In this document: positions 1 to 64,000 of the stretch, in pieces
Position numbering within the stretch: position 1 is the first letter of the stretch
How the letters are laid out: every line of letters starts with the position of its first letter
DNA from: Methylovirgula sp. 4M-Z18
Lineage (GTDB): Bacteria > Pseudomonadota > Alphaproteobacteria > Rhizobiales > Beijerinckiaceae
NCBI RefSeq assembly: GCF_037890675.1
Contig: NZ_CP149574.1
Coordinates: 2,952,874-3,016,873, forward strand
Direction: 5' to 3'
Length of the DNA stretch: 64,000 nt
Made by a program: the position numbers and the translations under genes
The notes under the pieces: model-generated
Told to the model about the DNA's origin: nothing
Seen by the model: only the letters and a program-made list of their open reading frames with translations
Databases searched by the model: none

Positions 1-209
1 TGCTTCTGCTGTCGCTGCTGGCCGGCGCCATTCTGACCTGGCTCGATATTTCGCCGGGCCAATTGCTGTCCAAGGTCGAGCATATGCTCGTGAGCCTGTG
101 GGGCATGGGATTTGGCGCCTTGCGCGAGATTTTGCACTATATTGTCGCCGGTGCCATCATCGTCGTGCCCGTCTGGTTCGTCTTGCGCCTTCTGAATTTG
201 CGCAAGTAG
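1..209 (+). CDS. C-terminal fragment of small membrane protein, DUF6460-like
   Basis: The reading frame is open from the window edge (first full codon at base 3) to TAG at 207-209, giving about 68 residues. It shows an N-terminal hydrophobic stretch, a short amphipathic part (LDISPGQLLSKVEHML), and a second hydrophobic helix ending in VPVWFVLRLLNLRK. This layout fits the small two-helix DUF6460 membrane proteins common in Hyphomicrobiales, in which a Leu-Asp-Pro/Ser-like linker joins the helices. The start lies outside the window and no function is known. The family call rests on pattern similarity only. A palindromic repeat follows the stop directly. Confidence 0.5.
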   Translation, partial: LLLSLLAGAILTWLDISPGQLLSKVEHMLVSLWGMGFGALREILHYIVAGAIIVVPVWFVLRLLNLRK

Positions 210-248
210 AGCATTTTCCAGAAAAGTTGTGCGACTTTTCGGTTAAGA
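210..248. repeat. Interspersed palindromic repeat A, copy 1
   Basis: GCATTTTCCAGAAAAGTTGT followed by GCGACTTTTCGGTTAAGA lies right after the upstream stop codon. The same block, inverted, occurs at 8116-8163, and a diverged copy at 49208-49256. The core pairs AAAAGT with ACTTTT around a short spacer, so the RNA can fold. It is an intergenic repeat, possibly acting as a transcript end. Confidence 0.6.
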
Positions 249-348
249 ACCGAAGGTCCGCGCAGCAAAACCGCTACCTATTGAACCTCAGATTATCGAA
301 ATGCCGTAGCCATATTATGGTTGATATCCATTCGAAATGAGGGCTTGA

Positions 349-765
349 ATGAACGGCGCCGAAAATAAAGGTTCTGCGAACGACGAGGCATATGTAAATG
401 CTTACTACTATTTTCACAATGCTTTGGTAATTCTTGCCGAAAACGCTGAAGTTCAGTGTCAAAAAATGGGCTATTTTAATGTAGCTTGGGAACTTAAAAA
501 TGACGTCATCAGCAACGGCTATGCCATTTTAGATACAATTGATCCAATATTATCGGCGCAACAAATGGATCATCTGACGCGACTTCTTGAGAGCGTAGCT
601 GACATACCAGATTCTAGTGTAAATGTAGAAAATTCAAAAGAGGCTCATCTGCGTGCAATGCGCTGTCCTCGTTGGATTCCGTTACGAGCACAAGCCAAAC
701 AGTTACTTTGTCTTTTGGAGGCGGAGACCGATCGAGTTAATGCTATTCTTGGCGTAAATCGTTAG
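349..765 (+). CDS. Hypothetical protein with atypical composition
   Basis: This 138-residue protein is not one I recognise. ATG at 349 follows a GAGGGC sequence at a plausible spacing. It is predicted to be largely helical, with aromatic runs near the N terminus (NAYYYFHNAL) and three scattered cysteines, and no signal peptide or membrane segment. Its codons are A/T-rich (AAT, AAA, TTT, GTA are frequent), unlike the GC-rich, GC3-biased genes around it, which suggests recent acquisition. It sits alone between a repeat and a hairpin and shares no operon with the catabolic genes downstream. An orphan or immunity-type gene is possible, but nothing here proves it. Confidence 0.6.
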   Translation: MNGAENKGSANDEAYVNAYYYFHNALVILAENAEVQCQKMGYFNVAWELKNDVISNGYAILDTIDPILSAQQMDHLTRLLESVADIPDSSVNVENSKEAHLRAMRCPRWIPLRAQAKQLLCLLEAETDRVNAILGVNR

Positions 766-820
766 TGACTTAGCCTTGCCAGTAAAGGTCGCGACAGGGA
801 TGCGCCACGGCAAAGAGTTG

Positions 821-857
821 GAGCAATTTTGCGTTTCTAAAAGAACACAAATTGCTC
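821..857. terminator. Inverted repeat / possible terminator
   Basis: GAGCAATTT at 821-829 is matched by AAATTGCTC at 849-857, giving 9-bp arms around a 19-base loop. It lies between the stop at 765 and the promoter at 880. It could end the transcript of the 349-765 gene, but it lacks a clear T tract and may instead be another repeat unit. Confidence 0.4.
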
Positions 858-879
858 TAGGCGCCGCCGCGATCCTTGC

Positions 880-922
880 TTGACAAATCCGGCGATCGGC
901 TCAACATTCGTACACGAACGTT
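880..922 (+). promoter_or_regulatory. Predicted promoter with overlapping operator for the heterocycle operon
   Basis: TTGACA at 880-885 is followed after exactly 17 bases by AACATT at 903-908, a good -35 and a fair -10. An inverted repeat covers the -10 and predicted start point: AACATTCGT (903-911), AC, ACGAACGTT (914-922), 9-bp arms with one mismatch. The core TTCGTACACGAA resembles TTTGTACACAAA in front of the enamidase gene at 14855-14870. A repressor bound here would block RNA polymerase. The MarR protein encoded at 13054 is the natural candidate, by inference. Confidence 0.6.
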
Positions 923-928
923 TTTCCG

Positions 929-1819
929 GTGTCCGTGAGCATGCAGATCGCGTCGCAACGCAGTGGACCAAACGCACCCTATTTTCGCCCCCGCACGCTT
1001 GCCGAGGCGCTCGACCTGCTCGCCGACACGAAGGGGCGCGTTCTTGCCGGCGGCACCGATTTTTATCCGCAATTGGGCGACCGGCCGGTCACGTTTCCGG
1101 TGATCGACATCACCGGCATTGCCGATTTGCGCGGCGTCACGGTCAGCGAGACGCATATTCGCGTCGGCGCTTGCGTCACCTGGAGCGAGATTGTCGCGAG
1201 CGATCTGCCCGAGGCCTGCCGTGCCCTACAATTGGCGGCGCGCGAGGTCGGCGCACGTCAGATCCAGAATGCCGGCACCGTCGCCGGCAATCTGTGCAAT
1301 GCGTCGCCCGCCGCCGACGGCGTGCCGCCGCTGCTGGCGCTGAATGCGGAAGTCGAAATGACCGCCCCGGAGGGCATCTCGCGCATCCCGCTCAGCGATT
1401 TCATCGTCGGCTACCGCAAGACCTGTTTGCCGCCCGGCGCACTCGTGACGGCCGTCGTCATTCCGCGTGATATTGCCGGGCCGTCGAGCTTCCTCAAACT
1501 CGGCGCGCGCACCTCTCTCGTGATTTCCATCGCGATGGTCGCGGCGATCGTCGAGACGGATGCACAGAACACGATCACGCAAGCGCGCATCGCGGTCGGC
1601 GCCTGCTCGGCCGTGGCGCAACGGCTGTTCGCCGCCGAAGCGGCATTGCGCGGCCAATCCTTCGCGCCGGGCTTCAGCCGCGCCGTGCTTGCGGATCATC
1701 TGGCGGAGCTGACGCCGATCGACGATCTGCGCGCCACCTCTACCTATCGACAAGAGGCGGCGCTGATCCTCGTGCGCCGCACCCTCGAAGCCTGCCTCGC
1801 GGAGCGGCATGATGCTTGA
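929..1819 (+). CDS. Molybdenum hydroxylase, FAD-binding (medium) subunit
   Basis: This 296-residue protein matches the CoxM / XdhB-type FAD subunit of xanthine dehydrogenase-family enzymes, at the usual length. It shows the first flavin motif (VLAGGTDFYPQL, about residues 39-50), the second (AGTVAGNLCNASPAAD, about 115-130), and a C-terminal CO_deh_flav_C-like region. It should pass electrons from the Fe-S clusters to the acceptor. The start shown is GTG at 929; ATG at 941 is an alternative, and neither has a strong ribosome site. It overlaps the next gene by 11 bp, so translation is probably coupled. From context the enzyme hydroxylates an N-heterocycle such as nicotinate. Confidence 0.88.
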   Translation: MSVSMQIASQRSGPNAPYFRPRTLAEALDLLADTKGRVLAGGTDFYPQLGDRPVTFPVIDITGIADLRGVTVSETHIRVGACVTWSEIVASDLPEACRALQLAAREVGARQIQNAGTVAGNLCNASPAADGVPPLLALNAEVEMTAPEGISRIPLSDFIVGYRKTCLPPGALVTAVVIPRDIAGPSSFLKLGARTSLVISIAMVAAIVETDAQNTITQARIAVGACSAVAQRLFAAEAALRGQSFAPGFSRAVLADHLAELTPIDDLRATSTYRQEAALILVRRTLEACLAERHDA

Positions 1820-4571
1820 ACGCGCCGTGCATCCGACCCTGAGCTTCACGCTGAACGGCGACGCGATCACGCTCGACACGGCCCCCGCGAAGCGCCTCAG
1901 CAAAGTGCTGCGCGAAGAGTGCGGATTGACCGGCACCAAGGTCGGATGCGACGCGGGCGATTGCGGCGCCTGCACCGTCCTGATCAACGGCGAAGCCATC
2001 TGCGCTTGTCTCACCGCCGCTGGCCAGGCTGAAGGCCGCACAATCGTCACCGTCGAAGGCCTGAAGAACAATGTGCCGGCCGCCGCCGGCCTCGCGGACT
2101 CGTTTCTGCGCCACGGCGCCGCGCAGTGCGGAATTTGTACCCCCGCCATGTTGATGGCCGCGAGCGCTCTGCTCGCCCGCGTGGCCGAGCCCGATGAAGC
2201 GCAAGTGCAGGAAGCGATCGCCGGCGTGCTCTGCCGCTGCACCGGCTATCGCAAAATCATCGACGCGATACTCGATGCGGGCCGCAGCGCCGCGCCGCAG
2301 CCGGTTGCATCGGGCGCCGCCGTCGGCGCGCGCGTTCCGCGCCTTGACGGACAGCGAAAGGTTGGCGGCACGGATCTTTTCGGCGCCGACGACATTCCCG
2401 GTGATGCCTTGCTGCTGCGCGCGATCCGCAGCCCGCACCATCGCGCCCGCTTCCGCTTCGGCGACCTTGAGCGCTATGCCGCGCGTCATCCCGGCATCGT
2501 CCGTATTTTCACCGCTACCGACGTGCCGGGCGAAAATTGCTATGGCGTGATCCCGCCGCTGGCCGACCAGCCGGTCTTTGCCGTGCACGAAACGCGCTTT
2601 CGCGGCGAAGCGGTCGCCGCCGTCGTCGGCCAGCGCGAGAGTATCGAGGCGCTCGATCTCGCCGACTTCCCGATCGCGTGGGAGGAGCTGCCAGCCCATA
2701 TCGCCACCGCCGATGCGGTCGCGCCGGACGCCGCGCTGGTGCACGCGCATCGCGCGGAAAACATTCTGGTACGCGGCCGCGTGGTGCGCGGCCATGTCGA
2801 CGAGGCCTTGGCGGAGGCCGATGCGATCGCCGAGGGCGAGTTCGAGACGGGCTTCGTCGAACACGCCTATATCGAACCGGAGGCGGGTTTTGCCCGCCGC
2901 GTCGGCGACCGCATCGAAGTGCAGGCCTGCACCCAATCGCCCTATATGGACCGCGACGACATCGCCCGGATTCTCAGCCTATCTCCCGACGCTGTGCGGA
3001 TCTTGCCGACGGCGGTGGGTGGCGGTTTCGGCTCGAAGCTCGATCTGTCGGTGCAGCCCTTCATCGCCGTGGCGGCATGGCATCTTCCCTACCCGGTCTA
3101 CATGATCTACTCCCGCCAGGAATCGATTATGACGACGACCAAGCGCCACCCCTCGATGATGCGCGCACGGGCCGGTGCGGACAAGACCGGCAAGCTTATC
3201 GGCCTCGACTTCCATGCGGATTTCAACACCGGCGCCTATGCCTCCTGGGGGCCGACAGTCGCCAACCGCGTTCCCGTGCATGCCTCCGGCCCCTATTACG
3301 TCCCGCATTACCGCGCGTTGAGCCGGGCCGTGCACACCCATCTCGTGCCGGCTGGCGCCTTTCGTGGGTTCGGCGTGCCGCAAGCCTCGATCGCGCAGGA
3401 GCAGCTTTACGACGAGCTTGCCGAAAAGCTTGGGCTCGATCGCCTCGAATTTCGCATTACCAATGCCCTGCGCGCTGACCAGCCGACTGTGACCGGGCAG
3501 GTTCTTGGCGCCGGCGTCGGCATCCGCGCCTGTTTCGAGGCGCTGCGTCCGCATTGGCGCCGCGCGCATGATCACGCGAAGGCCTTCAACACGAAAACGG
3601 ACGGCACGCGCCGGCGCGGCGTCGGCGTCGCCGGCATGTGGTACGGCTGCGGCAACACCTCGCTCGCCAATCCTTCGACAATCCGCGTGGCGCTGAAAGC
3701 CGATGGGCGCATCGCGCTGCATCAGGGCGCGGTCGATATCGGCCAGGGTTCGAATACGGTGATCCCGCAAATCTGCGCCGATGCGCTGGGGGCCCCGCTC
3801 GCTCTCTTCGATCTCATCGGCCCTGACACCGATATCACCCCCGATGCGGGCAAGACCTCGGCGTCGCGCCAGACCTTTGTCACCGGCAAGGCGGCGCAAC
3901 TCGCCGGCCTCGATTTGCGCCAGACCATCGCGCGCCTCGCCAATGCGCGCGAGGACGCGCACCTGTCGTTCCAAGGCGACGCGATCGAGGTGCGCGACCA
4001 TGACCATGTGAGCACACTGCAGCTCGATCAATTGCCGCGCGACGAACGTGGCTATGTCCTAATCGGCGAAGCGACGTTCGATCCGCCGACGAGCCCGCTC
4101 GATGCGGACGGCCAGGGCGATCCTTATGCGCTGTATGGCTTTGGCGCGCATATGGCCGAGGTCGAAGTCGATATGGAACTCGGCCGCGTGCGCGTGCTGA
4201 AAATCACCGCCGCCCATGATGTCGGCCGCGCCATTAACCCGACCCTCATCGAGGGCCAGGTGGAGGGCGGCGCGGCGCAAGGGCTGGGGCTGGCGCTGAT
4301 GGAAGAATTCCATCCGGGCCGCGGCGAGAGTTTGCACGATTATCTCATCCCCACCGTGGGCGACATGCCGCCGGTCGAAACGATCCTGATCGAGGATGCT
4401 TCGCCCGTCGGTCCGTTCGGCGCGAAAGGCATTGGCGAGCAGGCGCTGATCCCGACAGCGCCGGCGATTCTCAACGGCATTTACGACGCCGCGGGCGTTC
4501 GCATCCGCAAGGTTCCGGCAACCCCGGACCGCGTCCGCGCTGCAATTCAAAAGAAAGAAGGTCGGCCATGA
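1809..4571 (+). CDS. Molybdenum hydroxylase, fused [2Fe-2S] and Mo-cofactor subunits
   Basis: The 920-residue protein joins a CoxS-like Fe-S domain (about 1-160) to a CoxL/XdhB-like Mo domain (about 175-920). Plant-type cluster ligands are C47, C52, C55 and C67; the second cluster uses C107, C110, C142 and C144 (QCGIC, CRCTGY). The Mo part shows GGGFGSK, GAFRGFG, DIGQGSN and GAKGIGE near the C terminus, the last holding the catalytic glutamate of the family. The two parts are separate proteins in many members, so the fusion is a family variant. In E. barkeri, nicotinate dehydrogenase makes 6-hydroxynicotinate; the reductase gene that overlaps this stop codon (ATGA) supports a similar substrate. 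The exact substrate remains inferred. Confidence 0.88.
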   Translation: MMLERAVHPTLSFTLNGDAITLDTAPAKRLSKVLREECGLTGTKVGCDAGDCGACTVLINGEAICACLTAAGQAEGRTIVTVEGLKNNVPAAAGLADSFLRHGAAQCGICTPAMLMAASALLARVAEPDEAQVQEAIAGVLCRCTGYRKIIDAILDAGRSAAPQPVASGAAVGARVPRLDGQRKVGGTDLFGADDIPGDALLLRAIRSPHHRARFRFGDLERYAARHPGIVRIFTATDVPGENCYGVIPPLADQPVFAVHETRFRGEAVAAVVGQRESIEALDLADFPIAWEELPAHIATADAVAPDAALVHAHRAENILVRGRVVRGHVDEALAEADAIAEGEFETGFVEHAYIEPEAGFARRVGDRIEVQACTQSPYMDRDDIARILSLSPDAVRILPTAVGGGFGSKLDLSVQPFIAVAAWHLPYPVYMIYSRQESIMTTTKRHPSMMRARAGADKTGKLIGLDFHADFNTGAYASWGPTVANRVPVHASGPYYVPHYRALSRAVHTHLVPAGAFRGFGVPQASIAQEQLYDELAEKLGLDRLEFRITNALRADQPTVTGQVLGAGVGIRACFEALRPHWRRAHDHAKAFNTKTDGTRRRGVGVAGMWYGCGNTSLANPSTIRVALKADGRIALHQGAVDIGQGSNTVIPQICADALGAPLALFDLIGPDTDITPDAGKTSASRQTFVTGKAAQLAGLDLRQTIARLANAREDAHLSFQGDAIEVRDHDHVSTLQLDQLPRDERGYVLIGEATFDPPTSPLDADGQGDPYALYGFGAHMAEVEVDMELGRVRVLKITAAHDVGRAINPTLIEGQVEGGAAQGLGLALMEEFHPGRGESLHDYLIPTVGDMPPVETILIEDASPVGPFGAKGIGEQALIPTAPAILNGIYDAAGVRIRKVPATPDRVRAAIQKKEGRP

Positions 4572-6040
4572 ACATGGTGACGCCTCCGGCAAAAGACGAC
4601 AAGATCCGCTGCGATGCATGCCCGGTCATGTGCTACATCAAACCTGGCATGATGGGCGCGTGCGACCGCTATGCCAATCATGACGGCGAATTGGTGCGGC
4701 TCGATCCGCATGTCATTCTCGACCGCACGGTCGAACAGGGCGGCAAATTGGTGCCGTTTCACGCCAGCAGCGATTGGGACGGCAAATTGGTGCACGGATC
4801 CGAGACATTTGTGACCGCCATCGGCGCCGGCACCACCTATCCCGACTACAAGCCCGCCCCCTTCATCGTCTCGTCGACGGTCGACGGCGTCGATATGGTG
4901 ACGGTCGTCACCGAAGGCATTTTCAGCTATTGCGGCGTGAAGATAAAGATCGACACCGACCGCTTTCTCGGTCCGGAACGCAATCTCGTCCGTGCCGACG
5001 GCGAACCGGTCGGCCATGTGACGACGGGCGAATATGGCTCGCAGATGCTTACCCTCGGCGGTGTGCATCATCTGACCGGCGGCAGCAAAAAAGAGGGGCG
5101 CGTCACCTGTGAAACTCTGCTCGACCTAGCCAATGGCAAGGCGGTGGAACTGCAGATTGATGACGGTGCGAAAGTCGTGGTGCAGGCCGGCAAGGCGCCG
5201 ATCGTCAATGACGTGCAGGAGCACCTGATGCGCGTCGGCTGCGGCTCGGCGACGATCGGCATGTTCGCCAAGCAATGGCACGGCAAGGTCGATGAGGTGG
5301 TGGTGGTCGACGACCATATCACCGGTGTGCTGTCGGAACATCAGGCCGGCAAGATGCTCGGCATCCCGGAAACCGGCATCAAGATGAAGGGCCGGCGCTC
5401 CACACCGGGCCGCTATTTCCAGGTGGCCGAACCGGGTACGGGCTGGGGCGGTACTAATATTTCCGATCCGCTCACGATTCTGGCGCCGTTCGATGCCAAA
5501 GTGGCGAAGCCCGGTTTGCGGCTGCTGATGGTGTCGACGACCGGCGAGCATTACGGCTATTACGAGCTCGACGAAGCACTGCGGCCGGTGGAAAAAGACC
5601 TGCCGCCCAATCTGCGTCAATCGGTCGAGCGGATTCAGGAGAATTGCGAGCCCGCGCTCTGCACCGTGCTGTTCATGGGCGGCGCCGGTGGATCGCTGCG
5701 CGCTGGCGTGACCGAAAATCCGGTGGGTCTGACACAATCGGTCAAGAAGGCGCTCACCCATGTCACCTGCGGCGGCGCGCCGGTCTATGTCTGGCCCGGC
5801 GGCGGCATCACCTTCATGGTCGATGTGACGCGCGTGCCGGAAAATGCCTTCGGCTATGTCCCGACCCCGGCCCTGGTCGCGCCAATCGAATTTACCCTGC
5901 CGCTCGCAGATTATGCAGCGCTCGGCGGCCATATGGACCATGTCCGGCCGCTCTCGTCGCTGGCGGACGGGAACAAGCTGGCCCACCAGCGCGGCAACGT
6001 GCGGGTGACGACGCAAAATGCGGAGAGCACGCCCAAATGA
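4568..6040 (+). CDS. 6-hydroxynicotinate reductase homologue (Fe-S flavoprotein)
   Basis: This 490-residue protein resembles Hnr of Eubacterium barkeri, which reduces 6-hydroxynicotinate to 1,4,5,6-tetrahydro-6-oxonicotinate. The N terminus carries a cysteine cluster (C15-x2-C18-x3-C22-x9-C32) suited to a [4Fe-4S] centre. Further cysteines are C122, C181, C225, C360, C365 and C401. The characterised enzyme holds one [2Fe-2S], two [4Fe-4S] clusters and covalent flavin. A short GSAT motif at residues 226-229 recalls the SGAT flavinylation sites used by ApbE-type transferases. The gene overlaps both neighbours by ATGA junctions, in order after the hydroxylase. Start ATG is at 4568; there is no signal peptide, so it is cytoplasmic. 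Confidence 0.8.
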   Translation: MNMVTPPAKDDKIRCDACPVMCYIKPGMMGACDRYANHDGELVRLDPHVILDRTVEQGGKLVPFHASSDWDGKLVHGSETFVTAIGAGTTYPDYKPAPFIVSSTVDGVDMVTVVTEGIFSYCGVKIKIDTDRFLGPERNLVRADGEPVGHVTTGEYGSQMLTLGGVHHLTGGSKKEGRVTCETLLDLANGKAVELQIDDGAKVVVQAGKAPIVNDVQEHLMRVGCGSATIGMFAKQWHGKVDEVVVVDDHITGVLSEHQAGKMLGIPETGIKMKGRRSTPGRYFQVAEPGTGWGGTNISDPLTILAPFDAKVAKPGLRLLMVSTTGEHYGYYELDEALRPVEKDLPPNLRQSVERIQENCEPALCTVLFMGGAGGSLRAGVTENPVGLTQSVKKALTHVTCGGAPVYVWPGGGITFMVDVTRVPENAFGYVPTPALVAPIEFTLPLADYAALGGHMDHVRPLSSLADGNKLAHQRGNVRVTTQNAESTPK

Positions 6041-6951
6041 CTGCGCGCCGTGCGCATATCGCCCTTCTGCCCGACGGGCGGCGCCTGCACCTGCAGGATG
6101 GGCCGATCGACCTGATCGTCGAGGCCTATGGCGATGCGCAAGCGGTGACAGCGGCCTATCGCGCAGCGGCGGCTCGCTTCGAGGGTCTTCTCGATGCGCT
6201 GTGCCTCGAATTGCCGCGCCTGCGTTCGGACGCCCGCACGGCGGCCCCGCTGGAGCACCCGGTTGCCAAACGCATGCTCGCGGCGGTCCTGCCTTTTGCC
6301 GCTGAGACTTTCATTACGCCCATGGCGGCGGTCGCCGGCGCAGTCGCGCAGGAGATCTTGCACGCGATGCTGCAAGCCGCGCCCTTGCGCAAAGCCTATG
6401 TAAATAACGGCGGCGACATTGCTCTGCATCTGACGGGCGGCGAGACTTTCGACATCGGCCTCGTCGATAGGCCTGGCCGGCCGAGCCTGTTCGGCAAGGC
6501 GACATTGCATGCGCATGACCCCGCGCGTGGCATCGCGACCAGCGGCGCCCATGGCCGCAGTTTCTCGCTCGGCATTGCCGATGCGGTGACGGTGCTGGCG
6601 CACACCGCAGCTGAGGCGGATGCGGCGGCGACAATCATCGCCAATGCCATCGACTTGCCTGGTCACCCAGCGATCGCGCGCGTCCCGGCTTGCGAGCTGC
6701 AGCCGGATTCCGATCTCGGCACGCGCCTCGTGACGCGGCATGTCGGTGCGTTGAGCGACAGCGATATTGCGCGCGCACTCGAAGCCGGTGCGCGCTGCGC
6801 ACGCGATCTTCTCGCACGGGGCCTTATTGTCGCCGCGGCCCTGCATCTGCAGGGCGAGACAAGAAGTGTTGAAGATCGCGACGTTGCGCCCGCGCGCGTC
6901 GGCTATTCCCGCCATCAAACCAGTGGAAGATCCGCCTCATGCCCGATGTAG
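6037..6951 (+). CDS. UPF0280 family protein (ApbE-like fold)
   Basis: The 304-residue protein fits UPF0280, a family related to the FMN transferase ApbE but of unproven function. Visible features are the acidic start (LEHPVAKRMLAAV), the central YVNNGGDIALHL strand-turn, and GIATSGAHGRSFSLGIADAVTVLA, which matches the ApbE-like TSG...G...D.VTV region that binds Mg-FAD in true ApbE proteins. ATG at 6037 overlaps the reductase stop. Its own end overlaps the next start by 13 bp. It sits directly after a reductase family known to carry covalent flavin, so a flavin-attachment role is a reasonable but untested inference. Confidence 0.8.
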   Translation: MTARRAHIALLPDGRRLHLQDGPIDLIVEAYGDAQAVTAAYRAAAARFEGLLDALCLELPRLRSDARTAAPLEHPVAKRMLAAVLPFAAETFITPMAAVAGAVAQEILHAMLQAAPLRKAYVNNGGDIALHLTGGETFDIGLVDRPGRPSLFGKATLHAHDPARGIATSGAHGRSFSLGIADAVTVLAHTAAEADAAATIIANAIDLPGHPAIARVPACELQPDSDLGTRLVTRHVGALSDSDIARALEAGARCARDLLARGLIVAAALHLQGETRSVEDRDVAPARVGYSRHQTSGRSASCPM

Positions 6952-7523
6952 AAGTGCGCAAACAGATTGTCACCGTCGAGGAGATCTATCACGAGGGCGG
7001 TCCCGTGGCGCGCGTGCCGCTCAAGCGCGGCGCCATCTTGAGCGTCATCCGCAATCCGTTCGCGGGCCGCTACGTAGAGGAAATCGCCGATTACATGAAG
7101 GAGCTCGAGCCGCTCGGGATCGACATGGCGAACAGATTGGTCGCGGCGCTGGGCGTCGCAGCGAGCGCCATCGAAGGCTATGGCAAAGGCGCGATCGTCG
7201 GCGTGGCGGGCGAACTCGAACATGGCGCACTGTGGCATGTGCCGGGCGGCTACGCCATGCGCGCGGCTCTCGGAGACGCCAAGGCGATTGTCCCCTCCGC
7301 CAAGAAGGTCGGTGGGCCGGGCACGCGGCTCGACGTGCCGGTGACGCATATCAACGCCTCTTACGTCCGCAGCCATTTCGATGCGATGGAAGTGGGCGTA
7401 CCGGACGGGCCGCGTGCCGACGAGATGGCGCTCGTGTTGGTGATGACGACGGGCCCGCGCATTCACGCCCGCGTCGGCGGCCTCAAGGCTTCGGAGATCA
7501 AAGGTCTGGACGGTTTGAGATGA
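6939..7523 (+). CDS. AA_synth (DUF1185) family protein, paralogue 1
   Basis: This 194-residue protein belongs to PF06684, 'amino acid synthesis' proteins. Structures of the family show a Bacillus chorismate mutase-like fold, but no reaction is established. Shared blocks with the next gene include IRNPFAGRY (about residues 35-43), GYGKGAIVG, ELEHGA, and the pair THINASYVRSHFDAMEV and GLKASEIKG near the C terminus. It lies in a tight operon with the ring hydroxylase and reductase, so it probably acts on a ring-cleavage product or a late ring intermediate. That is inference from neighbourhood. Confidence 0.82.
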   Translation: MPDVEVRKQIVTVEEIYHEGGPVARVPLKRGAILSVIRNPFAGRYVEEIADYMKELEPLGIDMANRLVAALGVAASAIEGYGKGAIVGVAGELEHGALWHVPGGYAMRAALGDAKAIVPSAKKVGGPGTRLDVPVTHINASYVRSHFDAMEVGVPDGPRADEMALVLVMTTGPRIHARVGGLKASEIKGLDGLR

Positions 7524-8104
7524 GCGCCAAAATTCGCAAAATTGTCACCTTCGTCGAGGAAACTCACAGCGAGATGGGACAGGCCATCGTGCCGCCGACC
7601 CGCCGCGCCGCCGCCGTCGCCGTGATCGAGAACCCATTCGCCGGACGGTATGAAGCTGATCTCTCGCCGCTCATCGACATGAGCGAGGAACTCGGCGCGC
7701 TGCTCGCCGCCCGCGCTGTCGCAGCACTCGGGATCGAAGGCGCGAAGGCCGAAAGCTATGGCAAGGCGGCCGCGGTCGGCGAAAATGGCGAGCTCGAACA
7801 TGCCGCTGCTCTGCTGCACCCCAAACTCGGCACACCGATCCGCAAGGCGCTTGGCAAGGGCGCCGCGCTCATCCCTTCCTCGAAAAAGCGCGGCGGCCCT
7901 GGCGTCGTGCTGGACATTCCGCTCGGGCACAAGGATGCGGCCTATGTGCGCAGCCATTTCGACGGCATGGAGGTGCGCATTGCCGATGCGCCGCGCCCCA
8001 ACGAGATCATGCTGGCTGTCGCCGTCACCGACAGCGGGCGCCCGTTGCCGCGCGTCGGCGGCTTGACCAAAGATCAGATAAAAGGCGAGGATGGTTTGCG
8101 CTGA
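7520..8104 (+). CDS. AA_synth (DUF1185) family protein, paralogue 2
   Basis: This 194-residue protein is the same length as its upstream neighbour and clearly homologous: IENPFAGRY, SYGKAAAVG, ELEHAA, KDAAYVRSHFDGMEV and GLTKDQIKGEDGLR line up block by block. ATG at 7520 overlaps the previous stop as ATGA. The pair probably arose by tandem duplication. Conserved segments kept in both suggest a shared active site or a heteromeric complex, while diverged parts (for example PTRRAAAVA instead of PLKRGAILS) may change specificity. The function is unknown. An inverted copy of palindromic repeat A follows the stop. Confidence 0.82.
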   Translation: MSAKIRKIVTFVEETHSEMGQAIVPPTRRAAAVAVIENPFAGRYEADLSPLIDMSEELGALLAARAVAALGIEGAKAESYGKAAAVGENGELEHAAALLHPKLGTPIRKALGKGAALIPSSKKRGGPGVVLDIPLGHKDAAYVRSHFDGMEVRIADAPRPNEIMLAVAVTDSGRPLPRVGGLTKDQIKGEDGLR

Positions 8105-8115
8105 CTTTTGTTTTG

Positions 8116-8163
8116 TCGCATTTTCTTAACCGAAAAGTCGAACAACTTTTCTGGAAAATGCTC
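8116..8163. repeat. Interspersed palindromic repeat A, copy 2 (inverted)
   Basis: GTCGCATTTTCTTAACCGAA and then AAGTCGAACAACTTTTCTGG with AAAATGC is the reverse complement of the block at 210-248, slightly longer. It separates the enzyme genes from the transporter genes and may partly end transcription before the substrate-binding protein gene. Confidence 0.6.
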
Positions 8164-8185
8164 TGGGCGCGAGGGGAGAGGCTTG

Positions 8186-9391
8186 ATGAAAACGTTGTTG
8201 AAGTTTTCTGCATTGGTTCTCACAGGCTGGATGGTGGCGAGCGCCCCGGCGCAGGCGCAACAAGATGAAATTAAGATCGGCGAAATCAATTCCTATTCCG
8301 CCCTCCCCTCCTTCACCGAGCCCTATCGCAAAGGCTGGCAACTCGCGCTCGACGAGATCAACGCCAGTGGCGGCGTGCTCGGCAAGAAATTAACGATTAT
8401 CTCGAAGGATGACGGCGGCAAGCCGGCCGATGCGGTGACGGCCGCCAACGAGCTTGTTTCCAACGAAGGCGTCAGCCTGATTGCCGGCACGTTCTTCTCC
8501 AATATCGGTCTCGCGGTGTCGGACTTCGCCAAGCAGAAGAAGGTGATGTTCGTTGCGGCCGAGCCTTTGACCGACGCGGTTACCTGGTCGCAAGGCAACC
8601 ATTACACCTTCCGCCTGCGCCCCTCGAACTACATGCAAGCCGCGATGCTCGCGGAAGAAGCCGCAAAGAGCCCGGCCAAGCGCTGGGCGACGATCGCGCC
8701 CAATTACGAATATGGCCAATCGGCCGTCGCCGTGTTCAAGAAATTGCTGTCGGCCGAGCGTCCGGACATTCAATGGGTCGCCGAGCAATGGCCGCCGCAG
8801 GGCAAGATCGACGCCGGCCCGGTGGCCGAAGCGATCGCCGCCGCCAATCCCGATGCAATTCTCAACGTGACCTTCGGCCCCGATCTCGTAAAATTGGTGC
8901 GCGAGGGCAATACGCGCGGCCTGTTCAAGGATCGCACCGTCGTCAGCTTCCTCACCGGCGAACCGGAATATCTCGATCCGCTCAAGGACGAGACGCCGGC
9001 AGGCTGGATTGTCACGGGCTATCCTTGGTACAGCATCGACACGCCGGACCATGCCGCATTCCTGAAAGCCTATCAGGCCAAATACAATGATTACCCGCGC
9101 CTCGGTTCTGTCGTCGGCTATTCGACCGTGAAGGCGATTGCCGCGATCATTCAAAAGGCTGGCTCGACTGATACGGAAAAACTGATCGCCGCCGCGGAAG
9201 GTTTGGAATTCACCACGCCGTTCGGCAAAGTGGCCTTCCGCGCCATCGATCACCAATCGACGCTCGGCGCCTTCGTCGGCACGACCACGCTGAAGGATGG
9301 CAAGGGCGTGATGGCGAATGCGATCTATCATGAGGGCGCGAAATATCTGCCGAGCGATGACGAAGTGAAGAAAATGCGGCCGCAGGAGTGA
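8186..9391 (+). CDS. Branched-chain-amino-acid-type ABC transporter, substrate-binding protein
   Basis: This 401-residue protein is a LivK-type (Peripla_BP_6) periplasmic binding protein. The start chosen is ATG at 8186, which has a GAGGGGAGAG ribosome site and begins a clear signal peptide (MKTLLKF, hydrophobic core, cleavage after A-Q-A near residue 24). The upstream in-frame extension reads through repeat A and is not credible. The mature protein begins with IKIGEINSYSALPSF and has the usual LALDEINASGGVLGKK block. With the hydroxylase and reductase next to it, it probably binds a carboxylated heterocycle rather than leucine. That is inference from context. Confidence 0.88.
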   Translation: MKTLLKFSALVLTGWMVASAPAQAQQDEIKIGEINSYSALPSFTEPYRKGWQLALDEINASGGVLGKKLTIISKDDGGKPADAVTAANELVSNEGVSLIAGTFFSNIGLAVSDFAKQKKVMFVAAEPLTDAVTWSQGNHYTFRLRPSNYMQAAMLAEEAAKSPAKRWATIAPNYEYGQSAVAVFKKLLSAERPDIQWVAEQWPPQGKIDAGPVAEAIAAANPDAILNVTFGPDLVKLVREGNTRGLFKDRTVVSFLTGEPEYLDPLKDETPAGWIVTGYPWYSIDTPDHAAFLKAYQAKYNDYPRLGSVVGYSTVKAIAAIIQKAGSTDTEKLIAAAEGLEFTTPFGKVAFRAIDHQSTLGAFVGTTTLKDGKGVMANAIYHEGAKYLPSDDEVKKMRPQE

Positions 9392-9432
9392 CGGCGGTGG
9401 CGCAGGCCGCGGAGTCGCGTGACGGCAACGAA

Positions 9433-9563
9433 TGTCATCCCGGGCTTGGCGCGGGATCCAGCGCCGATGACGGCCACTCATGTTTGAGAGTGGTTGCGGC
9501 ACAAGGGTAATGATGACTCTGCCGTTGCTTGGCCCCGGATCCCGGGCCAAGCTCGGGATGACA
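9433..9563. repeat. Palindromic repeat B, copy 1
   Basis: TGTCATCCCGGGCTTGGCGC at one end and GGGCCAAGCTCGGGATGACA at the other form near-complementary arms of about 29 bp around a middle of roughly 70 bp. The element closely matches 36028-36147. It lies in the 267-bp gap between the binding-protein and permease genes. It is a common alphaproteobacterial intergenic type, with no coding content. Confidence 0.7.
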
Positions 9564-9658
9564 TCGAGGCCTTCTTCTGAAGTCATCGCTTACGATTATG
9601 GCACTCCCTTGTGGCGCCCTACCTTTGCGTGACGCGCAAGCCTTCTAAGGACCATTGA

Positions 9659-11539
9659 GTGAACTTTCCCTTTCTGATCATTCAATTCCTGACCGGCCTT
9701 GCGAGCGCGTCATCGCTCTTTCTCGTTGCCTCGGGCCTCTCGATCATTTTCGGCGTCACACGCATCGTTAATTTCGCCCACGGCGCGTTCTACATGCTGG
9801 GCGCCTATCTCGCCTATACGATGACCGAAACGCTGACCGGCGCTTTCGGCTTTTGGGGCGGCATTCTCATCGCCGCGCTCGGCGTCGCGCTGTTCGGTAC
9901 CCTGCTCGAAATGTCGCTCCTGCGCCGCATCTATCACGCGCCGGAGCTGTTTCAATTGCTCGCGACCTTCGGCGTGACCTTGATGGTGGAGGACCTCGTC
10001 GTCATCATCTGGGGACCGGACGATCTATCGGGGCCACGCGCGCCGGGCTTTCGCGGCGCTGTCGACATTCTCGGCCACAAACTCCCGAGCTACGATCTCT
10101 TCCTCATCGTGCTCGGGCCGCTGGTCCTTCTTGCGCTCTGGCTGTTGTTCCGCCGCACCCGCTGGGGCATTCTCGTGCGCGCGGCAACGCAGGATCGCGA
10201 CATGGTCGCCGCACTTGGCGTCAATCAAAAATGGCTGTTTACCAGCGTCTTCGCGCTCGGCGCCTTTCTCGCGGGGCTCGGCGGCGCGCTACAAATTCCG
10301 CGCGATTCCGCCAATCACGTGATGGACCTCCCGATCGTTGTGGAGGTCTTCGTTGTCGTGGTCATCGGCGGATTGGGCAGCGTCTTCGGCGCTTTCGTCG
10401 CGGCGGTCATGGTCTCCGAACTCAATGCGTTTGGCATCCTGATCTTTCCAAAAATCTCGCTGATCCTCGTGTTTGCGGTCATGGCCGTCGTGCTGGTCTG
10501 GCGTCCGTGGGGCTTGTTCGGCAAACCGGAACCGGTGCGGCGCCACGGCTTTGCTCTCGCGGTGCGGCCCTGGCAACCTTTCAATGCCCGCGAGCGCAAC
10601 GGCGCATTGTTCGGTATCGCCTTTGCCGCGCTGCTGCCGTTACTGATCGGCCTTGTCGCCAAGCCGGATTATTTTCAGACCGTCGGCACGGAAATCTGCA
10701 TCTTCGTGCTGTTTGCCGCGAGCCTGCAATTCCTGATGTCGGTTGCCGGTCTCGCCTCGTTCGGCCACGCGTGCTATTTCGGCCTGGGTGCCTATGGCGC
10801 CGCCTTCGCCACAAAATATTTCGGCCTGCCGATGGAGGCCGCTCTTCTGGCGGGCCCGCTGTTCGGCCTGTGCGGCGCGACTCTTTACGGCTGGTTCAAC
10901 GTGCGTTTGAGCGGCGTCTATTTCGCCATGCTCACGCTCGCCTTCGCGCAGATCACCTGGTCGGTCGCCTTCCAATGGGTGGAAGTGACCGGCGGCGACA
11001 ACGGCATTCTCGGCGTGTGGCCCTCCGCCTGGGCGTCGAATTCACGCATCTTCTATTGGTTCACTCTCGCGATCACCGTGCTCGGCGTGATCGCGCTGCG
11101 GCGCATCACTTTCTCGCCCTTCGGCTACGGCTTACGCGCCATCCGCGATTCCGATTTGCGCGCCGAGGCGATCGGCATGGCGCGGCCGAAAATGCAATGG
11201 ATCGCCTTCGTGATCGCCGGCACGACTGCCGGTCTCGCCGGCGCTCTGTTCGCCTTCTTCAAGGGCAATGTTTTTCCCAACACGCTCGAGATTCCGGTCT
11301 CGGTCGATGGTCTGGTGATGGTGCTCCTCGGCGGCATCGAGACGGTCTCCGGGGCCATCGCAGGCGCTGTTCTCTACAAGATCCTCGCGATCTGGCTGAT
11401 GAACCTGACCGACCACGCGAAAGTGGTGCTGGGCGCCATCATCGTGCTGCTCGTCGTCGCGTTCCCGAAAGGCCTTGTCGGCACATTGCAGGAAGCGATC
11501 GCGCGCCGCCTCGCGAGAGCAAAGGTTGACGCCGCATGA
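9659..11539 (+). CDS. ABC transporter permease, LivH-LivM fusion
   Basis: This 626-residue protein joins two permeases that are usually separate. Residues 1 to about 300 are LivH-like (SGLSIIFGVTRIVNFAHGAFYMLGAYLA; GGLGSVFGAFVAA). Residues about 310-626 are LivM-like (VAGLASFGHACYFGLGAYGAAFA; GGIETVSGAIAGAVLY). Each half has many membrane helices and an EAA-type loop. Translation starts at GTG 9659 behind a TAAGGA site. The stop overlaps the next gene as ATGA. Fusion fixes a 1:1 permease ratio. The transporter should take up the substrate of the upstream enzymes. Confidence 0.9.
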   Translation: MNFPFLIIQFLTGLASASSLFLVASGLSIIFGVTRIVNFAHGAFYMLGAYLAYTMTETLTGAFGFWGGILIAALGVALFGTLLEMSLLRRIYHAPELFQLLATFGVTLMVEDLVVIIWGPDDLSGPRAPGFRGAVDILGHKLPSYDLFLIVLGPLVLLALWLLFRRTRWGILVRAATQDRDMVAALGVNQKWLFTSVFALGAFLAGLGGALQIPRDSANHVMDLPIVVEVFVVVVIGGLGSVFGAFVAAVMVSELNAFGILIFPKISLILVFAVMAVVLVWRPWGLFGKPEPVRRHGFALAVRPWQPFNARERNGALFGIAFAALLPLLIGLVAKPDYFQTVGTEICIFVLFAASLQFLMSVAGLASFGHACYFGLGAYGAAFATKYFGLPMEAALLAGPLFGLCGATLYGWFNVRLSGVYFAMLTLAFAQITWSVAFQWVEVTGGDNGILGVWPSAWASNSRIFYWFTLAITVLGVIALRRITFSPFGYGLRAIRDSDLRAEAIGMARPKMQWIAFVIAGTTAGLAGALFAFFKGNVFPNTLEIPVSVDGLVMVLLGGIETVSGAIAGAVLYKILAIWLMNLTDHAKVVLGAIIVLLVVAFPKGLVGTLQEAIARRLARAKVDAA

Positions 11540-12312
11540 CGCCGTTGCTGCAGGTCAACCATCTCGCGAAATCCTATGGCGGCGTCAAAGCGGTCAAGGA
11601 CGTGTCCTTCACGCTGCGGGCCGGCGAAAGTCTCGCGCTCATCGGCCCCAACGGCGCCGGCAAGAGCACGTGTTTCAACATGCTCAACGGCCAGATCGCG
11701 CCGAACAGCGGCACGATCCTGCTGGACGACCGCAATATCACGGGATTGAAGCCGCATCAGGTGTGCCGCCTCGGCGTCGGCCGCACGTTTCAGATCACGG
11801 CGACATTCGCATCGATGACGGTGATCGAAAATATCCAGACGGCGCTGATGTCACATGCGGGGCAATCGACACATGTCTTGCGCGATGCGACGCAGGCCTT
11901 TCGCGCCGAGGCCGCGGCTCTCCTGAGCTTGACCGGCATGGCCGAGCACGCGGCAAGGCCCTGCGGCGAACTCGCCTATGGCGATTTGAAACGCTTGGAA
12001 TTGGCGATCGCTCTTGCCAACGAACCAAAACTGCTGCTGATGGACGAGCCGACCGCCGGCATGGCGCCGAAAGAGCGTGCGACGCTGATGCGGCTTGTGG
12101 CGCGCATCGCCAAGGAGCGGAACATGGGCCTGTTGTTCACCGAACATGACATGGATGTCGTGTTCGAACATGCAACCCGCGTGCTCGTTCTCTCGCGCGG
12201 CGAACTCATTGCGCAAGGCACGCCGCAGGAGATTCGCAACGACGCGAATGTGCGCGCCATCTATCTCGGCGATGGCCTGCTTTATCACCCCGAAGGCAAG
12301 GGGGCGGCATGA
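11536..12312 (+). CDS. livG: ABC transporter ATP-binding protein, LivG type
   Basis: The 258-residue ATPase shows Walker A GPNGAGKST (about residues 36-44), Q-loop region TFQITATF, an ABC signature reduced to CGELAYGDLKRLE, Walker B LLLMDEPTAGMAP and the switch histidine in LLFTEHDMDVVF. The Pro rather than Ala/Thr after GLAP-like 'GMAP' and the TEHDM motif are typical of LivG. Start and stop overlap both neighbours by ATGA junctions, so it is translated with the permease and LivF. It energises uptake from the cytoplasmic face. Confidence 0.9.
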   Translation: MTPLLQVNHLAKSYGGVKAVKDVSFTLRAGESLALIGPNGAGKSTCFNMLNGQIAPNSGTILLDDRNITGLKPHQVCRLGVGRTFQITATFASMTVIENIQTALMSHAGQSTHVLRDATQAFRAEAAALLSLTGMAEHAARPCGELAYGDLKRLELAIALANEPKLLLMDEPTAGMAPKERATLMRLVARIAKERNMGLLFTEHDMDVVFEHATRVLVLSRGELIAQGTPQEIRNDANVRAIYLGDGLLYHPEGKGAA

Positions 12313-13013
12313 AGCTCATGGTCAGCGGCCTCAACGCCTTCTACGGCCCCGCGCACATTTTGCGCGATGTCAGCTTCGAGGTCGGCGCCGGCGAAGTCGT
12401 CGCCATGCTCGGCCGCAACGGTGCCGGAAAATCGACGACGTTCAAGGCGCTCGTCGGTTTGGTGCCGCAGCGCAACGGCAAGATCATCTTTGAAGATAAA
12501 GATATCTCAAGCCGCCCCACCTATGAGATCGCCCGCGCTGGGCTCGGCTATGTGCCCGAAGACCGGCGAATTTTCACCGAGCTTACGGTCGAGGAAAATC
12601 TTGCCATCGGCCGGCAAAAGACGCGCACACAGGGCGCGAATTGGACACCCGACAAGCTTTATGAGCTGTTTCCCAATCTCGCCGAAATGCGCAGCCGCGC
12701 GGGCGGCCGGATGAGCGGCGGCGAACAGCAGATGCTCACCATTGCCCGCACGCTCATGGGCAATCCCTCGCTCGTGCTGCTCGACGAGCCGTCCGAAGGC
12801 CTCGCGCCGAAAATCGTCGAGCAAATGGCCCGTGCCATACTAGTCATGAAGAACGAGGGGCTTAGCGTCGTGATCTCTGAGCAAAACCTGCACTTTGCCC
12901 GCCTCATTTCCGATCGCGCCTATATCCTCGAGAAGGGACATATAGTATTTGGTGGGATGATCGCGGAGATCGAGGCGCGGCCCGAAATCCGCGACGCCTA
13001 TTTGTCAGTCTGA
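12309..13013 (+). CDS. livF: ABC transporter ATP-binding protein, LivF type
   Basis: This 234-residue protein carries Walker A GRNGAGKST, a Q-loop in the GYVPEDRRIFTELTVEENL block typical of LivF, signature MSGGEQQML, Walker B LVLLDEPSEGLAP and switch region VVISEQNLHFA. The length is normal for LivF. It closes the transporter set and is followed, 40 bp later, by the MarR regulator gene. No transcription terminator is visible between them, so they may be co-transcribed. Confidence 0.9.
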   Translation: MKLMVSGLNAFYGPAHILRDVSFEVGAGEVVAMLGRNGAGKSTTFKALVGLVPQRNGKIIFEDKDISSRPTYEIARAGLGYVPEDRRIFTELTVEENLAIGRQKTRTQGANWTPDKLYELFPNLAEMRSRAGGRMSGGEQQMLTIARTLMGNPSLVLLDEPSEGLAPKIVEQMARAILVMKNEGLSVVISEQNLHFARLISDRAYILEKGHIVFGGMIAEIEARPEIRDAYLSV

Positions 13014-13053
13014 AGCCGTTCTCGCAACACGAATAACAAGGTTAAGGAGCGCC

Positions 13054-13518
13054 ATGGCCCAGTACGATCCGCCGTCTTCGCATGCAGACGCCTCCGAACC
13101 CGCAAAACGCGACTATATTCTGGACGAGCAAGTGGGCTTTCTCTTGCGGCAGGTCAACCAGCGTCATACGGCGATTTTTGCGGACAGCATTGGCGACGAC
13201 ATCACCCCCACGCAATGGGCCGCCGTCAGCAAGCTCGCCGAAAAAGGCCCCTGCTCGCAAAATCTGTTGGGCCGGCTCACCGCGATGGATGTCGCCACCA
13301 TCAAGGGCGTCGTCGACCGGCTGACCAAACGCGGCCTGACCACGACAGGCCCCGATCCGACCGACGGCCGCCGTTTGCTGGTTGTGCTGACCGAGGACGG
13401 GGAGAAGCTGGCCAAGGAACTCTCGCCGCGCGCGCTCGCGATCACCGAAGCCACGTTGGAGCCGCTGACGCAAAAAGAGCGCGGCCAATTGATGGCGCTG
13501 CTGCAGAAGATGACCTGA
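13054..13518 (+). CDS. MarR family transcriptional regulator
   Basis: The 154-residue protein has the MarR winged-helix layout: N-terminal dimerisation helix (LDEQVGFLLRQVNQRH), recognition helix (QNLLGRLTAMDVATIKGVVDRLTKRGL, about residues 69-95), wing with DPTDGRRLLVVLTEDG, and a C-terminal dimer helix. The start at 13054 has a strong AAGGAG site. MarR proteins such as NicR repress nicotinate pathways in other bacteria. Its position after the transporter, and the twin TTyGTACACrAA inverted repeats at 903-922 and 14855-14870, make it the likely local repressor responding to a pathway intermediate. This is inference. Confidence 0.87.
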   Translation: MAQYDPPSSHADASEPAKRDYILDEQVGFLLRQVNQRHTAIFADSIGDDITPTQWAAVSKLAEKGPCSQNLLGRLTAMDVATIKGVVDRLTKRGLTTTGPDPTDGRRLLVVLTEDGEKLAKELSPRALAITEATLEPLTQKERGQLMALLQKMT

Positions 13519-13539
13519 TACGCCCCGCTTGTGGCCTGT

Positions 13540-13560
13540 CGGGACCCAGTGAGGATCCCG
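13540..13560. terminator. Hairpin between convergent genes
   Basis: CGGGA at 13540-13544 pairs with TCCCG at 13556-13560, with CC/GG inside. An outer CCGCTT (13525-13530) pairs with AAGCGG (13571-13576). It fills the 58-bp gap between the MarR and enamidase stop codons and could terminate both transcripts. It has no T run, so it is a weak call. Confidence 0.35.
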
Positions 13561-13576
13561 ATGGTGCGCAAAGCGG

Positions 13577-14776
13577 CTATGACACCACCACTTCCGGCAC
13601 GTTCGTCGCCGGCGGCGTATTGCGGCTGCGGCCAGTGCGCACGATGCCGTCGATGATCGTCATGCCGACGCCGGGCAAATCGCCGAGTTGCACGCTGTCC
13701 AACAAATTCTTGCCGGCCGAATGCTGGGCCTTATCCATCAGCACGAAATCGGCCGAGCGTCCGACCTCGATCAGACCGCAATCCAATTTGCGCATGCGCG
13801 CCGTATTGCCCGTGGCAAAGCAGAAGGCAATCTCGGCCGGCACGTCGCCCAGGCTGGAGAGGAGCGACACCATGCGCAAAATGCCAAGAGGCTGCACACC
13901 AGAGCCCGCCGGCGCATCGGTGCCGAGAATAACGCGCTGCAAGTCGTTCATCTCCCTGGCGACCCGCAACGTGTACAGCGCGGCGCGTTCGTTGCCGTTG
14001 TGCACCAATTCGAGCCCGCGCTTGCAGCCCTCGCAAATGCAGCGGATCTGATCGGTCGGCAGAGCGGTATGGCCGCCGTTGATGTGGCCAACCACATCCG
14101 TATCCGCCTCCAGCACCACATCCTTGTCGATCAGCCCGGAGCCGGGAATGGACGGCCCGCCGGTGTGGATCGTCGATTGAATGCCGTATTTGCGCGCCCA
14201 CGCGACCATTTGCCGCGCAGTCGGGCCGTCCTTGACGCCACCGAGGCCGACCTCGCCTAGAAGCGTCACGCCCGCATCGGCGAGATCCTTGAAGTCCTGC
14301 TCGACCATCCCCGGTTCGATGCAGGGCGCGCCGGCATGCACCTTGACGCCGCCGGGGCGAAAGGCGCTGAAGGTGCGTTGTGCGGTGATCGCCATGGCCT
14401 TGAGGCCGACGATGTCGCGCGGCCGGCCGGGCGTGTGCACTTCGCCGGCCGAAATCATGGTGGTGACCCCGCCATGCAGGAAACTGTCGATCCAGCCGAG
14501 CTGGTTCTGGCGCGGCGTCCAGTCGCCGGCGACCGGATGCACATGGCTGTCGATCAGGCCGGGGCTGACGCAAGTGCCATGCGCATCGACAATGCTGGTC
14601 GCGCCGGACGTGTCGACATCCTTGGCGCGGCCGATGGCGGCGATTTTGCCGTCCACGGCCACGATCGTATCGGCATCGAGAATCGGGTTTGCGAGGTCGC
14701 CGCTGAGCATGAGGCCGATGTTGCGGATCACCAGTTTTTGCGGGCCTTTCGGTGCCTTTACCTCTTCGTGCGCCAT
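13577..14776 (-). CDS. Enamidase homologue (amidohydrolase superfamily)
   Basis: This 399-residue protein resembles enamidase of E. barkeri, a binuclear Fe-Zn amidohydrolase that hydrolyses 1,4,5,6-tetrahydro-6-oxonicotinate to 2-formylglutarate and ammonia. Candidate metal ligands are visible: HVH (H78, H80), E175 in GEVGLGG, H204 in TIHTGG, H231 in VGHINGGH and D287 in LGTDAPAG. Start ATG at 14776 follows GAGGAGGGGTGAGAG. It is encoded convergently to the main operon but supplies the next step of the same route. The TTTGTACACAAA operator lies upstream of its start. Hydantoinase-like alternatives are less likely given the reductase in the cluster. Confidence 0.85.
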   Translation of the reverse strand: MAHEEVKAPKGPQKLVIRNIGLMLSGDLANPILDADTIVAVDGKIAAIGRAKDVDTSGATSIVDAHGTCVSPGLIDSHVHPVAGDWTPRQNQLGWIDSFLHGGVTTMISAGEVHTPGRPRDIVGLKAMAITAQRTFSAFRPGGVKVHAGAPCIEPGMVEQDFKDLADAGVTLLGEVGLGGVKDGPTARQMVAWARKYGIQSTIHTGGPSIPGSGLIDKDVVLEADTDVVGHINGGHTALPTDQIRCICEGCKRGLELVHNGNERAALYTLRVAREMNDLQRVILGTDAPAGSGVQPLGILRMVSLLSSLGDVPAEIAFCFATGNTARMRKLDCGLIEVGRSADFVLMDKAQHSAGKNLLDSVQLGDLPGVGMTIIDGIVRTGRSRNTPPATNVPEVVVS

Positions 14777-14854
14777 CTCTCACCCCTCCTCGGCAAAATG
14801 CGCGCCGCCTGCCGCCGCACGCAACAATCAGGCTAGCATAACCCTCATCGGATT

Positions 14855-14870
14855 TATTTGTACACAAATA
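14855..14870. promoter_or_regulatory. Operator in the enamidase / aldolase divergent region
   Basis: TATTTGT (14855-14861), AC, ACAAATA (14864-14870) is a perfect inverted repeat with 7-bp arms. Its core TTTGTACACAAA matches TTCGTACACGAA at 907-918 at 10 of 12 positions. It lies 78 bp upstream of the enamidase start and 107 bp before the aldolase start, so it may control either or both. A GTATAT/TATGCT-like promoter for the enamidase gene is possible nearby. Confidence 0.5.
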
Positions 14871-14977
14871 TACGACAGTAAATTTGCCGCAGGGCGTCCG
14901 CGCTTGAGTGGCGGCGCAACAATCTGTAATTTGCCCGGCGCGTCGCCAAACCGGTCGCGAAAAAATGGAGTTCCATT

Positions 14978-15625
14978 GTGGGGCAATATCAGCACACATC
15001 CGCAACGCTCGATCTGATGCGTGTCTCGCCTGTCATTCCGGTGCTGACCATGAAGGACGCGGCGGACGGGATCGCCCAGGCCAAGGCGCTGGTGGCGGGC
15101 GGCCTGCGAGTCTTGGAAGTCACCTTGCGGACCGCGGGCGCGCTCGAAGCCATCGCCGCCATCGCGAAATCGGTGCCCGGTGCCATCGTCGGCGCCGGCA
15201 CAGTGACGGAGCCGGCGCATATTCAGGCGTCGATCGATGCTGGCGCGACATTTCTGGTGAGCCCCGGCGTGTCGCCGAAATTGCGCGAGGCCGCCGCCGA
15301 CTCGCCCATCCCCTTCCTGCCCGGCATCGCCACGGCCTCCGAAGCCATGGCGCTCATGGATTACGGCTTCCGCGCGCTCAAATTCTTCCCGGCCGAGGCG
15401 GCCGGCGGCGCAAAATATCTTTCCTCGATCGCCGGCCCCCTAAGCCAGCTCACCTTCTGCCCGACGGGCGGGATCGATCTGGCCAAGGCGCCGACCTATC
15501 TCGCGCTCAAGAACGTCGCTTGCGTTGGCGGCTCCTGGATGGTGCCGAAATCGCTGATCGATGCGGGCGATTGGGAAGGCATCGAGAAATTGGCGCGCGA
15601 AGCGGCAAACCTGAAGGCGAGCTGA
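14978..15625 (+). CDS. eda: KDPG/KHG aldolase (Entner-Doudoroff)
   Basis: The 215-residue class I aldolase has the family length and motifs: VIPVLTMKDAADG near the N terminus, VLEVTLRTAGALEAI with the catalytic Glu, GAGTV, FLVSPGVSP, and the Schiff-base lysine in ALKFFPAEAAGG (about residue 146). It cleaves 2-keto-3-deoxy-6-phosphogluconate, and often 4-hydroxy-2-oxoglutarate, to pyruvate plus an aldehyde. The GTG at 14978 gives the normal N-terminal length; ATG at 15017 is an alternative that would trim it. No edd gene is nearby. Its divergence from the enamidase over a shared operator hints at a role in that pathway, which is unproven. Confidence 0.88.
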   Translation: MGQYQHTSATLDLMRVSPVIPVLTMKDAADGIAQAKALVAGGLRVLEVTLRTAGALEAIAAIAKSVPGAIVGAGTVTEPAHIQASIDAGATFLVSPGVSPKLREAAADSPIPFLPGIATASEAMALMDYGFRALKFFPAEAAGGAKYLSSIAGPLSQLTFCPTGGIDLAKAPTYLALKNVACVGGSWMVPKSLIDAGDWEGIEKLAREAANLKAS

Positions 15626-15670
15626 CGGCCCGCGCCGCACCGCGAACCTTTGGGTTCGAAAGACTGCTAG

Positions 15671-15690
15671 AGCCGCGTCACGGCGCGGCT
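15671..15690 (+). terminator. Possible terminator after eda
   Basis: AGCCGCG (15671-15677), TCACGG, CGCGGCT (15684-15690) forms a 7-bp GC stem followed by TTTCCT. A smaller CGAACC/GGTTCG hairpin lies just upstream. The rest of the 255-bp gap to the next gene shows no gene. Confidence 0.45.
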
Positions 15691-15880
15691 TTCCTATCCC
15701 GATGCGTGCCGAACGAGCCGCCGCCTCTGGCGGTCGCGATTTCGCAGCCCAAGCATTGACGAACCCGCGCGTCTGCCTCTATTTTTAAGATATGGGGAAC
15801 AGCGATCTCCCCACGAGGCGACAAGCTGAAGCATCGCGTCCCGCTCATGGGCATGAGGCCCTCTCAGCAAAGGACGCACC

Positions 15881-16693
15881 ATGTCGTCGTTCACCTTCAT
15901 TGCACCCGAAAAACTCGCGCGCCTGATCGGCACGCCCAAATGCCCGGCCCTGCTCGACGTGCGCGCGCCGGACGATTCCGCGTCAAATCCGAGCCTTGTT
16001 CCCGGCGCTTATCCCTGCTCCCATGAAAATGTTCTGCAATGGGCGGCAACGTTCCGACCCTCTGCCATCGTGACCATCGGCCAACGCGGCAAGACACTCT
16101 CGCAAGGCGCGGCTGCGCAGCTTCGCGTCGCCGGTGTGCATGCAGAAGTTTTGGAGGGCGGTTTCGAGGCCTGGCAGAAGCTCAATCTCCCGCTCGTGCC
16201 GGCCGCGAAGATCCCTCCGCGCGGCCCCCAGGGGTGCACGGTTTGGGTCACGCGCGCCCGGCCCAAAATCGACCGCATTGCCTGTCCATGGCTCATCCGC
16301 CGGTTTGTCGATCCGAATGCGCAATTCCTCTATGTGGCGCCGCCGGAAGTGGAAGCCGTCGGACAAGCTTTTTCCGCAACGCCCTTCGATATCGAAGGCG
16401 TGTTCTGGAGCCATCGCGCCGACACATGCACATTCGACACGATGATCGAAGAGTTTGGCTTGGAGACGGAACCATTGTTACGGCTCGCAGCAATCGTGCG
16501 CGGTGCCGATACGGCGAGACTTGATCTTGCGCCGGAGGCTGCGGGGTTGCTCGCCGCATCCCTTGGATTGTCGCGCATGTATGGCGCCGATCTCGAACAA
16601 TTGGACGCCGGCTGCCAACTCTACGACGCCTTCTACCGCTGGTGTCGCGACGCGACAGACGAAACGCACAATTGGCCGACCAACAAACCTTAG
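15881..16693 (+). CDS. Chromate resistance protein: degenerate rhodanese domain plus ChrB C-terminal domain
   Basis: This 270-residue protein has a rhodanese-like N-terminal half (LLDVRAP, about 25-31; VLEGGFEAW, about 88-96) and a ChrB_C-like half (WVTRARPKIDRIACPWLIRRFVDPNA; FDTMIEEF; LYDAFYRWCRD). The active-site loop that normally reads Y-C-x-x-G-x-x-S appears as T-I-G-Q-R-G-K-T-L-S, so the sulfur-carrying cysteine is missing and sulfurtransferase activity is unlikely. ChrB-type domains accompany chromate transporters and may sense chromate or help reduce it. It lies 13 bp upstream of chrA and is probably co-transcribed. The start at 15881 follows an AAAGGA site. Confidence 0.8.
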   Translation: MSSFTFIAPEKLARLIGTPKCPALLDVRAPDDSASNPSLVPGAYPCSHENVLQWAATFRPSAIVTIGQRGKTLSQGAAAQLRVAGVHAEVLEGGFEAWQKLNLPLVPAAKIPPRGPQGCTVWVTRARPKIDRIACPWLIRRFVDPNAQFLYVAPPEVEAVGQAFSATPFDIEGVFWSHRADTCTFDTMIEEFGLETEPLLRLAAIVRGADTARLDLAPEAAGLLAASLGLSRMYGADLEQLDAGCQLYDAFYRWCRDATDETHNWPTNKP

Positions 16694-16706
16694 AGCCTGT
16701 AAACAC

Positions 16707-18050
16707 ATGGATTCATCCCTGATCACACGCCGCCACGACACGGGCTTGCCGGACGTTCGCTTTGGCGAGGCCGCCAAAGTCTGGACGCAGATCGGCTTCA
16801 CGTCGTTCGGCGGCGCGGCGGGGCAGATCGCCATGATGCACAAGATGCTGGTGGAAGAGCGCCAATGGATCGACGAAGCGCGCTTCCTCCACGCTCTGAA
16901 CTATTGCACGCTGCTGCCGGGCCCCGAAGCGCAGCAGCTCGCGACCTATATCGGCTGGCTGCTGCACGGCGTGCGCGGCGGCCTTTATGCCGGCGCGATG
17001 TTCGTCATTCCCGGCGCGCTCGTCATGCTCGGCCTGAGCGTGACCTACGTGCTCGGCCAGGACGTGCCGATGATCGCGGCGATTTTCTTCGGCATCAAGA
17101 CGGCGGTGCTCGCGATCGTGGCGCATGCGCTGCAGCGGATCGCGAAACGGGCGTTCAAGGGCCCGCTCTACGTGGCCATCGCGATCGTGGCATTCCTGGC
17201 GCTGCTTTTCGCCAACGTGCCCTTCCCTGTCCTCATTCTTACAGCGGCCCTGCTCGGCTACGTCGTGCAGCCCCGAAACCAGCAGCCCGCGGCAGCCGAT
17301 GATGGCGCGCTCGCCGCGCCGGCGGGTCAGGGCGGCTGGGCCTATGTGCTACGCACGGCCGCGATCTGGATCTCCATCTGGTGGGCGCCGGTCGTTCTGT
17401 GCGCCGTGCTCCTCGGGCCGCATCACATTCTGACGAGCGTCGGCATCTTCTTCGGCAAGATGGCGTCCTTGTCGTTCGGCGGCGCCTATGCGCTGCTCGC
17501 CTGGACAGCCCAGGAAGCGGTCGCGACCCATCACTGGCTGAACGCTTCGGAAATGGCCGACGGTCTTGGGCTGGCGGAAACGACGCCGGGCCCAACGATC
17601 CTCGTCACGCAGCATGTCGGCTTCCTCGCCGGCTTCCGCAATCCGGCGCCGTTCACGCCGCTGACGTCCGGCATTCTCGCCGCGCTCATCACAAGCTGGC
17701 TCACCTTCATGCCGTCGTACTTATGGATCTTCACCGGCGCGCCCTATGTCGAAAGCTTGCGCGCCAACCGGCGGCTCTCGTCGGCGCTCGCCGCCGTCAC
17801 GGCGGTCATCGTCGGCGTCATGGCCTATCTCGCGACCTGGTTCGCCCTGCATCTGTTGTTCGCCGAGCCGCAATGGCTGCCATGGCACGGCCTGCGCCTG
17901 CCGCTGATCGACCCCGCGACGCTCAATGTGCACGCCTTGCTGCTCTCGGCGATCGCCTTCGTCCTGACGATCGGCTGGCATTGGAATGTCGTGCGGGTGG
18001 TCCTTGTCATGGCCGTGCTCGGCGTCCTGCGCCAATGGGCCCTGTCATAG
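16707..18050 (+). CDS. chrA: Chromate transporter ChrA
   Basis: This 447-residue membrane protein is a long-chain ChrA with two homologous halves. The signature appears at the start of each: WTQIGFTSFGGAAGQIAMMHK (about 25-45) and FFGKMASLSFGGAYALLAW (about 250-268), followed by LPGPEAQQLATYIGW and ETTPGPTILVTQHVGF. CHR-family proteins extrude chromate with proton exchange. ATG at 16707 is preferred because the longer frame runs through the upstream gene. Its last 6 bp overlap the end of the convergent acetyltransferase gene. It forms a module with the rhodanese-ChrB gene. Confidence 0.9.
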   Translation: MDSSLITRRHDTGLPDVRFGEAAKVWTQIGFTSFGGAAGQIAMMHKMLVEERQWIDEARFLHALNYCTLLPGPEAQQLATYIGWLLHGVRGGLYAGAMFVIPGALVMLGLSVTYVLGQDVPMIAAIFFGIKTAVLAIVAHALQRIAKRAFKGPLYVAIAIVAFLALLFANVPFPVLILTAALLGYVVQPRNQQPAAADDGALAAPAGQGGWAYVLRTAAIWISIWWAPVVLCAVLLGPHHILTSVGIFFGKMASLSFGGAYALLAWTAQEAVATHHWLNASEMADGLGLAETTPGPTILVTQHVGFLAGFRNPAPFTPLTSGILAALITSWLTFMPSYLWIFTGAPYVESLRANRRLSSALAAVTAVIVGVMAYLATWFALHLLFAEPQWLPWHGLRLPLIDPATLNVHALLLSAIAFVLTIGWHWNVVRVVLVMAVLGVLRQWALS

Positions 18051-18497
18051 AGCCTTGTCGTAGCGGATCGCCGAAGCGCCGTCTTCGTAATAATCCTCGT
18101 AATCGCCGAAGCGCCGGTAGCCTTGCTTCTCGTAGAGGCGGATCGCCGCGGCATTGTCCTCGCGCACCTCGAGCCGCAGGCGCTGCATATGTCGCGCCCG
18201 CGCCACGTTCTCGCACGCGATCAGCAGAGCGCGGCCGACGCCCCGCCGGCCGATATTCGGATTCGTGGCGATCGAATAGAGCCGCGCCTTGACCGAGCCC
18301 TTGCGGAACGCCACGAGCGCATAGCCGGCAAACTCGCTCCCCAACGACGCCACGAGCAGCGCCACGCGCGGCGAACGGATGAAATCGCGCAGGCTACGCC
18401 GCGAGAGCCGGTCGCCGTCGAACACCAATTCCTCGAGCGCGTGCAGGGCATCGAGGTCTTGAAGCGTCGCAGGTTCGATTTTGAGGCCAGTCAACAA
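18045..18497 (-). CDS. GNAT family N-acetyltransferase (RimI-like)
   Basis: The 150-residue protein covers one GNAT domain. The acetyl-CoA loop is visible as NIGRRGVGRALLIACE (about residues 80-95; Q/RxxGxG/A type), followed by RLRLEVREDNAAAIRLYEKQGYRRFGDYEDYY, which is typical of RimI-type protein acetyltransferases. The closing EDGASAIRYDKAL matches ribosomal-protein acetylases. The substrate is unknown. It overlaps chrA tail-to-tail by 6 bp and has no operon partner. Confidence 0.82.
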   Translation of the reverse strand: MLTGLKIEPATLQDLDALHALEELVFDGDRLSRRSLRDFIRSPRVALLVASLGSEFAGYALVAFRKGSVKARLYSIATNPNIGRRGVGRALLIACENVARARHMQRLRLEVREDNAAAIRLYEKQGYRRFGDYEDYYEDGASAIRYDKAL

Positions 18498-18678
18498 GGC
18501 GTGAAAATCTCAAAAGGCGAGAGGTCGGTGCGGCGCACTATATCGCTCGACATTGCGGTTTGGAATCCTAGTTGGGATTGGGTCCCTATCATCACCACGT
18601 CCTTGACAGCCGCCGCATCCCATCCGCCAGAACTATGGTGCGAGGATGGCGTCACACAAAGCAACCGACGGAGCCGTC

Positions 18679-19443
18679 ATGTCCCAAGACATCGTTACCG
18701 AAGAGCTCGAAATCGACGTCCCGGGCAGCGCCCAGGCGATGGCTGCGTTTCTCGCCCGGCCGGCCGCGGCCGGCCCGCACCCGGCGGTCATCATCTGCGG
18801 CGAACTTTATGGCTTGAACGGCCATATCCGCGACATCGCGCAGCGATTTGCGCGCGCCGGCTATGTGGCGCTCGCTCCGGATTTTTATCATCGCAGCGAA
18901 AAGTTGGCGCATCTTCCTTATACCGAGGCGGGACGCCAGAAGGGATTCACCTTGCTGCGGCAATTGCGCCGCGCGGACGCCATCGCCGACGTGCGCGCCG
19001 CACTCGATCATTTGCGCCGGCGGCACGATACAGGCCCGAAGATCGGCATCGCTGGCTTCAGTTTCGGCGGTCACATCGCCTATCTCGCCGCGACACAGCT
19101 CGATCTCGCGGCAATCGCCATTCTCTACGGCGGCTGGATCACCAACACCGATATTCCGTTGAGCCAGCCGGAAGCGACCGTGTCTTTGACCTCCGGCATT
19201 GCAGCGCGGAATGGCAAATTGCTCTACATGGTCGGCGCGTTGGATCATGCGATTACCAAGGAGCAGACCGATGCGATCGAACACGCCCTGCAGGCGGCAG
19301 GCGTGCGCCATGATATGGTGATCTATCCGAACGTGAAACACGGCTTCTTCTGCGACGACCGTGATACATTCGACGAGACCGCGCGCGACGATGCGTGGCG
19401 CCGGATGTTGGCGTTGTTTCAAGAAGAGTTGCGAGAGAGTTGA
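18679..19443 (+). CDS. Dienelactone hydrolase family protein
   Basis: The 254-residue alpha/beta hydrolase shows the DLH pattern: ICGELYGLNGHIRDIA with the conserved Glu, LAPDFYHR, nucleophile elbow GFSFGG, an Asp in VGALDHAIT, and a His in VKHGFF. Classical DLH has Cys in the elbow (GxCxGG); here it is Ser, so the enzyme may be a serine esterase. The start chosen is ATG at 18679, with GGAG five bases upstream; an ATG at 18646 gives 11 more residues but has its GAGG touching the start. It stands alone. The substrate cannot be told from sequence. Confidence 0.82.
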   Translation: MSQDIVTEELEIDVPGSAQAMAAFLARPAAAGPHPAVIICGELYGLNGHIRDIAQRFARAGYVALAPDFYHRSEKLAHLPYTEAGRQKGFTLLRQLRRADAIADVRAALDHLRRRHDTGPKIGIAGFSFGGHIAYLAATQLDLAAIAILYGGWITNTDIPLSQPEATVSLTSGIAARNGKLLYMVGALDHAITKEQTDAIEHALQAAGVRHDMVIYPNVKHGFFCDDRDTFDETARDDAWRRMLALFQEELRES

Positions 19444-19462
19444 AAAAGGCCGCAGCTCACGA

Positions 19463-20464
19463 TCACCGGTGTTCGCCCTGATACGCCCGATACCATTGCA
19501 CCAAGGCAGCGACACCCTGCTCGATGCTCGTCTTGGGCCGGAAGCCGGTCAACGTATGGAGAAGGTCGGTATTGGCGAAAGTGCGCGGCACGTCGCCTTG
19601 TTGCATCGGCAGATAATTGCGGATCGCCTTGCGGCCCAGGGCTTTTTCGATCGTCTCGATGAAATAGAGAAGATTGATCGGCTCGCCGTTGCCGATATTC
19701 ACCACCCGGAACGGCGCATCGGGCGATAGGCTGTCGTCGCGCACCGCATGGGTGCCCGGAATGCAATCGGCGAGGCGCACGACCGCTTCGACGAGGTCGG
19801 TGACGTAAGTGAAATCGCGTTCCATATGGCCGTGATTGTAAATATCGATCGGCTCGCCGGTGCTGATATTGTGCACGAATTTATAGGGCGCCATATCCGG
19901 CCGGCCCCAGGGGCCGTAGACGGTGAAGAAGCGAAACGCCGTCGTCGGAATTGTCCACAAATGGCTGTAGCAATGCGCCATCAATTCGGTGGATTTTTTC
20001 GTCGCGGCGTAAAGGGTCAACGGCCGGTCGGTCGCGTCCGTCTCGAAGAACTCGCCGTCGCCACGATTGCCGTAGACGGAACTCGTCGAGGCGATCAAAA
20101 GATGTTTCACGCCGTGGCGCCGGCACAAATCCATCACGTTGAACGTGCCGGTCAGATTGGCATCGATATAGGCGCGCGGATTTTCCAGGCTGTAGCGAAC
20201 GCCGGCTTGCGCCGCGAGATGAATGACGATGTCGATCGGCCGATCGCCCCAGGCATCTTCCAGTCCGGCGGCATCCTCGAGCATCGCGCGATGCCCTTGA
20301 TAGCCATTGCGCACCGCAAGTTGGGCGTGGCGCTGCTCTTTCAGGTTGATATCGTAATAGGAGGTGAATCCGTCGACCCCGATCACCTCATGGCCGTCAT
20401 CCAGAAGCCGCTTCGCCAAATGAAATCCGATGAAGCCCGCGGTGCCGGTGACGAGAAATCTCAT
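19463..20464 (-). CDS. UDP-glucuronate 4-epimerase-like NAD-dependent epimerase
   Basis: This 333-residue extended short-chain dehydrogenase has the NAD motif [12 protein letters not shown] (GxxGxxG, about residues 7-18), a STSSVYG serine and YAATKK catalytic tyrosine-lysine. The [10 protein letters not shown] block and [21 protein letters not shown] match UDP-glucuronate/UDP-galacturonate epimerases of cell-surface polysaccharide pathways. It likely makes UDP-galacturonate for LPS or capsule in the cytoplasm. It follows the carbonic-anhydrase-like gene by 3 bp, so it is translated from the same transcript. Other UDP-sugar 4-epimerases are possible alternatives. Confidence 0.83.
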
Positions 20465-20467
20465 CGA

Positions 20468-21007
20468 CTAACTCTGTCCGTCGAGCCGCTTCAGGCCCTT
20501 CGCAAAGCGCTGCCAATTGCGCACGTAATTGGCGGCCGATAGGCGCAGGCGCTGCAGGTCGTCCCGCGACAGGACGCGAACCGCTTTCGCCGGCGCGCCG
20601 ACGATGAGCGAGCCATCGGCGAATTCCTTGCCTTCGGTCACAAGCGCATTGGCGCCGACAAGGCAGCCCGCACCGATCTTCGCGCCATTCAACACAGTTG
20701 CGCCCATGCCGATCAGCGTGCCGTCGCCAATCGTGCAGCCGTGCAGAATCGCGCGGTGGCCGATAGTGCAATCGACACCGATCTGCAGGGGAAGGCCCAT
20801 GTCAGTATGGAGCACGCAATGCTCCTGGATATTGCTGCGCGCACCTACGCTGATCCACTCGTTGTCGCCACGCAGCACCGCCCCGAACCAGATGCCGACA
20901 TCCTCGGCAAGATCGACCCGCCCGATCACTTCGGCGCTCGGCGCAATCCAATAGCGGCCGTCCGCGGGAAGCTTGGGGGAAACATCGTCGAGAGAGTAGA
21001 CGGGCAT
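20468..21007 (-). CDS. Gamma-class carbonic anhydrase-like hexapeptide protein
   Basis: The 179-residue protein is a left-handed beta-helix of hexapeptide repeats. Candidate metal histidines appear in ...NIQEHCVLHTD (H around 65-70) and CTIGHRAILHGC (H around 88-93), as in CaiE/YrdA/gamma-carbonic anhydrase homologues. Many such proteins bind zinc without measured anhydrase activity. The length is typical. It lies 15 bp after the DUF3126 gene and 3 bp before the epimerase gene, within a minus-strand set that starts near cysE. Confidence 0.83.
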   Translation of the reverse strand: MPVYSLDDVSPKLPADGRYWIAPSAEVIGRVDLAEDVGIWFGAVLRGDNEWISVGARSNIQEHCVLHTDMGLPLQIGVDCTIGHRAILHGCTIGDGTLIGMGATVLNGAKIGAGCLVGANALVTEGKEFADGSLIVGAPAKAVRVLSRDDLQRLRLSAANYVRNWQRFAKGLKRLDGQS

Positions 21008-21022
21008 GGCCGGGATCCGCTG

Positions 21023-21421
21023 TTAAAAATCGTCCAGATCGAAATCCAGGATCGCCATTTGCAACGTGTAGCTTTTCGCCTTCGGATCGTCGGCGGAGAT
21101 GACGCCGATATGATCTTCGCCGCAATTGAGTTCGACGGAATCGACCTTCTTGGCACGCGCCACAATCTTCAGCTTGTCGTTCTCGAACAGCAATCGGAGA
21201 TAGGATTCCAGTGCCGGCCGCTCGACCGGGATTTTCATGTCGAAAGCAAAGGACCGATCGCCGTCCTCATCGTCGACGATAATGCCGCCAATCCGGCGCT
21301 CACCCAAATGCACATCTGCCATTTCGGCGTTTTTCGGATTCAGACTGACGCGAATCGCGTCATTGCCGAAAGTCTGACGCAAAAACGCCTGCAGCTTTCG
21401 CAATTCGGTTTTTTCCAGCAT
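21023..21421 (-). CDS. DUF3126 family protein
   Basis: The 132-residue protein matches the small alphaproteobacterial DUF3126 family. The start is taken at ATG 21421 (MLEKTELRKLQAFLRQTFGN), which fits the family N terminus and has GGAGAC upstream; a longer frame to 21487 exists but adds non-family residues. The protein is soluble, acidic at the C terminus (ILDFDLDDF), with a central GERRIGGIIVDDEDGDRSF block. No function is known. It lies between cysE and the carbonic-anhydrase-like gene, an arrangement I would expect in Hyphomicrobiales. Confidence 0.75.
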   Translation of the reverse strand: MLEKTELRKLQAFLRQTFGNDAIRVSLNPKNAEMADVHLGERRIGGIIVDDEDGDRSFAFDMKIPVERPALESYLRLLFENDKLKIVARAKKVDSVELNCGEDHIGVISADDPKAKSYTLQMAILDFDLDDF

Positions 21422-21556
21422 TCTGTCTCCGCCAAGGATATTCGGACGCGTCCAATCGGCGCGTAAAACGCCGCGTGGATTTGCCACGAATGGACGAGGC
21501 GGGCAAGAGGGAATGACGGAAGCGCGGGCTGGCCGCCCGCGTCCAAAGATGACGGA

Positions 21557-22387
21557 TTAAATCTCGTAGCCCAATTTATCGGCGATCAATTGGTCCATCG
21601 TCCGCGACGGCTCGGCGCAGCCTGCGACACCGACCACCTTGGCCGGGACGCCGGCGACGGTCGTATTGTGCGGCACCGGGGCCAGCACGACCGAGCCCGC
21701 GGCGACGCGGGCGCAATGGCCGACTTCGATATTGCCCAGGATCTTGGCGCCCGCGCCGATCAGCACGCCATGGCGGATCTTCGGATGCCGGTCGCCGGTT
21801 TCCTTGCCCGTGCCGCCCAGGGTCACGCCCTGAAGGATCGACACATCATCCTCGATCACGGTCGTCTCGCCGACGACGAGACCGGTGGCGTGGTCAAGGA
21901 AAATGCCCTTGCCGATCTTCGCCGCCGGATTGATGTCAGCCTGGAAGACTTCCGAGGCGCGGCTCTGCAGGTAGAGCGCAAAATCCTTTCGGCCCGCTTT
22001 CAGCAGCGCATGGGCGAGGCGATAGGTTTGCAGCGCGTGGAAACCCTTGAAATAGAGCAGCGGCTCTATCAGCCGGTTGCTCGCCGGGTCGCGGTCGGCG
22101 ACGGCGAGAATGTCGGCGCGAAAAGCTTCGCCGATCGCGGGGTCGCGGGCGGCGAAATCAGTAAAGGCCTGGGCGATCAGATCGCCGGAGACCTCGCGAT
22201 GATCCAGCCGCGAGGAGACGCGCTGGATGACGGCGCTTTCCAGGGTGTCGTGGTTCAAAATGGTCGAAAACACGAAGCCGGATAATTCGGGCTCGCGCCG
22301 CACCATATCCTCGGCTTCCTGCCGGATACGGGTGAAAAGCGGATCAGCATGCAAACCAACGACCTTAGCACTCTGAACTTGGGCCAT
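21557..22387 (-). CDS. cysE: Serine O-acetyltransferase
   Basis: The 276-residue protein is CysE, which makes O-acetylserine from serine and acetyl-CoA for cysteine synthesis. The N-terminal helical domain (FVFSTILNHDTLESAVIQRVSSRL) and the C-terminal hexapeptide beta-helix (INPAAKIGKGIFLDHATGLVVGETTVIEDDVSILQGVTLGGTGKETGDRHPKI) are complete; catalytic His residues are in DHATG and DRHPKI. The start is set at ATG 22387 (MAQVQSAKV); the longer frame adds an unlikely upstream stretch. It ends in GYEI, a C-terminal Ile like that used by CysE to bind CysK. Confidence 0.93.
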   Translation of the reverse strand: MAQVQSAKVVGLHADPLFTRIRQEAEDMVRREPELSGFVFSTILNHDTLESAVIQRVSSRLDHREVSGDLIAQAFTDFAARDPAIGEAFRADILAVADRDPASNRLIEPLLYFKGFHALQTYRLAHALLKAGRKDFALYLQSRASEVFQADINPAAKIGKGIFLDHATGLVVGETTVIEDDVSILQGVTLGGTGKETGDRHPKIRHGVLIGAGAKILGNIEVGHCARVAAGSVVLAPVPHNTTVAGVPAKVVGVAGCAEPSRTMDQLIADKLGYEI

Positions 22388-22496
22388 CCGCCCCTCCCAA
22401 AAAACCGGCCGACACCATAACATAATTTGCTGCGTTGCACGCGCAAAATACATCCGTGCCACACGACATAGGTCGCAAGCGCCACCATGCCCAGCC

Positions 22497-23438
22497 TTAT
22501 ACGGTAAACCAGTACCGCGTCATGTGAAAAAAGATCGGTGCGGCGAAAATCACCGAATCCAGTCGGTCGAGAATGCCGCCATGGCCCTCGATCACCCGGC
22601 CCCAGTCCTTGACGCCCCGGTCTCGCTTGATCGCCGACATGACAAGCCCGCCCAGAAAACCCATCAGGCAGATGACGAAGGCCATGCCCGCCGCTTGCAG
22701 GACCGAAAACGGGGTGATCCACCACAGGCCGGCGCCGAGCAAGGTCGCGCTCAAACCGCCGCCGATCAGCCCCTCCCAGGTTTTGGAGGGCGACAGATTG
22801 GGGGCGACCTTGTTGCGGCCGAACAATTTGCCGAACACATATTGCAGCACATCCGACCCCTGCACGACGATAACGAGGAAGCAGATCAGCAGTAGGCGCT
22901 TCGCTTCGAAGCCGGGGATCGGCAGGGTGAGCAGCGCCGGCACGTGGCTGACGCAAAACACGCAGATCATCAGTCCCCATTGCACGAATGCGATGCGCTC
23001 GAGGAAGTGCAGCGTGTCGCCGCGCAAAGCCGCAATGATCGGCAGGATCAGAAAGCAATAGACCGGGATGAAAATCGAATAGAGCCCGTACCAGTCGATC
23101 CAGACGAGGTAATATTGCACCGGCAGGCCAAGCAGGAAGATCGCCAGCAGCGCCCAATGATCGCCGCGGCGGGTGGGCGTGAGGGTCAGAAACTCGCGCA
23201 AGGCGGCGAAGGACGCGAGGCCGAACAGCAGAATGACCGCACCCTTGCCGAGCAGGAAGGCGAGGCCGATGATGATCACCATCACCCACCAGGCATTGAT
23301 GCGCTGATTGAGATTCTCGATCACCGGATTTTTATGCGGCCGGGCGCGCCACGCGAGCAATTGGCCGACCAGGGTCGCAACCGCGAGAACGCCCAATGTA
23401 CCGCCGAACAGCAGGAAAATTTCGTGGGGCGCTTTCAT
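22497..23438 (-). CDS. Phosphatidate cytidylyltransferase (CdsA/YnbB-like)
   Basis: This 313-residue membrane enzyme should make CDP-diacylglycerol from phosphatidate and CTP. The CDP-diglyceride synthase signature is near the C terminus: SAIKRDRGVKDWGRVIEGHG, then GILDRLD. It has about eight membrane helices, and LSPSKTWEGLIGG also fits the family. E. coli YnbB has a similar length and partners. Start ATG at 23438 overlaps the acyltransferase stop. With the acyltransferase and CDP-alcohol transferase nearby, it supplies activated lipid for a dedicated phospholipid, separate from the general cdsA, by inference. Confidence 0.88.
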   Translation of the reverse strand: MKAPHEIFLLFGGTLGVLAVATLVGQLLAWRARPHKNPVIENLNQRINAWWVMVIIIGLAFLLGKGAVILLFGLASFAALREFLTLTPTRRGDHWALLAIFLLGLPVQYYLVWIDWYGLYSIFIPVYCFLILPIIAALRGDTLHFLERIAFVQWGLMICVFCVSHVPALLTLPIPGFEAKRLLLICFLVIVVQGSDVLQYVFGKLFGRNKVAPNLSPSKTWEGLIGGGLSATLLGAGLWWITPFSVLQAAGMAFVICLMGFLGGLVMSAIKRDRGVKDWGRVIEGHGGILDRLDSVIFAAPIFFHMTRYWFTV

Positions 23439-24076
23439 CGGTGGAAATCCGCAGGCTTGAGGGCGAGAAGGGCATTGCGGGCGCGCGCGATAAAATCGTC
23501 GCGCTCCTCATCGGGCGCAACGGCGATCGGCGCACCGAAAATCACGCTGCACAGCAATGGCACGGGCAGAAATTCGCCCTTCGGCATGACGCGGCCGATG
23601 TTCTCGATCCACACCGGCACGAGTTCGAGTTCGGGATTGGCTTTGCTCAAATGATAAAGGCCGCTTTTGAACGGCAGCAACGGCTCGTCGCTCGTATTGC
23701 GTGTGCCCTCGGGGAAGAAGATCAGCGATACGCGCTCGTTGACGGCGGCCATCATCACATCGAGCGGCGCGGGCTGGCCAGGCTGATGCTGCCGGTCGAT
23801 CAGCACCGCATTGAACACCGATCTGCCGATGAAGCCCATCAGATCGTTGCCGCCCCAATAATCCTGCGCCGCAACCGGCCGGGTCGAGCCGCGCAAGGAC
23901 CACGGCAACGCCGTCCAGATGAGGAGGAAATCGCCGTGGCTGGCATGATTGGCGAAATAAAGCCGCTGCTTTTCGCTCGGAAGGCAGCCGCGCCAATCCG
24001 GCCGTACGCCGGTAACCAGCCGGGCCAGAGCGATGATGCCAAAGCCCAAGACGCGGGCGAGAATCTGTTTGCCCAT
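23435..24076 (-). CDS. 1-acylglycerol-3-phosphate acyltransferase family protein (PlsC-like)
   Basis: The 213-residue protein has the acyltransferase motifs NHASHGD (HX4D, about residues 43-49) and FFPEGTR (about 120-126), with a hydrophobic N-terminal helix for membrane association. It should transfer a fatty acyl chain to lysophosphatidate or a related lysolipid. It overlaps the CdsA-like gene by 4 bp (ATGA), so acylation and CDP activation are coupled at translation. E. coli ynbABCD has no such gene, so this is an added step or a local substitute for plsC. Confidence 0.85.
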   Translation of the reverse strand: MGKQILARVLGFGIIALARLVTGVRPDWRGCLPSEKQRLYFANHASHGDFLLIWTALPWSLRGSTRPVAAQDYWGGNDLMGFIGRSVFNAVLIDRQHQPGQPAPLDVMMAAVNERVSLIFFPEGTRNTSDEPLLPFKSGLYHLSKANPELELVPVWIENIGRVMPKGEFLPVPLLCSVIFGAPIAVAPDEERDDFIARARNALLALKPADFHR

Positions 24077-24122
24077 GGATGCCCCCGAACGACGCGCAGA
24101 TCAGCTTTCCGATGCACTCCTG

Positions 24123-24548
24123 CTATCGGATGCGCCAGTGCAAAAAAACGGCCCAAATGGTTGCGAACAGCAAGATCGACGTCTGCGCGACAACGCACAC
24201 GATCAGGTTCTGGAGCAGGCGAATGGCGCCGCGCGAGCGATCCTCCATCGACCGCGTCGGGCCGATCGTGCGGATCAGCCCGAGGCGCCGCATCGCTTCG
24301 TCGAACGAAGCAAGCGTGTGTTCCTGCGACGCGAGAAGCGTGAACAGGTCGGCATCGAAGCTGCCCCGCGCCGCGAACCACATGCCGCCGGCAAAGGCGC
24401 AGAGCCCGAGTGCGAACGACAGCGGGCCGACCATCGGAACGAGCAGCGCATGCGCGATGAGGAGCACACAGGACGCCGCCTGCAGCCGGGGGCCATTACG
24501 CAAGGCATAGGCGGTGACGCGCGCCAGAACGACATCAGTTTCAGCCAC
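24123..24548 (-). CDS. Small membrane protein of the lipid locus, unknown function
   Basis: The 141-residue protein is not one I recognise. It has two hydrophobic helices near the N terminus (about residues 22-60), a polar middle of roughly 45 residues with ARGSFDADLFTLLASQEHTLASFDEAMRRLGL, and a C-terminal helix (about 113-136). Its start overlaps the end of the PAP2-phosphatase gene by 8 bp, so it belongs to the operon. The SFDEAMRRLGL-R-x-R-S-M-E-DR-x-RGA segment is charged and could bind lipid headgroups or a partner. No enzyme motif is visible. Confidence 0.7.
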   Translation of the reverse strand: MAETDVVLARVTAYALRNGPRLQAASCVLLIAHALLVPMVGPLSFALGLCAFAGGMWFAARGSFDADLFTLLASQEHTLASFDEAMRRLGLIRTIGPTRSMEDRSRGAIRLLQNLIVCVVAQTSILLFATIWAVFLHWRIR

Positions 24549-25845
24549 GGACAGCCTCCTCGATGCGCGCCCGCTGTGGCGCCTTCACTGCGATACGCGG
24601 CCGCACTTGTGCAAGGCTTTGCAAGGCGGCTTCGACATTGGCCGCATAGCCGCTGCGCACCAGCCACACCGCCACGGCGGCAGCGCTCCGGCCATAGCCT
24701 AGCGCACAACAGACCAAAACCGTATCGCTTGGAGCGGCCTGCGCGATCGAATCCGCAGCGCCCCGCAAAGCGGCAATATCGGGCGCAACGAGATCGAGCA
24801 GCGGCGTGCTGCGCCAGAGGCCGGCATAAGGAGGCCGCGACAATTCGGCGGTCAGGTCGATGACGCGGGCAAAACGCGCCGCATCGGCACGCGAGGGAAA
24901 GCGGCCGAGAAAGACCGCCGGCGTCACTTCGACACAAGCGTGATCCCGCCGTGTCCACAGGCGCGAATTGAGCCGGGCGCCGGCAAGGTATGGCGCCAGC
25001 ATCCAGCGCACCGAATAATGGATGATTCCGTCCTCGCTTTTTTGAAACAGCGCCGGCCCCAGCCATACATAGGCCAGCGCGACGCTGGCAAAGGCGAAGG
25101 CGGGCCACCAAAGCCACAGCGCGGTTCCACCGAAGGCGCTGGCGAGCGAAACGCAAACGCCCGCCGCGAGAAGATAACAACCCGCAAGCTTCAACCGGCC
25201 CGGTTCGTGCGTGAGACGCGCCGCCGCGAACGGACTGCGGCCGCTGTCGGGAAATAGCCAGATGCAGAAAAATCCGAGGAGCAGGCCGGTCGGGATGTCG
25301 ATGAAATGATGCTGGAATGTGGTCATGACCGAGACGATCACCAGGACCGACAGGGCCGCAAAAACCGGCAGCCCGGCGCGCGGCAGAATTTTATGGTAGA
25401 AGTCCCACAGAATGACGGTCAGCGCCACATGCAGCGACGGCGCTTCGTTGAAAGGCTTGTCGACCTGCCCGAGCGCGTCGAAGAGATATCCCTCCAGGCC
25501 AGTGGTTTCCGGCCTGTCCCAGGAAAATTTAAGCGGAAAGGCCAGAAAGCAGGCGATGGCGATGATCTGCACCACCAACAAGCGTTTCGCATGGCAGTCG
25601 AGTTCCTGCCTTGTGCGGCACAAGAGCAGCGATGCGGCATAAAACGCGTTGGTCGTCCAATAAGGAATGATGGTCCAAGCCAGAAACGGGACGCGGCGCT
25701 CCCAGTCGAAGACAATCGACGGCACGTCGGATTTCGCGGCGGTCCATTCGTTGGCAAAGCCGTAGCTCGCGTAGAAAAAGGTGCCGAGCACAGCCAGATA
25801 CAGGATGGCGCGGCCCAGTGGCCGCTCGCCGAAGATGCGCGGCAT
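24541..25845 (-). CDS. ynbD: PAP2 phosphatase fused to dual-specificity phosphatase domain (YnbD-like)
   Basis: This 434-residue inner-membrane protein combines a PAP2-type domain (about residues 1-215; EAPSLHVAL and FQHHFIDIPTGLLLG hold the SxH and H-x3-D parts) with a cytosolic cysteine-phosphatase domain (about 300-434). The P-loop is CCALGYGRS, a C-x5-R active site, with a candidate general acid upstream. E. coli YnbD has a similar size and architecture. It could dephosphorylate a phosphatidylglycerol-phosphate-like lipid. It starts one base before the stop of the upstream hydrolase-methyltransferase gene ends, so the two are adjacent without gap. Confidence 0.85.
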   Translation of the reverse strand: MPRIFGERPLGRAILYLAVLGTFFYASYGFANEWTAAKSDVPSIVFDWERRVPFLAWTIIPYWTTNAFYAASLLLCRTRQELDCHAKRLLVVQIIAIACFLAFPLKFSWDRPETTGLEGYLFDALGQVDKPFNEAPSLHVALTVILWDFYHKILPRAGLPVFAALSVLVIVSVMTTFQHHFIDIPTGLLLGFFCIWLFPDSGRSPFAAARLTHEPGRLKLAGCYLLAAGVCVSLASAFGGTALWLWWPAFAFASVALAYVWLGPALFQKSEDGIIHYSVRWMLAPYLAGARLNSRLWTRRDHACVEVTPAVFLGRFPSRADAARFARVIDLTAELSRPPYAGLWRSTPLLDLVAPDIAALRGAADSIAQAAPSDTVLVCCALGYGRSAAAVAVWLVRSGYAANVEAALQSLAQVRPRIAVKAPQRARIEEAVRG

Positions 25846-27600
25846 TTACGGCTCCTGCCGGATCGCGAGCGAGACGGTGAAAATGCCCCATTGATCGATG
25901 CGCTGGGTGATTTTGCGAAAGCCCGCTGCGGCAACGAGTTGATCCATTTCTCCTTGCGTGCGGCGGCGCATCACCCAAGCCTGGCCCTGCCGATGCGATG
26001 TCAACGCCCGCGCGATCATCTCCAGTTGCGGATGCCAAGGCTGGCCGGTGTAGACGAGGTAGCCGCCATGCGGAATCGCACGCGACAGCCCGTCGAGCGA
26101 GCGGCGGATCATGTCATTGTCCGAAAACAATTCGTAAAGGCCCGAGACGATGCCAAGCGTCGGCTGCGGCGCGATTTCGGCAATGCTTTGCCCATCGAAC
26201 GCATCCGCCTGCACGAAATGGGCGACGGTCTGCAGACCTTTTTCCGCGATCAGCTCCTGCCCGGCGCGCACATTGGAAGGCGAATAATCGCGCAGGAGAA
26301 TGGACTCCGGCCGTGCAGCCTCCGCGGTCAGGGCTTCGAGCACATAACGGCCGTGCCCGGCGGCAATGTCGAGCACATGCAGTGGCAGGCCAGCCGTGCG
26401 CAGATTGCCGAGCGCGAGGCGGATCAGTTCCTCCACATGCGCTTTGCGCTGGCGAATGCCCTTCCACCCGACCGCGTCGAGATAGGTGCGGTCGATCGCG
26501 CGCCCCACAAAACCGCGTCCCGCCGGCTCATTGCGATAGACGTAATCGAGCGTGGCGCCGGAATCGAACCCGGCCTGATGGCCAAGCTCGATGCCGTCCG
26601 AAAGGAGGCCCGACAGGCGCAGTTGCGCACGATAGCCCTGCCAGTAGAGGCCGCGCGGCGACAGGGCGGCGAGCGGCGAGGCGAGCCTATCCGCTTCGTC
26701 GCGCGTGTAGCCGAGCTGGTGTGCTTGGGTCAGATCTTGCTTTTCGAGCGGCGCGTCGAAACGTTCAAGGACGAAACGCCGCACTTGGGCGAGCGCCGCG
26801 GCGCGGCCGAGTTCTCCCAGCGTGTCGTGAAAAAAGCCTGACAGAATATGGCGCTCTTTGATCCGCGCGCCGAGATTGCAGAAGAAGGCATGTTGCGGCT
26901 CGTGGCGGACGACGAAATCGGCACCGGAGATCAGCATTTGCGTCGGCACCTGGATGGCGCGGGCGTCAGTGACCACACGCTTCGCGGCGTCGTTCAGCTC
27001 GAGCAGAATATTCACCGAGATCGGCCGGCTGATCAGCGGATCGGCATCGTAGGACGCACGGCGCACGGGATCGTGGGTAAGGAACTTGGCTTTCACATAG
27101 GAATTGACGAAGAAATTGCCGCGCAACTTTTGCTGCAGCCGCAAGCCGGTCCGCGCGAAGGGCACGTAGAGCTTCACCTGAAACGCCGGGGAGGCGAGCA
27201 CCAACGCGCGCAGGTTCGGCGCATAATCATGCACCCAGGTCGCGACCGTGACTGCTCCCACCGATTGGGCGATGACCGCCATGTCCTCGACCGCGATCCC
27301 GTCCTGCGCGGCAATATGATCAATGAGCGTCTGCACGTCGCGCACGCTCGCCGCAAAGCTCGGCGAATAGCCACGCTCGCCCGGCGACCGGCCATGGCCG
27401 CGCGCGTCCCAGGCGTAAAAGGCAAAGTCGGGCAGATCGAGTTCGTCGACGAGATGCGCCATCCGGCCGCCATGCTCGTGGCCGCGATGGAACAGCACGA
27501 TGGCACCGCGCGGCGATGCCGAAACGGCCGGCCAACGACGATAGAACAGCTCGACCCCATCATGGGTCGCGAACGTCTTCTCCAGGCAGTCGCGGCTCAT
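25846..27600 (-). CDS. ynbC: Bifunctional alpha/beta hydrolase / SAM-dependent methyltransferase (YnbC-like)
   Basis: The 584-residue protein has a serine hydrolase half (about 1-290: IVLFHRGHEHGGR, AWDARGHGRSPG, nucleophile VIAQSVGAVT, Asp in ISGADFVV, His in SGFFHDTLGE) resembling monoacylglycerol lipases, and a methyltransferase half (about 300-584) with the SAM motif LDIAAGHGRYVLEAL and acidic LLRDYSPSNV. E. coli YnbC has the same fusion and length. It may remodel or methylate a glycerolipid headgroup. ATG at 27600 lies just downstream of a predicted promoter and operator. The real substrate of this fusion is unknown to me. Confidence 0.87.
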   Translation of the reverse strand: MSRDCLEKTFATHDGVELFYRRWPAVSASPRGAIVLFHRGHEHGGRMAHLVDELDLPDFAFYAWDARGHGRSPGERGYSPSFAASVRDVQTLIDHIAAQDGIAVEDMAVIAQSVGAVTVATWVHDYAPNLRALVLASPAFQVKLYVPFARTGLRLQQKLRGNFFVNSYVKAKFLTHDPVRRASYDADPLISRPISVNILLELNDAAKRVVTDARAIQVPTQMLISGADFVVRHEPQHAFFCNLGARIKERHILSGFFHDTLGELGRAAALAQVRRFVLERFDAPLEKQDLTQAHQLGYTRDEADRLASPLAALSPRGLYWQGYRAQLRLSGLLSDGIELGHQAGFDSGATLDYVYRNEPAGRGFVGRAIDRTYLDAVGWKGIRQRKAHVEELIRLALGNLRTAGLPLHVLDIAAGHGRYVLEALTAEAARPESILLRDYSPSNVRAGQELIAEKGLQTVAHFVQADAFDGQSIAEIAPQPTLGIVSGLYELFSDNDMIRRSLDGLSRAIPHGGYLVYTGQPWHPQLEMIARALTSHRQGQAWVMRRRTQGEMDQLVAAAGFRKITQRIDQWGIFTVSLAIRQEP

Positions 27601-27637
27601 TGCACAGCCCTCCAGCCGTTTCTTGACAATTAAAATT

Positions 27638-27677
27638 GTTAGTTAATGATTACTAACACAACTATCTGACAAGTCAA
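27638..27677 (-). promoter_or_regulatory. Predicted promoter and operator for the ynbC-like operon
   Basis: On the minus strand TTGACT (27677-27672) is followed after 17 bases by AGTAAT (27654-27649). An inverted repeat GTTAGT (27638-27643) with 8-base spacer and ACTAAC (27652-27657) covers the -10 and downstream bases. A second one, ACAATT-AA-AATTGT, abuts it at 27626-27639. The layout suits a TetR-type repressor. No such regulator gene is in the window. Confidence 0.5.
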
Positions 27678-27722
27678 GGGTGTCGACCACCGTCGCGCAT
27701 CTGTTTTCCTGAAATATGCCCC

Positions 27723-28352
27723 CTACCCTGTGCTCGATGTGTGCTCGCGCACACCACGGCGGACGCGATTTGCCGCTGTCCAAATGCTCAAGACGATCAG
27801 GACCGGCTGCAGCCAGAAGAGCCGGCCGAAGAGTGGCAGGCCGAGCCCGGTCCACAGGCCGAGCGCGCCGAAGACCAGCGCCCGGTCGCTCTTGCCGAGC
27901 GGGCCGTCATAGCGCCGCGACGCGCCGATGAGCGGCCCCATCACGCCGGCATATTCGCTGCAGACGGCGGCGAAAATCACTCCGAAAATCCAGAACGGCG
28001 AAAACGGCGCGAGCAACGCGAAGGGCAGAACCAGCGCCGCATCGGACACGATGTCGCACAATTCATTGAGATAGCCGCCAAGCGTGCTTTTCTGGCCGTG
28101 CTCGCGCGCCAACATGCCGTCGATGGCATTCAGCGCCATACGCAGGAACAGCCATATCGGCAACAGCAGAAACAAAATGTGCCACGCGGCGAAGGTGCAG
28201 AGAAAAGCGCCAAGAAGAATGGAGAGAAGGGCCGCCGTCAGCGTCACCTGATTGGCCGTGTAACCTTGCTCGGCCAGACGTTGCGCATAGGGCCGCAGGA
28301 GGTTTTGAAAACGCGGTTTCAGGTCGTAGAGGGTCAAGGCCGTCTCCCTCAA
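27723..28352 (-). CDS. ynbA: CDP-alcohol phosphatidyltransferase family protein (YnbA-like)
   Basis: The 209-residue integral membrane enzyme has about six helices and the CDP-alcohol transferase motif at about residues 75-105. The usual form is D-x2-DG-x2-AR-x8-G-x3-D-x3-D. Here it reads N-A-I-DG-ML-AR-x8-G-GYL-N-ELC-D, so the first and third aspartates are asparagine. The enzyme should join CDP-diacylglycerol to an alcohol, but two of the metal-binding acids differ. E. coli YnbA is of similar size. It lies 122 bp upstream of the ynbC-like gene, across the operator, so it may have its own promoter. Confidence 0.82.
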   Translation of the reverse strand: MRETALTLYDLKPRFQNLLRPYAQRLAEQGYTANQVTLTAALLSILLGAFLCTFAAWHILFLLLPIWLFLRMALNAIDGMLAREHGQKSTLGGYLNELCDIVSDAALVLPFALLAPFSPFWIFGVIFAAVCSEYAGVMGPLIGASRRYDGPLGKSDRALVFGALGLWTGLGLPLFGRLFWLQPVLIVLSIWTAANRVRRGVREHTSSTG

Positions 28353-28366
28353 TGTCTAAAGAAACC

Positions 28367-29134
28367 CTACGCGCGAGTCTCCAAAAACGCTAGTACACCT
28401 TGTTTATAGACCTTGTCGCCGACGGCGAGATTGTGATCGCGCCCCGGAATGTCGAGCGCCTCGCCGCGCGGCAGCATCGCGGCGAGCTCGTGCGCGTCGC
28501 CGGCGACGTCATCCTTGGTGCCGATGGCGACCAGCGTCGCACAATCGATTTCGCGCACCTCGCCGCGTGTCAAGGTCTGCCGCGAGCCGCGAATGCAGGC
28601 GGCAAGCGCCCGCAAATCGCTTTTCGTCTGCTCGGCAAAGGCCCGAAACATGCGCTGCATCGGGTCCGTCAGGCCGTCGAGCGAGGGCGCCTCCATCGCA
28701 TCGGCAATGCCGAGCGGCAGCCCAACCCCGTCAACCAGGTGATTCCCAAGGCCGCCGAAAACCACGGAACGGACCTTGCGCGGATAGGCGCGTGCGAGAA
28801 AGGCGCTGATGCGCGCGCCCATCGAATAGCCCATCACATCGACGCGCGCGAGGCCGAGGTGGTCGAGCAGATTGCTGGCATCCTGCGCCATCACGTCCGA
28901 CGCATAGGCGGCCGGGTCGTAGAGTTTTTCGCTTTGACCATGCCCGCGATTGTCGAGCGCAATCACCCGCCGTCCCGCCCGCGTCAGCACCTGCACCCAC
29001 ATCGGGTTGACCCAATTGATCGCGTGAGTCGACGCAAACCCGTGAATGAGCAAAATCGGCTCGCCCCGGTCACCCGACGTCGGCGGCACGTCGATATAGG
29101 CGATCTCGACACCTTGAGAGGAGAAAAACTGCAT
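28367..29134 (-). CDS. Alpha/beta hydrolase fold protein
   Basis: The 255-residue hydrolase shows the oxyanion motif LLIHGFAST (about residues 28-36), DNRGHGQSEK, nucleophile elbow GYSMGAR, an Asp region in GTKDDVAGD and catalytic His in GRDHNLAVGD. It has the length of esterase/peroxidase-type hydrolases such as those acting on small esters. ATG at 29134 is preceded by a GAGGAG-like sequence on its strand. It stops 14 bp upstream of the CDP-alcohol transferase start, so it may lead the lipid operon, but its role there is not evident. Confidence 0.82.
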   Translation of the reverse strand: MQFFSSQGVEIAYIDVPPTSGDRGEPILLIHGFASTHAINWVNPMWVQVLTRAGRRVIALDNRGHGQSEKLYDPAAYASDVMAQDASNLLDHLGLARVDVMGYSMGARISAFLARAYPRKVRSVVFGGLGNHLVDGVGLPLGIADAMEAPSLDGLTDPMQRMFRAFAEQTKSDLRALAACIRGSRQTLTRGEVREIDCATLVAIGTKDDVAGDAHELAAMLPRGEALDIPGRDHNLAVGDKVYKQGVLAFLETRA

Positions 29135-29266
29135 TTGTCATCCGATTGTAATTTTCCCTCATTATTCAATTGCTTGCAGGAATGTGTCAACACGCCATCG
29201 TTTCGCTTCCTGTCGTGCAAGCACAAATTGTCGGAGCAGCCTTGCATTTTTGCATCGCACGACGAA

Positions 29267-29294
29267 TTGCTGCAACGCACAAAACAAGTATAGT
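29267..29294 (+). promoter_or_regulatory. Predicted promoter, possibly giving a leaderless mRNA
   Basis: TTGCTG at 29267-29272 and TATAGT at 29289-29294 are separated by 16 bases. The expected start point (about 29300-29302) falls almost on the ATG at 29304, and no Shine-Dalgarno sequence lies before it. The mRNA of the following small gene may therefore begin at or near its start codon. Confidence 0.4.
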
Positions 29295-29303
29295 CGTTCA
29301 CAT

Positions 29304-29627
29304 ATGAAACACTGTGCTAGGGCAACAGCCTTGACGACCTCGTGGAACACCAAATACGGCCGCCGCCGTCTGCGCCAAGATCAGCCGACCATTGCGGAAG
29401 CGCTGTCGGCTGCGCAATGCTTCGCCGACGATCCCGAGCATCAGATCGCGCTTGCCGCCGACCTGCTAGGCGTCGCGGTCGAAGAGGTGCGAGGCGAGAT
29501 GAAGAAAATGCTCGCGGCCAAGCGCCGCGCTGCACCGACCGTGTCGGTTTCGAGCCGGTCCGGCGCAACCCGCACGGTCGTGGTCGAGCGCAAGGCGCCG
29601 CGCCGCATGATGACGCGCGTGCCCTGA
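29304..29627 (+). CDS. Small basic conserved-type hypothetical protein
   Basis: The 107-residue protein starts at ATG 29304 (MKHCARATAL); the frame is open further upstream, but that part overlaps the divergent promoter region. It has a helical acidic middle (TIAEALSAAQCFADDPEHQIALAADLLGVAVEEVRGEMKKML) and a very basic C terminus (SRSGATRTVVVERKAPRRMMTRVP). The layout resembles small nucleic-acid-associated proteins of Hyphomicrobiales, but I do not recognise a named family. It precedes a CHCC zinc-finger gene by 124 bp. The confidence is for it being a real gene. Confidence 0.6.
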   Translation: MKHCARATALTTSWNTKYGRRRLRQDQPTIAEALSAAQCFADDPEHQIALAADLLGVAVEEVRGEMKKMLAAKRRAAPTVSVSSRSGATRTVVVERKAPRRMMTRVP

Positions 29628-29751
29628 GCCAAACCAGAGCCCTTGCGCCGGCCCTGGGGCCGAGGCGCAGGACGCAACGGGACAAATCTCAACTGGCGAA
29701 CGCGCCGCGGACGCGTTAAAGATTCGCCACGAGAATTTCGGGAGTTCCAGC

Positions 29752-29994
29752 ATGGCCGACCACGTCACGCCACATTTTCATAATACCTCAGGTTTGGCGC
29801 AAATCCGGGTCGGCGCGAAGGAATTCATGTGCATCGGCGCTTTGCCGCCCTTCGATCATCCGCATGTTTTCATCGATATGGGCGCGGACAACGAAGCGAT
29901 CTGCCCCTATTGCTCGACGCATTACGTCTATGACGCGACGCTCCACGGCCATTCCGATCCGGCCGACTGCGAGCTGACGAGCACGGCCGCCTGA
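29752..29994 (+). CDS. CHCC-type zinc-finger protein
   Basis: The 80-residue protein matches the zf-CHCC family related to the NDUFS6 subunit of mitochondrial complex I. Zinc ligands are C27 (FMCIGAL), H37 (DHPHVFI) and C51-x2-C54 (ICPYCSTHYVYD). The protein is common in alphaproteobacteria and usually coded alone or next to an FAD monooxygenase. ATG at 29752 has GGGAGTT upstream. It ends 4 bp before the next start, so the two genes are co-transcribed. Confidence 0.85.
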   Translation: MADHVTPHFHNTSGLAQIRVGAKEFMCIGALPPFDHPHVFIDMGADNEAICPYCSTHYVYDATLHGHSDPADCELTSTAA

Positions 29995-29998
29995 TTCC

Positions 29999-31198
29999 AT
30001 GACCATTCACGCCGGCCGGCATGCGATTGTCGCGGGCGGCGGCATCGGCGGCCTGACTGCGGCCCTTTATCTCGCGCGCGCGGGCTTTCGCGTCTCCATT
30101 CTGGAGCGCGCGCCGGTGTTGGAGGAAGTGGGTGCCGGCCTGCAGGTCCCACCCAATGCCAGCCGTATTCTCGACGATCTGGGCGTGCTCGAACCGCTCC
30201 AGCGCCAGGCGCTGCAACCGCAAAACATCCGCATCCGGCGAGGCAAGGACGGCGCCGATCTGTCGCGCCTCGCGCTCGACGACGCGGAGACGCGCTGGGG
30301 CGCACCTTATCTTGCCGCCCACCGCGCCGATTTGCACCGCGCCCTTCTCGATCGCGTCGCGCTTGAACCCGCGATCAGCCTCTATCTCGACCGGGCCGTG
30401 GCCGGCTGCCAGATTCGCGGGCAAGAGGTGCAGGTCGGCATCCGGCGCGGCCCGTTGCGTCTCAGCGAAACGGCGGATCTCCTGATCGGAGCGGACGGCC
30501 TGCATTCGGCGGTGCGCGCCCGGCTCTACGCGCAGGATCCGCTGACCTTCAGCGGGCTCACGGCATGGCGCGGCTTGATCGATGCAAGGGCGGCGCCCGC
30601 CAGCCTGCGCCTGCCTGAATCGAACATCTGGTTCGGCGCCAAACAGCATCTCGTCCATTATCCGATCCGCGCCGGGCAATGCGTCAATGTGGTCGCGATC
30701 ATCGACGACACGTGGACCGCGGCGCCAAATGCGCAAGACTGGGACACAGCCGCCGATGCCGGCACCGTGACAGCGCGATTCGCCCGCTGGCATCAGGACG
30801 CCCGCGCCCTCATCGCCACCGTGCCGGCCTGGCGCAAATGGCCGCTGTACGAGCGCCCGCTCATACCCTCTTATGTCGAGGACCGCATCGCGTTGCTCGG
30901 CGATGCCGCCCATCCGATGATGCCGTTTCTCGCGCAGGGCGCCGCCATGGCGATCGAGGACGCGGCAAGCCTGGGACGCGCCTTGCGCGCGACGTCGGAC
31001 ATTCCTGCCGCGCTAAAATCCTACAACGCGATGCGCCTGCAGCGGACCCAGCGCGTGCAGAAGGAGGCCAAGAAACAGGCGCGCATCAGCCACCTCTCGG
31101 GCCCGGCCGCTGTTGTCCGCGACATCGGCATGCGGATGATGGGACAAAAGCGGCTGCTCAAACGATACGATTGGCTGTATGCGCCTCAACAGTCGTGA
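29999..31198 (+). CDS. FAD-dependent monooxygenase (salicylate hydroxylase-like)
   Basis: The 399-residue flavoprotein has the three class A hydroxylase fingerprints: GGGIGGLTAALYLA (about 12-25), LIGADGLHSAVRARL (about 163-177) and RIALLGDAAHPMMPFLAQGA (about 296-315). It uses NAD(P)H and oxygen to hydroxylate an aromatic or quinone-type ring. The PNASRILDDLG block is typical of salicylate/3-hydroxybenzoate hydroxylases. A Ubi-type role is an alternative, since zf-CHCC genes commonly neighbour such enzymes. The C terminus is basic and helical. The substrate is not determinable here. Confidence 0.85.
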   Translation: MTIHAGRHAIVAGGGIGGLTAALYLARAGFRVSILERAPVLEEVGAGLQVPPNASRILDDLGVLEPLQRQALQPQNIRIRRGKDGADLSRLALDDAETRWGAPYLAAHRADLHRALLDRVALEPAISLYLDRAVAGCQIRGQEVQVGIRRGPLRLSETADLLIGADGLHSAVRARLYAQDPLTFSGLTAWRGLIDARAAPASLRLPESNIWFGAKQHLVHYPIRAGQCVNVVAIIDDTWTAAPNAQDWDTAADAGTVTARFARWHQDARALIATVPAWRKWPLYERPLIPSYVEDRIALLGDAAHPMMPFLAQGAAMAIEDAASLGRALRATSDIPAALKSYNAMRLQRTQRVQKEAKKQARISHLSGPAAVVRDIGMRMMGQKRLLKRYDWLYAPQQS

Positions 31199-31269
31199 AA
31201 TCCTTTCTCGCAGTTTAGGGAGAAGGGAATTCAATCGGCAAGATGACACACATGTAGGGAGAGCACGGG

Positions 31270-32307
31270 ATGCGGCGGGTTTTTGGAACTTACGAAGGGA
31301 CGCCGATCGAGGAAATCAGCCTCACTGGGCCCGGCATCAGCGCCAAGATCATTACGTGGGGTGCAAGCGTGCGTGATCTTGTCATCGCGACGCCGCGCGG
31401 ACCGCAGCGCGTGGTGATCGGCTTCGATCAGCTCGACCATTACCTCGCTTATGCCGCCCATGCCGGCGCGATCGCCGGCCGTTACGCCAACCGGATCGAC
31501 GGAGCCAGCTTCTCCATCGACGGCAAGCAATACACGCTGCCGAAGAACGAGTTCGAGCGGCAGACCTTGCATGGCGGCGGGCGCGGACAGGCATTCGGCG
31601 AGCGCCCCTGGCAAATCGCCGCGTTCGACGCGACCAGCGTCACCTTGACCTTGCATTCGCCCGATGGCGACGCGGGCTTTCCCGGCGCGCTCGATGTGTC
31701 GTGCACCTACCGCCTCACCGAGCCCGCCACGCTGCGGATCGAGCTGACCGCGCGGACGCAAGCGACGACCGCCTTGAATCTGGCGAGCCACAGCTATTTC
31801 CACCTCGATTTACCGAGCGGATTTGCCAATCGCGCCGTGCCGCCGTCGATCGACCACGAATTCGAAGTGGCCAGCGATTTCTATGCACCGCTCGACCGTT
31901 ACAACATTCCAACGGGCGAAATCCTGAACGTCGCCGATACGGTCTATGATTTCCGCACGCGCCGCCCGATCCGGCACGAGAGCGGCACGAAATACGATAT
32001 GGGCTTCGTGGTGCGCGACACGCCCTATGCCGGTCACCTGCCCTATGCCGCGACGCTGCACGGCCCCGCGACCGGCATGCGCATGGATGTCTTCACCACC
32101 GAGCCGCACTTACAATTCTACGACGCCGCTCACTTCCATGCGCCGGTCGCCGGACTGGACGGCGCCCAATATGGCGCCCACTGCGGCATTTGCCTGGAGC
32201 CGCAGCGCTACCCCGACGCGCCGAACCGCCGCCACTTCGGCGCCAGCCTGCTGCGGCCCGATGAAACCTATGCGCAAGTGACGGAATGCCGGTTTCAGGC
32301 GGGGTAA
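31270..32307 (+). CDS. galM: Aldose 1-epimerase (mutarotase)
   Basis: The 345-residue protein interconverts anomers of aldoses such as galactose. Conserved elements are AGRYANRIDGASFSIDG (about 74-90), LHGGGRGQAFGERPW with the first His, the catalytic base region NLASHSYFHLD (about 178-188) and the acid Glu in GICLEPQRYPDAPN (about 308-321). The length is normal. It is preceded by a GGGAGAGCACGGG ribosome site. It converges with ruvB, from which it is separated by a 26-bp palindromic repeat at 32314-32339. No sugar gene cluster surrounds it. Confidence 0.88.
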   Translation: MRRVFGTYEGTPIEEISLTGPGISAKIITWGASVRDLVIATPRGPQRVVIGFDQLDHYLAYAAHAGAIAGRYANRIDGASFSIDGKQYTLPKNEFERQTLHGGGRGQAFGERPWQIAAFDATSVTLTLHSPDGDAGFPGALDVSCTYRLTEPATLRIELTARTQATTALNLASHSYFHLDLPSGFANRAVPPSIDHEFEVASDFYAPLDRYNIPTGEILNVADTVYDFRTRRPIRHESGTKYDMGFVVRDTPYAGHLPYAATLHGPATGMRMDVFTTEPHLQFYDAAHFHAPVAGLDGAQYGAHCGICLEPQRYPDAPNRRHFGASLLRPDETYAQVTECRFQAG

Positions 32308-32313
32308 CGGGTT

Positions 32314-32339
32314 CCTTCTCCCCGCACGCGGGGAGAAGG
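32314..32339. repeat. Palindromic repeat C, copy 1
   Basis: CCTTCTCCCCGC, AC, GCGGGGAGAAGG: perfect 12-bp arms in the gap between the convergent galM and ruvB stops. An identical copy is at 45508-45533. It can fold into a strong RNA hairpin and may terminate transcription from either side. Confidence 0.7.
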
Positions 32340-32349
32340 AATATTCCGA

Positions 32350-33393
32350 TCACTCTTCCTCGCTAAATAGCCCGAATTGCGAAACGTCGCGCGCCGGCTC
32401 CTTCAGGCCCAGATGCCTGAACGCCTGCGCGGTAAGCAACCGGCCGCGCGGCGTGCGTTGTAGGAAGCCTTGTTGCAGCAAGTAGGGCTCGATGATGTCT
32501 TCGATCGCGTCGCGCGGTTCGGACAAAGCCGCTGCGATCGTCTCGATGCCGACCGGCCCGCCGCCGAAATTCACCGCGATCATGTCGAGATAGCGCCGGT
32601 CCATCTGGTCGAGGCCGATTTCATCGACATCGAGCAGGCGCAGCGCGCGGTCGGCCACGGCCCGCGTCACGACGGGATCGTTGTCGACGATGGCGAAATC
32701 GCGCACCCGCCGCAGAAGCCGCCCCGCGATGCGCGGCGTGCCGCGCGCGCGGCGGGCGATCTCATTGGCGCCGTCCTCGGCCATCGGCACGCCGAGCACG
32801 CGCGCGCCGCGCCGCACGATGCTCTCCAACTCTGGCACCGTGTAGAAATTCAAGCGGATCGGAATGCCGAACCGGTCGCGCAAGGGAGTCGTGAGTAGAC
32901 CGGCGCGGGTGGTGGCGCCAACCAGGGTGAATTTGGCGAGATCGATCTTCACTGAACGCGCCGCCGGCCCCTCGCCGATGATGAGATCGAGCTGGAAATC
33001 CTCCATCGCGGGATAAAGAATTTCCTCCACCGCCGGATTGAGCCGGTGAATTTCGTCGATGAACAGAACGTCGTGCTCTTCCAGATTGGTGAGCTGCGCG
33101 GCGAGGTCCCCGGCCTTGGCGATCACCGGCCCGGAGGTCGAGCGGAAATTCACTCCCATCTCGCGCGCGACGATCTGCGCCAGCGTCGTCTTGCCGAGGC
33201 CCGGCGGCCCGACGAACAGCACGTGATCGAGCGCGTCCTTGCGTGCTTTGGCCGCCTCGATGAACACTTTCAGGTTCTTGCGCGCCGCCTCCTGGCCGGT
33301 GAAATCAGCTAAGCTGAGCGGACGCAGGGAAGCGTCGGTATCATCCTCGCGCTTTTCGCTGGAGACAAGGCGGGGTTTTGAAACGTCGGTCAC
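32350..33393 (-). CDS. ruvB: Holliday junction branch migration ATPase RuvB
   Basis: The 347-residue AAA+ motor of the RuvABC complex is complete. It shows the [12 protein letters not shown] start, Walker [13 protein letters not shown] (about 62-73), Walker [12 protein letters not shown], sensor 1 [10 protein letters not shown], the arginine finger in PLRDRFG and the C-terminal winged helix ([15 protein letters not shown]). It drives branch migration of four-way junctions in recombination repair. ruvA and ruvC, which usually precede it, are not next to it. The start at 33393 has no strong ribosome site on its strand. No clear LexA box was seen upstream. Confidence 0.96.
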
Positions 33394-33575
33394 AGGGCGC
33401 TTTCGGAGCGGGAATCAGGAATCGTGTGACCCGCTTTTAACACCTTTTGGCCCCGGAAAGGGAGATGAGCCGCTCGCAGGACCTCGCTCGCCATCGTGCC
33501 GATGCCACTTTATGCGGACTCGGTCTGAACTTGAGTTCGTGGTATTCTTCACCCTTAGCTTAATCTCCCTTGGAC

Positions 33576-34052
33576 ATGGCCATGAGCGCAAAGATCGTCG
33601 CACTAGCGGTCGCCGGCTTGGTCATGCTGACCGGCGGCCTTGCCGAAGCGCAGGACAGCTTGAGCGGCGCGGTCATCGTCATCGCCAAGGGGAGCTGTAC
33701 GCGCTTCACCGTGTCGGGTCAGAGCTATTCCTGCAGTGCGATCATTTATTCGCATTTCAGGAACGGCCGCACCGGCTGGCAGATCCCAATTCCAAATGGT
33801 GCCCTGATGCTCTCCGGTGGACGCGATAGCCAGCCCGATCCCACCAAATATATCTTGCAGATCGACATGCTCCGTTTCGGTCGAGGCGACGGCTCTGGCC
33901 AAAACTATCGCGTAGAAGGCACTTGCACGGCAAGCCTCTCGGCCGATGGCGAATATTTTTACACACTCTCATGTTCGGCCAAGGGTGGCGCCGAGGATAT
34001 CCAGCTTGAGTTCAAGGGCGACGGATCGCCCGTCGACCGTAAGGTTCTGTAA
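33576..34052 (+). CDS. Secreted hypothetical protein with four cysteines
   Basis: The 158-residue protein begins with a signal peptide (MAMSAKIVALAVAGLVMLTGGLAEAQ, cleavage after A-E-A). ATG at 33576 is taken; 33582 is an alternative. The mature part has four cysteines (GSCTRF, YSCSA, GTCTAS, LSCSAK), enough for two disulfides in the periplasm, and no recognised domain. The sequence is rich in beta-prone segments and reads like a small soluble periplasmic protein. It is flanked by ruvB on the other strand and a convergent EamA gene, so no operon helps define it. Confidence 0.65.
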   Translation: MAMSAKIVALAVAGLVMLTGGLAEAQDSLSGAVIVIAKGSCTRFTVSGQSYSCSAIIYSHFRNGRTGWQIPIPNGALMLSGGRDSQPDPTKYILQIDMLRFGRGDGSGQNYRVEGTCTASLSADGEYFYTLSCSAKGGAEDIQLEFKGDGSPVDRKVL

Positions 34053-34108
34053 GGCGCAATGTTCGACGTTACGCGCCGCCCTCGTGTCCCGTCCTCGGTG
34101 AATGGGCG

Positions 34109-35002
34109 TCAGGCCCTGCCCTTCGCCTCGCCGAGCGCGGCCGCGACGCTGGCGATAACCACCATTCCGATGCCGGCCATCTGTGCGGCGCCCATGGCCT
34201 GCGCGAGAATGAAATAGCCCGCGATCGCGCCGACCGCTGGTTCAAGACTCATCAGAATGCCGAAGGTCCCCTGGGATAGGCGGCGCAACGCGTTGAGTTC
34301 GAACGCATAGGGGATCAGCGGCGAGAGCACTGCAAGGCCGAAGCACATCGCCAGAGTCCCCAGCGAGACAGGCGTGCCGAGCGTCGCCACGCCGAAGGGC
34401 GTCAGGACCAGCGCGGCAATGGTGAACGGCATCACGAGGCCTTCCAAGCCGGCAAAAGCCGTACCGATGCGCTTGGTGAGAATGATGTAGCTGCCCCAGC
34501 CGACACCGGCGCCCAGCGCGCACAGAATGCCGGCGACATCGGTGGCCGACATGTCGCCAAATCCGACCAGAAGCACGACGCCGGCCAGCGCCAGCAACGG
34601 CAGCAGCACCGCGCGCCAGCCGCGCAGGCCGACGGCGGCGATGAACAACGGCCCGAGAAATTCGGTGGCCACGGTCAGGGCAAGCGGGATCCGCTGCAGC
34701 GCCATGGCAAACAGAAAGGTCATGGCTGCATTGGCGAGGCCGAGCAGAACCACCGCCCGCCATTGCGCAGCCGAATAGGCGAAGATGCGCGGGCGGATCC
34801 AGACGAGCAGGATCAAGGCCGAAAAGCCCATGCGGAACCAGGTGACCTGCGCCGCCCCGAGTTCGCGGATCAAGGGCGCCGAAAGCGCCGCGCCAACCTG
34901 AATCGTGCAGATGGAGGCCACCGCCAGGCCGACGCCGGAGAGGGTTCGCTCGCCAAGCATCTGGCTGCGGCTGAGGGTTCCCGAAATCGTGCTGTTTTGC
35001 AT
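34109..35002 (-). CDS. EamA/RhtA-type drug/metabolite exporter
   Basis: The 297-residue protein has ten membrane helices in two EamA repeats. The start is set at ATG 35002 (MQNSTISG), since the longer frame adds a charged stretch without family likeness. Motifs GAALSAPLIRELGAAQVTWFRMGFSALIL and SLEPAVGAIAGYFILAQ match RhtA/YdcZ-like amino-acid and homoserine exporters. It exports a small metabolite from the cytoplasm. A LysR gene starts 144 bp away on the opposite strand and probably regulates it. Confidence 0.83.
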   Translation of the reverse strand: MQNSTISGTLSRSQMLGERTLSGVGLAVASICTIQVGAALSAPLIRELGAAQVTWFRMGFSALILLVWIRPRIFAYSAAQWRAVVLLGLANAAMTFLFAMALQRIPLALTVATEFLGPLFIAAVGLRGWRAVLLPLLALAGVVLLVGFGDMSATDVAGILCALGAGVGWGSYIILTKRIGTAFAGLEGLVMPFTIAALVLTPFGVATLGTPVSLGTLAMCFGLAVLSPLIPYAFELNALRRLSQGTFGILMSLEPAVGAIAGYFILAQAMGAAQMAGIGMVVIASVAAALGEAKGRA

Positions 35003-35145
35003 GGCGCGCGTCCTGAAATACCGATGCGCCGGATGGAAAAGCGGCTTATCGCCTGCCCACGGCGCGAAAAGATCGGCAATCGTTCTAGCGCGAAGCGCAA
35101 TCATAAGATATGCTAATAGTGTTTATGTTTGAATAAGCGTTTCTT

Positions 35146-35994
35146 ATGATGCGAGACCTCAACACCGACCTCCTGCGCACCTTCGTCACCATCGTCGAAG
35201 CGGGTAGTTTCTCGCAAGCGGCGCAGCGGCTCGGCCGCACGCAAGCGGCCGTCAGCCTGGCGCTGCGCCGCCTCGAAGAGGATGTGGCACAAGCTGTGCT
35301 GGAGCGCTCGCCGCGCGGGGTCAGCCTCACGCCGGCGGGCAACGTGCTGTTGCCGCATGCCCGCAAAATCCTCGGCGCCGCCGACGAGGCGCGGCGCGAG
35401 CTGGCCGGACGGGCGGTGCGCGGCCGGGTACGACTCGGGCTGATCGAGGATGTCGCGGTGGGTCATTTGCCGCGCGTTCTGCGCCGCTTTTCCCTCGCCT
35501 ATCCGGGGATCGATCTGGATATTCATGTCGATACCAGCGAGGCGCTGTCGCACCGCTTCGACGGCGCGGAATTCGATCTCGTCATCTCGAACCGCGACCC
35601 GTTCGACCTCACGCCTTTGATGACCTGGTCGCAGCCGCTCTACTGGGTCGGCGCCAAGGATTTTTCGCTTGCCGCGCCCCCGGTGCCGCTCGTCGCGTTC
35701 AACGGGCCCTGCTCCTGGGAGCGCTCCGCCCGCGCGGCGCTGGATCGCGCCGGCATGCCCTGGCACGACGTCTGCACGAGTTCCAGCCTGCTCGCCGTTC
35801 TCTCGGCGGTCGAAGCGGGCCTTGGCGTCGCGGTGCTGCTTGGCAACACGATTCGCCTGGAGACGATGCGGATTCTCGAACGCGACGAACTCCCGCCGCT
35901 CAAAGCCGCCGAATTCGGCCTCTTCGCCGCCGCAGAGCCGCACGTCCCGGCGCGGGAACTGGCGAAGTTTCTGGCGGAGGATTTGCGAAGGTAA
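35146..35994 (+). CDS. LysR family transcriptional regulator (divergent to EamA exporter)
   Basis: The 282-residue protein has the LysR helix-turn-helix (LRTFVTIVEAGSFSQAAQRLGRTQAAVSLALRRLEED, about residues 10-46) and an effector domain beginning RVRLGLIEDVAVG. It likely controls the exporter gene, which diverges from it over an AT-rich 143-bp gap. ATG at 35146 is doubled by one at 35149. The effector is unknown, perhaps the exported amino acid. Repeat B follows downstream. Confidence 0.87.
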   Translation: MMRDLNTDLLRTFVTIVEAGSFSQAAQRLGRTQAAVSLALRRLEEDVAQAVLERSPRGVSLTPAGNVLLPHARKILGAADEARRELAGRAVRGRVRLGLIEDVAVGHLPRVLRRFSLAYPGIDLDIHVDTSEALSHRFDGAEFDLVISNRDPFDLTPLMTWSQPLYWVGAKDFSLAAPPVPLVAFNGPCSWERSARAALDRAGMPWHDVCTSSSLLAVLSAVEAGLGVAVLLGNTIRLETMRILERDELPPLKAAEFGLFAAAEPHVPARELAKFLAEDLRR

Positions 35995-36027
35995 GGTCGC
36001 AGGCCGCGGGCTATAGGAAAGCCACAA

Positions 36028-36147
36028 TGTCATCCCGGGCTTGACCCGGGATCCAGGGCCACACAACGGTTGAATCATCATTAGCGCTGTGCCGCAGGCT
36101 AAACGCGCACGTGCGACTCTGGATCCCGGGTCAAGCCCGGGATGACA
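36028..36147. repeat. Palindromic repeat B, copy 2
   Basis: The two ends are perfect 29-bp inverted repeats: TGTCATCCCGGGCTTGACCC and then GGGATCCAG at 36028-36056, complementary to the last 29 bp. The middle is about 62 bp. The copy at 9433-9563 has mismatches. It lies between the convergent LysR and fumC genes, where it could act as a bidirectional terminator. Confidence 0.75.
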
Positions 36148-36189
36148 ATATCTGGTGTCTCACCAAATTGAGGCAAGGGCCATTCACAT

Positions 36190-37575
36190 TCACCCGATCA
36201 TCTTCGTCGGATCGACCAGCACATCATATTCCTCCGCCGTGACCAGCCCCGATTTCAGCGCCTCTTCGCGCAAGGTCGTGCCGTTGTGATGGGCGGTCTT
36301 GGCGATCTTCGCCGCCGCGTCGTAGCCGATCTTCGGCGCGAGCGCGGTGACGAGCATGAGCGAGCGCTCCAGTCCCGCCTTGATATTGTCCTCGCGCGGC
36401 TCGATGCCGACGATGCAATGATCGGTGAAGGAGCGCGCCGCATCGCCCAGCAGGCGCACCGACTGCAGGAAATTATAGGCCATCACCGGATTGAACACGT
36501 TGAGCTCGAAATGGCCTTGGGCATCGGCGAAGGTCAACGTCGCATGATTGCCGAACACTTGCGCGCAGACCATGGTGAGCGCTTCGCATTGCGTCGGATT
36601 GACCTTGCCCGGCATGATCGACGAGCCCGGCTCGTTTTCCGGCAGCGCCAGTTCGCCAAGGCCAGAGCGCGGGCCGGAACCGAGGAAGCGGATGTCGTTG
36701 GCGATTTTGAACAAGGATGCCGCGAGCGTGTTGAGCGCGCCATGCGAAAACACCATCGCATCATGCGCCGCGAGCGCCTCGAATTTGTTCGGCGCCGAGG
36801 TGAACGGCAGGCCGGTGATTTCGGCGATCTGCGCTGCGACCTTTGTCGCAAAGCCTTTCGGCGCATTGAGTCCGGTGCCGACCGCCGTGCCGCCTTGCGC
36901 GAGCTGCATCAGCATCGGCAGCGTCATCTCGATGCGCGCGATGCCATTGTGCACCTGCTGCGCATAGCCGGAAAATTCCTGACCCAGCGTGAGCGGCGTC
37001 GCGTCCTGCGTATGGGTGCGGCCGATCTTGATGATATGCGACCAGCTCAGCACCTTCGCGTCGAGCGCAGCGGCGAGATGCTTGAGCGCAGGCAGCAGAT
37101 GCCGCACGATTTCTTCCGCCGCGGCAATATGCATCGCGGTCGGATAGGTGTCGTTCGAGGATTGCGACATATTGACGTGATCGTTGGGATGCACCGGCGT
37201 CTTCGATCCCATCGTGCCACCGAGCATTTCGATCGCGCGGTTGGAAATCACCTCGTTGGCGTTCATGTTGGATTGGGTGCCCGAACCCGTCTGCCAGACG
37301 CTCAACGGAAAATGCGCGTCGAGCTTGCCGTCGATGACCTCTTGCGCCGCGCGCACGATCGTGTCGCCGATGGTGGGGTCCAGCTTGCCGAGCGCCATAT
37401 TCGCCTCGGCCGCCCCGCGCTTGACGATGCCGAGCGCCCGGACGATCGGCTGCGGCTGCTTCTCCCAGCCGATCTTGAAATTGCCGAGCGAGCGCTGCGA
37501 TTGCGCGCCCCAATAATGATCGGCGGGAACTTCGATCGGGCCAAAGGAATCGGTTTCGGTACGGATCGCAGACAT
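36190..37575 (-). CDS. fumC: Class II fumarate hydratase
   Basis: The 461-residue enzyme interconverts fumarate and malate in the TCA cycle and needs no iron. It shows the family signature [11 protein letters not shown] (about 316-326), the [13 protein letters not shown] block (about 96-108), [15 protein letters not shown] and the catalytic His in IGRTHTQDA. It is full length. A perfect TATAAT on its strand lies at 37610-37605, about 30 bp upstream of the ATG at 37575, though no good -35 is seen. A possible LexA box lies farther upstream at 37671-37685. Confidence 0.96.
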
Positions 37576-37662
37576 GGCAAAACTCTCGCTCGTGAACGTC
37601 CCGGATTATAGGCGCAGGCATGGCAAAAGCGATAAACGACTTGCATTTCGCCCCTGCCCGCA

Positions 37663-37691
37663 TTGACATCGTTCCTTATTTGTTCTAGTTT
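37663..37691 (+). promoter_or_regulatory. Possible SOS (LexA-type) promoter
   Basis: TTGACA (37663-37668) and TAGTTT (37686-37691) are 17 bases apart. Inside the spacer is GTTC-CTTATTT-GTTC (37671-37685), the GTTC-N7-GTTC box bound by alphaproteobacterial LexA. Exact placement between the promoter elements is what a repressible SOS promoter needs. Chance boxes of this kind are expected about twice per window of this size, so the call rests on the placement. Confidence 0.4.
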
Positions 37692-37880
37692 CCAGCAGCG
37701 GATGAGCAGGCTCGCGCCTGTGCGGCGTTTGACAGTTCGAAAAGAGGTACCGAACTCGGCGGGAACGATGGGCCGAGCGGAATAAAAAATTTTTGAGAAC
37801 AAACTAATAGACGATTTAACCAAATTATATCAATATATTAAGCGAATATTCACACCGCATGCGAGTGAAATGGGTCGTTC
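37692..37880 (+). other. AT-rich leader region with a possible 27-residue ORF
   Basis: This stretch lies between the possible SOS promoter and the MOSC gene. A short ORF, ATG 37702 to TAA 37783-37785, would encode a basic 27-residue peptide starting MSRLAPVRRL, with no visible ribosome site. From about 37780 the DNA is strikingly AT-rich (AATAAAAAATTTTTGAGAAC and onward), unlike the surroundings. Neither the ORF nor an RNA gene can be shown to be real. Confidence 0.25.
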
Positions 37881-38639
37881 ATGAAGATTTCTGCGCTCTA
37901 TCGCTACCCCGTCAAAGGCCTCTCCGCCGAAGCACTCGACGAGGCTGAACTGACCGCCGGCGGCTACTTTCCGGGCGACCGGATTTTTGCGATCGAGAAT
38001 GGCCCGTCGGGGTTCGATCCGGACGATCCCGAACATCAGCCGAAAATCAAATTCCTGATGCTGATGCGCGACGAGCAACTCGCCAAATTGTCCACCCGCT
38101 ATGACGATGCGACAGGCGTTCTGACGATCGCGCGGGACGGCAAGCAGGTGTGTCGGGCCGATCTGTCGCAGCCGATCGGCCGCACCTTGGTCGAGCAATT
38201 CTTCGCCGCGTTCATGCAGCACCATCTGCGCGGCGCGCCGAAGCTCCTGGAGGCGCCGGATGGTTTTCGCTTCACCGACTCGGCGAAGGGCTTCGTCTCG
38301 CTGATCAATCTCGCCAGCGTCAGCGATCTCACCCGCGTCGTCGGCCGCGCGGTCGAGCCGTTGCGCTTTCGCGGCAATGTCTATTTCGACGGGCTCAAGC
38401 CGTGGCACGAATTCGATCTCATCGGCAAGAAACTCGCGATCGGCGACGCGCGTCTCGAAGTGCTGAAGCGCATCAGCCGTTGCGCCGCCACCAACGTCAA
38501 TCCGGTCACGGCCGAGCGCGATCTCAATATTCCGAACGCCTTGATGCGCGGGTTCGACCACACCGACTGCGGAATCTACGCACGCGTGCTGAATGGCGGA
38601 TGCATTCGGCCGGGGGATACGATTAAGATCGCCGCTTGA
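37881..38639 (+). CDS. MOSC domain-containing protein
   Basis: The 252-residue protein has an N-terminal MOSC_N beta-barrel (ISALYRYPVKGLSAEALDEAEL) and a MOSC domain with the invariant cysteine in LKRISRCAATNVNP (about residue 198), the residue that carries sulfur or binds molybdenum cofactor in this family. Relatives include YcbX and mARC-type N-hydroxylated-base reductases. YcbX-like proteins detoxify N-hydroxy purines. The sequence is complete. It lies downstream of a possible SOS promoter, 31 bp upstream of nhaA. The molybdenum link with the distant hydroxylase operon is only circumstantial. Confidence 0.83.
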   Translation: MKISALYRYPVKGLSAEALDEAELTAGGYFPGDRIFAIENGPSGFDPDDPEHQPKIKFLMLMRDEQLAKLSTRYDDATGVLTIARDGKQVCRADLSQPIGRTLVEQFFAAFMQHHLRGAPKLLEAPDGFRFTDSAKGFVSLINLASVSDLTRVVGRAVEPLRFRGNVYFDGLKPWHEFDLIGKKLAIGDARLEVLKRISRCAATNVNPVTAERDLNIPNALMRGFDHTDCGIYARVLNGGCIRPGDTIKIAA

Positions 38640-38669
38640 TCCCTCTGATCCTGCCGATCCTCGACCCCG

Positions 38670-39854
38670 ATGCAGCACCACCCGCAGTCGCGCCTTCATC
38701 GCTCTGTCTTGCGCGAATTTCTGCGCTCGGAAGCGGCCGGCGGTATCGTCCTGATGTCGGCCGCGGCGCTGGCACTGATCGTCGCCAATTCGCCGCTCGC
38801 CGACACCTATTTTCATGTGCTCGAATGGCCGCTCGGCCCGCTCAGCGTGCTGCATTGGATCAACGACGGCCTGATGGCCGTGTTCTTCCTGCTGGTCGGG
38901 TTGGAAATGAAGCGCGAATTGCGCGTCGGCGCGTTGGCGGATTGGCCGGCCCGCCTGCTGCCGGGCATCGCCGCCTTGGGCGGCATGGGCGTACCGGCGC
39001 TGATCTTCAGCCTTGTCAATCTGGATCAGCCGCACACATTGCGCGGCTGGGCGATTCCGGCCGCGACCGACATTGCCTTCGCCCTCGGCGTGATGACGCT
39101 GCTTGGATCGCGGGTGCCGGTGTCACTGAAGATCTTCCTGGCGGCGCTGGCCATTCTCGACGACCTCGGCGCGGTGCTGATCATCGCCCTGTTCTACACG
39201 CACGATTTGTCGCTGCCGATGCTGCTCGTCGCGCTGCTCATCGGGCTTGGCCTCGTCGCGCTCAACCTGCGCGGCGTACGGCAACTCTGGCCCTATCTGC
39301 TGCTGGGGCTCGGCCTCTGGGTCGCCTTCCGCGCCTCCGGAATCCACGCGACTCTGGCGGGCGTCGTGCTCGCTTTCACGATTCCCCTCGGATCGAACGG
39401 ACTCGAAGACGAGCACGCGCCGCTGCTGCGGCTGGAACATTGGCTCTCGCCCCGGGTCGGCTTCCTGATCGTGCCGCTGTTCGGCTTCGCCAATGCCGGT
39501 GTTTCGCTCGCGGCGGTGAGTCCGCGCATGCTGACGGCGCCCCTCACCTTCGGCGTCATTCTCGGCCTGTTTACCGGCAAGCAGATCGGCGTGTTTCTGA
39601 GCACCTTGGCGGCGGTCCGGACCGGCCTCGCCAGAAAGCCGGAAAATGCCTCCTGGCTGCAGATCTATGGCATTGCCGTCCTCTGCGGCATCGGCTTCAC
39701 TATGAGCCTGTTCATCGGCGACCTCGCCTTTCCGACTTCCATTGCCTTGCAGGACGAGGTGAAAATCGGCGTGCTGGCGGGTTCGTGCCTCGCCGCCTTG
39801 GCCGGCTTGCTGATCCTGCGCATCGCGCCGCACGGCGCAAAAAAGGGGGCCTGA
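38670..39854 (+). CDS. nhaA: Na+/H+ antiporter NhaA
   Basis: The 394-residue inner-membrane antiporter exchanges Na+ for H+ and protects against salt and alkaline stress. The two ion-binding aspartates are in [18 protein letters not shown] (about 161-178), with [13 protein letters not shown] and the [15 protein letters not shown] block near the end. About eleven to twelve helices are visible. ATG 38670 gives the normal length. The stop at 39852-39854 lies inside the loop of a terminator that serves the convergent gene. Confidence 0.95.
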
Positions 39855-39863
39855 AAGGCCCCC
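39839..39863 (-). terminator. Intrinsic terminator of the DUF4167 gene
   Basis: Read on the minus strand, GGGGGCC, TTTCA, GGCCCCC is followed at once by TTTTTT: a 7-bp all-GC stem with six T residues. It starts 4 bp after the DUF4167 stop. The hairpin occupies the last codons of the convergent nhaA gene, so the two ends are packed together. Confidence 0.85.
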
Positions 39864-39867
39864 TCGA

Positions 39868-40884
39868 TTACTCGACCGGCACGTCGCCGGCATTGGCCGG
39901 CTCGTTCGTCTGCTCTTCCGGCCAGCCGCCACGCGGCGGACGGCCGCGACGGCGGCGCACTTTGACCGGAAATTCGACCGACTCCTCGCTCGCCTGCGGC
40001 GGCTCGGCGGCGGGCGTCTCAGCCGGAGGCGGCGGGCTCGCCTCAGCGATTTCTTCGCGCACCGGCGGCTCGGCTTCGTGGACTTCCGGCTCGGGCGTCA
40101 GATTGACGCGGGTCGGCGCGGTGATGAACGCGGGTAAGCCGCCCGGGCTTTCTTCGAGCTCCGGCTGCTGCGCGGCAAAGCGCGGCTGGCTCTGATCGTT
40201 CCGCTCGCGGAACGGACGCGGCTCGCGCTGGGGACGTCCGTCACGGAAGTTGTTGCGGCCTTGCCGATCCTGATAGGGGCGATCCTGCTGCCGCTCCTGG
40301 AACGGTTGACGCTCCTGATAGGGCCGGTCCTGACGTGGCGCGCGATCCTGATAGGGCTGGCGCTCGCCGTAGGGCTGGCGATTCTGGTGCGGCTGGCGCT
40401 CCTGATGCTGTGGCCGCTCGCCCGGCTGGCCATTGCCATAGGGTTGCGCATCGCCGCCGAAATTCTGCGGCATCGGCGGCTGCGGCATCGGCGCGGTGGC
40501 CGCCTGCGGCGGGCTCCGCTCCAAAGGCGAGGCAAAACGGTCCGGAATGGCGGCAAAATCGTCGTCGTCCTCGGCGTCATCCGCCTCCGGCTCGCCGGGC
40601 TGCCGCTGATAGCCGAATTGCGCCTGGGCCTGCGCCTGCTGGGCCGCGGCGATCAGGCGGAAATAATGCTCGGCGTGTTGCAGATAGCTTTCCGCCGCCA
40701 CGGTATCGCCGGACGATTGCGCGTCACGCGCCAATTGCAAATATTTCTCGGCAATATGTTGAGCGGTACCACGAATCTTCACGTCAGGCCCGTTGGACTC
40801 ATAGCTGCGCGTCAGCGGATTCGGGCCCTTGCGATTGTTATTGTTACGTCCGCGCATACGCTTGTTATTTTGTCCTGGTCTCAT
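39868..40884 (-). CDS. DUF4167 domain-containing protein with Q/R-rich low-complexity region
   Basis: The 338-residue protein has the DUF4167 domain at the N terminus (RGRNNNNRKGPNPLTRSYESNGPDVKIRGTAQHIAEKYLQLARDA), covering about residues 10-80. A long disordered part follows, built on repeats such as QPYGERQPYQDR and PYQERQPFQER, and an AT-hook-like RRRRGRPPRGG near the C terminus. The domain probably binds RNA or DNA, but its function is unknown. In Hyphomicrobiales it usually follows prfA-prmC; here prmC precedes it across a 367-bp leader. Its transcript ends at the strong hairpin at 39839-39863. Confidence 0.85.
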   Translation of the reverse strand: MRPGQNNKRMRGRNNNNRKGPNPLTRSYESNGPDVKIRGTAQHIAEKYLQLARDAQSSGDTVAAESYLQHAEHYFRLIAAAQQAQAQAQFGYQRQPGEPEADDAEDDDDFAAIPDRFASPLERSPPQAATAPMPQPPMPQNFGGDAQPYGNGQPGERPQHQERQPHQNRQPYGERQPYQDRAPRQDRPYQERQPFQERQQDRPYQDRQGRNNFRDGRPQREPRPFRERNDQSQPRFAAQQPELEESPGGLPAFITAPTRVNLTPEPEVHEAEPPVREEIAEASPPPPAETPAAEPPQASEESVEFPVKVRRRRGRPPRGGWPEEQTNEPANAGDVPVE

Positions 40885-41251
40885 CGACTTTCCCTAGTAA
40901 CTAACGGGCGTATCAGCCCATGCCGGGCCCCGTACCGTCCCGGTCGTTTCGAGTGACTTAATGATTACGAATGGATGATCGGCTCTCCGGCCCAATGTCC
41001 AACATTACCCGTGGCTTAACCCACGGCATCGCGATACCAGCTCGCCAGCTCATATCAACGAATTCCGAGATTTAACGTCTGCAGATCCACCAAGGCTCAA
41101 GATTGAGGCGAGGTTTCCGGAGCATCGCGACAAGCCGGTCAACGGCCGTCGAAACGGCTACAACGGAGCCCCTTCCCCGTAAGCGTCAGCTTCCTAAGCG
41201 ACGATTCATACAGGGACCATAACCGCTTTATGGGCATTCGCCAAGCCATTT
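40885..41251 (-). other. Long structured leader of the DUF4167 gene
   Basis: This 367-bp gap between prmC and the DUF4167 gene holds no ORF with coding character. Hairpins are visible: CCGTGG/CCACGG at 41009-41026, GCCGT/ACGGC with a four-base loop at 41145-41158, and GC-rich pairing near 40925-40945. It may be a 5' untranslated region with regulatory structure, or contain a small RNA. I do not recognise a known RNA family. Confidence 0.4.
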
Positions 41252-42130
41252 TCAACCCTTGGCCCAAATCACCCGATTATGGCCGCCAAGATCCTGGTGC
41301 ACCGCCGGCGCGCGAAACCCGGCAGCCTCCAGCAATGTCTTGACCGCCGGCGCCTGCAGATAGCCAATTTCGAGCGCCACGAGCCCGCCGGGCGCGAGCA
41401 GGCGCGGCAGATCGGCGGCAATGGCCCGGTAGGCGTCGAGGCCATCCCCGCCGCCGTCGAGCGCGAGGGCCGGGTCGAAGTCCCGTACCTCCCGAGAAAG
41501 ATGAAGGATTTCAGGCGTCTCAATATAGGGCGGGTTCGAGACGATGATATCGAAGCGCCCGTGCAGCGCCTGCGCCCACGACCCGCACAGGAAGGCGGCG
41601 CGTGCGCCGACCCCATTGCGCTCGGCATTCGCCCGGGCCATGCGGGCGGCCGCCGGATCGCGGTCGACGCCGACGCCGAAGGCGTGCCGCAACTCATGCA
41701 GCAAGGCGATCAGGATCGCACCGGAGCCGGTGCCCAAGTCCAGGATCCGCAACGGCCCACCTCCTGGACTTCGAGCGGCACTTTGCCGCACATCCTGCAG
41801 CACGACCTCCACCAAAGTCTCCGTATCGGCGCGCGGGTCGAGCGTCGCCGCATTGAGGCGGAAGGGTAGGCCCCAAAATTCCGCCTCGCCCAGAATGCGG
41901 GCCAGGGGCTCCTGCCTCAGCCGCCGCTCCACCAAAGCCTGCAACCGGCTTGCGGCCGCGCCAAGCGTCAGATGCGAGTCACGCTGGATCGCGTGCCGAT
42001 CGACGCCGAGCGCGTGTGCCAGCAGCAGCCGCGCCTCGAGATCCGGCATGGCGAAGTCTGCCGCGCGGAGCGTGAGCCGCAAGCGGCGCAGTGCCTCACC
42101 GCGCGACAGGGATTCGGAAAAATCGGACAT
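41252..42130 (-). CDS. prmC: Peptide chain release factor N5-glutamine methyltransferase PrmC
   Basis: The 292-residue enzyme methylates the glutamine of the GGQ motif in release factors, using SAM. The SAM loop is LRILDLGTGSGAILIALL (about 117-134) and the catalytic motif is SNPPYIE (about 186-192). The start is set at ATG 42130 (MSDFSESLSR); the frame is open further upstream but that part lies in the preceding gene. prfA, its usual partner, is absent upstream. The gene follows the dehydrogenase-DUF4166 gene by 8 bp and may depend on that promoter. Confidence 0.93.
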   Translation of the reverse strand: MSDFSESLSRGEALRRLRLTLRAADFAMPDLEARLLLAHALGVDRHAIQRDSHLTLGAAASRLQALVERRLRQEPLARILGEAEFWGLPFRLNAATLDPRADTETLVEVVLQDVRQSAARSPGGGPLRILDLGTGSGAILIALLHELRHAFGVGVDRDPAAARMARANAERNGVGARAAFLCGSWAQALHGRFDIIVSNPPYIETPEILHLSREVRDFDPALALDGGGDGLDAYRAIAADLPRLLAPGGLVALEIGYLQAPAVKTLLEAAGFRAPAVHQDLGGHNRVIWAKG

Positions 42131-42138
42131 AGGCCGCC

Positions 42139-43812
42139 TTATGTCCCATCCGGCTCCTCGGGCGCAAGCCAGCCGCGATAATGAACAAGCAACCCGACGC
42201 CGGGGAGCTCGATGCGGACATCGAAACGAAACAGGCCGGCCGCATCCTCGTATTCGCGCGCGATGGCGCGCGGCGCAAGCCACCGCGGCAAGGGCAGTGG
42301 TCCGAGGCGCGCGTCCAGGGCCGAGAAGGTCAGCGCATCCGGCGACACATCGGTCGCGATCGTGCAGGCGGCGATGCCGAACCGCTCGACGAGCGCATTG
42401 GCGGCTCCCCGCGCAAGGCTCGAGCGGACCATCTGGCCGGCAAAAGACCGCGTCCACACTTCCCCGTCCGGGCCGCGCCGCACGTGCACGCGAATGTCGA
42501 CGTCTCGCCCCGGCCCGGCAAAGCCGAGCAGCCGATGGCACACGCGCTGTATCCAGGAAGCGCCGACCTCGACATCCGCCCGGCCACGCCAGTGCGGCGG
42601 CGTGTCGGCACCGTGAAAGCGCTGGACCGCGTCAGGCAACTGCCTATAGCGCTCGCGGCCCAGCATGTCGGCAAAGAGGCAATGGGCGCCGGGTTCCAAG
42701 CCCACCTGCGTGCGGATCGCGAGCGGCGCCATCTCGGCCTCGATCGCCGTAAGATCGACCTCGCCGGCACACACCCGCGCGCCTGGAGCGAGGCGGCCGG
42801 CGAGAAGCTGCCGGACCGCCGCGACACAGGCCAAAGTCGGCACATGCGGCCCGTCGCCCTGCTCGGCCAGCAAGGACCAGGACGCTTCGACCGGCACGCT
42901 TTCTGCGTTCAACCCGCTGACGCGAACCACCATCCCGCCGCGATCCGACATCCCAAGGCGGGTGAAGCGCCGTGCCTTTTGCAGCCAGGGTGCGAGAAAC
43001 GCCCAGTCGCGCGCGAGGCCCGCCTTGCGCAAGAATGCCAGAACGGCGAGACTGTAATGCTCGATCGGCGATTCCAGCCCGGCAAAAAACGCGATGCGCC
43101 GAACGCCCGGAAATCGCGCCGACAAGAGCTCGGCATCCGCCGTCTCGACAGGGGCCACGCTTCGCGCGCCGAGCTGCGGAAAGTGCATGCGCACTTGCTG
43201 CGCCCACCCGGTCGCCGATTGCAGCCTACCGTCGCGCCATTGCGGCACAGCCTTGCCCGCGTAGCTGAGAACGGCCGCGACAACCGCCTCTCCCACGGGG
43301 CTCTTGCCACCGGGGACGATCGCGAGATCGATCGTATCGACCCGCGCCCAGCCTTTCGTCAGCGCCGCCACGACCGCGCCGGACAGCGCCGGCGTCGAAC
43401 TCGCGCCGGTCAGCGCGACGACATCTTTCGCCTGGGCCAGAGGCGCAAGCGCCGCCGCAAAGCGCAAGATGTAGGAGCGCGCATCGGCCAGATCGAGCCA
43501 ATGGGCGCCGGCTTCAACGGCCGCTCTCGCGAACGCGTAATCCGCAGTCTGGAACGGCCCCGAGGCGTCGATCACCAGCCACGGCCTGCAGTGCGCCAGC
43601 GCCCGCCCCACGTCGCCGGTGCGATCGAAAGCCTCGGATTCGATGCGTGCACCCGGTTGTACACGCCGCAAGCGGCCGGCCAAAGCCTCCGCCTTGGCGC
43701 GCGAGCGCGATGTCACGATCAGAACGATGTCGGGCAGTCGGGCCAGCTTCGCGGCAAGCCGTGCGCCGAAGACGCCGGTCGCGCCGACAAGCAGAATGCG
43801 TCTTGCGGTCAT
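42139..43812 (-). CDS. Saccharopine dehydrogenase-like NADP domain fused to DUF4166
   Basis: The 557-residue protein has an N-terminal Rossmann domain (ARRILLVGATGVFGARLAAKL, about residues 3-23; GPFQTADYAFARAAVEAGAHWLDLADARSY) like saccharopine dehydrogenases and trans-acting enoyl reductases. The C-terminal third (about 365-557) matches DUF4166 (QRFHGA, GLLVHYRGWL), which is also a free protein two genes upstream. ATG at 43812 overlaps the DCC gene stop. The pair suggests lipid or aldehyde metabolism, but no substrate is known. Confidence 0.8.
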   Translation of the reverse strand: MTARRILLVGATGVFGARLAAKLARLPDIVLIVTSRSRAKAEALAGRLRRVQPGARIESEAFDRTGDVGRALAHCRPWLVIDASGPFQTADYAFARAAVEAGAHWLDLADARSYILRFAAALAPLAQAKDVVALTGASSTPALSGAVVAALTKGWARVDTIDLAIVPGGKSPVGEAVVAAVLSYAGKAVPQWRDGRLQSATGWAQQVRMHFPQLGARSVAPVETADAELLSARFPGVRRIAFFAGLESPIEHYSLAVLAFLRKAGLARDWAFLAPWLQKARRFTRLGMSDRGGMVVRVSGLNAESVPVEASWSLLAEQGDGPHVPTLACVAAVRQLLAGRLAPGARVCAGEVDLTAIEAEMAPLAIRTQVGLEPGAHCLFADMLGRERYRQLPDAVQRFHGADTPPHWRGRADVEVGASWIQRVCHRLLGFAGPGRDVDIRVHVRRGPDGEVWTRSFAGQMVRSSLARGAANALVERFGIAACTIATDVSPDALTFSALDARLGPLPLPRWLAPRAIAREYEDAAGLFRFDVRIELPGVGLLVHYRGWLAPEEPDGT

Positions 43813-44222
43813 GGCATGTCCGGCAAGGAAAAACGGTGGCGCGATGCCGCATCCGGCGCAACGCATTGCGCGACTTGACCGAAGAGACGATAGCGATGCC
43901 GCGCCACCCAATCATAAAGCCAATCGCGCGCGACGCGCGGCACGAAGCGGACCAAGCCGACGGCACGCGCCGGCCAGCGCAAGTGAAGCGCCAGCGCGAG
44001 CACGCCATCAGACCTCGAGAAGGCCATGTTCCCTTCGACGAACAAGAATGTTGTGGGATCATCCACATCGATATGATAGCGCGCCGCAAGCACCCGCCCT
44101 TCATGCGACCGCAACCCGATGAAGCGGATGACGTGGTCGCGCTCATGCCGCAAGACGAAACGCGTGACGGCGGAGCACAAAACGCATGTGTCGTCGAAAA
44201 TGAAAAGCGGCACGCCGGTCAT
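43809..44222 (-). CDS. DCC family thiol-disulfide oxidoreductase (DUF393)
   Basis: The 137-residue protein carries the family hallmark DDTCVLC (about residues 10-16), a D-x2-C-x2-C redox motif in a thioredoxin-like fold, followed by FIGLRSHEGR and a C-terminal DWLYDWVARHRYRLFG typical of DCC1-like proteins. It overlaps both neighbours by ATGA junctions. DCC proteins often lie next to DUF4166 or cytochrome genes. It probably shuttles electrons in the cytoplasm or at the membrane for the neighbouring dehydrogenase. Confidence 0.85.
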   Translation of the reverse strand: MTGVPLFIFDDTCVLCSAVTRFVLRHERDHVIRFIGLRSHEGRVLAARYHIDVDDPTTFLFVEGNMAFSRSDGVLALALHLRWPARAVGLVRFVPRVARDWLYDWVARHRYRLFGQVAQCVAPDAASRHRFSLPDMP

Positions 44223-44875
44223 TGCCGTTCATCCCGGAAAACGCCGCTCTGCCGGATCAGCTCGCCGAATTTGGGGTGCTGCAGCACAAGCGAAAACACG
44301 AATCTGCAATCATCGAGCGGCTGGTGCACGATGGTCACGTTGCCGGGCGCCAACCAGCGCGGCCACGGCAAGCAGCGGCCGCCGAGTTGCAGAAAATAAC
44401 CGGCGCTGCGAAAGACAAGCGATTGCGCCTCGACATGCACGGTGAGATTCATGCCGATGCCATAGCCGATATATTCTTCGAGCCCCGTCTTGCCGGCAAA
44501 GCGCTTGGCCGAGTGGATGATCTGCGGAAAGCCGTTGCGGCGCGCGTAAAGCCGCGTCCAATTCTGCCCGCCCGTGCGCGTGTCTTCGGTCACCGAGACG
44601 ACGCTCGCAACACCCGTATCGCGCGAGAGCGGCAGCGGCGCACCGATCAGGCGCAACGCCTGCGCCAGACACCAGCCGAGAGAGCTGAAACGTACCTGCG
44701 TGATTTCGCCGGCATAGACATTCGTCATGCCGCCCGCCAAACGCTTGGAAAAGCGCCGGCGCACACTGAGCGGCAAGCTCGCCCAATCCTCCGCGCGCAG
44801 CAATTTGCGAAAGCGGAGATCACCGAGCTCCGGCGACACATGCAGTTTTTCAGTCCTGTTTTCGAGCGACAGCAT
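44219..44875 (-). CDS. DUF4166 domain-containing protein
   Basis: The 218-residue protein is a stand-alone DUF4166 protein, homologous to the C-terminal part of the fused dehydrogenase encoded downstream. Features include LPLSVRRRFSKRLAGG, the GMTNVYAGEI block, TRTGGQNWTRLYARRNGFPQIIHSAKRF and a C-terminal GRCLPWPRWLAPGNVTIVHQP matching PLPLPRWLAPRAIAREYED in the fusion. The fold is beta-rich and soluble. Function is unknown. It lies 11 bp after the GbsR-type regulator gene and overlaps the DCC gene. Confidence 0.8.
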   Translation of the reverse strand: MLSLENRTEKLHVSPELGDLRFRKLLRAEDWASLPLSVRRRFSKRLAGGMTNVYAGEITQVRFSSLGWCLAQALRLIGAPLPLSRDTGVASVVSVTEDTRTGGQNWTRLYARRNGFPQIIHSAKRFAGKTGLEEYIGYGIGMNLTVHVEAQSLVFRSAGYFLQLGGRCLPWPRWLAPGNVTIVHQPLDDCRFVFSLVLQHPKFGELIRQSGVFRDERQ

Positions 44876-44886
44876 TTCGCCCTCCG

Positions 44887-45444
44887 TCAGCCCTTGCCTC
44901 CCGGCAGCAGTGCCGCGATCTTCGCGCCCGCCCGCAGCAGGAGATTCAATTTGGTGCGCGGCACATGGATCATCTGGCCGTACCAGCGATCCACCGCCAC
45001 AGTGAATTCGAGCATTTTCTTCAACCGCTGCTTGGCGACGGGATGAATCGTTTCATCGTCTTCCGCCGCGCTGACGCAAGCGCGCAGCGCCGCAAGAGCG
45101 GGGTCGATTTCGCGCTCCTTGCGCCCGTGTGCGATGCGCGCGACGATCTCCCACACATCGGTTTCCGCCTCGTAATGGTCGCGCCGGTCGCCGCGCACCG
45201 GCATCCGGCGGATCAAATTCCAGGCGAGCAGTTCTTTCAGCGAATTGGACACGTTCGAGCGCGCCATGCCGAGCTGCTCGGCAATATCCTCGGCGGTGAG
45301 CGGCCGCTCGGCCAGGTAGAGAAGCGCATGAATCTGGCTGACCGAGCGGTTGACGCCCCACTGCCCGCCCATATCGCCCCATTGCAGCACGAAGCGCTCC
45401 AGAATGGGCGACAATTTGTCGGCATGTTCCGAAATTTCTGTCAT
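44887..45444 (-). CDS. GbsR/MarR-type transcriptional regulator
   Basis: The 185-residue protein matches the GbsR family of MarR-like regulators: LQWGDMGGQWGVNRSVSQIHALLYLAERPLTAEDIAEQLGMARSNVSNSLKELLAWNLIRRM (about residues 18-80) is a helix-turn-helix domain with its N-terminal arm, followed by DRRDHYEAETDVWEIVARI. The start is set at ATG 45444 (MTEISEHADK). A perfect 20-bp palindrome spans this start codon, which suggests that the protein represses its own operon. It is the first gene of the DUF4166-DCC-dehydrogenase set. Confidence 0.85.
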   Translation of the reverse strand: MTEISEHADKLSPILERFVLQWGDMGGQWGVNRSVSQIHALLYLAERPLTAEDIAEQLGMARSNVSNSLKELLAWNLIRRMPVRGDRRDHYEAETDVWEIVARIAHGRKEREIDPALAALRACVSAAEDDETIHPVAKQRLKKMLEFTVAVDRWYGQMIHVPRTKLNLLLRAGAKIAALLPGGKG

Positions 45445-45453
45445 GACAGAAAT
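45434..45453. promoter_or_regulatory. Perfect palindrome over the regulator start codon (operator)
   Basis: ATTTCTGTCATGACAGAAAT is a perfect 20-bp palindrome. The regulator's ATG (minus strand, 45444-45442) sits at its centre. Repressor bound here would block initiation, giving autoregulation of the five-gene run. No second copy was noticed in the window. Confidence 0.7.
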
Positions 45454-45507
45454 ATCAGATGAAATGGAACAAATGTCAAGGCCCGAGTGATGGGAGGCAA
45501 TGCAATC

Positions 45508-45533
45508 CCTTCTCCCCGCACGCGGGGAGAAGG
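45508..45533. repeat. Palindromic repeat C, copy 2
   Basis: Identical to 32314-32339: 12-bp arms CCTTCTCCCCGC and GCGGGGAGAAGG around AC. It sits between the regulator promoter region and the stop of the TIM-barrel gene (45546), so it may end that transcript. Confidence 0.7.
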
Positions 45534-45545
45534 GTTCGCCATCCG

Positions 45546-46229
45546 TCACGCCGCCAGCACGGCCTCCTGAATGGCCTTGAGCTGCGCCGGAAAGCCGGGG
45601 CTTGGCGCGGGAAAAGCTTCGTCGAGCGCGCAAGTGCCGATGGTGAATCCCGCTGCGCCGCAATCGAAAACCGTGTGGATGCGCTCCGGGCTGTCGATCG
45701 AGCCGGCGACGATCACCGGCTTGGGCGCGGCGGCAATCACCGCGCGCATCAGGGCCGGCACATCGCCCGCGTGCCGGTAGGCCAGAAGGTCGAGCCCCGC
45801 GACGGCTTCAAGATCGGTGAGCCGCCGCGCGCTCTCCGCGATCTCCGCGATCGAGCCTTCGAGCACGCTCGGATGGCCCACGATCCGCCCTGGGAACGGC
45901 GCATAGCGGATGCCGCTTCCCGCGATGATCGGTGCGACATCGTCGGCCCTCACCCCGCCAAGCAGCCAATCGACACCCAAATCCACCGCCGCCCGCGCCG
46001 ACCCCAATTCGTCCTCGGCCTGCAGCGACACGACTTCGAGGAACGCTTCCGCCCCGCCCGCCTGAATGGCGCGGGTCAATTCTTTCAGATCGGCTGCTGG
46101 CAGACCAATGTCCTTGAAGCCGATGTTGCGCACGCCCGCGGCAAGCGCGTCCTCGATCCGCGCGCGGGCGTCCGGCACGGTGCGATCGTGCCGCGTCGCC
46201 ATGAAGATGAAGCCGATCGATTGGGTCAT
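45546..46229 (-). CDS. TIM-barrel protein of unknown function, PdxA partner
   Basis: The 227-residue protein reads as a single (beta/alpha)8 barrel. The phosphate-binding end is visible as VIVAGSIDSPERIHTVFDCGAAGFTIGTCALDEAF (about residues 172-206), similar in shape to HisA/HisF and indole-glycerol-phosphate-type enzymes, and LDLLAYRHAGD mid-barrel. It overlaps the PdxA-family gene by 4 bp, so they act together. I do not know its reaction. The phosphate site suggests a phosphorylated sugar-acid or amino-alcohol intermediate. Confidence 0.7.
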   Translation of the reverse strand: MTQSIGFIFMATRHDRTVPDARARIEDALAAGVRNIGFKDIGLPAADLKELTRAIQAGGAEAFLEVVSLQAEDELGSARAAVDLGVDWLLGGVRADDVAPIIAGSGIRYAPFPGRIVGHPSVLEGSIAEIAESARRLTDLEAVAGLDLLAYRHAGDVPALMRAVIAAAPKPVIVAGSIDSPERIHTVFDCGAAGFTIGTCALDEAFPAPSPGFPAQLKAIQEAVLAA

Positions 46230-47236
46230 CGCGCCTCCCTTTCAGCGCGCGCGGCGCTTAATTGGTCTGCATAGCGGAGCGCCACCAGCATCGAGCGATG
46301 GTCGGCAACGCCCTTGCCGGCAATGTCGAACGCGGTGCCGTGATCCGGACTCGTCCGCACGAAAGGCAACCCGATCGTGACATTCACACCATCGGCAATG
46401 CCCATATATTTCACTGGGATCAGGCCCTGGTCGTGATATTGCGCCACCACCACATCGAATTCGCCGCGCCGCGCGCGGAAGAACACGGTGTCGCCCGGCC
46501 AGGGGCCGGACGCGTCGATCCCTTCCGCCCGCGCCGCCGCAATCGCCGGGGCAATGATATCGACATCCTCGCGCCCGAACAAACCGCCCTCACCCGCATG
46601 CGGATTGAGCCCGGCGACAGCGACCCGCGCGGCCGGCAAGCCAAGATCGCGCGCGGCGCGATGGGCCAGGCGGATCGTATCGAGTTCGCGCGCGTAGGTG
46701 ATGAGATCGCAAGCCTGGCGCACGGAAACATGGATGGTGGCGAGGACGACGCGAATCTCTTCATTCGCCAGCATCATGGCGAAATGCTCGACCCCGCTGC
46801 GCTCGGCGAGAATTTCGGTGTGTCCGGGATATTTCAGCCCGGCGAGCGACATGGCTTCCTTGTTGATCGGCGCCGTGACGAGCCCCCGGACTGCGCCCGC
46901 CAGCGTGAAATCGATGCCTTTTTGCACGTAATCATAGGCGGCCCGACCGGCGCGGGCATCGAGGATGCCGAATGGCAGGCCGTCGACCGGCGCGCCGCAC
47001 GCCAGCACCGGCATGGTTCCTGGCACGTAACGGAAATCCTGCGGCTGTGCGAGCGGCACGATGCGTACATCGGCGCCGGTCAGCGCGGCCGCCCGCTGCA
47101 GACGGGCCGGATCGCCGATGACGAAGGCCTGCGGCGGCTCCGCTTCAGCGAAACATTTGGCGACGATCTCCGGACCGATCCCGGTCGGATCGCCGGAAGA
47201 GATGGCGTGGGGAAGGATTTGGCTCATGGGCACCAT
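46226..47236 (-). CDS. PdxA-family 4-hydroxythreonine-4-phosphate dehydrogenase-like protein
   Basis: The 336-residue enzyme has the PdxA hallmarks: SSGDPTGIGPEIVAK at the start, KYPGHTEILAERSG and QYHDQGLIPVKYMG with zinc histidines, GLNPHAGEGGLFG and RTSPDHGTAFDIAGKG. PdxA proper works in vitamin B6 synthesis; PdxA2-type relatives oxidise erythronate or threonate phosphates. The partner TIM-barrel gene and a divergent LysR point to a catabolic paralogue rather than housekeeping PdxA. ATG 47236 or 47227 could be the start. No kinase for the substrate is adjacent. Confidence 0.82.
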   Translation of the reverse strand: MVPMSQILPHAISSGDPTGIGPEIVAKCFAEAEPPQAFVIGDPARLQRAAALTGADVRIVPLAQPQDFRYVPGTMPVLACGAPVDGLPFGILDARAGRAAYDYVQKGIDFTLAGAVRGLVTAPINKEAMSLAGLKYPGHTEILAERSGVEHFAMMLANEEIRVVLATIHVSVRQACDLITYARELDTIRLAHRAARDLGLPAARVAVAGLNPHAGEGGLFGREDVDIIAPAIAAARAEGIDASGPWPGDTVFFRARRGEFDVVVAQYHDQGLIPVKYMGIADGVNVTIGLPFVRTSPDHGTAFDIAGKGVADHRSMLVALRYADQLSAARAEREAR

Positions 47237-47292
47237 TGATTTGAGATATAATCAACCTTATCCTGCTGAAGCCGCAAGAAAATGAATATATC

Positions 47293-47320
47293 CTCAAGCT
47301 TCAATTGAGTATTTCTCAAT
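47293..47320. promoter_or_regulatory. LysR-type operator cluster before the PdxA/LysR divergent genes
   Basis: CTCAA-N7-TTGAG at 47293-47309 is followed by ATTGAG-N5-CTCAAT at 47304-47320, so CTCAA/TTGAG half-sites alternate. The last one covers the LysR start codon at 47319. Binding of the LysR protein would repress its own gene and control pdxA on the other side. Confidence 0.45.
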
Positions 47321-48203
47321 GACCTCCCATCTGCCGAGCATGAGCGCGCTGCGGGCCTTCGAAGCCGCGGTGCGGCTGCGCAGCGTCTCGGGCGCCGCTC
47401 AGGAATTGCGCCTGACGCCGGGCGCGATCAGCCGCGCCCTGCAGGACTTCGAGGCAGCGGCGGGCGTCACCCTGTTCGAGCGGCAGCCCCGGGCCTTGCA
47501 GCCGACCGCGGCGGCCGAGCGTCTGGCCGAGGACGTGCGGATCCTGTTCACGCGGATGGAGGGCGCCTTGGCGCGCGCCCGCAGCGCCGCGCATCAGCTG
47601 CCGGTGGTGATCTCGTGCGAGCCTTCGCTGCTGATCCGCTGGCTGATCCCCCGCCTGCCGTCGCTTCAGGATTGGCTCGGACGGCACGACATCCGCTTCG
47701 TGTCGGCCGGTGGCCCGGTGCCCTTCGCCCGCGACGGCATCGATCTCGCCCTGCGCCGGCGCGACTTCGCCATGCCCAAAACGATCATCGCCGAGCCGTT
47801 CCTCACCGAGCGGATCGGCCCAGTGTGCCGCCCGGATATTGCTGCCCAAACCGTGCCGCGCGGAGCGATGGACGAGATCGTGACGCTGCACACGCGCACT
47901 CGCGCCGATGCCTGGAACACTTGGTCACGCCAAAGCGGCACAGCGGTCCGGCCGGCGCGCGAACTCACCTTCGAACATTTCTATCTCAGCCTGCAGGCCG
48001 CTGTTGCTGGTCTTGGGTTTGCCATCGGCCCGGTCGCGCTGGTGCAGGACGATTTGCGCACCGGTACATTGGCCGCGCCGCGCGGCCTCGTCGCTGACGG
48101 CACCGATTATGTGCTGATGAGCGATGGCAACACGGCCGCAAAATTGTTCAGCAAAATGCTCGACTGGCTGCGCCGGGAAATGGCCGACACTGAGTCGATG
48201 TGA
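47319..48203 (+). CDS. LysR family transcriptional regulator (GcvA-like)
   Basis: The 294-residue regulator has the helix-turn-helix SALRAFEAAVRLRSVSGAAQELRLTPGAISRALQDFEAAAGVTLFER (about 8-54) and the GcvA-type effector domain (EPSLLIRWLIPRLPSL; GIDLALRRRDF; LSLQAAVAGLGFAIGP). It diverges from the PdxA-family gene and probably controls it, with the effector being an intermediate of that pathway. It ends 7 bp before the stop of the convergent CHAD gene. Confidence 0.88.
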   Translation: MTSHLPSMSALRAFEAAVRLRSVSGAAQELRLTPGAISRALQDFEAAAGVTLFERQPRALQPTAAAERLAEDVRILFTRMEGALARARSAAHQLPVVISCEPSLLIRWLIPRLPSLQDWLGRHDIRFVSAGGPVPFARDGIDLALRRRDFAMPKTIIAEPFLTERIGPVCRPDIAAQTVPRGAMDEIVTLHTRTRADAWNTWSRQSGTAVRPARELTFEHFYLSLQAAVAGLGFAIGPVALVQDDLRTGTLAAPRGLVADGTDYVLMSDGNTAAKLFSKMLDWLRREMADTESM

Positions 48204-48210
48204 CGCCGCC

Positions 48211-49095
48211 TCACCAGAATTTTTTCTGCGCCACCAGCTTCGCCTGCGCGGCATCAGCCATCTTGAGAAGCTTTGCATCCGAGCGCTTTTGCCGCGCCGC
48301 GACCTCGTGCCAAAGGCCGATGCTGACGTGGTCCTGCGCGGCCGCGCGATCGTTGAGATCGCCCAGCAGGACTTGCAGGCGGTTGAGACATTTGCGGAAT
48401 TGCGCCAGGCGCCGCCGGCCATTCTTGCGGCAGATGAGATCGCCGAAGAATTCGCAGGTATAGCGCAGCTTTTTCACGCGCAGCCGCACTTGATGCCGCT
48501 CGTACATATCGAGATCGAGAAGCCCACCGCATTTGCGGAAGCGCCGCCATTGCCGTTCGAACATATGCGTTACGAACGCATCAAGCGCTTCTTCTCGCGG
48601 CGTCCAATCTTCGGCGTCGACGAAGGCGAGAAGACGCGCGATATCTGTTTCGAAACGCTGCGACTGCAACATGCGGAGCGCTTTGCGCAGCGCCATCCGC
48701 TGCGCGCGCTCGAGTGCGCCGATCTCGTCTTGAAAGGCGACGGACGCACCGACGTTCTGCAGCATAACCAGAAGGACATCCAAGCTCCTGACCGCACCCA
48801 GCGTCTTGAAAATGTACTTCAGCCGCTCACGAACTTCAGCCGCTTCGGGTTGGGGGAGGATGGCTCTGAAGCAGAAGAACAACGACAGAATCTTGCGGAT
48901 CGCGACACGCATCTTATGCAACGGCTCCGCCTCGGCAGAGGTTCGCAGCGATTTGCCGTTGGCGAGCAATTGATTGACGCATTCGTGAACGAGCGCACGA
49001 AACGCCTCGCAAGGCTCCATATGCCGCGTGAGCAGCGGCGCGGATCGAGGGTCCTTCGCGCTCGGTACAACTTCAAAAGACGCGTGCTTGTCCAT
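48211..49095 (-). CDS. CHAD domain protein
   Basis: The 294-residue helical protein matches CHAD: EPLHKMRVAIRKILSLFFCFR (about residues 56-76) and MYERHQVRLRVKKLRYTCEFFGDL (about 200-222) hold the conserved histidines and basic residues that bind polyphosphate. CHAD proteins associate with polyphosphate granules or CYTH triphosphatases. No CYTH or ppk gene is adjacent, so its partner is unknown. Upstream (49156-49256) is a palindromic repeat cluster. Confidence 0.85.
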   Translation of the reverse strand: MDKHASFEVVPSAKDPRSAPLLTRHMEPCEAFRALVHECVNQLLANGKSLRTSAEAEPLHKMRVAIRKILSLFFCFRAILPQPEAAEVRERLKYIFKTLGAVRSLDVLLVMLQNVGASVAFQDEIGALERAQRMALRKALRMLQSQRFETDIARLLAFVDAEDWTPREEALDAFVTHMFERQWRRFRKCGGLLDLDMYERHQVRLRVKKLRYTCEFFGDLICRKNGRRRLAQFRKCLNRLQVLLGDLNDRAAAQDHVSIGLWHEVAARQKRSDAKLLKMADAAQAKLVAQKKFW

Positions 49096-49155
49096 CCTCC
49101 TCGCCCTGGTTTGCGGCAGATCAAATCGGACCGCACCTCAGCCCACTATGACACT

Positions 49156-49256
49156 AGAGCATTTTCCGTTCTCTCAGAATCGGAAAATGGCTCTAAATCT
49201 TTGTTCTGTCGCATTTCCTTAATCGAAAAGTCGAAAAATTTTTCTGGGAAATGCTT
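49156..49256. repeat. Palindromic repeat cluster including repeat A, copy 3
   Basis: AGAGCATTTTCCG with CGGAAAATGGCTCT forms a hairpin at 49156-49194. A diverged copy of repeat A follows at 49208-49256 (GTCGCATTTCCTTAATCGAA, then AAGTCGAAAAATTTTTCTGG). It fills most of the gap between the CHAD and HdeD-like genes. Confidence 0.6.
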
Positions 49257-49331
49257 TATTCTGCACGCGATGGACATAAAGCGCAAAAGTACGGCATCAT
49301 GGGAACAAGGATCCCACTCATGGAGACGGAA

Positions 49332-49925
49332 ATGACGAATCCACAATTCGGCAGCAATATGCCGCAAAACGGCATGCCCGATTTTGGCGCCGCCATTCAC
49401 GCACATTGGAAATTGTTTCTGTTCGAAGGCATCGTGCTGCTGCTGCTCGGCGCGGCGGCAATCGCCATGCCCGCGATCGCGGGACTGACCGCGACGATCG
49501 TTCTTGGCTGGCTGTTCCTGATCGGCGGCGCGGTCGGACTGGCGGCAAGCTGGGCCGGACGGCACACGCCGGGCTTTAACTGGGCGATCGCCTCGGCTAT
49601 CCTGACTTTGCTCGCGGGCGTCATCCTGCTGGCCTTCCCGATCAACGGCATCTTGTCGCTCACCCTCATCATCGCCGCCTTCCTCGTGATGGACGGCGCC
49701 GCGTCGGCCATGATGGCGTTCGATCACCGCCGCGTTCAGTCCGGCGCCTGGGCCTGGCTATTGCTGAGCGCGCTCGTGGACATCATTCTCGCCGCGCTGA
49801 TCATTTCGGGCTTTCCGGGCTCGGCGGAATGGGTGGTCGGCACGATCGTCGGCATTGATTTCCTGCTCGGCGGCGCAGCGCTCGTCGCGGCGGCGATGCA
49901 ATTCAGGCGCGACGCGGGCGCTTGA
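49332..49925 (+). CDS. HdeD family membrane protein
   Basis: The 197-residue protein has about six membrane helices in the HdeD pattern (FEGIVLLLLGAAAIAMPAIAGLTATIVLGWLFLIGG; AGVILLAFPINGILSLTLIIAAFLVMDG). HdeD is linked to acid resistance at high cell density in E. coli, but many relatives have no assigned role. ATG 49332 is preferred over 49320 because GGAG lies at 49322-49325, seven bases upstream. It stands alone and ends 37 bp before the convergent MFS gene stop. Confidence 0.82.
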   Translation: MTNPQFGSNMPQNGMPDFGAAIHAHWKLFLFEGIVLLLLGAAAIAMPAIAGLTATIVLGWLFLIGGAVGLAASWAGRHTPGFNWAIASAILTLLAGVILLAFPINGILSLTLIIAAFLVMDGAASAMMAFDHRRVQSGAWAWLLLSALVDIILAALIISGFPGSAEWVVGTIVGIDFLLGGAALVAAAMQFRRDAGA

Positions 49926-49961
49926 CCGCGCCCATGGCCGGCAAGAAGGCGCGCTCGTCGA

Positions 49962-51194
49962 TCAGCTCGGCAGCCGGGCGGCGGGCGACAGCGCGCCCAT
50001 CTGGTCCTTGGGGAACGGCTTGAAGGTCATCGCAATCAGGAAGGCACCCACGCCCACGCCGAAACTCGCGATATAGAGCCAGCCGTAATTGCCCGTCGCG
50101 TCGAAGATCCAGCCGCCAAGCAGCGGGCCGGTCGACATGCCGAGGCTGCCGGCCATCGCCGATCCGCCAATGATCGTCCCCATCATGCGCAACGGGAAAT
50201 TCTCGCGCGCGAGCACCGCGTACAGCGGCATCACCCCGGCATAGGTGAATCCGAACAGGGTCGCGGCAGAATAAAACGCCGCGATATTATGAGCGAAATA
50301 ATAGCCCAACGCCCCGATGGCCTGGATCAGCAGCCCGATGACCAGCGTCCTTTTCGCGCCGAATCTATCCCCCACCAATCCGAAGCCGATCCTGCCGCCA
50401 AGCCCGGCGAGCCCCTCGACACTGTAGATCGAAACCGCCGTCATGGCCGGGATGCCGCACGCCATCGCATAGCTGACGGTGTGGAAGATCGGACCCGAAT
50501 GGGTGGCGCAGCAACTGAAATTCGTCAGCAGCAGGATGAGGAAGGGCGGCGACCTGAGCGCTTCGCTCAGCGGCATATCGGGCTCGCCTTGCGCTTGTGC
50601 AGCGCTCGCGCCAACGGCTTGCTCCAAAGCTGGTGCACGGCGGACGAGGAGCGAGACCGGAATCATGATCGTCGCGACGATGGCGGCGATGATCAGATAT
50701 GACGTGCGCCAATCGTGGCGCTGCACGAGCCAGCTCGCGATGGGCGACATGGTCATCGGCGCCATGCCCATGCCGGCCGAGACCAGCGAGACGGCCAGGC
50801 TGCGCTGCGTCTCGAACCAGCCCGTTACCGCCGCCATCATGGGGGCGAAGATCGCCGAAGCCGCTAGACCGACGAGCAGCCCGAAGACCAATTGAAATTC
50901 CAGCAGCGACTGGCTGTAGCTCGCCAGCACGAGGCTCACCACCATGAGGCAGGAGCCGGTCAGCACGACCATGCGCGGCCCGAACCGGTCCGTGACCGCG
51001 CCCCAAAACAGGCTGCCCACCGCCATCGCCAGAAAGCCGATGGTCATGGCGCTCGATATGCCGGCGCGCGACCAGCCGGTCGCCGCAGTCATCGGCACCA
51101 GGAAGACCGGCAGCGCGAACATCGCGCCGATGGCGATGCAGCCCAAGAGGCCTCCGGCAAGAACGATCACCCAGCGATAGTGCGGACTGGTCAT
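49962..51194 (-). CDS. Major facilitator superfamily transporter
   Basis: The 410-residue carrier has twelve helices. The loop 2-3 motif is GSLFWGAVTDRFGPRMVVLTG (about residues 60-80) and the equivalent GRIGFGLVGDRFGAKRTLVIG is in the second half (about 267-287), both typical of the monocarboxylate/OFA-type branch. It likely moves an organic acid with protons. The substrate is unknown. It is followed, 28 bp upstream on the minus strand, by the SRPBCC gene and may share its transcript. Confidence 0.85.
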   Translation of the reverse strand: MTSPHYRWVIVLAGGLLGCIAIGAMFALPVFLVPMTAATGWSRAGISSAMTIGFLAMAVGSLFWGAVTDRFGPRMVVLTGSCLMVVSLVLASYSQSLLEFQLVFGLLVGLAASAIFAPMMAAVTGWFETQRSLAVSLVSAGMGMAPMTMSPIASWLVQRHDWRTSYLIIAAIVATIMIPVSLLVRRAPALEQAVGASAAQAQGEPDMPLSEALRSPPFLILLLTNFSCCATHSGPIFHTVSYAMACGIPAMTAVSIYSVEGLAGLGGRIGFGLVGDRFGAKRTLVIGLLIQAIGALGYYFAHNIAAFYSAATLFGFTYAGVMPLYAVLARENFPLRMMGTIIGGSAMAGSLGMSTGPLLGGWIFDATGNYGWLYIASFGVGVGAFLIAMTFKPFPKDQMGALSPAARLPS

Positions 51195-51221
51195 GGCAGA
51201 TGTCCTTTCAACAGTCTGTCG

Positions 51222-51755
51222 TCAGGCCGGCAACCGGCGCTCATACTCTCGCTTCAGGCGGCTCCAGCCGTCCCAGAACGGCTCCGGCGTCGTGCCGGCA
51301 ATGCGGGCGACCAGAATGTCGAGATGGATGTGCCAGCCTGGGCCGACCCTCAGCATCGTGTCGCGGTTCGGCAAACGGCGATGAGTCAGCGTCAGCAGCA
51401 CAAGGTCGCCGCGCGGCTGCAATTCGAACGATACATCGCCGCTGTCGCGCCAGGCAATGACCAGCTTATGCGGCGGATCGACCTCGACGATGCGGCCCTG
51501 CATCCGATGCTCTGCTTCAAAGCCTTCCGGCCGCTGACCCGGCGGTTGGGTCAATTCGTCATTGCGCCAGACGAATTCGAAGGCGGTGCCAGCAGCGAGT
51601 TCCATATCCCCTGCCGCGAGCCACTGACGGCGTAGATCGCTGTCGGTGAGATAGGCCCAGACCCGCTCGATCGGGCCGTGCAACCGGCGCTGAATCGTCA
51701 AGGTCGCGGGCTCGCTCAGCACGCCGTAACCGTCGCCACTTACATGTTCGTTCAT
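51222..51755 (-). CDS. SRPBCC family protein (AHSA1-like)
   Basis: The 177-residue protein is an AHSA1/START-type fold: LTIQRRLHGPIERVWAYLTDSDLRRQWLAAGDMELAAGTAFEFVWRNDE near the N terminus and HRLPNRDTMLRVGPGWHIHLDILVARI in the C-terminal helix. Such proteins bind hydrophobic ligands and are usually paired with an ArsR regulator, as here. It overlaps the ArsR gene stop by 4 bp. The ligand is unknown. Confidence 0.85.
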   Translation of the reverse strand: MNEHVSGDGYGVLSEPATLTIQRRLHGPIERVWAYLTDSDLRRQWLAAGDMELAAGTAFEFVWRNDELTQPPGQRPEGFEAEHRMQGRIVEVDPPHKLVIAWRDSGDVSFELQPRGDLVLLTLTHRRLPNRDTMLRVGPGWHIHLDILVARIAGTTPEPFWDGWSRLKREYERRLPA

Positions 51756-52120
51756 CGGTCCTCTCCTTGGTCAGGTGACGTGGATCGGCGCGCCGCCTCT
51801 TCGCGCAACAATTGATCGAGGCGGTCGAAACGTGTGGTCCAGAATTGCTCGTAAAATTTGAGCCAGTCGTGCGCGCTGGCGAGAGGTTTGGGCTCGAGGC
51901 GGCACAAATGGGTGCGGCCGCGCACCTCCCGGCGGATCAGCCCTGCCCCTTCCAGCACCTTGATGTGCTTGGAGGTCGCCGCGAGCGAGATGGCGAAGGG
52001 CTTGGCAAGCTCGCCGACCGTGCGCTCACCGCGCGCGAGTTCGCGCAGCATGTGCCGGCGGGTGGCGTCGCCAAGGGCATGAAAGACGGTGTCGAGTTCG
52101 GGCGCAAGTAATTCAACCAT
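51752..52120 (-). CDS. ArsR family transcriptional regulator
   Basis: The 122-residue protein has the ArsR winged helix: VFHALGDATRRHMLRELARGERTVGELAKPFAISLAATSKHIKVLEGAGLIRREVRGRTHLCRL. It has no metal-binding CVC motif, so it is of the SRPBCC-partnered, non-metal type. ATG at 52120 (MVELLAPELD) suits the family start, but it lies inside an operator; ATG at 52138 would add six residues. No ribosome site is obvious for either, so a leaderless mRNA is possible. It probably represses itself and the SRPBCC gene. Confidence 0.82.
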   Translation of the reverse strand: MVELLAPELDTVFHALGDATRRHMLRELARGERTVGELAKPFAISLAATSKHIKVLEGAGLIRREVRGRTHLCRLEPKPLASAHDWLKFYEQFWTTRFDRLDQLLREEAARRSTSPDQGEDR

Positions 52121-52168
52121 GTGGTTGAATATAGTCATGAAGCGCAGAATAGTCAACCAATTGGTTGA
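52111..52168. promoter_or_regulatory. Two ArsR operators exactly 40 bp apart
   Basis: ATTCAACCA-TG-TGGTTGAAT (52111-52130) and TCAACCA-AT-TGGTTGA (52153-52168) share the core TCAACCA-N2-TGGTTGA. Their centres are 40 bp apart. The first covers the proposed ArsR start codon. They probably bind the ArsR protein as two dimers on nearly one face of the helix. Confidence 0.65.
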
Positions 52169-52306
52169 ATAATGTGAAGGAGGATCAAGCGGGCAAAGTG
52201 CGATTGGCCTCACCAAGGTCTCAAATACGGCGCCGACGCGTGACGGCGGCGCAAATGCCCGATACCGTTGCCGGGATCAGCACCGCACCAATCGCGTGGA
52301 GCGAGC

Positions 52307-52879
52307 ATGGCGAACAAGCCTCAATCGGAAATCATCTGCCGCAGGGCGCTCGATGCCGATTTCGCCCCCGCTGCCAATCTCCTGAACCGCTATCATTTCA
52401 GCCGGCTCAGTCCCGAGGAGCGGCGGGACGGATTCATTTCCGTGCGCTTCACGCCGGACGAATTGCGCGAGCTCACCAAGGACATCGGCATGTTCGTCGC
52501 CGTTGCGGAGACGAATATGCTCGGCTGCCTCTGTTGCTCCGACGTCGGATCGCATTCGCTGACACCGACACCCTTTCATACGATGCGCGAAAATTTCGAC
52601 CGTTGGTCCTTTCACGGCAAACCCTTGTCGCAGTGGCGCGCGTTCGCCTACGGACCGGTGTGCATTGAGGCGGCCGCGCGCGGCCAAGGCCTTTTACGGC
52701 GGTTGTTCGCAACGATGCTTCCCGCGGTGCGGAATCGGTTCGACATCGGCACGTCGTTCATCGCCAAATCCAACGAACGATCGCTGGCCGCCCATGTCCA
52801 TCAGCTCGGCATGATCCCGATCGGCACGTTTCGCCATAACGACTGGGAGTTTGTCGTCCTGGCTTTCGACATCGCGTGA
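52307..52879 (+). CDS. GNAT-like protein
   Basis: The 190-residue protein starts at ATG 52307 (MANKPQSEII); a longer frame to 52268 runs back toward the ArsR promoter. It has FISVRFTPDELRELTKDIGMFVAVAETNMLGCLCCSD (about 41-77) and GPVCIEAAARGQGLLRRLFATML (about 115-137), where ARGQGLLRRL fits the acetyl-CoA loop of GNAT enzymes. The C-terminal HQLGMIPIGTFRHNDWEFVVLAF fits the last strands. The substrate is unknown. It diverges from the ArsR gene. Confidence 0.72.
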   Translation: MANKPQSEIICRRALDADFAPAANLLNRYHFSRLSPEERRDGFISVRFTPDELRELTKDIGMFVAVAETNMLGCLCCSDVGSHSLTPTPFHTMRENFDRWSFHGKPLSQWRAFAYGPVCIEAAARGQGLLRRLFATMLPAVRNRFDIGTSFIAKSNERSLAAHVHQLGMIPIGTFRHNDWEFVVLAFDIA

Positions 52880-53463
52880 GGCCGGACCAAGGCCATCCAG
52901 CCAGGATACCTCGCTCGGTTCCATCCAGCGCAAGCTTCACAGATATATATGCCTATAAAATATGTATTTCATGAAATTTTTTCCTAAAAAAAGAACAAGT
53001 TTGGAGCCAATTCCTAGAGATAATTCCTATATTACGGGCCAAAGAGCAGGTCTTCTCGGCTGGGGTTGAAGCAATGTGGAACAAACCGCGAGGGAGCACG
53101 CGCGACGCTCGTCCTCAACCAGACGAACAAGCATAATCGAGTATTATTCGCGCGATTGACGGCAAACGCTGCAAGACGTGAAGAATAGATCAAATAGAGG
53201 GGGATATCATGTATCGGAATTGGGGCCAACGACGGCAGAGCTTGATGCTCCGCAACCGCGCCGGGATCGCGGCAACCGCGCACGCGCGGTGACCGAGATC
53301 CGCGAACGACGGGCAATGCCCACAGAATTTCCGCTCGATCGCTCCGCCCGCTTGATTGCCCGAAGAAACAGGCCAAGACTGCCGAACGGCCAAGGCGCCG
53401 CTATGGCGGCGGAAATGCGGAACGGTCACCGCATCAGATGTGTTCAATTCGAGAGATAGCCAA
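52880..53463. other. 584-bp gap upstream of putA, no gene seen
   Basis: The part at about 52935-53035 is very AT-rich, with a palindrome ATTTCATGAAAT (52966-52977) and three TTCCTA repeats (52981, 53011, 53024). It is a likely promoter region. ORFs here lack coding character. No Lrp-type putR gene, often beside putA, is present. Confidence 0.5.
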
Positions 53464-56400
53464 ATGTCAGAGCATGTCACCGAGATCGCAATCGATACTG
53501 CGCCCAAGGCCCCGCTTCCCTTTTCGCATTTCGCGGCCCCGATCCGACCGCAGAGCGAATTGCGGCGGGCCATTACCGCCGCCTATCGGCGGCCAGAGCC
53601 GGAATGCCTGCCGCCCCTCGTCGTCGCCGCCAGGCTCACCTCGGCGGAGAAGGACACGGTGGCCCGGACTGCGCGCAAATTGATCGAAGCGCTGCGGGCC
53701 AAGCATAAGGGCAGCGGCGTCGAGGGCCTCGTGCACGAATATTCGCTGTCGAGCCAGGAAGGCGTCGCCCTGATGTGTCTCGCCGAAGCGCTGCTGCGTA
53801 TTCCCGACATGGCGACACGCGATGCACTCATCCGCGACAAGATTTCATCCGGCGACTGGAAGGCGCATCTCGGCGGCGGCCGCTCGCTGTTCGTGAATGC
53901 CGCGACGTGGGGGCTCGTCATCACTGGCAAGCTGACATCGACGGTCAACGACCGCAATCTTTCGGCCGCGCTCACACGCCTGATCGCCCGCTGCGGCGAA
54001 CCTGTCATCCGCCGCGGCGTCGACATGGCGATGCGCATGATGGGCGAGCAATTCGTCACCGGCGAGACGATCGAGGAAGCGTTGAAACGGGCGCAACCTC
54101 TGGAAGCGCGCGGGTTCCGTTATTCCTACGACATGCTCGGCGAAGCGGCGACGACAGCGGCCGATGCGAAACGTTATTATCGGGATTACGAAAGCGCGAT
54201 CCGCGCCATCGGCAAGGCTTCGGCGGGCCGCGGCGTCTATGCGGGCCCAGGCATTTCGATCAAACTCTCGGCCCTGCATCCGCGCTACAGCCGCGCGCAA
54301 TCCGAGCGGGTGATGAAGGAACTGCTGCCGCGCGTCAAGGAGCTGGCGCTGCTGGCAAAACAATACGACATCGGCCTCAACATCGATGCCGAGGAGGCGG
54401 ACCGGCTGGAACTGTCGCTCGACCTCTTGGAAGAGCTGAGCCTCGACAAGGATCTTGGCGGCTGGAACGGGCTCGGCTTCGTCGTGCAGGCCTATGGCAA
54501 GCGCTGCCCCTTCGTGCTCGATTACGTCATCGACCTCGCGCGGCGCTCGCACCGCCGCATCATGGTTCGCCTGGTCAAGGGCGCCTATTGGGATGCCGAA
54601 ATCAAGCGCGCCCAGCTCGACGGGCTGGCGGATTTTCCCGTCTACACGCGCAAGGTCTATACGGACGTCGCCTATATTGCCTGCGCCCGCAAACTTCTTG
54701 GCGCGCCGGACGCGGTCTTTCCGCAATTCGCAACCCATAACGCGCAATCGCTCGCCACGATCTATCATCTCGCCGGCCCCGATTTTCAGGTCGGCAAATA
54801 CGAGTTCCAATGCCTGCACGGCATGGGCGAACCGCTTTACGACGAGGTCGTCGGCAAGGACAAACTCGACCGGCCCTGCCGCATCTATGCGCCGGTCGGC
54901 ACCCATGAGACATTGCTCGCCTATCTCGTCCGGCGGCTGCTCGAGAACGGCGCCAACTCGTCCTTCGTCAACCGCATTTCCGATCCGAACGTGTCGATCG
55001 CCGACCTGATCGCCGATCCGGTCGATGTCGTCACGGCCATGCCCGCGATCGGCGCGACACATGATCAGATCGCTCTGCCGCACGCGATTTACGGCGCGAG
55101 CCGGCGCAATTCCGCCGGTATCGATCTGTCGAACGAGGCCGCACTGGCAGAACTGTCGCAAAACTTGCGCGCAACAGTGACGGAAGCGTGGCATGCAACG
55201 CCGCTTCTCGCCGATGGCGCCACGGACGGCGTCGCCCATCCGGTCCTGAATCCGGCCGATCACGATGATGTCGTCGGCCGGGTCACCGAGTTGAATGTCG
55301 CGGATGCCGCAAAAGTCGTGCGGCTCGCGGCGGAACGTTTTGCGTCCTGGTCGGCCGTGCCGCCGAACAATCGCGCAGCCTGTCTCGACAAGGCCGCCGA
55401 GCTGATGCAGGCGCGCATGGAAAATCTGATGGGCATCATCATGCGCGAGGCCGGCAAATCCGCCGCCAACGCCGTCGGCGAAGTGCGCGAAGCCATAGAT
55501 TTCCTGCGCTATTACGCGAACCAGGCACGCCGCACGCTCGGGCCGGCGCATGCGGCGCTGGGGCCCATCGTCTGCATCAGCCCGTGGAACTTCCCACTGG
55601 CTATCTTCACCGGCCAGATCGCAGCGGCGCTCGTCGCCGGCAACACGGTCATCGCCAAGCCGGCGGACGAGACGCCGATCATCGCCTTCGAAAGCGTGAA
55701 GATCCTGCACGAAGCTGGCATTCCGGCCGACGCGCTGCAATTCGCGCCCGGCGGCGGGGCCGTAGGCGCGGCGCTCGTCGCGGCGCCGGAAGTGGCGGGC
55801 GTCATGTTCACCGGCTCGACCGAAGTCGCGCGGCTCATCCAGGCGCAGCTGGCCGGACGCCTCTCGGCGGCGGGCAAGCCCATTCCGCTGATCGCCGAGA
55901 CCGGCGGGCAGAACGGCATGATCGTGGATTCTTCCGCGCTCGCCGAGCAGGTCGTCGGCGATGTGATCGCGTCGGCCTTCGACAGCGCCGGCCAGCGCTG
56001 CTCGGCGCTGCGCGTCCTGTGCCTGCAGGAGGATGTCGCTGACCGCACATTGCAGATGCTGAAAGGCGCCTTGGCCGAACTCGACATCGGCCGCACCGAC
56101 CGCCTCAATGTCGATGTCGGTCCGGTCATCACCGACGAAGCCAAGGTCGGCATCGAGCAGCATATCGAGCGCATGCGCGCGCTCGGCTACAAGGTCGAGC
56201 AACAGGAGTTGCCGGCAGACACGGCCAAGGGGACCTTCGTGCCGCCGACGATCATCGAGATCAAAAAGCTCTCGGATCTCAAGCGCGAAGTCTTCGGGCC
56301 GGTCCTGCACGTGATGCGCTACCGGCGCGAGGATACGGACCGCCTGATCGACGAGATCAACGGCACCGGCTATGGCCTCACCTTCGGCCTGCACACGCGC

Positions 56401-57171
56401 CTCGACGAGACGATTGCCCATGTGACCAGCCGCGTCAAAGCCGGCAATCTCTACGTCAACCGCAACATCATCGGCGCCGTGGTCGGCGTGCAGCCGTTCG
56501 GCGGCCGCGGACTGTCGGGCACCGGCCCGAAGGCTGGCGGGCCGCTCTACATCGGCCGCCTCGTCCAGCGCGCGCCGGTGCCGCCGCAGCACAGTTCGAT
56601 CCATACCGATCCTGCCCTGCTCGCCTATGCGGCATGGCTGTATCAAAAGGGCCTGCGGACCGAGTCGGAGGAGGCGCGCGAGCTGGGCGGACATTCGGCG
56701 CTCAGCCTGCATCAAGAGCTTGCAGGCCCGGTCGGCGAGCGCAATCTCTATACCCTGCACCCGCGCGGCCGGATCCTGCTTGCGCCTCTGACCGAGGCCG
56801 GGCTGTATCGTCAGCTTGCCGCCACCCTCGCGACCGGCAACCATGCCGTCATCGATGCGGGCTCCAACCTGCACGGAGCATTTGCCGGCCTGCCGGCGGA
56901 GGTCGCGGCCCGCGTGTCCTGGACCTCGAACTGGGAGGCCGACGGCCCCTTCGCCGGCGCCTTGCTCGAAGGCGATGCGGATCGGATCAAAGCGCTCAAC
57001 CAGAAAATCGCTAATCTGCCCGGACCGCTGGTCCTGGTCCAAGCTGCGACAACAGGGGAGTTGACTCACGATCCCGACGCCTATTGCCTGAACTGGCTGC
57101 TGGAAGAAGTGTCGACCTCGATCAACACCGCCGCAGCCGGAGGCAATGCGAGCCTCATGGCAATCGGCTAG
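53464..57171 (+). CDS. putA: Bifunctional proline dehydrogenase / P5C dehydrogenase PutA
   Basis: The 1235-residue enzyme oxidises proline to glutamate in two steps. The proline dehydrogenase part (about residues 70-480) has the FAD barrel with KLSALHPRY, DAEEADRLE, RLVKGAYWD and EFQCLHGMG. The aldehyde dehydrogenase part (about 510-1000) has SPWNFPLAIFTGQ, FTGSTEVA, the Glu in AETGGQN and the catalytic Cys in GQRCSALRVL. A further C-terminal domain follows, as in long-form PutA. There is no N-terminal ribbon-helix-helix, so it does not repress its own gene. ATG 53464 is preferred over an upstream start. Confidence 0.95.
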   Translation: MSEHVTEIAIDTAPKAPLPFSHFAAPIRPQSELRRAITAAYRRPEPECLPPLVVAARLTSAEKDTVARTARKLIEALRAKHKGSGVEGLVHEYSLSSQEGVALMCLAEALLRIPDMATRDALIRDKISSGDWKAHLGGGRSLFVNAATWGLVITGKLTSTVNDRNLSAALTRLIARCGEPVIRRGVDMAMRMMGEQFVTGETIEEALKRAQPLEARGFRYSYDMLGEAATTAADAKRYYRDYESAIRAIGKASAGRGVYAGPGISIKLSALHPRYSRAQSERVMKELLPRVKELALLAKQYDIGLNIDAEEADRLELSLDLLEELSLDKDLGGWNGLGFVVQAYGKRCPFVLDYVIDLARRSHRRIMVRLVKGAYWDAEIKRAQLDGLADFPVYTRKVYTDVAYIACARKLLGAPDAVFPQFATHNAQSLATIYHLAGPDFQVGKYEFQCLHGMGEPLYDEVVGKDKLDRPCRIYAPVGTHETLLAYLVRRLLENGANSSFVNRISDPNVSIADLIADPVDVVTAMPAIGATHDQIALPHAIYGASRRNSAGIDLSNEAALAELSQNLRATVTEAWHATPLLADGATDGVAHPVLNPADHDDVVGRVTELNVADAAKVVRLAAERFASWSAVPPNNRAACLDKAAELMQARMENLMGIIMREAGKSAANAVGEVREAIDFLRYYANQARRTLGPAHAALGPIVCISPWNFPLAIFTGQIAAALVAGNTVIAKPADETPIIAFESVKILHEAGIPADALQFAPGGGAVGAALVAAPEVAGVMFTGSTEVARLIQAQLAGRLSAAGKPIPLIAETGGQNGMIVDSSALAEQVVGDVIASAFDSAGQRCSALRVLCLQEDVADRTLQMLKGALAELDIGRTDRLNVDVGPVITDEAKVGIEQHIERMRALGYKVEQQELPADTAKGTFVPPTIIEIKKLSDLKREVFGPVLHVMRYRREDTDRLIDEINGTGYGLTFGLHTRLDETIAHVTSRVKAGNLYVNRNIIGAVVGVQPFGGRGLSGTGPKAGGPLYIGRLVQRAPVPPQHSSIHTDPALLAYAAWLYQKGLRTESEEARELGGHSALSLHQELAGPVGERNLYTLHPRGRILLAPLTEAGLYRQLAATLATGNHAVIDAGSNLHGAFAGLPAEVAARVSWTSNWEADGPFAGALLEGDADRIKALNQKIANLPGPLVLVQAATTGELTHDPDAYCLNWLLEEVSTSINTAAAGGNASLMAIG

Positions 57172-57238
57172 GCCGGTTCGGCGCGTGGGACGGAAAGGGG
57201 CGGCAGCGGAACGGCCGCTGGGGAGTGAGAGGGGGGTC

Positions 57239-58036
57239 ATGCGGATCGGCATTTTGCAGGGGCCGGAGGTGGCGGACAGCCCTTCCGCCAATCTCGAACG
57301 GCTTGGCCGGGCGATCAGTACCGCCGGGCAGCCGCGCCTCATGATCACGCCCGAAATGTTCATGACGGGCTACAATATCGGCCCTGCGGCAACGGCTGCG
57401 GCGGCGCAAGCCGCGGATGGTGAATGGTCGGCTGCGATCGCGGCCCTCGCGCGGCAGAGCGGCAGCGCGATCCTCTACGGCTATCCCGAGCGCGGCATCG
57501 ACGGCAAAGTTTACAACTCCGCCCAGCTCATCGACCGGGACGGACGCCGGCTTGCCAACCATCGCAAGGCGCATCTGTTCGGCGAGATCGATCGCTCCGC
57601 CTTCGCCGAGGGCGACGGTGAAGCGGTCGTGACCGAACTCGACGGCGTGAAAATCGGTCTCCTGATCTGTTATGAGGTCGAGTTTCCGGAGAACGTCCGG
57701 CTGCTTGCCCTCGCGGGCGCGGAATTCGTCGCCGTGCCGACCGCACTGATGCAACCCTACACATTTATCGCACGCGAAATGGTGCGCACCCGCGCCTACG
57801 AGAACCAGGTCTTTCTCGCCTACGCCAATCGCTGCGGGGCAGAAGGCGATCTGACCTATCTTGGTCAAAGCTGCATCGTCGCCCCCGACGGCTCCGACCT
57901 CGCCCGGGCCACGACGAACGAAGATGTGATTGCGGCTAATCTCGATTTTGCCGGCATGGCCGGTTCGCGCGCGCTCAACACCTACCTGCACGACCGCCGC
58001 CCCGAGGTCTACCGGCCTCTGACCCACCCGCACTGA
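57239..58036 (+). CDS. davA: 5-aminovaleramide amidase-like nitrilase-superfamily hydrolase (DavA-like)
   Basis: The 265-residue protein resembles DavA of Pseudomonas, which hydrolyses 5-aminovaleramide to 5-aminovalerate and ammonia. The catalytic triad is visible: Glu in TPEMFMTGYNIG (about residue 40), Lys in NHRKAHLFGE (about 109) and Cys in LICYEVEFPENVRLLALAGAE (about 142). The distinctive LYGYPER and HDRRPEVY blocks also match DavA. ATG 57239 has GAGAGGGGGG upstream; the longer frame overlaps putA's tail. It is followed 30 bp later by a DavB-like gene. Confidence 0.8.
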   Translation: MRIGILQGPEVADSPSANLERLGRAISTAGQPRLMITPEMFMTGYNIGPAATAAAAQAADGEWSAAIAALARQSGSAILYGYPERGIDGKVYNSAQLIDRDGRRLANHRKAHLFGEIDRSAFAEGDGEAVVTELDGVKIGLLICYEVEFPENVRLLALAGAEFVAVPTALMQPYTFIAREMVRTRAYENQVFLAYANRCGAEGDLTYLGQSCIVAPDGSDLARATTNEDVIAANLDFAGMAGSRALNTYLHDRRPEVYRPLTHPH

Positions 58037-58066
58037 GTCAATTTTTCCTCAAGGAAGCAACACTGC

Positions 58067-59758
58067 ATGAGCGCTCCGCACGAATCCGTCACCGGCACCG
58101 GCAGCAACGTCAAACCCGTCACCTATTTCGGCCCGGATTTTCCGTTCGCCTATGACGATTGGCTGAAGCATCCGGCAGGGCTCGGCCACGTGCCGGCCGA
58201 GCGGCACGGCACGGAAGTGGCGATTGTCGGCGCCGGCATGGCCGGCATTACCGCTGCCCATGAATTGATGAAGCTCGGACTGAAGCCGGTGGTCTATGAA
58301 TCCGGGCGTTTCGGCGGCCGCCTGCGGTCGCAGCCATTCGAAGGCGCCGAAGGTGTCATCGCCGAACTCGGCGGCATGCGCTTTCCGGTCTCCTCAACAG
58401 CCTTCTATCACTATGTGAACGGCATGGGGCTGAGCACGAACCCCTTCCCCAACCCGCTCGACGAGGCAACGCCCTCCACGGTGATCGATCTTGAAGGCGT
58501 CTCCACCTATGTCGAGAAGGCTGCCGACCTGCCGCCCTTCTTCAAGGAAGTGGCGGCGGCCTGGTCGGAGGCGCTCGAAGATTACGCCCAGTTCGGCGCC
58601 ATTCAGGAGGCCATCCGCAACCGGGACGTGAAAGCGGTCAAGGAGATCTGGAACCGCCTCGTGCCGCTGTGGGATGATCGGACATTCTACGATTTTCTCG
58701 CGACCGCGCCCTCCTTTGCCAACAAATCGTTCCGGCATCTGGAGGCTTTCGGGCAAGTCGGATTCGGCACCGGCGGTTGGGATACCGACTTTCCCAATTC
58801 CATGCTCGAAATCCTGCGCGTCGTCATCACCAATTGCGATGAACATCAGCGCTATGTGGTGGGCGGCGTCGAGCAGGTGCCGCGCCGGCTCTGGCGCGAT
58901 GAACCGGAGAAGCTCGTGCATTGGCCGGCGGGAACATCGCTCGCGAAATTGCATTCGGGCGCAACACGGCCCGGCGTTACGCGCCTAAAGCGTCTCGGCG
59001 CGGATCGCTTCAGCATCACCGACCGCTGGGGTCACGTGCGCGATTATTCCGCCGTGCTCGTGACCGGGCAATCCTGGTTGCTCACCACCCATATGGAGAC
59101 CGACGAAAGCCTGTTCTCGCACAAGCTCTGGATGGCGCTCGACCGCACCCGCTACATGCAGAGTTCCAAGACTTTCGTCATGGTCGACCGCCCCTTCTGG
59201 AAGGAGCGCGATCCCAAGACCGGCCGCTATCCGTTCAGCATGACGCTAACGGACCGCTTGAGCCGCGGGACCTATCTCTTCGACAATGGCCCGGACAAGC
59301 CGGCGACGATTTGCCTGAGCTATTCGTGGATGAGCGATGCTTTGAAAATGTTGCCGCTGCCGGTCGACAAGCGCGTCAAGCTCATCCTCGGCGCGTTGCG
59401 CAAAATCTATCCCGATCTCGATATCGAGAAGCACATTATCGGCGACCCGATCACCGTGTCCTGGGAGACCGATCCCAATTTCCTCGGCGCCTTCAAGGGC
59501 GCCCTGCCCGGCCATTACCGTTACAACCACCGCATGTATTGCCATTTCATGCAAGACGATCTCCCGCCCTCCGAGCGCGGCATTTTCCTCGCCGGCGACG
59601 ATGTGGGCTGGACGCCGGGCTGGGTGGAAGGCGCGGTCACGACTGCGCTCAATGCGGTGTGGGGCATCGTGCATCACCTGGGCGGTGTCACTGCCACGGA
59701 CAATCCGGGCCCGGGCGACCGGTTCGATGATCTCAAACCCTTGGCTTTGCCCGAGTAA
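58067..59758 (+). CDS. davB: Lysine 2-monooxygenase-like flavoprotein (DavB-like)
   Basis: The 563-residue flavoprotein resembles DavB, which converts L-lysine, oxygen to 5-aminovaleramide, CO2 and water. It shows the FAD motif VAIVGAGMAGITAAHELMKLGL (about residues 50-71), GGRLRSQPF, AELGGMRFP and the C-terminal FAD domain GIFLAGDDVGWTPGWVEGAVTTALNAVWGI. The opening YFGPDFPFAYDDWLKHPAGLG also matches DavB. The DavA-type gene just upstream supports lysine as substrate; tryptophan 2-monooxygenase (IaaM) is the main alternative. Cytoplasmic. Confidence 0.83.
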   Translation: MSAPHESVTGTGSNVKPVTYFGPDFPFAYDDWLKHPAGLGHVPAERHGTEVAIVGAGMAGITAAHELMKLGLKPVVYESGRFGGRLRSQPFEGAEGVIAELGGMRFPVSSTAFYHYVNGMGLSTNPFPNPLDEATPSTVIDLEGVSTYVEKAADLPPFFKEVAAAWSEALEDYAQFGAIQEAIRNRDVKAVKEIWNRLVPLWDDRTFYDFLATAPSFANKSFRHLEAFGQVGFGTGGWDTDFPNSMLEILRVVITNCDEHQRYVVGGVEQVPRRLWRDEPEKLVHWPAGTSLAKLHSGATRPGVTRLKRLGADRFSITDRWGHVRDYSAVLVTGQSWLLTTHMETDESLFSHKLWMALDRTRYMQSSKTFVMVDRPFWKERDPKTGRYPFSMTLTDRLSRGTYLFDNGPDKPATICLSYSWMSDALKMLPLPVDKRVKLILGALRKIYPDLDIEKHIIGDPITVSWETDPNFLGAFKGALPGHYRYNHRMYCHFMQDDLPPSERGIFLAGDDVGWTPGWVEGAVTTALNAVWGIVHHLGGVTATDNPGPGDRFDDLKPLALPE

Positions 59759-59856
59759 CAAGGACGCGCGAGCCTCGTACCGGCGCGTTTTGCCGCAGAT
59801 GCAAGAATTAAGAAAACAGATCAAGATCAACGCTTGCAGAGGATGGAACCAGCGCC

Positions 59857-61308
59857 ATGAGCCAACACGAGAAGCTGCGCAACTTGAGCGACATCTACCG
59901 TTTCCTGCGCAAGAACGAGACGCCGATCTACATCGTCACGCCGACGCCGTTCAATTTGCTCGGCCTCGACCAATGGGTCGGCGGTTTGGAATTCGTGAAT
60001 TATTTCGACATTTTCGACGGAAGGCATCCGCGCGTATTCGTGCCGCCGCGCATCGGCCCGGTCGACTTCAAGTCAATGGAGGATGTCGCCAATTGTCTCG
60101 TCGCGCATCCGGCGTTCAAGGCGCGTATCCGCAAACGCCCGCGCGGCAAGGCGATCTTCGTGATGTTCGACGAGGAAACGGAAAAGCTTTGCGAGGCAGC
60201 CGGCGTCGATGTTGCGCTTCCGAAAGCGGCGCTGCGCACGCGGCTCGATTCAAAGATCGAAACGACGCGCCTTGGCAACGAGGCGGGCGTGGCGAGCGCG
60301 CCCAACACGATGGGCTTTGCCGCGACCTATCAGGAGCTCGAAGCGCTTGCCGCTCAGGCGCAACTTGGCTCCGATCTCGTCGTGCAGACCCCGTATGGCG
60401 ACAGCGGCCGCACAACCTTCTTCATCAAGAGCGCGGTCGACTGGGACAAATATGCCGCCAAGATCATCGGCCAGGAATTGAAGGTGATGCGGCGGATCAA
60501 CCATCTGCCCGGCACCATCGAAGGCTGCTGCACACGCCACGGTACGCTCGTCGGACCGGTGATGACCGACATCACCGGCTTTGCCGAGATCACGCCCTAT
60601 AAAGGCGGCTGGTGCGGCAATGACGTCTCGCCGACCATCCTGCCCGGCGACGCGCCCGAGCGTGTGCGCGACATGGCCCGCAAGCTCGGCGACCGGCTCT
60701 ATGCGGAAGGCTATCGCGGCGTCTTCTGCACCGACTTCCTGCTCGATACCGACACGCACGACGTCTATTTGGGCGAACTCAACCCGCGCGTGTCGGGCGC
60801 CTCGCCGCCGACCAATCTGATCACCACAACCTATGGCGGCTGTCCGCTCTTCCTGTTCCATCTGCTGGAGTTCCTCGACGTCGATTACGATCTCGACATC
60901 GAGGCGGTGCAGAGCCGCTGGCGGGAATACGACCATTGGAGCCAGCTCATTCTGAAGCAGACCGAGGACAAGGTGGAACTGCTGACCCGGGTGCCGCAAT
61001 CCGGCATCTGGCGCATGAACGACCGCGGCGAGATCGCCTACCAGCGGCCCGCCCTCGATCTGACCAGCGTCGGCGACGAGAACGAGGCTTTCTACATGCG
61101 CGTATACGGCGTCGGCGAATATTGCTACCATGGGGCCGATATGGGTTGTCTGCTGGCGCGCGGCCGCATGCAGTCGGACGCCCGCGAACTCCTTATGCGC
61201 GCCAAGAAGTGGAATGCCGGCATCAAGGCGCAATTCGAGTCGGTTCCGCTGCCGCCCATGGCCGGCGTGGTGCCGCCCGCGGACATGCCCTCATCGAAAT
61301 GGATCTGA
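59857..61308 (+). CDS. ATP-grasp ligase of unknown substrate
   Basis: The 483-residue protein has a preATP-grasp domain (about 1-130) and an ATP-grasp fold. It shows VQTPYGDSGRTTFFI (about 185-199; phosphate loop), the hinge region, and ELNPRVSGASPPTNL (about 307-321; metal ligands Glu and Asn). It likely activates a carboxylate with ATP and joins it to an amine. It is often annotated as a biotin carboxylase, but there is no carrier protein gene nearby. Context is lysine/5-aminovalerate catabolism, so one substrate may be 5-aminovalerate or a related amine. That is inference. Confidence 0.75.
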   Translation: MSQHEKLRNLSDIYRFLRKNETPIYIVTPTPFNLLGLDQWVGGLEFVNYFDIFDGRHPRVFVPPRIGPVDFKSMEDVANCLVAHPAFKARIRKRPRGKAIFVMFDEETEKLCEAAGVDVALPKAALRTRLDSKIETTRLGNEAGVASAPNTMGFAATYQELEALAAQAQLGSDLVVQTPYGDSGRTTFFIKSAVDWDKYAAKIIGQELKVMRRINHLPGTIEGCCTRHGTLVGPVMTDITGFAEITPYKGGWCGNDVSPTILPGDAPERVRDMARKLGDRLYAEGYRGVFCTDFLLDTDTHDVYLGELNPRVSGASPPTNLITTTYGGCPLFLFHLLEFLDVDYDLDIEAVQSRWREYDHWSQLILKQTEDKVELLTRVPQSGIWRMNDRGEIAYQRPALDLTSVGDENEAFYMRVYGVGEYCYHGADMGCLLARGRMQSDARELLMRAKKWNAGIKAQFESVPLPPMAGVVPPADMPSSKWI

Positions 61309-62318
61309 CGGAACGTGCTGGACCGGCACGAATGGATGGAATGAAAGTAGGGTTTCGTAGTCTATTGGAGCAGCGACCGGGGCCGGCTTGGAGCGCCGTG
61401 TTCCAGGCGGGCTGGCCGGGCTGGCGCCGGTGGTTTCTGGAACGCGGCGGCGCGCAGGCACCGAGCCTCGACGATGCGACGCGGGCGCTGCGGCGCTTCA
61501 TGCCGGAAATGGAACGCTTGTGGTCCGGGCTGGTCGAGGCGGTGGCGTCCGACGAGGACGCCGCTCGCTTCCTGAGCTTCTGGACGCCGCCGCGCTATCT
61601 GATCCAATGCAGCCAGGCGGTCCTAGTCGACGATGACGGCCCGATCCTGGTGCGCAATTACGATCTCGCGCCGGAACTCAACGAAGGCACGGTGCTGCGC
61701 ACCCGCTGGCGCAGCCGCGACGTCATGGGCATGGTGGATGCATTGTCCGGCCTCGCCGACGGGATGAACGACGCCGGCCTCGCCGTATCGCTCACCTTCG
61801 GCGGGCGCACGGTCGTCGGCAAAGGCTTCGGCGCGCCGATGATCGTGCGCTACCTGCTCGAAGTGTGCTCCGATGCGCAGCAGGCAGTGGAAGCGCTGCG
61901 CGCGATTCCCTGCCACATGGCCTACAATGTGACGGTGATGGATCGGCACGGCCGCGGCGAAACAGTGTTCCTCTCGCCCGACCGGCCGGCGATCGTGACC
62001 GGCAAGCCGTTCACCACCAACCATCAGGTCGGCGTGGAATGGCCGCGGCACGGCCGCCTGTCGCGCACGGTGGAGCGGGCGGATGCGCTGGAAAAGATCC
62101 TGGCCAACCGGAAACTCGATGGCGACAGCCTGACCGCAGCCTTTCTGCAGCCCCCCTTGCTGGCGACCAGCTATGCGGAAGGTTTCGGCACCGTCTACAC
62201 CGCCGCCTACCGCCCGGCAGAAGGCGCGATGACCCTGCTGTGGCCCGGCCAACCGGAGCGGCGCTGGACCTTCCAGGACTATAAGCAGATCGAATTCGAA
62301 GTGTCTTACCCGGATTGA
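61299..62318 (+). CDS. C45-type Ntn hydrolase (acyl-CoA:6-APA acyltransferase-like)
   Basis: The 339-residue protein belongs to the acyl-CoA:6-aminopenicillanic-acid acyltransferase-like (C45) Ntn-hydrolase group. The likely nucleophile is Cys in YLIQCSQAVLV (about residue 98), exposed by self-cleavage; the residue before it is Gln rather than the common Gly. ILVRNYDLAPE and TNHQVGVEWPRHGRLSRT follow as in the family. It forms or breaks amide bonds. ATG at 61299 overlaps the ATP-grasp stop by 10 bp; 61332 and 61341 are alternatives. It may release a group added by the ligase. Confidence 0.75.
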   Translation: MDLTERAGPARMDGMKVGFRSLLEQRPGPAWSAVFQAGWPGWRRWFLERGGAQAPSLDDATRALRRFMPEMERLWSGLVEAVASDEDAARFLSFWTPPRYLIQCSQAVLVDDDGPILVRNYDLAPELNEGTVLRTRWRSRDVMGMVDALSGLADGMNDAGLAVSLTFGGRTVVGKGFGAPMIVRYLLEVCSDAQQAVEALRAIPCHMAYNVTVMDRHGRGETVFLSPDRPAIVTGKPFTTNHQVGVEWPRHGRLSRTVERADALEKILANRKLDGDSLTAAFLQPPLLATSYAEGFGTVYTAAYRPAEGAMTLLWPGQPERRWTFQDYKQIEFEVSYPD

Positions 62319-62570
62319 AATTCGATCGCTCCTATCTCGCTTCCCTGGGACCTGTGACAAAGCGCCAACGCCGGCTCGATTGACGTGCGCGCAGTTCGCC
62401 GTCTTTAGTCAGGAACGACGGAATCGAAATCCTGGATTTCGCGCGCGCAGTTCTCACGCGAACGGACAACGACATGACCGAGATCTGCGTCGCGCGCTCC
62501 AGGTGAAAAAACATTTTGGTGCCAGACAGTAGCTAAAGAACGTTCGGTCGCGATCTGGGGGGAGAGTCTT
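62319..62570. other. 252-bp gap before the FGGY kinase gene
   Basis: No gene is seen. CGAAATC-CTG-GATTTCG (62425-62441) is an inverted repeat with 7-bp arms that may be an operator. A strong GGGGGGAGAG ribosome site precedes the kinase ATG. Confidence 0.4.
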
Positions 62571-64000
62571 ATGGGCGCGCATTTTATCGGCGTAGATGTC
62601 GGCACCGGTTCCGCCCGCGCGGGCGTTTTCGACGGCGCGGGAAAATCGCTCGCCGCCGCGAGCCATCCGATCCGCATCTGGCGCCCGCATCCGCTGCATG
62701 CGGAACAATCGAGCGCCGACATCTGGCAGGCGGTGTGCGCCTCCGTTCGCAAGGCGATCGCTGACGCCGCGATTGAGCCCGGAAGCGTCGCGGGCATCGG
62801 GTTCGATGCGACATGCTCGCTCGTCGTGCTCGATGGGAGCGGAAATTCCCTTGCGGTGAATGCCGAGGGCGAGGCGGAGCGCGACATCATCTTGTGGATG
62901 GATCACCGCGCGCGCGGACAGGCCGAGCGGATTAACACAGCCGGCGCGCATGTGCTCGACTATGTCGGCGGCCGCATCTCGCCCGAGATGGAAACGCCGA
63001 AGCTGCTGTGGCTTGCCGAAAACCTGCCCGACACATTTGCGAAAGCAGGGCACTTTCTCGACCTTGCGGATTTCCTGACCTGGCGATCGAGCGGCAGCCT
63101 GATCCGTTCGACCTGCACGGTCACCTGCAAATGGACCTATCTGGCGCACGAAAAGCGCTGGGACAGTGCCTATTTCGATCGCATCGGTCTTGGCTCTTTG
63201 AGCGCAGCGGACTTTGCCCGCATCGGCGCCCACATTGCCGATCCTAGCACGAGGCTCGGCGCCGGATTGACCGAACAGGCGGCGGCCGAACTCGGCCTGC
63301 GCGTTGGAACTCCGGTCGCAACCGGCATCATTGACGCGCATGCAGGCGCGGTCGGAACGCTGGGTGCAAAGAATCTTCCCGGCGCGCTCGAAGACCGGCT
63401 CGCCTATGTCTTCGGCACATCGGCCTGCACGCTGAATGTCACGAAAGATCCCGTTTTCGTACCGGGCGTATGGGGTCCCTATTATTCGGCGCTTATTCCC
63501 GGCCTGTGGCTGAACGAGGGCGGGCAATCCGCCGCCGGCGCGGCGATGGATTACCTCATTCGGTTGCATCCCAATGCTGGTCGAATCGAAGAAAAGGCCA
63601 GGGCCGCAGGCATAAGTCCGATCCAATATCTGGAACAGCAGGCCCGCGAGCTTCTGGAGGCGCGCGCGTTCCCCGACATCGTGAAGGGGCTGCATATCGT
63701 GCCGGAATTCATCGGCAATCGCGCGCCGTTTGCCGATCCGGACGCGCGGGCGGTGATCGCCGGGCTCGGTCTCGACGACGACGAAACCAGTCTCGTCCGG
63801 CTCTATCTCGCCGGGACCGCATCGATCGGTTATGGCCTGCGCCAGATTCTCGACGCCTTGGCCGGGAAGGGAACGACAATTTCCACCGTGGTGGTCAGCG
63901 GCGGTGCGGCGCGCAGCGCGCTGGTCCGGCGCATCCTTGCCGATGCCGCGAATATCACCATCGCAAGCGTCGATACCGACGAGCCGGTGCTACTCGGGTC
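62571..64000 (+). CDS. FGGY-family carbohydrate kinase, N-terminal part (D-ribulokinase-like)
   Basis: The frame is open from ATG 62571 to the window end, giving 476 residues. The N terminus HFIGVDVGTGSARAGVFD is the first phosphate motif of FGGY kinases, WMDHRARGQAERIN and the SACTLNV block are typical of the ribulokinase/FGGY branch, and GGQSAAGAAMDYLI and VVVSGGAARSALVRRILAD belong to the second domain. It phosphorylates a ketopentose or related sugar with ATP in the cytoplasm. The stop lies outside the window. It lies 252 bp after the Ntn-hydrolase gene and probably starts a separate unit. Confidence 0.88.
   Translation, partial: MGAHFIGVDVGTGSARAGVFDGAGKSLAAASHPIRIWRPHPLHAEQSSADIWQAVCASVRKAIADAAIEPGSVAGIGFDATCSLVVLDGSGNSLAVNAEGEAERDIILWMDHRARGQAERINTAGAHVLDYVGGRISPEMETPKLLWLAENLPDTFAKAGHFLDLADFLTWRSSGSLIRSTCTVTCKWTYLAHEKRWDSAYFDRIGLGSLSAADFARIGAHIADPSTRLGAGLTEQAAAELGLRVGTPVATGIIDAHAGAVGTLGAKNLPGALEDRLAYVFGTSACTLNVTKDPVFVPGVWGPYYSALIPGLWLNEGGQSAAGAAMDYLIRLHPNAGRIEEKARAAGISPIQYLEQQARELLEARAFPDIVKGLHIVPEFIGNRAPFADPDARAVIAGLGLDDDETSLVRLYLAGTASIGYGLRQILDALAGKGTTISTVVVSGGAARSALVRRILADAANITIASVDTDEPVLLG

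Follow-up and report, generated by a model that had tools for sequence, protein, structure and literature searches.

Enzymes of the ApbE type move the FMN part of FAD onto a Ser or Thr residue in a metal-dependent reaction, and the 6-hydroxynicotinate reductase (Hnr) of E. barkeri reportedly carries a covalently bound flavin. The E. barkeri reductase is 42% identical to the SG-6C Hnr of a conserved proteobacterial cluster (PMC3511419). According to the accessible text of PMC12052999, the V. cholerae flavin-transferring enzyme has the triad Asp285-Ser241-His257, with His257 acting as the base, and the motif of ApbE clients is Dxx[ST]GA[ST]. A further group, COG2122, has been described in a different context. 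Mutants of the D. vulgaris COG2122 gene were rescued by methionine, COG2122 was genetically required for homocysteine synthesis together with a DUF39 protein, and the fitness of the mutants tracked the DUF39 gene (r = 0.98, 170 experiments); the same source notes that the homology of COG2122 to ApbE seems not to reach the flavin-binding region (PMC5764234, in the text available). The member MA1715 was called a sulfur-trafficking protein (PMC12068725), and a methanogen member is described as having a Cys-bearing cluster near its C-terminus (PMC9431491). No report of a link between UPF0280 and Hnr was found in the openly licensed literature.

The DNA analyzed here, called the window, is a stretch of 64,000 nucleotides from Methylovirgula sp. 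4M-Z18, in which the hnr gene lies within a nicotinate cluster made up of the following features.

929..1819, forward strand: FAD subunit of a xanthine-dehydrogenase-type hydroxylase, likely a nicotinate dehydrogenase to judge from the cluster
1809..4571, forward strand: fused 2Fe-2S and molybdopterin subunit of the same hydroxylase, its probable role likewise taken from the cluster
4568..6040, forward strand: Hnr, 490 aa, with Cys residues C15, C18, C22 and C32 near the N-terminus
5243..5254, forward strand: GSAT, residues 226-229 of Hnr, where C225, G226, S227 and A228 are invariant
6037..6951, forward strand: UPF0280 protein (NF003322, COG2122-type, ApbE fold), 304 aa
6939..7523, forward strand: first AA_synth (PF06684) protein, its start overlapping the end of the UPF0280 gene
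7526..8104, forward strand: second AA_synth (PF06684) protein, start approximate
8192..13013, forward strand: ABC transporter with substrate-binding protein, fused permease and two ATPases
13577..14776, reverse strand: amidohydrolase, a candidate enamidase that would catalyze the third pathway step

In the transporter, the permease and the first ATPase were named by eye, and the substrate-binding protein and the second ATPase by search; a MarR regulator gene lies between the transporter and the amidohydrolase on the opposite strand. The assignment of Hnr is based on homology to named Hnr proteins and on its position in the nicotinate cluster, and is supported by 26 related plasmid records with 60-80% identity, 17 of which are annotated as hnr or 6-hydroxynicotinate reductase. 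The Hnr and UPF0280 genes share the four bases ATGA, the start ATG (6037-6039) lying over the stop TGA (6038-6040) of Hnr, so the overlap with an ApbE-related gene reported by the sequence-only reading was confirmed. The UPF0280 gene sits with enzymes that are presumably cytosolic; most ApbEs seem to be secreted, although cytosolic ones exist (PMC12052999, in part). The two AA_synth genes (window 6939-8104) are adjacent and belong to the same operon as Hnr and UPF0280. The Cys cluster in residues 1-45 of Hnr (window 4568-4700) shows weak similarity to the N-terminal part of radical SAM proteins of the AmmeMemoRadiSam system (TIGR04337, E 0.011), and in other genomes the Hnr N-terminus repeatedly gave matches of this kind, some 40 residues long. 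On a Comamonadaceae plasmid (L194, 9375-11994) the divergent neighbor of Hnr is a gene for a ferredoxin-NADP reductase, a possible electron donor.

The distribution of the two genes was compared in two samples of genomes. In the family sample (99 genomes), Hnr was found in 27 genomes and NF003322 in the same 27, with none among the other 72. Hnr presence varied within 9 of the 43 genera of this sample, and UPF0280 tracked it every time. In the phylum sample (398 genomes, the best few first-look candidates per genome being scored, as in the Acidobacteriota scan below), Hnr was present in 32 genomes, counted with G112, in which the gene is frameshifted, and without ten matches confined to profile positions 7-53 (E 7e-5 to 1e-3). 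NF003322 exceeded its cut-off in the same 32 and in none of the other 366, two sub-cut-off matches (G383, G462) being left out of this count. Two of the 32 genomes also belong to the family sample, which gives 57 distinct Hnr genomes. The survey of co-occurrence suggested by the sequence-only reading was strongly positive. In G112 (locus L246) Hnr is broken near model position 248 and the adjacent UPF0280 matches without a stop, which may be an assembly error; a two-subunit Hnr was considered for this genome and rejected in favor of a frameshift. At the named-genome loci, which are the best 80 of 592 Hnr loci, a UPF0280 match lay in the fetched flank and on the same strand in 77 of the 80, and in 61 of those 77 the overlap was the identical four bases, stop codon included; with this uniformity of strand and overlap, the arrangement is not due to chance. 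The named loci added 12 further genomes, 11 of them with NF003322; the sole miss was L097, the Hnr of which sits at a contig end.

Several genomes keep UPF0280 apart from Hnr. The two genes are about 2.5 Mb apart in G078 and on separate contigs in G042. In both genomes the unlinked UPF0280 gene adjoins exonuclease VII, and none of the 13 window proteins had a match in the stretch fetched around it, save distant ABC ATPases in G042. UPF0280 is also kept in the L074 genome, where Hnr lies on another contig. The L132 genome likewise has the two genes on different contigs, its UPF0280 being found together with the hydroxylase and AA_synth genes. Among plasmids, 26 records had Hnr; all of these also had UPF0280, as did one more. 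The additional record, a Hydrogenophaga plasmid (L193, NZ_CP044550.1), has four UPF0280 places, two of which, within the stretch read, adjoin IS1071 and a Rieske oxygenase cassette; no Hnr match was present on the plasmid itself. Of 297 Acidobacteriota genomes, 39 matched Hnr; in one, the centre genome itself, the match was full-length, and in the remaining 38 it covered a short N-terminal stretch of Hnr. Seven Hnr-bearing assemblies of named Acidobacteriota (L099, L102, L104, L108, L109, L117, L118) all have NF003322.

The AA_synth neighbor proved looser, being found in 25 of the 27 Hnr genomes of the family sample and in 8 of the 72 genomes lacking Hnr. The idea that the co-occurrence merely reflects operon linkage is weakened both by this result and by the kept unlinked copies of UPF0280. 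From the exact co-occurrence, UPF0280 is very likely a dedicated partner of Hnr, and we hold this conclusion with high confidence. The location of its gene inside a catabolic cluster could also mean that UPF0280 is itself an enzyme of nicotinate breakdown rather than a maturation factor. This appears quite improbable, given that candidate enzymes seem to be present already for the first three steps and that the AA_synth operon-mates are looser partners of Hnr than UPF0280 is.

The UPF0280 protein matched NF003322 with 412.2 bits (cut-off 290) and thus belongs to this family, and it scored 21.9 bits against Pfam ApbE, under the cut-off of 25.6. Its structure was predicted confidently (pLDDT 92). 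A Foldseek search with the model returned 2o34 first and then ApbE-type proteins, with E 2.4e-5 to FmnB 7esb; the TM-scores with the ApbE-type chains were modest, at 0.3 to 0.5. By VIA-align the Z score was 20.0 with 2o34 and 14.1 to 16.6 with ApbE, Ftp and FmnB (205 to 221 residues aligned), as compared with 8.4 at most for other folds. On the predicted model, then, UPF0280 has the ApbE fold, and the whole fold is common to it and the ApbE/Ftp/FmnB proteins (PF02424). By sequence and fold, the COG2122 proteins DVU1097 (PDB 2o34), MA1715 and DvMF_0044 belong to the same family as UPF0280.

The active-site region was compared by hhalign of the UPF0280 profile with a profile of 12 ApbE sequences taken from the same genomes, which aligned the second half (probability 79%, E 1.6e-5). 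TSG was paired with TSG and ADAAAT with ADAxxT, and the ApbE stretch with the HTIDPRTG-type motif stood opposite a gap in UPF0280; 2o34 aligns with UPF0280 through the same stretch, likewise without the ApbE insertion. We equate the Ser, His and Asp of the triad with the TSG, HTIDPRTG-type and ADA motifs, respectively. Read in this way, the TSG Ser, the ADA Asp and the following Thr of ApbE/Ftp/FmnB are also found in UPF0280, whereas the segment with the catalytic His is missing, so that the complete Asp-Ser-His triad is absent. The alignment of UPF0280 comprised 45 sequences, that of the window and 44 from the 80 fetched loci after removal of near-duplicates and of loci in which a gene was truncated or missing. 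Ser169, Asp195, Thr199, Asn123, Gly125, Gly126 and Asp127 were invariant in all 45. At the positions of the window protein no invariant His was found in the 45 sequences, the best being His18 (41/45) in an N-terminal strand, and no invariant Cys, the best being position 56 (Cys in 36/45). Loss of the His alone does not exclude activity, as the H257G variant of the V. cholerae enzyme was lowered in activity and had a Km for FAD changed only from 0.1 to 0.2 uM (PMC12052999, in the text available).

The lack of the catalytic His could be explained if UPF0280 were a subunit or chaperone of Hnr with no catalytic function, in which the ApbE fold has been stripped of its chemistry and serves to stabilize or activate the reductase. 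Such a role would also fit the tight co-occurrence and the gene overlap. The invariance of Ser169, Asp195, Thr199, Asn123 and Gly125-Asp127 suggests, however, that a ligand or metal site has been kept, and we consider a purely structural partner rather unlikely.

The sequence-only reading had proposed that UPF0280 flavinylates the GSAT motif of Hnr. The motif is indeed found at residues 226-229, as a single occurrence. The Hnr alignment comprised 49 sequences, that of the window and 48 from the 80 fetched loci, selected in the same way as for UPF0280. Dxx[ST]GA[ST] was found in none of the 49 and in none of the 27 Hnr proteins of a second sequence set. GCGSA was conserved without exception in the 49, and all 27 have it as well. 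Residue 229 was Thr in 46/49 and 26/27, and Ala in L074, L122 and L125 of the first set and L021 of the second. The genomes of all four keep UPF0280, and T229 as a universal flavin site is thereby ruled out. Canonical ApbE-type transfer of FMN to T229 of GSAT, for which the presence of the motif, the prevalence of Thr and the ApbE fold of UPF0280 could be cited, can hardly be correct in view of these Ala residues, the lack of the client motif in Hnr and the lack of the catalytic His in UPF0280. S227 stays a possible flavin site, being invariant in the 49, and the many other invariant Ser and Thr residues in the Hnr alignment make a site elsewhere possible. The invariant C225 beside GSAT may be a cluster ligand. 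The predicted structure of Hnr was of low confidence (pLDDT 66.6), with a helix at 226-237 beginning at GSAT. A fold shared with known flavoproteins was sought with this poor model, which gave no Foldseek match at E 0.001 or better. In a Pfam search, 48 of the 49 Hnr proteins matched GCV_T_C (best E 3.2e-4, the match of the window protein lying under the cut-off), and there were two single chance-level matches besides.

The sequence-only reading had also stated that UPF0280 proteins have no proven function, which is partly wrong, as COG2122 has genetic evidence for a role in homocysteine synthesis (PMC5764234, in part). By analogy with the proposal for COG2122 and the DUF39 enzyme, UPF0280 might donate sulfur, as a persulfide, or aid an Fe-S centre of Hnr. 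The requirement for COG2122 alongside DUF39 (PMC5764234) and the sulfur-trafficking designation (PMC12068725), as far as these accounts are accessible, speak for such a role, as do the invariant Cys residues present in the Hnr alignment. UPF0280 itself, however, has no invariant Cys and thus no obvious sulfur ligand. Moreover, while DVU1097, MA1715 and DvMF_0044 are tied to DUF39 homocysteine synthesis, DUF39 (PF01837) was found in 0 of the 57 Hnr genomes, with matches in 3 of 14 in the control. A sulfur role is therefore regarded as improbable. Given the lack of both an invariant Cys and DUF39, UPF0280 apparently acts for another client, most obviously Hnr.

Other flavin transferases were sought in the same genomes. 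Canonical ApbE (PF02424) exceeded the cut-off in 24 of the 57 Hnr genomes, a count that leaves out one sub-cut-off match in G251 at its own UPF0280, and was absent in 33. The genome of the window itself has no canonical ApbE over the cut-off and no FMN_bind protein. With 33 of the 57 genomes, that of the window included, lacking canonical ApbE, UPF0280 would be the best candidate if the flavin of Hnr is covalent and its attachment enzyme-dependent. We therefore tentatively favor, at somewhat less than an even chance, the explanation that UPF0280 is a dedicated maturation partner of Hnr that installs flavin in some way; the proposal supposes that Hnr is its target, that flavin is the cargo and that the two become covalently linked. 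UPF0280 would bind FAD or another adenine dinucleotide, and with it a metal ion, in its ApbE-type cleft and would help to install the flavin of Hnr; the attachment may be covalent, with FMN transferred to one of the invariant Ser or Thr residues. This would take place without the ApbE catalytic His and without the ApbE target motif, which implies a changed mechanism at a site other than T229. Thus, of the transferase role first suggested for UPF0280, the fold, the co-occurrence and the 33 genomes without PF02424 stand in support, but the catalytic His and the client motif are missing. Flavin installation is further disfavored by the 24 genomes that do have PF02424, by the doubt over the flavin-binding region of COG2122 and by the service of its sister protein to DUF39 and sulfur trafficking (both as given in the accessible text of the papers above). 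The accessible part of the openly licensed literature yielded no report of covalent flavin in a proteobacterial Hnr, which also counts against it.

A wider possibility, which we consider unlikely but worth stating, is that COG2122/UPF0280 proteins are a second class of enzymes that install cofactors by means of an ApbE fold, one that lacks the His. Each member would be devoted to a single cytosolic reductive enzyme, either Hnr or the DUF39 homocysteine enzyme, and would attach flavin, or some other group derived from a nucleotide, at a motif with no relation to the ApbE motif. The published genetic role of COG2122 is in homocysteine synthesis. The link to Hnr, exception-free in the samples and found in genomes without DUF39, would provide a second client of COG2122 and a simple two-gene test system. 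If flavin transfer proves true, the makers of covalent flavoproteins would extend beyond ApbE; if it does not, the ApbE fold would be shown to have been reused.
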